From a bacterium (GTDB lineage Bacteria > Blakebacterota > Blakebacteria > Blakebacterales > Blakebacteraceae): DNA of 13,533 nucleotides. The stretch spans positions 1-13,533 of the forward strand of contig JALGWK010000086.1 in the NCBI GenBank assembly GCA_025774205.1, read 5' to 3'. Positions 1 to 13,533 of the stretch are shown in pieces. Each line of letters begins with the position of its first letter. Within the stretch, counting starts at the first letter, position 1. The notes under the pieces are model-generated. The model did not search any database. It was given only the letters and a program-made list of their open reading frames with translations, and had not been told where the DNA came from. The position numbers and the translations under genes were made by a program.

Positions 1-190
1 GCGGCAGTTCCTCGCGCGCCGTCTCTTCCCACTCCGGCAGGAGATCGGGTTTCTCCGGTTTTTCGGCCCGGTTCAGCCGCAGAACCGTCAGGATCGCTGT
101 CTCGGCGGCGGTGTAGGCGCCTGAGAGCAGCACCAGCAGGAGAATGAATAACACCTCCATGACCGGCTCGATCATGATCACGGGAGGCAT
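1..190 (-). CDS. CNNM/CorC (HlyC) family membrane protein, N-terminal part only
   Basis: Reading starts at ATG 190-188 and runs off the left edge, so only the first 63 codons are visible. After a short N-terminus there is one hydrophobic segment (about residues 11-24) running into the signature SGAYTAAETAIL, which matches the start of the CNNM (DUF21) transmembrane domain, where a 'SG..E-A' pattern near the end of the first helix is typical. Family members are inner-membrane proteins with a DUF21 domain, two CBS domains and a CorC/HlyC domain, and are linked to Mg2+/Co2+ efflux or resistance. The ATG overlaps the ybeY stop (TAATG), suggesting translational coupling, and a CNNM/CorC gene directly after ybeY is a common arrangement. 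After the first helix the sequence turns charged and Pro/Glu-rich, so the next membrane segments must lie outside the window. The family call rests on a short piece and on context. Confidence 0.7.
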   Translation of the reverse strand, partial: MPPVIMIEPVMEVLFILLLVLLSGAYTAAETAILTVLRLNRAEKPEKPDLLPEWEETAREELP

Positions 191-675
191 TACGTCGCTC
201 CCAGGATTGGCTCGGTCCAGACCGATACGAACGATTCCTGACGCTCCCTCATCTGATCAGCCTCGGCCGGTGTGCCGGTGTCGGTGTATCCGAGCAGATG
301 CAGCAGCCCGTGGATGATCAGTCTCCGGAGTTCCTCATCGATCGTGACTTCGTATTCCGGTGCCTGCCGCTCCGCCTGGGATATATCGATATACACCTCT
401 CCCTCCACCAGCGAGGGGGTCTTCTCCTCCCTGAGATCAAAGGCGATGCAGTCGGTCGGTCCTTCCCGTTCGAGCCATTCGAGGTTCAGTTCCGCGATGC
501 GATCGTCGCCGCAGAACACGAGGTCGACTTCTCCCGTTCTGACCCCTTCAGCCTCCAGGACATGAGCCGACAGGGCTGACACTGCGCTGAGAGAGAGCTC
601 TGGCAATCGGGACAGGTCTTCAGAGTCGTCCCGATGCACCCGTATTTCGACCGATGAAGGATCGGGGTCACTCAT
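190..675 (-). CDS. ybeY: YbeY, rRNA maturation endoribonuclease, with Asp as third metal ligand
   Basis: YbeY is a cytoplasmic metal-dependent single-strand RNase involved in 16S rRNA 3' end maturation and 70S quality control. The protein has 161 residues, the usual family length. It has the family block EGPTDCIAFDL (71-81), the strand-helix EVYIDIS followed by EEL-RL, and the metal site HGLLHLLGYTD (122-132). His122 and His126 are the first two ligands. The third position, normally His in a GYDH motif, is Asp132 here. As I recall, an Asp at this place is common in Bacteroidota YbeY proteins, so the enzyme is probably active. The start overlaps the last 8 bases of the upstream HD gene and the stop overlaps the next ATG, so it sits in the middle of a tightly packed operon with phoH, its usual partner (the E. 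coli ybeZ-ybeY pair). Confidence 0.93.
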   Translation of the reverse strand: MSDPDPSSVEIRVHRDDSEDLSRLPELSLSAVSALSAHVLEAEGVRTGEVDLVFCGDDRIAELNLEWLEREGPTDCIAFDLREEKTPSLVEGEVYIDISQAERQAPEYEVTIDEELRRLIIHGLLHLLGYTDTGTPAEADQMRERQESFVSVWTEPILGAT

Positions 676-1996
676 CAGGCGACTTCTCTCCGTTCCCGCT
701 GTTTTTTTCCGCCGCTTTCTTCAGGACTTCATCCCGATCGGGGTAATCGATCCGGTGATGGAACCGGCTGGTCAGGACATTCACGAAAGCCTCCTGCACC
801 AGGCGAAGCTCACGCAGGGTGATCGGACACTCATCCAGTTCGCCATCCTCGAAGCGTTGTTCGACGAGTTCCTGCACCATCATTCGGAACCGTCGGGGAC
901 TCGGATTATCAACTACCCGGCTGGCGGCTTCGACCGCGTCGGCGAGCATGACGATGCCGGTCTCGACCGACTGCGGTTTCGGCCCCGGATAGCGGAAGTC
1001 ATCCTCGAGGACCTTCTCCCCTTCTTTCGCCTCCTCGACCGCCTTGAGATAGAAGTAGGTCATCGTCGCGGTGCCGTGGTGTTCGGGTATGAAGGCCTTG
1101 ATCGCGTCAGGCAGCCGGTGTTCGTCGGCCAGTTCGATTCCCTCCTTCACATGGGTCAGGACGATGAGGGAGCTCATGGTGGGCGCCAGTTTCTCGTGGG
1201 GGTTCAGACCCTGCTGGTTCTCCACAAAGTACTCCGGCTTGTTTATCTTGCCGACATCGTGGAAGTAGGCACCAGCCCTCGTCAGCAGTTCATTGGCGCC
1301 GCACGCTTCAGCTGCCGCGGCACTCATCTCAGCCATCATGAGAGAATGCTGGTACGTGCCGGGGGCTCGCATGGCGAGCTGTCGCATCAGCGGGTGATTC
1401 AGGTCAGAGAGTTCGAGCAGGGAGATGTTGGTCGAGAAATTGAGGAGCCCCTCGAAGATCGGCAGGAGTCCCATCGTGATCACCACGCTCAAGGCGCCGT
1501 TCGCGGCTCCGTAGATCAGGCTGACATTGAGCACTTCCGCCGAACTGAACCGGAGCAGTTCCACCGCCAGGATACTGACCAGGTAGACGAGCGGCACGAC
1601 CCAGAGGGCACGATAGAAATGGCTCCGCTTCCTGACATGGCTGACAGCGAAGACGCCGGCAGCTCCCGCGACGGTATGGACCAGGGCACTCTGGAAATCA
1701 AATCCGAGTACTGATCCGAGCAGGAAACCGATCACCGCCGCCGTCATCAGCCCGACCCCGGTATCGAACAGGATGGTGAGCAGCATGGTCGCGACCGCCA
1801 CCGGGGCGAGATAGACGCTGAGGACACTGCTCTCCCGCAGGAGATAGATCAGGGCGAGTTCGATCGCCACGACAGCCGCCAGCATTATCATCTTCCGGTG
1901 GTCGCGCAGGAGCGTCTTCCGATGATCGCTGAGCCAGACGATAAAGACGGCCAGGATGAGGATGATGAGCAGGATCCTGGCCAGCCAGGTCCTCAA
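668..1996 (-). CDS. pgpH: 7TM plus HD-domain half of a PgpH-type c-di-AMP phosphodiesterase (separate ORF)
   Basis: These 442 residues carry the C-terminal two thirds of a 7TMR-HD protein. The first 180 residues are a run of hydrophobic helices (the 7TM bundle). The HD phosphohydrolase follows: His217 in GTYQHSLM, His246-Asp247 in AYFHDVGK, His282 in THVKEG, His306-His307 in PEHHGT and Asp353 in MLADAVEAASR, with the family markers FVENQ and FRYPGPKPQ. Characterised relatives (Listeria PgpH) cleave cyclic di-AMP to pApA on the cytoplasmic face. The N-terminal anchor and extracytoplasmic domain are encoded just upstream in another frame (1993-2874). The frame is open only from 2020, so TTG 1996-1994 is the likely start; it overlaps the upstream TGA as TTGA, with a possible GGTGG ribosome site six bases before it. 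Either two coupled genes act together or one gene has been broken, by a small deletion or a sequence error. The catalytic half looks complete. Confidence 0.85.
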   Translation of the reverse strand: MRTWLARILLIILILAVFIVWLSDHRKTLLRDHRKMIMLAAVVAIELALIYLLRESSVLSVYLAPVAVATMLLTILFDTGVGLMTAAVIGFLLGSVLGFDFQSALVHTVAGAAGVFAVSHVRKRSHFYRALWVVPLVYLVSILAVELLRFSSAEVLNVSLIYGAANGALSVVITMGLLPIFEGLLNFSTNISLLELSDLNHPLMRQLAMRAPGTYQHSLMMAEMSAAAAEACGANELLTRAGAYFHDVGKINKPEYFVENQQGLNPHEKLAPTMSSLIVLTHVKEGIELADEHRLPDAIKAFIPEHHGTATMTYFYLKAVEEAKEGEKVLEDDFRYPGPKPQSVETGIVMLADAVEAASRVVDNPSPRRFRMMVQELVEQRFEDGELDECPITLRELRLVQEAFVNVLTSRFHHRIDYPDRDEVLKKAAEKNSGNGEKSPDE

Positions 1997-2874
1997 TATC
2001 GGCCACCAGGAACGATCCGTTCATCCAGCAGGACGGTACCCTTGAAGAGGGGTACTTCGTTGGCGGCTCCCACCCGCCTTCTCTCGGTCCGGTCCGTATC
2101 CAGGATAAGGTTGGGCAGCAGCACCGCGCGGGTCAGTTCGAATCCCGCCGTAATCAGCCGAATGTCAGCACCGGGCAGGTTGTTTCGAAGCATGTTCGCC
2201 AGTGAGGCGAATACCTGCTCCATCTCCACGACGACACTCAGTCGCTGAGCGATCTCGTTCTCCCCGGTGTCGACCGTCACCAGGTCGTCCGTGAGTTCCC
2301 GCAGCGGTTCTTTCGAAGCGACGATACCGATCGAGAAATAGTGGGCCACACCCTGCTCGGTCGCGGTCCGCAGGGAGTCGAGTCGCTGGGTCGCGAGAGT
2401 GAGCCGGTACTCATCCGTCAGAATAGTGGTGTCACCCCGGTAGAGATAGATCAGCGACTCCTCCGTCAGATCGGGCGCGAGCTGCTGGAATCCGGCGATG
2501 ACCTGGGAATCACTTTCCGCCCTGGTAAGCAGGGTCGAAAGGGAATCAAGAAGGGAGGCGAGCAGGACGGTCTGCTGGATCTCGATCGCCTGATCCAGTT
2601 CAAGGACGGGTGGGACACCCCGGCGGGCCGCGTTACGCTGCTCCGCCAGTTCCTCATTGCTCCTCAGAATGTGGAAGGTGAAGGGGGCGACGACCGTCTC
2701 CAGGGCAATGTCACCCGCGTTCAGCGAATACCGGAAAGCCTGCCGCGTCGGGAAGAGCATCGCGATAAAAGCGATCAGCAGCACTCCGGTTACCCAGGGG
2801 ATGAGATCGAGGGTCTTTTCCGGCCCTGTTTCGATGCTCGTACGCTCTACCTTCTTCTCCGATGTCGATTTCAT
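1993..2874 (-). CDS. pgpH: Extracytoplasmic (7TMR-HDED) N-terminal half of the PgpH-type protein
   Basis: The 293-residue product starts with a cytoplasmic tail, one membrane helix (about 24-43, IPWVTGVLLIAFIAML) and then a large soluble domain. The family hallmarks of the 7TMR-HD extracytoplasmic domain are present: APFTFHILRSNEEL just after the helix, then RRGVPPVLELDQ, and at the end RRRVGAANEV followed by KGTVLLDERIVPGG. In intact relatives this last element ('GE-IV-G') is followed by about 20 more residues and the first of the seven helices. Here it ends after two residues (RY) with a TGA, and the helices continue in the -1 frame. The combined length with the next ORF (735 residues) is that of a normal single-chain family member. 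The start ATG lies 11 bases after phoH, with GAGG about nine bases upstream of it. The extracytoplasmic domain is thought to sense an unknown ligand. Confidence 0.8.
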   Translation of the reverse strand: MKSTSEKKVERTSIETGPEKTLDLIPWVTGVLLIAFIAMLFPTRQAFRYSLNAGDIALETVVAPFTFHILRSNEELAEQRNAARRGVPPVLELDQAIEIQQTVLLASLLDSLSTLLTRAESDSQVIAGFQQLAPDLTEESLIYLYRGDTTILTDEYRLTLATQRLDSLRTATEQGVAHYFSIGIVASKEPLRELTDDLVTVDTGENEIAQRLSVVVEMEQVFASLANMLRNNLPGADIRLITAGFELTRAVLLPNLILDTDRTERRRVGAANEVPLFKGTVLLDERIVPGGRY

Positions 2875-2885
2875 ACGCTCATGCC

Positions 2886-3839
2886 TCAGAGTCCCCGATC
2901 CTGGTAGGCGCGCAGTATCGCACGCACGAGCCGGTGCCGAACCACGTCCTTCTCGGTCAGATAGATGAAGGCGATACCTTCGACCGACATCAGGATCTCC
3001 TGGATGTGGATCAGACCGCTCGTGACCTCGGCGGGAAGATCGACCTGGGTGATATCCCCGGTCACGATCGCCTGGGAATTCACTCCCAGGCGGGTCAGGA
3101 ACATCTTCATCTGGGTCGGAGTCGTGTTCTGTGCCTCATCAAGGATGACGAACGAGTTGTTCAGGTTCCGGCCTCGCATGAAGGCGAGTGGCAGCACCTC
3201 GATCGTATGACTCTCGAGCTGCTTATGGAGACGTTCGGGCGGGATCATCTCCATCAGGGCGTCGTAGAGGGGGCGGAGGTACGGATCGATCTTTTCCTTC
3301 ATGTCGCCGGGCAGGAAACCGAGGCTCTCGCCGGCCTCCACCGCCGGTCTGGCAAGTACGATGCGCTGGACCTGCCGAGCGCTCAGGGCCTTGACGGCCA
3401 TCGCCACCGCCAGGTAGGTCTTCCCGGTCCCGGCCGGGCCGATCGACATCACGATGTCATTGTTCTCGACTGCCTGCAGGTACTGGTACTGACCCGCGGT
3501 TCGCGGATAGATACGCCGTTTCTTGTTCGTGAGAAGTACTGTCAGGTCCTGGTAATTGTCGGGTACCGCCCGCTCCCGCTCCGATTCCTCCAGGAGAATC
3601 TTCAGCTCCTCCCCGGTAAACCCGTCTCTGCCCTTCAGACGGTGGAGCATCACCCCGATCACCTCGAGCAGCCGGTTCACTTCAGGGCCGGGTCCTTCGA
3701 TGAGGAGTTCACGATCCCGACCAACCAGCTTCACGTCCTCGAAAAAGTCTTCGAGCAGACGGAGATTGGCATCCTGCACGCCGAAGAAACGCGCCGGATC
3801 AACTTCTATGGGGATGCGGTTGCTGACGATCTGTTTCAT
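2886..3839 (-). CDS. phoH: PhoH-like ATPase (PhoH/YbeZ)
   Basis: PhoH is a cytoplasmic P-loop NTPase related to the helicase SF1 core and works with YbeY in RNA metabolism. The 317-residue protein, read from ATG 3839, shows an N-terminal domain (about 1-100) and then the ATPase core: Walker A GPAGTGKT (134-141), ARPAVEAGESLGFLPGD (163-179), Walker B VILDEAQN with Asp234-Glu235, and the sensor stretch VTGDITQVDLP. Length and motif order are those of the family. The frame stays open upstream to TTG 3905, but those 22 extra codons fall in a GC-rich hairpin and look like leader, and MKQIVSNRIPIEV is a normal PhoH start. Only a weak AAGG precedes that ATG, two bases away. phoH is followed after 11 bases by the 7TMR-HD gene and then ybeY, a widely conserved order. 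Confidence 0.95.
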   Translation of the reverse strand: MKQIVSNRIPIEVDPARFFGVQDANLRLLEDFFEDVKLVGRDRELLIEGPGPEVNRLLEVIGVMLHRLKGRDGFTGEELKILLEESERERAVPDNYQDLTVLLTNKKRRIYPRTAGQYQYLQAVENNDIVMSIGPAGTGKTYLAVAMAVKALSARQVQRIVLARPAVEAGESLGFLPGDMKEKIDPYLRPLYDALMEMIPPERLHKQLESHTIEVLPLAFMRGRNLNNSFVILDEAQNTTPTQMKMFLTRLGVNSQAIVTGDITQVDLPAEVTSGLIHIQEILMSVEGIAFIYLTEKDVVRHRLVRAILRAYQDRGL

Positions 3840-3840
3840 T

Positions 3841-3911
3841 GCCTTAAGAGGCAGGGCGGAAATAGTAAACGCCCTTACCGGGGGGTAGAAATACCCCCCG
3901 GGCAAGAGCGT
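3841..3911 (-). promoter_or_regulatory. Structured phoH leader with a perfect 10-bp hairpin and two smaller stems
   Basis: Between the LysM gene and the phoH ATG three inverted repeats sit side by side. The strongest is 3878-3887 pairing with 3892-3901: ten perfect pairs, eight of them GC, around a 4-base loop (TTTC on the minus strand, GAAA on the plus strand). Shorter matches outside it (CGC/GCG and CTT/AAG at 3870-3876 and 3903-3911) lengthen it with mismatches. Next come 3853-3858 with 3870-3875 (six pairs, loop 11) and 3841-3844 with 3849-3852 (four pairs, almost touching the ATG). The second stem shares bases with the extension of the first, so they could be alternatives. No T-run follows on either strand, so an ordinary intrinsic terminator is unlikely. 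An attenuator, an RNA processing site or a 3' stabiliser for the upstream mRNA are possible. Confidence 0.5.
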
Positions 3912-3934
3912 TCATTTCGACACCCCGTTCAGGG

Positions 3935-4429
3935 TCAAGGACGAATGATCGTAAAGACCTGCCTCGGGTAGATCAGGTCAGGATCCTTGATCTTGTCCTT
4001 GTTGGCCTCGTAGATGTCCGGCCACTTGAAGGGGTCGTTGTAGATGTAATCCTTCTTCGCGATGTTCCACAGGCAGTCCCCCTTGATGACCGTGTAGGTC
4101 TCGGGGAACTTGACCCGCTCGAGTTCATCCTGAACCCGACGAATTTCTCCCTGCGTCGAAGAAACCTGCTGGTTCAGACCGGTGATCTCCCGACGGACCG
4201 CGCTGATCTGGCGATCCAGGTCGGAGATCTGACGTCTGACATCAGCGATCTGCGATTCGAGGTCGCTGATGCGAGCACTCGCGGCAGCTTCACGCTGGTT
4301 ACAGGCGTCGAGGGCGGCCTGCCACTCTTCGAGCGTCATCTTGTCCTGCTGCGCGTTGGCCTGGGATGCGGTACCCACCACCAGAACTCCCAGAACCGTA
4401 ACGGACAGGATCGTGCGCAATGCTTTCAT
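3935..4429 (-). CDS. Secreted coiled-coil protein with C-terminal LysM domain
   Basis: The 164-residue product has a clear Sec signal peptide (MKALRTILSV followed by a hydrophobic core and ANA-QQ, cleavage near residue 26). About 75 residues of heptad-rich coiled coil follow (31-107, repeated R-QISDLDRQIS-type units), then a LysM domain (about 111-164: YTVIKGDCLWNIAKK, then PDIYEANKDKIKDPDLIYP). LysM binds peptidoglycan glycan chains, so a periplasmic, wall-attached protein is expected. The LysM shows the expanded form with KDYIYNDPFKWP between the first strand-helix and the second helix, seen in many Gram-negative LysM lipoproteins. AGGTGA four bases before the ATG and AAAGGAG further upstream support the start. 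The gene begins 17 bases after the small lipoprotein gene, which also encodes a coiled coil, so the two may act as a pair. The exact role is unknown. Confidence 0.85.
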   Translation of the reverse strand: MKALRTILSVTVLGVLVVGTASQANAQQDKMTLEEWQAALDACNQREAAASARISDLESQIADVRRQISDLDRQISAVRREITGLNQQVSSTQGEIRRVQDELERVKFPETYTVIKGDCLWNIAKKDYIYNDPFKWPDIYEANKDKIKDPDLIYPRQVFTIIRP

Positions 4430-4446
4430 GCTCTCACCTCTCCTTT

Positions 4447-4806
4447 CTACCGGTCACCGGGAGGGGGCGGCGGAGGCGTTCCCCTCTCACGCTCAATGCG
4501 ATCCATCTCGGCCCTGGTCTGCTGCACTTCACCCCGCAGCTGATTCAGCCGGCTTTCGACGGAGGCCTTCTCACGATTGACTTCCTGAAGTGTACGCTGC
4601 TTCTGGGCCAGCTCTGCCTGAACCTGAGCCAGCTCAGCCTCCTTCTCCGTCACAGTCTGTTCGGCCTTGTCGGCCGCGGCGCAGGCTTCCTGCAGCTGCG
4701 TCAACTGTTCCGCATCAGGCCGCTTGGTACACCCTGTCAGAATCGTCCCTGACAGAAGAAGCACCGCGAGGAAGCCGGTTCCTACCAGCTTCTGGGCCTT
4801 GCCCAT
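4447..4806 (-). CDS. Small coiled-coil lipoprotein
   Basis: I read 119 residues from ATG 4806-4804: MGKAQKLVG, a hydrophobic segment, and the lipobox LTGC, so the mature protein starts at a lipidated Cys. From there on it is almost pure Ala/Glu/Gln/Leu coiled coil (ACAAADKAEQ, then Leu/Val heptads), ending in a short RGTPPPPPPGDR tail. It has no catalytic domain. The build recalls Lpp- or OmpA-linker-type spacers between outer membrane and wall, but I see no close family match. Two other starts exist in frame (GTG/ATG further up at 4830 and 4812); AGGAGG stands six bases before 4806, the right distance, and touches the 4812 ATG directly. It is the first gene after the promoter at 4945-4972 and is followed closely by the LysM gene. 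Confidence 0.8.
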   Translation of the reverse strand: MGKAQKLVGTGFLAVLLLSGTILTGCTKRPDAEQLTQLQEACAAADKAEQTVTEKEAELAQVQAELAQKQRTLQEVNREKASVESRLNQLRGEVQQTRAEMDRIERERGTPPPPPPGDR

Positions 4807-4812
4807 GGGCAT

Positions 4813-4818
4813 CCTCCT
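4813..4818 (-). promoter_or_regulatory. Ribosome binding site that decides the lipoprotein start
   Basis: Minus-strand AGGAGG is a perfect Shine-Dalgarno core. The order is AGGAGG, ATGCCC, ATG. The spacing of six bases points to the second ATG (4806-4804) and makes the adjacent ATG (4812) and the more distal 4830 start unlikely. Confidence 0.75.
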
Positions 4819-4833
4819 ATGAGTCACCATTCC

Positions 4834-4884
4834 GGAATCTGACCGACAATGAAGTCCTACTTGGAAACCCCATAGTCAGATTCC
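4834..4884 (-). repeat. Perfect 10-bp inverted repeat in the lipoprotein mRNA leader
   Basis: GGAATCTGAC at 4834-4843 is the exact reverse complement of GTCAGATTCC at 4875-4884, with 31 bases between the arms. It lies between the predicted promoter and the lipoprotein start, inside the 5' untranslated leader. The near arm ends about 15 bases before the AGGAGG. It could form a stem with a long loop in the RNA or be a binding site for a dimeric regulator. Chance cannot be excluded. Confidence 0.4.
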
Positions 4885-4944
4885 AACATTCCAAAGACCT
4901 GTAACTGCCAGAGTACAACAATCCTTGCAGGTACAGCGAGAATC

Positions 4945-4972
4945 ATACTAGCCAACCAACAATCCCCGTCAA
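4945..4972 (-). promoter_or_regulatory. Sigma70-like promoter for the lipoprotein-LysM-phoH operon
   Basis: On the minus strand TTGACG (4972-4967) is followed after 16 bases by TAGTAT (4950-4945). A shifted alternative -10, TATGAT (4947-4942), has a 19-base spacer. The transcript would start near 4938 and carry about 130 bases of leader before the lipoprotein ATG. The surrounding intergenic DNA is clearly more AT-rich than the genes, as expected for a promoter region. Confidence 0.5.
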
Positions 4973-5069
4973 GGCAAAACAGGACAAAAAACACTGAAAT
5001 TGCGTTCTATCTCGCCTCTCCCATTACTACTTAGACTGATGACCGAATGTTCCGTTGTATGGAATCACC

Positions 5070-5099
5070 CCGGATCGCCCGGGATCATTCCTGATCCGG
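5070..5099 (-). terminator. Weak hairpin downstream of aspS, possible transcript end
   Basis: About 20 bases past the aspS stop two overlapping stems can form: a six-pair stem GGATCA/TGATCC with a 4-base loop (5082-5097), or a seven-pair stem CCGGATC/GATCCGG (5070-5076 with 5093-5099). No T-run follows on the minus strand, so it is not a standard intrinsic terminator. The position alone suggests a 3' end signal. Confidence 0.3.
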
Positions 5100-6427
5100 T
5101 CCACCTCGGTCCACTATTATTGTACCTCTTCCCCCCGACCTGTATTCGATCTCAGGTCGAGTCCCAGTTCAGCCAGCTGGTCGGCTGCCACCACGGCCGG
5201 ACTGCCATCCATCAGTGAGAGGGCGCTGGTGGTCTTGGGAAAGGCGATCACTTCCCGCAGTGAAGCAGAACCGGTCAGGAGCATCATCAGCCGGTCGAAA
5301 CCGAAGGCGATGCCGCCATGGGGCGGCGCGCCGTACCGGAGGGCCTCGAGGAGGAATCCGAATCGTTCTTCGGCCTCCCCGGGAGGCATTCCCAGCAACC
5401 CGAAGATCGCGGACTGTTCACGCAACCGATGGTTCCTGATACTGCCGCCGGCGATCTCGAAACCGTTGAGCACCACATCGTAGGCCCGCGCTTTCAGCCC
5501 CAGGATGGCCTGACGCAATTCTTCCGGGTATCCGCCTTCCTGGCCTGAGGTCTCGAGCTCATCGGTCAGCCGGACCAGTTCGGCGGGTTCGGCGGCGGAT
5601 GTGAAGGGGTGATGGACCGCGACCATCCGGCCTTCATCCTCGTCCCAGTCGAGCAGGGGAAATTCCCGCACCCAGGTGAACCGGAAGATCCCCTCGGGGA
5701 TCAGGTCGAGCCGGCGCGCCATCTCGAGTCGGAGAGCTCCCAGCGCGGCAAGAGCGATCGATCTCTGGTCGGCTACCAGGATGATCAGATCGCCATCAGA
5801 AGCCGCAAAACGGGTGATCAGGGATGCCTTCTCCTCGTCGGAGAGGAACTTGGCCACTCGGCCCTCCAGAGTTCCCTCCGCCACCAGGAGGGGAACGGCT
5901 CCTTTGGCCCCATAGACCTGCGCGATCCCGACCAGCTCGTCGACGTTCTTCCGGCTGAACTCTCCCACCCCGGGCGCGCGGAGACCGGACACGATACCGC
6001 CCTGTTCCAGCACACCACGGAAAACCTTGAACTCGCATTCCGGGAAGAGGTCGGAGGCATCTTCCAGTTCCATCGCAAAGCGGAGGTCAGGCCGGTCGGT
6101 GCCGAACCGACTCATCGCCTCCGCATAGGTGAGACGCGGGAAGGGCGTGGGTACATCGATGCCGCGGACTTCGCGCACCAGCGTGACGAGATACTCTTCC
6201 ACGACTTCGAGCACGTCTTCTTCGTCCACGAAGGACATCTCGACATCGACCTGGGTGAACTCGGGCTGGCGGTCAGCCCGGAGGTCCTCGTCCCGGAAAC
6301 AGCGGACGATCTGCATGTAGCGATCGAATCCGGCCATCATCAGCAGCTGCTTGTACTGCTGGGGAGACTGGGGGAGCGCGAAGAACCGCCCGTGATGGAG
6401 GCGGCTCGGCACGAGATAGTCACGGGC

Positions 6428-6438
6428 TCCCTCCTCCG
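6428..6438 (-). other. Second aspS junction: loss of class II motif 1
   Basis: At this point the frame reading [11 protein letters not shown] ends its match to AspRS and the frame reading [11 protein letters not shown] begins. The minus-strand sequence is CTGCAGCGGAGGAGGGAGCC. Short GGAGG repeats sit exactly at the join, as expected if a deletion ran between small direct repeats. About 33 conserved codons and the frame are lost. Confidence 0.7.
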
Positions 6439-6753
6439 CTGCAGCGGGGGGCGACGGAGATCCAGGTACCGGTATTTCAGGGCGAGTTCCTCACTCGCCG
6501 TCGCTTCCTCGTCGACCACGAAAGGCGGGGTCTCGGTTCCGGCCAGCTCCGCCACGGAAACGGCCTGGACCTCGCAGCCGCCGGTCGGCATCCCGGGGTT
6601 GACCGCCTCCCCGGGCCGCTCCCGGATGACGCCGGTCACCTGAAGGACATCCTCCAGCCTGGCTGCCTTCGCGACCTCCAGTCCGACCGGCCCGTCGGAT
6701 GGATCCACGGCGACCTGGATGACGCCCCATCGGTCCCGCAGATCGATGAAGAT

Positions 6754-6762
6754 CATCCCGCC
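6754..6762 (-). other. First aspS junction: GGCGGGATG at a short deletion
   Basis: The minus strand reads GTGGCGGGATGATC. GTG-GCG-GGA fits Val-Ala-Gly of 'VAGW', while GGG-ATG-ATC fits Gly-Met-Ile of 'GGMIFIDLRD', so GGCGGGATG can serve as either end. An intact gene with the usual W-V-x-RRRDHG between them could carry this 9-mer twice, and recombination or misjoining between the copies would remove about 31 bases. The length is inferred from family spacing, not seen. Confidence 0.6.
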
Positions 6763-6862
6763 ACGGTGACTTCCTGCCCCTTGAGTTCGGGACGGAGTTC
6801 ACCACAGGCATGCGTCCGGTATGATGTGACGATCGATCCCTGCTCCGGTGTGTCATGGTCAG

Positions 6863-8227
6863 TCATGCCGCTTCCCCCGGTCCGGGTCCTGACTGCTCGT
6901 CCTCATCGGTCCATTCATCCGGCTCCTCGTCGACCGCTTCCTCTTCCATCTGATCGAGTCTTTCGAGCACGGTGGTGACAATATCGGTGAAGGCTACCTG
7001 CTCTTCGTCACCACTGACCAGGTTCCTGAGGGTGATCGTATCGGCCTCGAGTTCCTTCTCCCCGGCGATCAGGGCCAGCAGCGCCTCGCGACGGTTCGCC
7101 TCCCGCATCTGCGCCTTCACCGACCGGTCGAAGAGTTCTGTCGTGCAGGCTACCCCGGCTCTTCTAAGCGTGTCGCAGATGGTGAAGAGCCGTTGCCGGG
7201 CCGCATCTCCGATATGGATCAGTGCCACCTCGCAGAGCGGTTCGAAGTCCAGATCGATCCCGGCGGCTTCCAGGGCCAGCATGATCCGCTCGATGCCGGC
7301 GGCAAAGCCTACTCCCGGCACCCGGTCCTTCCCTCCGATCATCTGCGCCAGGCCATCGTACCGTCCTCCACCGCAGATGGCGTCCTGGGCACCCAGGTCG
7401 GGACTGAGCACCTCAAAGGTGGTCCGCTCGTAGTAATCGAGACCGCGCACCATCCGGGGATCGACCGTGAAGGGGATCCCCCGGTCACCCAGCAGCGCCT
7501 GGACCGCCTCGAAGTGCGCCCGGCATTCGTCGTCGAGGTGGTCGAGCAGGCTCGGCGCCTTCGCCGTGGCCAGACGACATCCTTCGTTCTTGCAGTCGAG
7601 CACCCGCAGGGGATTGGTCCCGACGCGCTCCCGGCACTCCTCACAGAGGAGATCTTCGATCCCCGAGAGGAACTCCACCAGGAGTACCCGGTACTCAGCT
7701 CGACACTCCCGGCAGCCGAGACTGCCGATGTGGAGTGACCAGGTCTCGAGTCCGAGAGCGTCAAGGACGCTCAGGAAGAGCATGATGACCTCGGCGTCGG
7801 CTTCGGGAGCGTCGGTCCCGAGGACCTCGGCCCCGAACTGGTGGAACTGGCGGGCCCGCCCCTTCTGGGGCGCCTCCTGCCGGAACATCGGGCCCATGTA
7901 GTAGAGCTTGTCCACCGTACCCTGGGCCCCGAGACGGTGCTGGAGCCAGGCGCGGACAACCGAGGCCGTGCCCTCGGGCCGCAGGGTGATGCTCCGCCCG
8001 CCCTGGTCCGTGAAGGTGTACATCTCCTTGTTGACGATGTCGGTATGTTCCCCGATACCCCTGGCGAAGAGCTGGGTGTCTTCGAACACGGGAGTCCGGA
8101 TCTCACGGTACTGATAGAGCCCCATCACGTCCCTGATGAGGCCTTCAACGACATCCCAGGCTTCGGTCTCGCCCGGGAGGAGGTCATGCGTACCGCGGAT
8201 CGACTGCAGCGATCTGTTCTCCGTCAT
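6863..8227 (-). CDS. hisS: Histidyl-tRNA synthetase
   Basis: HisRS is a class II synthetase that charges tRNA-His in the cytoplasm. All hallmarks are present in 454 residues: RGTHDLLPGE (11-20), motif 1 region REIRTPVFED, DIVNKEMYTF, LRPEGTASVVRA (82-93), motif 2 MFRQEAPQKGRARQFHQFG (124-142), the HisA motif RGLDYYERTTFEV (261-273), GGGRYDGL, motif 3 GVGFAAGIERIML, and an anticodon-binding domain with SVKAQMREANR and AGEKELE. The catalytic core is uninterrupted, unlike the aspS gene it overlaps (ATGA, 6866-6863). Two extra features: a Cys-rich stretch with C172-x2-C175, C195-x2-C198 and C212-x4-C217, possibly a metal knot and, from memory, seen in HisRS of several phyla; and an acidic, low-complexity tail of about 30 residues (EEEAVDEEPDEWTDEDEQ). 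The start overlaps the vanZ-like stop by ATGA. Confidence 0.96.
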   Translation of the reverse strand: MTENRSLQSIRGTHDLLPGETEAWDVVEGLIRDVMGLYQYREIRTPVFEDTQLFARGIGEHTDIVNKEMYTFTDQGGRSITLRPEGTASVVRAWLQHRLGAQGTVDKLYYMGPMFRQEAPQKGRARQFHQFGAEVLGTDAPEADAEVIMLFLSVLDALGLETWSLHIGSLGCRECRAEYRVLLVEFLSGIEDLLCEECRERVGTNPLRVLDCKNEGCRLATAKAPSLLDHLDDECRAHFEAVQALLGDRGIPFTVDPRMVRGLDYYERTTFEVLSPDLGAQDAICGGGRYDGLAQMIGGKDRVPGVGFAAGIERIMLALEAAGIDLDFEPLCEVALIHIGDAARQRLFTICDTLRRAGVACTTELFDRSVKAQMREANRREALLALIAGEKELEADTITLRNLVSGDEEQVAFTDIVTTVLERLDQMEEEAVDEEPDEWTDEDEQSGPGPGEAA

Positions 8228-8646
8228 GGTTTCCTATCCACTGCTTCAGGGATTCTCCTGCCAGGTCTTCTCAAGTAAAGGAGCACCCAGGCACCGACCA
8301 TGCCGCCCAGTATATCAGCCATGGCGTCGAAGGGATCGGAAGTTCGTGCCGGCACCCACAATTGATGGATCTCGTCGAGGATGCCCCAGAAAGCAACCAT
8401 GAATATCGCCAGCAGCCAGGCATTCCGCCGGCCCCGCTCTGCGCCAGAAAAGCGCGGGAGGGTCAGCAGGGCATTGGCCGCCAGGAACGCCAGGATCCCG
8501 AATTCGACGAAATGCCCCACCTTGTCGGGGCCGAATCTGGTCAAGGGAGACTGCGTGCCGATACTGAGGCTGGAGCCGAACCAGATGCCACCGGCCCAGA
8601 GGAGGACGAATCCCCATGCCGGAACAGGCCGCCGGAGCACACTCAT
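8224..8646 (-). CDS. VanZ-like family membrane protein
   Basis: The 140-residue protein has four hydrophobic segments, the VanZ-like layout: an N-terminal helix (WGFVLLWAGGIWFGSSL), a second with the family signature DKVGHFVEFGILAFLAAN, a third (WLLAIFMVAFWGILDEIHQLWVPAR) and a fourth (SDPFDAMADILGGMVGAWVLLYL). The His in KVGHF, the DEIHQ and the 'R-sD-fDa-aD-lG' block are the conserved family residues. The founder VanZ gives low-level teicoplanin resistance, but most chromosomal family members have no known function, so resistance should not be inferred. It is joined by ATGA overlaps to the EIIA gene upstream and to hisS downstream, so it is probably co-translated with both. Confidence 0.88.
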   Translation of the reverse strand: MSVLRRPVPAWGFVLLWAGGIWFGSSLSIGTQSPLTRFGPDKVGHFVEFGILAFLAANALLTLPRFSGAERGRRNAWLLAIFMVAFWGILDEIHQLWVPARTSDPFDAMADILGGMVGAWVLLYLRRPGRRIPEAVDRKP

Positions 8647-9119
8647 ATTTTCAGTTCGAAATGGGTTTCTTCCTCGGCCGCGATGGCGGTCAGCACTTCT
8701 TCCGCGGTAGTCGCGTTGCCCAACCGGGAACGGAACTCCCCGTAACTGAGCAGGCGTGAGATGCGGCTCAGAGCCTTGATGTGCGGACCCGCGGCGTCTT
8801 CAGGACCGACCAGCAGGAAGACGATGGAGACCGGCTGACCATCGAGCGCGTCATATTCCACCGGCACGGCGCAGCGCCCGAAAGCGGCCACCAGGGATTT
8901 GACGGCATTGGTCTTGCCGTGGGGAATGGCTACACTGTTCCCGACACCGGTACTCATGAGCTGTTCACGAGCCTGGACAGCTTTGAGGATCGCTGCCTGG
9001 TTCGTACCTTTAACCGTCTTGACCACGAGCTCGACGAGGTTTTCTATCACTTCGTCCTTGGTCCGGACATCGAGGTCGAGATCGATCCGATCGACTGTGA
9101 GGATATCTGTGAGTCTCAT
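8643..9119 (-). CDS. ptsN: PTS EIIA domain protein, fructose/nitrogen-regulatory (PtsN) type
   Basis: This is a single-domain EIIA of the mannitol/fructose family, 158 residues from ATG 9119. The phosphoacceptor is His67 in GVGNSVAIPHGKT, and the core strand SIVFLLVGPEDAAGPHIKALSRISRLL with its second conserved His is present. No EIIB, EIIC, HPr or EI gene is near, so a regulatory role (EIIA-Ntr-like) is more likely than sugar transport; the symbol is a best guess. The frame extends two codons to a GTG at 9125, but AAGAG stands five bases before ATG 9119, which is therefore preferred. It is the first gene of the ATGA-coupled run EIIA, VanZ-like, hisS, aspS and is transcribed divergently from the patatin gene, with only 61 bases between the two starts. 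The target of its regulation cannot be read from the sequence. Confidence 0.88.
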   Translation of the reverse strand: MRLTDILTVDRIDLDLDVRTKDEVIENLVELVVKTVKGTNQAAILKAVQAREQLMSTGVGNSVAIPHGKTNAVKSLVAAFGRCAVPVEYDALDGQPVSIVFLLVGPEDAAGPHIKALSRISRLLSYGEFRSRLGNATTAEEVLTAIAAEEETHFELKI

Positions 9120-9180
9120 TGGCACTCTTGGACTGGGTGGTCTCTGATGACCATGGTAACCTTTTAACTTCTATAACTGC
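9120..9180. promoter_or_regulatory. Compact divergent promoter region with back-to-back TATA elements
   Basis: The 61 bases must serve both the EIIA operon (minus) and the patatin gene (plus). An AT-rich core at 9160-9177 contains TATAAC (9172-9177, plus) and TATAGA (9175-9170, minus), overlapping each other. No convincing -35 boxes stand at the right spacing on either strand (the best minus candidates, TTGAAA and TTGGCA, lie inside the start of the patatin gene at the wrong distances). If TATAAC is a -10, transcription would begin at or just after ATG 9181. Confidence 0.3.
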
Positions 9181-11928
9181 ATGGGCTATTTCAACTCGAA
9201 AAGGTCTCTGCCAATCCGAACCCTCCGGCTCATGTTCGCCCGGCGCGTCCTGGCCGCGACGATCCTCGTCCAGGTTCCGGGCGCTTTCTCTCCCGGACAG
9301 GTCTCTGCCCAGCAGGATCTCCTTTATGAATTCCATCCCGGCCAGGTGCCGATGTACAGACTTCCCTTCACCACCCCGGCCCGGCCGACGGTCGGAGTCG
9401 TTCTCAGCGGCGGGGGGAGTCGTGGACTGGCGCATATCGGTACCCTGCGGGCTCTCGAGGAAGCAGGATTGAGGCCCTCGTTCATCGCCGGGGTGAGCGC
9501 CGGAGCGGTGATCGGGGGGCTCTATGCCGCCGGCTTCACAACCGAAGAACTCGAGGAACTGGTCAACACCATCGACTGGCGGGACCTTTTCACCGACACG
9601 CCTGAGCGCACCAATCTCTTCATCCAACAGAAGGAAGAGCGGGCCACCTACATGCTGCAGGTCAGGTTCGAAGAGGGACGGCCCGTGCTGCCGACGAGTT
9701 ACATGACCGGTCAGAGGATCGGGGCCCTCTTCTCCGACCTCACCTTCAAGGGAGATTATCAGGCCGCAGGTGATTTCGACGCGCTCGCCATTCCCTTCCG
9801 CGCGGTTTCCACTGATCTGCTCACCGGCACCCGGGTCGTCATCGCGGATGGCACCCTGGCAGACGCGTTGATGGCTTCTACCGCCATACCTGTTGTGCTC
9901 TCGGCGAAGCGAAGGGGAGACCAGCTGCTGGTGGATGGCGGTCTCGTGGATAATCTGCCGGTGGGGGTGGTGGAAGAGATGGGCGCGGACATCATCGTGG
10001 CCTCCGACGTTTCAGCCGCCCTTCGGGACTCTACCCACCTCGGCAGTCCCGTGGAGGTTCTCGACCAGGTGATGAGCATCATGATGCGGGGGCCGAACGC
10101 GCTCTCACTCGAGCGCGCCGACCTGGTCGTGGCACCAGCCCTCGGGAACCATTACTCAAGTGATTTCTCCGGTCTCGACACCCTCGTCACCGCGGGGTAT
10201 CAGGCTGCCAGGGCAGCGATCGCCCGGTGGGAGGGAAGCCACGATTCCCGTCATCTCATCAGGCTGGCAGGGGCGCACCCCGAACACGGACCCACTCTCC
10301 GGGTCACGGCCGCCGAGGCGGAGGGTGGCAGCGAGGCTCAGCGGGAGCGTGCCCTCGGTCTTGTCGAACGGGAGCTGGTCGGACGCAGTGTCGATCCGGC
10401 AGGGCTGGAAGCAACCGCGGTGCGGCTGCTGCAGGATGGCTCTCTCGACGACGTGGTCGTGAGGGCCTTCAGGGCCCCCCGTCCGGCCATGGGGACGGAA
10501 ACTCCGATCACCCTCACGGTGATTCTGACAAGCCGGCCCGACATCACCGAGATCAGGTTCGAAGGGGCAAATCTCTACGATCATCCGGAACTGCGGCGCG
10601 CCCTCTCGTCCACGGTCGGAGAACCGGTCGACCGTTTCACGGTCGCTTCCGACATGCGCACCCTGGAACGGTACCACCAGGATCGGGGCTTTCCGCTCGC
10701 CCTGGTCAGGGACGTGCGCTTCAGCCCGCGCACAGGAGTCCTGACCTTCGTACTCGATGAGGGACGGATCGATGAGATCCGTATCGAGGGGCTGGTTCAG
10801 ACCCATGAGGACCTGATCCGTCGCGACCTCCCGATCATGATCGGGGAGCCGTTCGGACGTCATTCGATCCGCCAGATGATCGATGACATCTACAGCACCG
10901 GTCTTTTCGAACGGGTCTCCATCCGCCCGGAACGGACCGGCCGGGATGGATTGACCATCGTCGTCGAAGTTGAGGAGCGCCCGCGACACGTGGCCCGGAT
11001 CGGTCTCCACTACCTCGAGGAGCAGAAGACCGAAGGGTTCCTTGAATACCTCAACGAGAACCTGCTGGGCCGCGGCGGGAGGATGAGCGTGCGCGCGCTC
11101 ACGGGCAGTCGGCGTGACGCGATCGGCATGCGCTCCCGGATCGATCGGGTATTCCGGACCTATCTGACCTGGCAGCTCGAGGCAGGGTATGGACGGGAGG
11201 AGATACACACCTACCAGGGTGAGGAACTGACCGGCACCTATCAGGCCGAGAGTTACCACATCGCCGCCGCGATAGGTCATCAGGTCCGACGGCTGGGACT
11301 TCTCAGTGTCGGCTTCCGGGCTGATAAACTGGTGACCGACGGCATCAGCGGCATCATCTCACGCGATGCAACCCACCAGTTCAGGGAATTTGAACTGAGG
11401 AGCGTCATCGACACCCAGGACCGGACTCCCTTCCCGACCGAAGGTGTCCGCCATGAGTTCTCCTACGTGACCGCCTCGGATGTCCATGGCCTGGACCCTG
11501 TCACTCACGTGCGGCTCTTGCTGTCGATGGAATCGTTCCACACCAGCGCACGGCACACCTTCCATCCGAAATTTCTCTTCGGAACCGCCGACAACACCAT
11601 GCCGTTCGCGCGCTGGTACCGGCTCGGCGGTCTCGATTCCTTCTATGGATATTCCCGGGACCAGCTGCGCGGGCGCCAGATCCTGCTCCTGTCGGGTGAG
11701 TACCGCTATCTCATCCCGTGGGGGCCGGTCGCTCCGCTGCACCTCTCGATGCGATTCGATTGGGGGGGAGGCTGGGAGGAGGCGGATAACGCCGCCTTCA
11801 CCGACATGATCAGCGGCTTCGGCGTCAAGGCGTCACTCGACAGTCCGCTGGGGCCTCTCGAGATCGCCTGGGGAATCAGGGAAGGCGGTCACAGCCGGGT
11901 CTACGCCGCCCTCGGGTTCCGCTTCTGA
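9181..11928 (+). CDS. Patatin-like phospholipase fused to POTRA domains and an Omp85 outer-membrane barrel
   Basis: This 915-residue protein has the layout of type Vd secretion proteins (PlpD, FplA): signal peptide, patatin lipase, POTRA, 16-strand barrel. The signal ends near VSA-QQ (about 43). The patatin domain (about 67-350) has the oxyanion loop GGGSRG (77-82), nucleophile Ser106 in GVSAG and catalytic Asp242 in VDGGLVDNLP, so it should be an active Ser/Asp-dyad lipase. I see three POTRA-like repeats: about 372-448 (ALGLVERELVGRSVDPAGLE), 452-527 (ITEIRFEGANLYDHPELRRA) and 530-606 (IDEIRIEGLVQTHEDLIRRD). The barrel (about 608-915) ends in ALGFRF, a C-terminal Phe as for BAM substrates. 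FplA has one POTRA. No Shine-Dalgarno precedes ATG 9181; a second ATG at 9232 (MFARRVLAATILV) would give a more typical signal peptide. The role may be lipase secretion or outer-membrane lipid turnover; which cannot be told from sequence. Confidence 0.92.
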   Translation: MGYFNSKRSLPIRTLRLMFARRVLAATILVQVPGAFSPGQVSAQQDLLYEFHPGQVPMYRLPFTTPARPTVGVVLSGGGSRGLAHIGTLRALEEAGLRPSFIAGVSAGAVIGGLYAAGFTTEELEELVNTIDWRDLFTDTPERTNLFIQQKEERATYMLQVRFEEGRPVLPTSYMTGQRIGALFSDLTFKGDYQAAGDFDALAIPFRAVSTDLLTGTRVVIADGTLADALMASTAIPVVLSAKRRGDQLLVDGGLVDNLPVGVVEEMGADIIVASDVSAALRDSTHLGSPVEVLDQVMSIMMRGPNALSLERADLVVAPALGNHYSSDFSGLDTLVTAGYQAARAAIARWEGSHDSRHLIRLAGAHPEHGPTLRVTAAEAEGGSEAQRERALGLVERELVGRSVDPAGLEATAVRLLQDGSLDDVVVRAFRAPRPAMGTETPITLTVILTSRPDITEIRFEGANLYDHPELRRALSSTVGEPVDRFTVASDMRTLERYHQDRGFPLALVRDVRFSPRTGVLTFVLDEGRIDEIRIEGLVQTHEDLIRRDLPIMIGEPFGRHSIRQMIDDIYSTGLFERVSIRPERTGRDGLTIVVEVEERPRHVARIGLHYLEEQKTEGFLEYLNENLLGRGGRMSVRALTGSRRDAIGMRSRIDRVFRTYLTWQLEAGYGREEIHTYQGEELTGTYQAESYHIAAAIGHQVRRLGLLSVGFRADKLVTDGISGIISRDATHQFREFELRSVIDTQDRTPFPTEGVRHEFSYVTASDVHGLDPVTHVRLLLSMESFHTSARHTFHPKFLFGTADNTMPFARWYRLGGLDSFYGYSRDQLRGRQILLLSGEYRYLIPWGPVAPLHLSMRFDWGGGWEEADNAAFTDMISGFGVKASLDSPLGPLEIAWGIREGGHSRVYAALGFRF

Positions 11929-11940
11929 TCCGATCGGATC
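11927..11940. other. 14-base palindrome between the convergent patatin and DUF2520 genes
   Basis: GATCCGATCGGATC is a perfect palindrome that overlaps the patatin stop codon. The two genes converge with 28 bases between their stops, so a shared transcription end is expected here. A stem without a loop and without T-runs is a poor terminator, so the assignment is uncertain. Confidence 0.25.
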
Positions 11941-11956
11941 CGCTCAGGTACGTGTC

Positions 11957-12880
11957 TCACTCGTCCAGCAGGGAGTGCAGTCTGCCGGCGGTCTCACCGT
12001 CGAGCTGTCCGCTCTCTTCCGCGATCCGGAGGGTGGTCAGCACGATCTGACGGTAGAGCGGCTCCAGGTCGGGATTCATCTTCGAGATCACTTCCAGGTG
12101 ATCAGCAACGACCTGCGCATCTCCACGGCTGACCGGTCCGGTGAGACCTCCGGGCAGGCCGTGGGATTCGACCGCGTCGATCGCGGCTCGCATGCCGGGC
12201 AGGATCCCCCGGGTCATGAACTCCCGTTCGAGGTCCATCGAGTCACCCATCCGGTCCACCGCCCAGGCGAGCGCCATGACACCGGTCAGCGCCATCACCC
12301 CGGCCGCGTGGTAGGCGCTCTTCAGGTCGGGAGCAAGCCTGATCGGATGGGCGCTGAGCAGAAGCGCGAGCGATTCGCCGAACGGGAACGCCCGATCATC
12401 TCCCTCGACACTGACCAGGGCATCACTGAAGTGCCGCAGATCCCGATCCCGGTCGGGGAATGGTTTGAGAGGATGGAAGGAGAGACGGAGAGCGTGCTCT
12501 TTCGGATCGGCACTCTCCAGGAGGGATGATGGCAGGGCGGCAGAGGTCTGGATCAGACACGATCCGCGTCCCAGGCTGGTGTCTGCCAGCGAAAGCACGA
12601 CCGCTTCAAGTTCCCGGTCGGGAGGAGTGAGCACGATCAGGCGGGCCCGATCGCCCAGCCCGTCGAACGGTTCGACCATCACCTCGGCGCCCAGTTCCTG
12701 CGCCAGCGATTCGGCCGAACCCCGGTCTCCGCCGGCGACGGCCACCGCGGGAAATCCAAGTTCACTCAGCGCCCGGCTCAGGGCACAGCCGACCCGTCCC
12801 GGTCCGAGGCAGGCGAAGGGCCATTCGCGGGGCTGTATCCCACGGGACAGGTTCCATTCCGGCCATGAACGATCGATCAT
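11957..12880 (-). CDS. Rossmann-like and DUF2520 domain protein
   Basis: The 307-residue protein begins with a dinucleotide-binding fold (CLGPGRVGCALSRAL, GPGRVG at 26-31; LIVLTPPDRELEAV at 81-94), like 6-phosphogluconate dehydrogenase or NADP-oxidoreductase F420-type proteins. The DUF2520 helical domain follows, with LSFHPLKPF (133-141), SAYHAAGVMA (188-197) and LTGPVSRGD (246-254), all standard for the family. No reaction has been firmly assigned to this family; oxidoreductase activity is inferred from the fold. The ATG overlaps the hflX stop (ATGA) and GGGAGG stands four bases before it, so the start is secure. It converges with the patatin gene. Related genes are often found near pantothenate biosynthesis genes, none of which is in view. 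Confidence 0.88.
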   Translation of the reverse strand: MIDRSWPEWNLSRGIQPREWPFACLGPGRVGCALSRALSELGFPAVAVAGGDRGSAESLAQELGAEVMVEPFDGLGDRARLIVLTPPDRELEAVVLSLADTSLGRGSCLIQTSAALPSSLLESADPKEHALRLSFHPLKPFPDRDRDLRHFSDALVSVEGDDRAFPFGESLALLLSAHPIRLAPDLKSAYHAAGVMALTGVMALAWAVDRMGDSMDLEREFMTRGILPGMRAAIDAVESHGLPGGLTGPVSRGDAQVVADHLEVISKMNPDLEPLYRQIVLTTLRIAEESGQLDGETAGRLHSLLDE

Positions 12881-13533
12881 CGATCCTCCCCCGGCTCGCC
12901 CGGTTCCGATCCGTCTGCTCCGGAATCACCCGTAGGTTCTTCCACCGCGAGAATCGACGCGCCGGTCACATCCTCGAGCAGCGCCGAAAGGCGTCCGAAG
13001 CGGGCGGCGGTGGTTCTGAGCCTGAACCGGGCCGTCTCTTCATCGTACTCCCTGTCGAGCACCTTGCCCAGTTCATGTACCATGGCCGCGAGCTCGGGAT
13101 GCTGCTGCGGCACCCTGACATCCGCCACCACCTGAAGGGACCTGATCCGGTCGATCAGCGCCGGGATAAGAGTCTCGATCCCCTCTCCTGTCGCGGCACT
13201 GAAGACCACCGCTTCCGGCCACGAGGCCCGGACCTGGTCAGCGATTCCGGCCGGTGTCTGATCCATCTTGTTGAACGCCATCAGGGTCGGATACCCGAGG
13301 ATCCCCAGTTCGTCGAGGATCGTGTTGGCGCTGGTGATGTGATCTTCGTACCAGGGATGGCTCAGATCGACCACATGCAGGAGCAGATCGGCGACCACGG
13401 CCTCTTCGAGAGTGCTGCGGAATGATGCCACGAGTCCCGGCGGCAGCTTGCGGATGAACCCGACCGTGTCGGTGAGGAGCACTCTGGGACCGCCGGGCAG
13501 ATCGACCGACCGGGTGGCTGCGTCCAGGGTGGC
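12877..13533 (-). CDS. hflX: GTPase HflX, C-terminal part (5' end outside the window)
   Basis: HflX is a ribosome-binding GTPase that splits stalled or heat-stressed 70S ribosomes. The window holds its last 218 codons. The reading begins inside the G domain with ATLDAATRSVDLPGG (the G2 region), then the G3 block LLTDTVGFIRKLPPGL with the STLEE element typical of HflX, G4 NKMD and a G5-like SAATGEG. A short C-terminal domain follows (VRVPQQHPELAAMVHELG onward, ending in a Gly/Asp/Glu-rich tail). The N-terminal HflX domain and the P-loop lie beyond the right edge. The stop overlaps the ATG of the DUF2520 gene. Nothing abnormal is seen in the part present. Confidence 0.95.
   Translation of the reverse strand, partial: ATLDAATRSVDLPGGPRVLLTDTVGFIRKLPPGLVASFRSTLEEAVVADLLLHVVDLSHPWYEDHITSANTILDELGILGYPTLMAFNKMDQTPAGIADQVRASWPEAVVFSAATGEGIETLIPALIDRIRSLQVVADVRVPQQHPELAAMVHELGKVLDREYDEETARFRLRTTAARFGRLSALLEDVTGASILAVEEPTGDSGADGSEPGEPGEDR

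Follow-up and report, generated by a model that had tools for sequence, protein, structure and literature searches.

A split aspS in a metagenome-assembled genome is almost certainly the product of assembly seams

The window that we analyzed, 13,533 nucleotides long, is the whole of one contig (C292) of a metagenome-assembled genome (MAG), here called G000, which comprises 3.09 Mb in 527 contigs at 85.9% completeness and 4.8% contamination. Immediately after hisS (8227–6863), also on the minus strand, lies a bacterial-type aspS gene (6866–5117), which encodes aspartyl-tRNA synthetase (AspRS) and is split into three frames (Table 1).

The family profile TIGR00459 (aspS_bact) matched the contig as two pieces only, in different frames: profile positions 31–138 corresponded to 6765–6433 and positions 169–581 to 6442–5159, with positions 139–168 unmatched between them. 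The third piece alone scored 489 bits, above the curated TIGR00459 cut-off of 373.85, and 525 bits against NF001750. It is continuous over profile positions 169–581, and motifs 2 and 3 and the bacterial GAD insertion could be read in its translation. A single open frame of about 590 codons, as found in other genomes, was absent from the assembled contig, and so was class II motif 1, whose 100 nt are missing at the second seam. In its match to the family over the OB-fold, catalytic and GAD parts, and in its position after hisS as in relatives, the gene resembles any bacterial-type AspRS; it differs only as assembled, with 31 and 100 nt absent and the coding sequence in three frames.

Table 1. 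Pieces of aspS, seams and duplication sites (positions in the window unless a contig is named)
Feature	Position	Strand	Basis
aspS first piece, N-terminal ~35 codons, ATG at 6866	6760–6866	-	sequence read; aligned with G003 aspS start
aspS second piece, remaining OB fold and linker	6435–6759	-	TIGR00459 profile 31–138; NCBIfam NF001750 36–143
aspS third piece, catalytic domain (motifs 2 and 3, GAD insertion), ends at stop codon	5117–6434	-	TIGR00459 169–581; NF001750
Seam 1, loss of 31 nt and frame shift compared with G003, OB-fold W-V-x-RRDHGG stretch	6759–6760	-	DNA alignment
Seam 2, loss of 100 nt and frame shift compared with G001 and G003, class II motif 1 region	6434–6435	-	DNA alignment
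Seam 3, loss of 85 nt compared with G001, PgpH-like 7TM-7TMR_HD protein	2014–2015	-	base-level alignment
Tandem duplication sites	L156 (C345) 234–327; L168 (C10) 375–418; twelve further sites		exact two-copy

An aspS match was present in all 41 genomes searched. DNA alignment with a genome of the same family (G003) placed the loss of 31 nt immediately after ...GTCACCGTGGC, and alignment with both G003 and a genome of the same genus (G001) placed the loss of 100 nt after ...CTGCAGCGGA. Together with the profile matches, these alignments bore out the original prediction, which had located the two breaks, estimated that 31 and about 100 bases were missing, and named the OB fold and motif 1 as the elements lost.

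The relatives do not have these gaps in common. In G001 one open frame of 577 codons spans seam 2, and in G003 the frame is open across both seams, as far as the end of its contig. Both gaps are therefore particular to the G000 assembly, and we rejected the idea, raised with the original prediction, that they mark a real protein variant common to close relatives. The G001 gene is itself a full-length frame apart from a contig gap of its own at the site of seam 1: contig C11 ends ~60 nt into aspS, and C174 (which contains the public contig JALGVQ010000120.1 of MAG Meg19_1012_Bin_119) starts just past the seam. This stretch was thus hard to assemble twice, which could hint at something special about the site.

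The same kind of break occurs elsewhere in the MAG. Seam 3 divides a 7TM-HD protein, 754 aa long and unbroken in G001, into ORFs at 1993–2874 (7TMR-HDED part) and 668–1996 (7TM-HD part). A codon-usage scan of sampled G000 contigs (346 kb in 41 readable contigs), followed by a family scan of chosen pairs, yielded four further cases: secA (C23), hslU (C345), an aldehyde dehydrogenase (C115) and a beta-CASP nuclease (C225). In all four, a single family profile is matched by two frames in the right order, but some of its residues are lacking between the two matches. By DNA alignment with relatives, the losses amount to 20, 32, 97 and 10 nt, respectively, and the homologues in relatives, including G001, are open at all four breaks. 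SecA is essential in bacteria, and its gene, like aspS, is single-copy in this MAG. On the secA contig (L170), deletions of 43, 94, 139 and 20 nt, one of them in secA, occur within 5 kb, at 11443, 12573, 15117 and 16258. The codon scan also flagged some frame changes between genes that, once read, were simply ordinary neighbors; these pairs were left out of the count.

When G001 reading frames were compared with G000 contigs, and after removal of duplicates and ambiguous rows, we counted 11 clear breaks in ~29,000 aligned residues, a figure that is not an unbiased rate, as the G000 contigs were partly picked for breaks already suspected. In the reverse comparison, of G000 frames with G001 contigs, there were none in ~30,000 residues; the one row listed there was discounted, being an antisense ORF that overlies the aldehyde dehydrogenase seam. 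Since this control covered the same genes, the difference between the two genomes remains valid. At base level, eight of the 11 breaks were deletions (10, 20, 32, 43, 85, 94, 100 and 139 nt) and two were exact tandem duplications, of 47 nt on C345 and of 22 nt on C10; the remaining one was an insertion of 1 nt. The tally leaves out two ambiguous indels on C50 (L173, near 9758 and 10654).

Duplications of this type were also more frequent across the sampled G000 contigs: exact, full-period, two-copy tandem duplications numbered 14 in 346 kb, versus 2 in 211 kb of G001. Their periods range from 15 to 66 nt, and 10 of the 14 are not divisible by three, close to the two thirds that would be expected without selection on the reading frame. 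Such exact two-copy duplications are the mark that unmerged contig ends leave behind. The scan excluded two true repeat arrays (L140 and L184); the one in L184 (C130, about 11785–12110) is a 45-nt array that probably encodes a repetitive protein.

Losses and exact doublings thus occur regardless of gene and frame, and far more often than in the independent assembly of a relative. The combination of dropped and doubled bases, random phase and essential genes among those hit indicates that an assembler or scaffolder placed contig ends directly against each other. In the mechanism we propose, a contig built from shorter pieces would lose bases wherever ends were joined without the true intervening sequence, the gap being closed to zero, and would acquire a doubled stretch wherever ends were joined without merging their true overlap; both outcomes would be expected from butting neighboring contig ends with a wrong gap estimate. 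In aspS, two such seams would account for the missing 31 and 100 nt, and with them for the frame shifts and for the loss of motif 1 and part of the OB fold.

We therefore regard both aspS breaks as assembly artefacts, with a probability of roughly 0.96. On this reading the gene is an ordinary aspS, and the organism almost certainly carries it intact after hisS, as its relatives do. Of the two explanations offered in the original prediction, deletion-type errors in the contig are strongly supported: the same defect recurs, alongside exact tandem duplications, throughout the MAG, other essential genes included, but not in its sister. The other, a second aspS or an aspS/gatCAB route with decay just beginning in this copy, was not supported. 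The practical warning is that spurious frameshifts and motif losses affect many G000 genes, core genes among them, and that any claim of gene loss, gene splitting, a pseudogene or unusual domain architecture drawn from this MAG should first be compared with the sister genome.

Local assembly errors in MAGs, along with joins that leave duplicated flanks, were described by Chen et al. 2020 (PMC7111523), with IDBA-UD suspected in particular. The errors reported there are unsupported joins within scaffolds that disrupt coding sequences, and joins that duplicate overlapping flanks; those proposed for G000 would be of the same kinds. In our case, however, they were recognized by comparison with a sister genome rather than by read mapping, and the duplicated flanks have no N between them.

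A real and recent pseudogenization of aspS, its function being supplied by another AspRS or by the indirect GatCAB route, is very improbable. The frame breaks and the loss of motif 1 would indeed abolish function and, at the completeness and contamination of this MAG, a second copy could be missing from it and an intact aspS may lie elsewhere in the organism. However, a profile search of the MAG (about 86% complete, so that absence is weak evidence) found no second AspRS, and a 95-aa G001 probe for the missing motif 1 stretch matched only the C292 remainder and the gene for asparaginyl-tRNA synthetase (AsnRS). The latter, on C431, was considered as a second or nondiscriminating AspRS and rejected: the curated models NF003037 (537 bits) and TIGR00457 (454 bits), both above cut-off, identify it as AsnRS, and its score of 363 bits against NF003483 (aspartate--tRNA(Asn) ligase) is just over the cut-off and far below the AsnRS models.

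The indirect route fared no better, as gatB was not found in the G000 MAG; moreover, GatCAB makes Asn- and Gln-tRNA, not Asp-tRNA. A full gatB was likewise not found in the four genomes of the family. In G001, a gatB-like match of 94.6 bits, below cut-off, lies within a 649-aa frame (C207, 5948–6526; L126). Nor are the breaks confined to a gene that is dispensable or has a redundant copy: core genes throughout this assembly are broken in the same way, and no redundant AspRS was found. To produce identical defects in secA, hslU and other genes, many damaging mutations would have to arise simultaneously, and the concurrent decay of aspS, secA, hslU and further genes would not be expected to be sustained by a living bacterium. 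Least probable of all is that the organism lives with a broken aspS and charges tRNA-Asp with an undetected, unrelated enzyme.

It is also very improbable that the deletions and duplications arose during library preparation, through PCR or whole-genome amplification jumps at hairpins, and became fixed in the consensus through low coverage. Some seams do fall at palindromes, such as CCGCTGCAGCGG at 6435 and TCCGATCGGA in secA, and the G001 assembly likewise breaks at seam 1. However, palindrome length at ten seams showed no clear excess over random positions (mean 6.4 versus 5.7, P about 0.17), on which ground we rejected hairpins or palindromes as the cause of the seams; folding energy there was also close to random, and contig ends left unmerged explain exact tandem doubling more naturally.

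We infer that a scaffolding or local-assembly step, and not library chemistry, made the seams. A run of 28 N within a reading frame on C110 (L181, 3397–3424), probably a scaffold gap, suggests that a scaffolding step was used.
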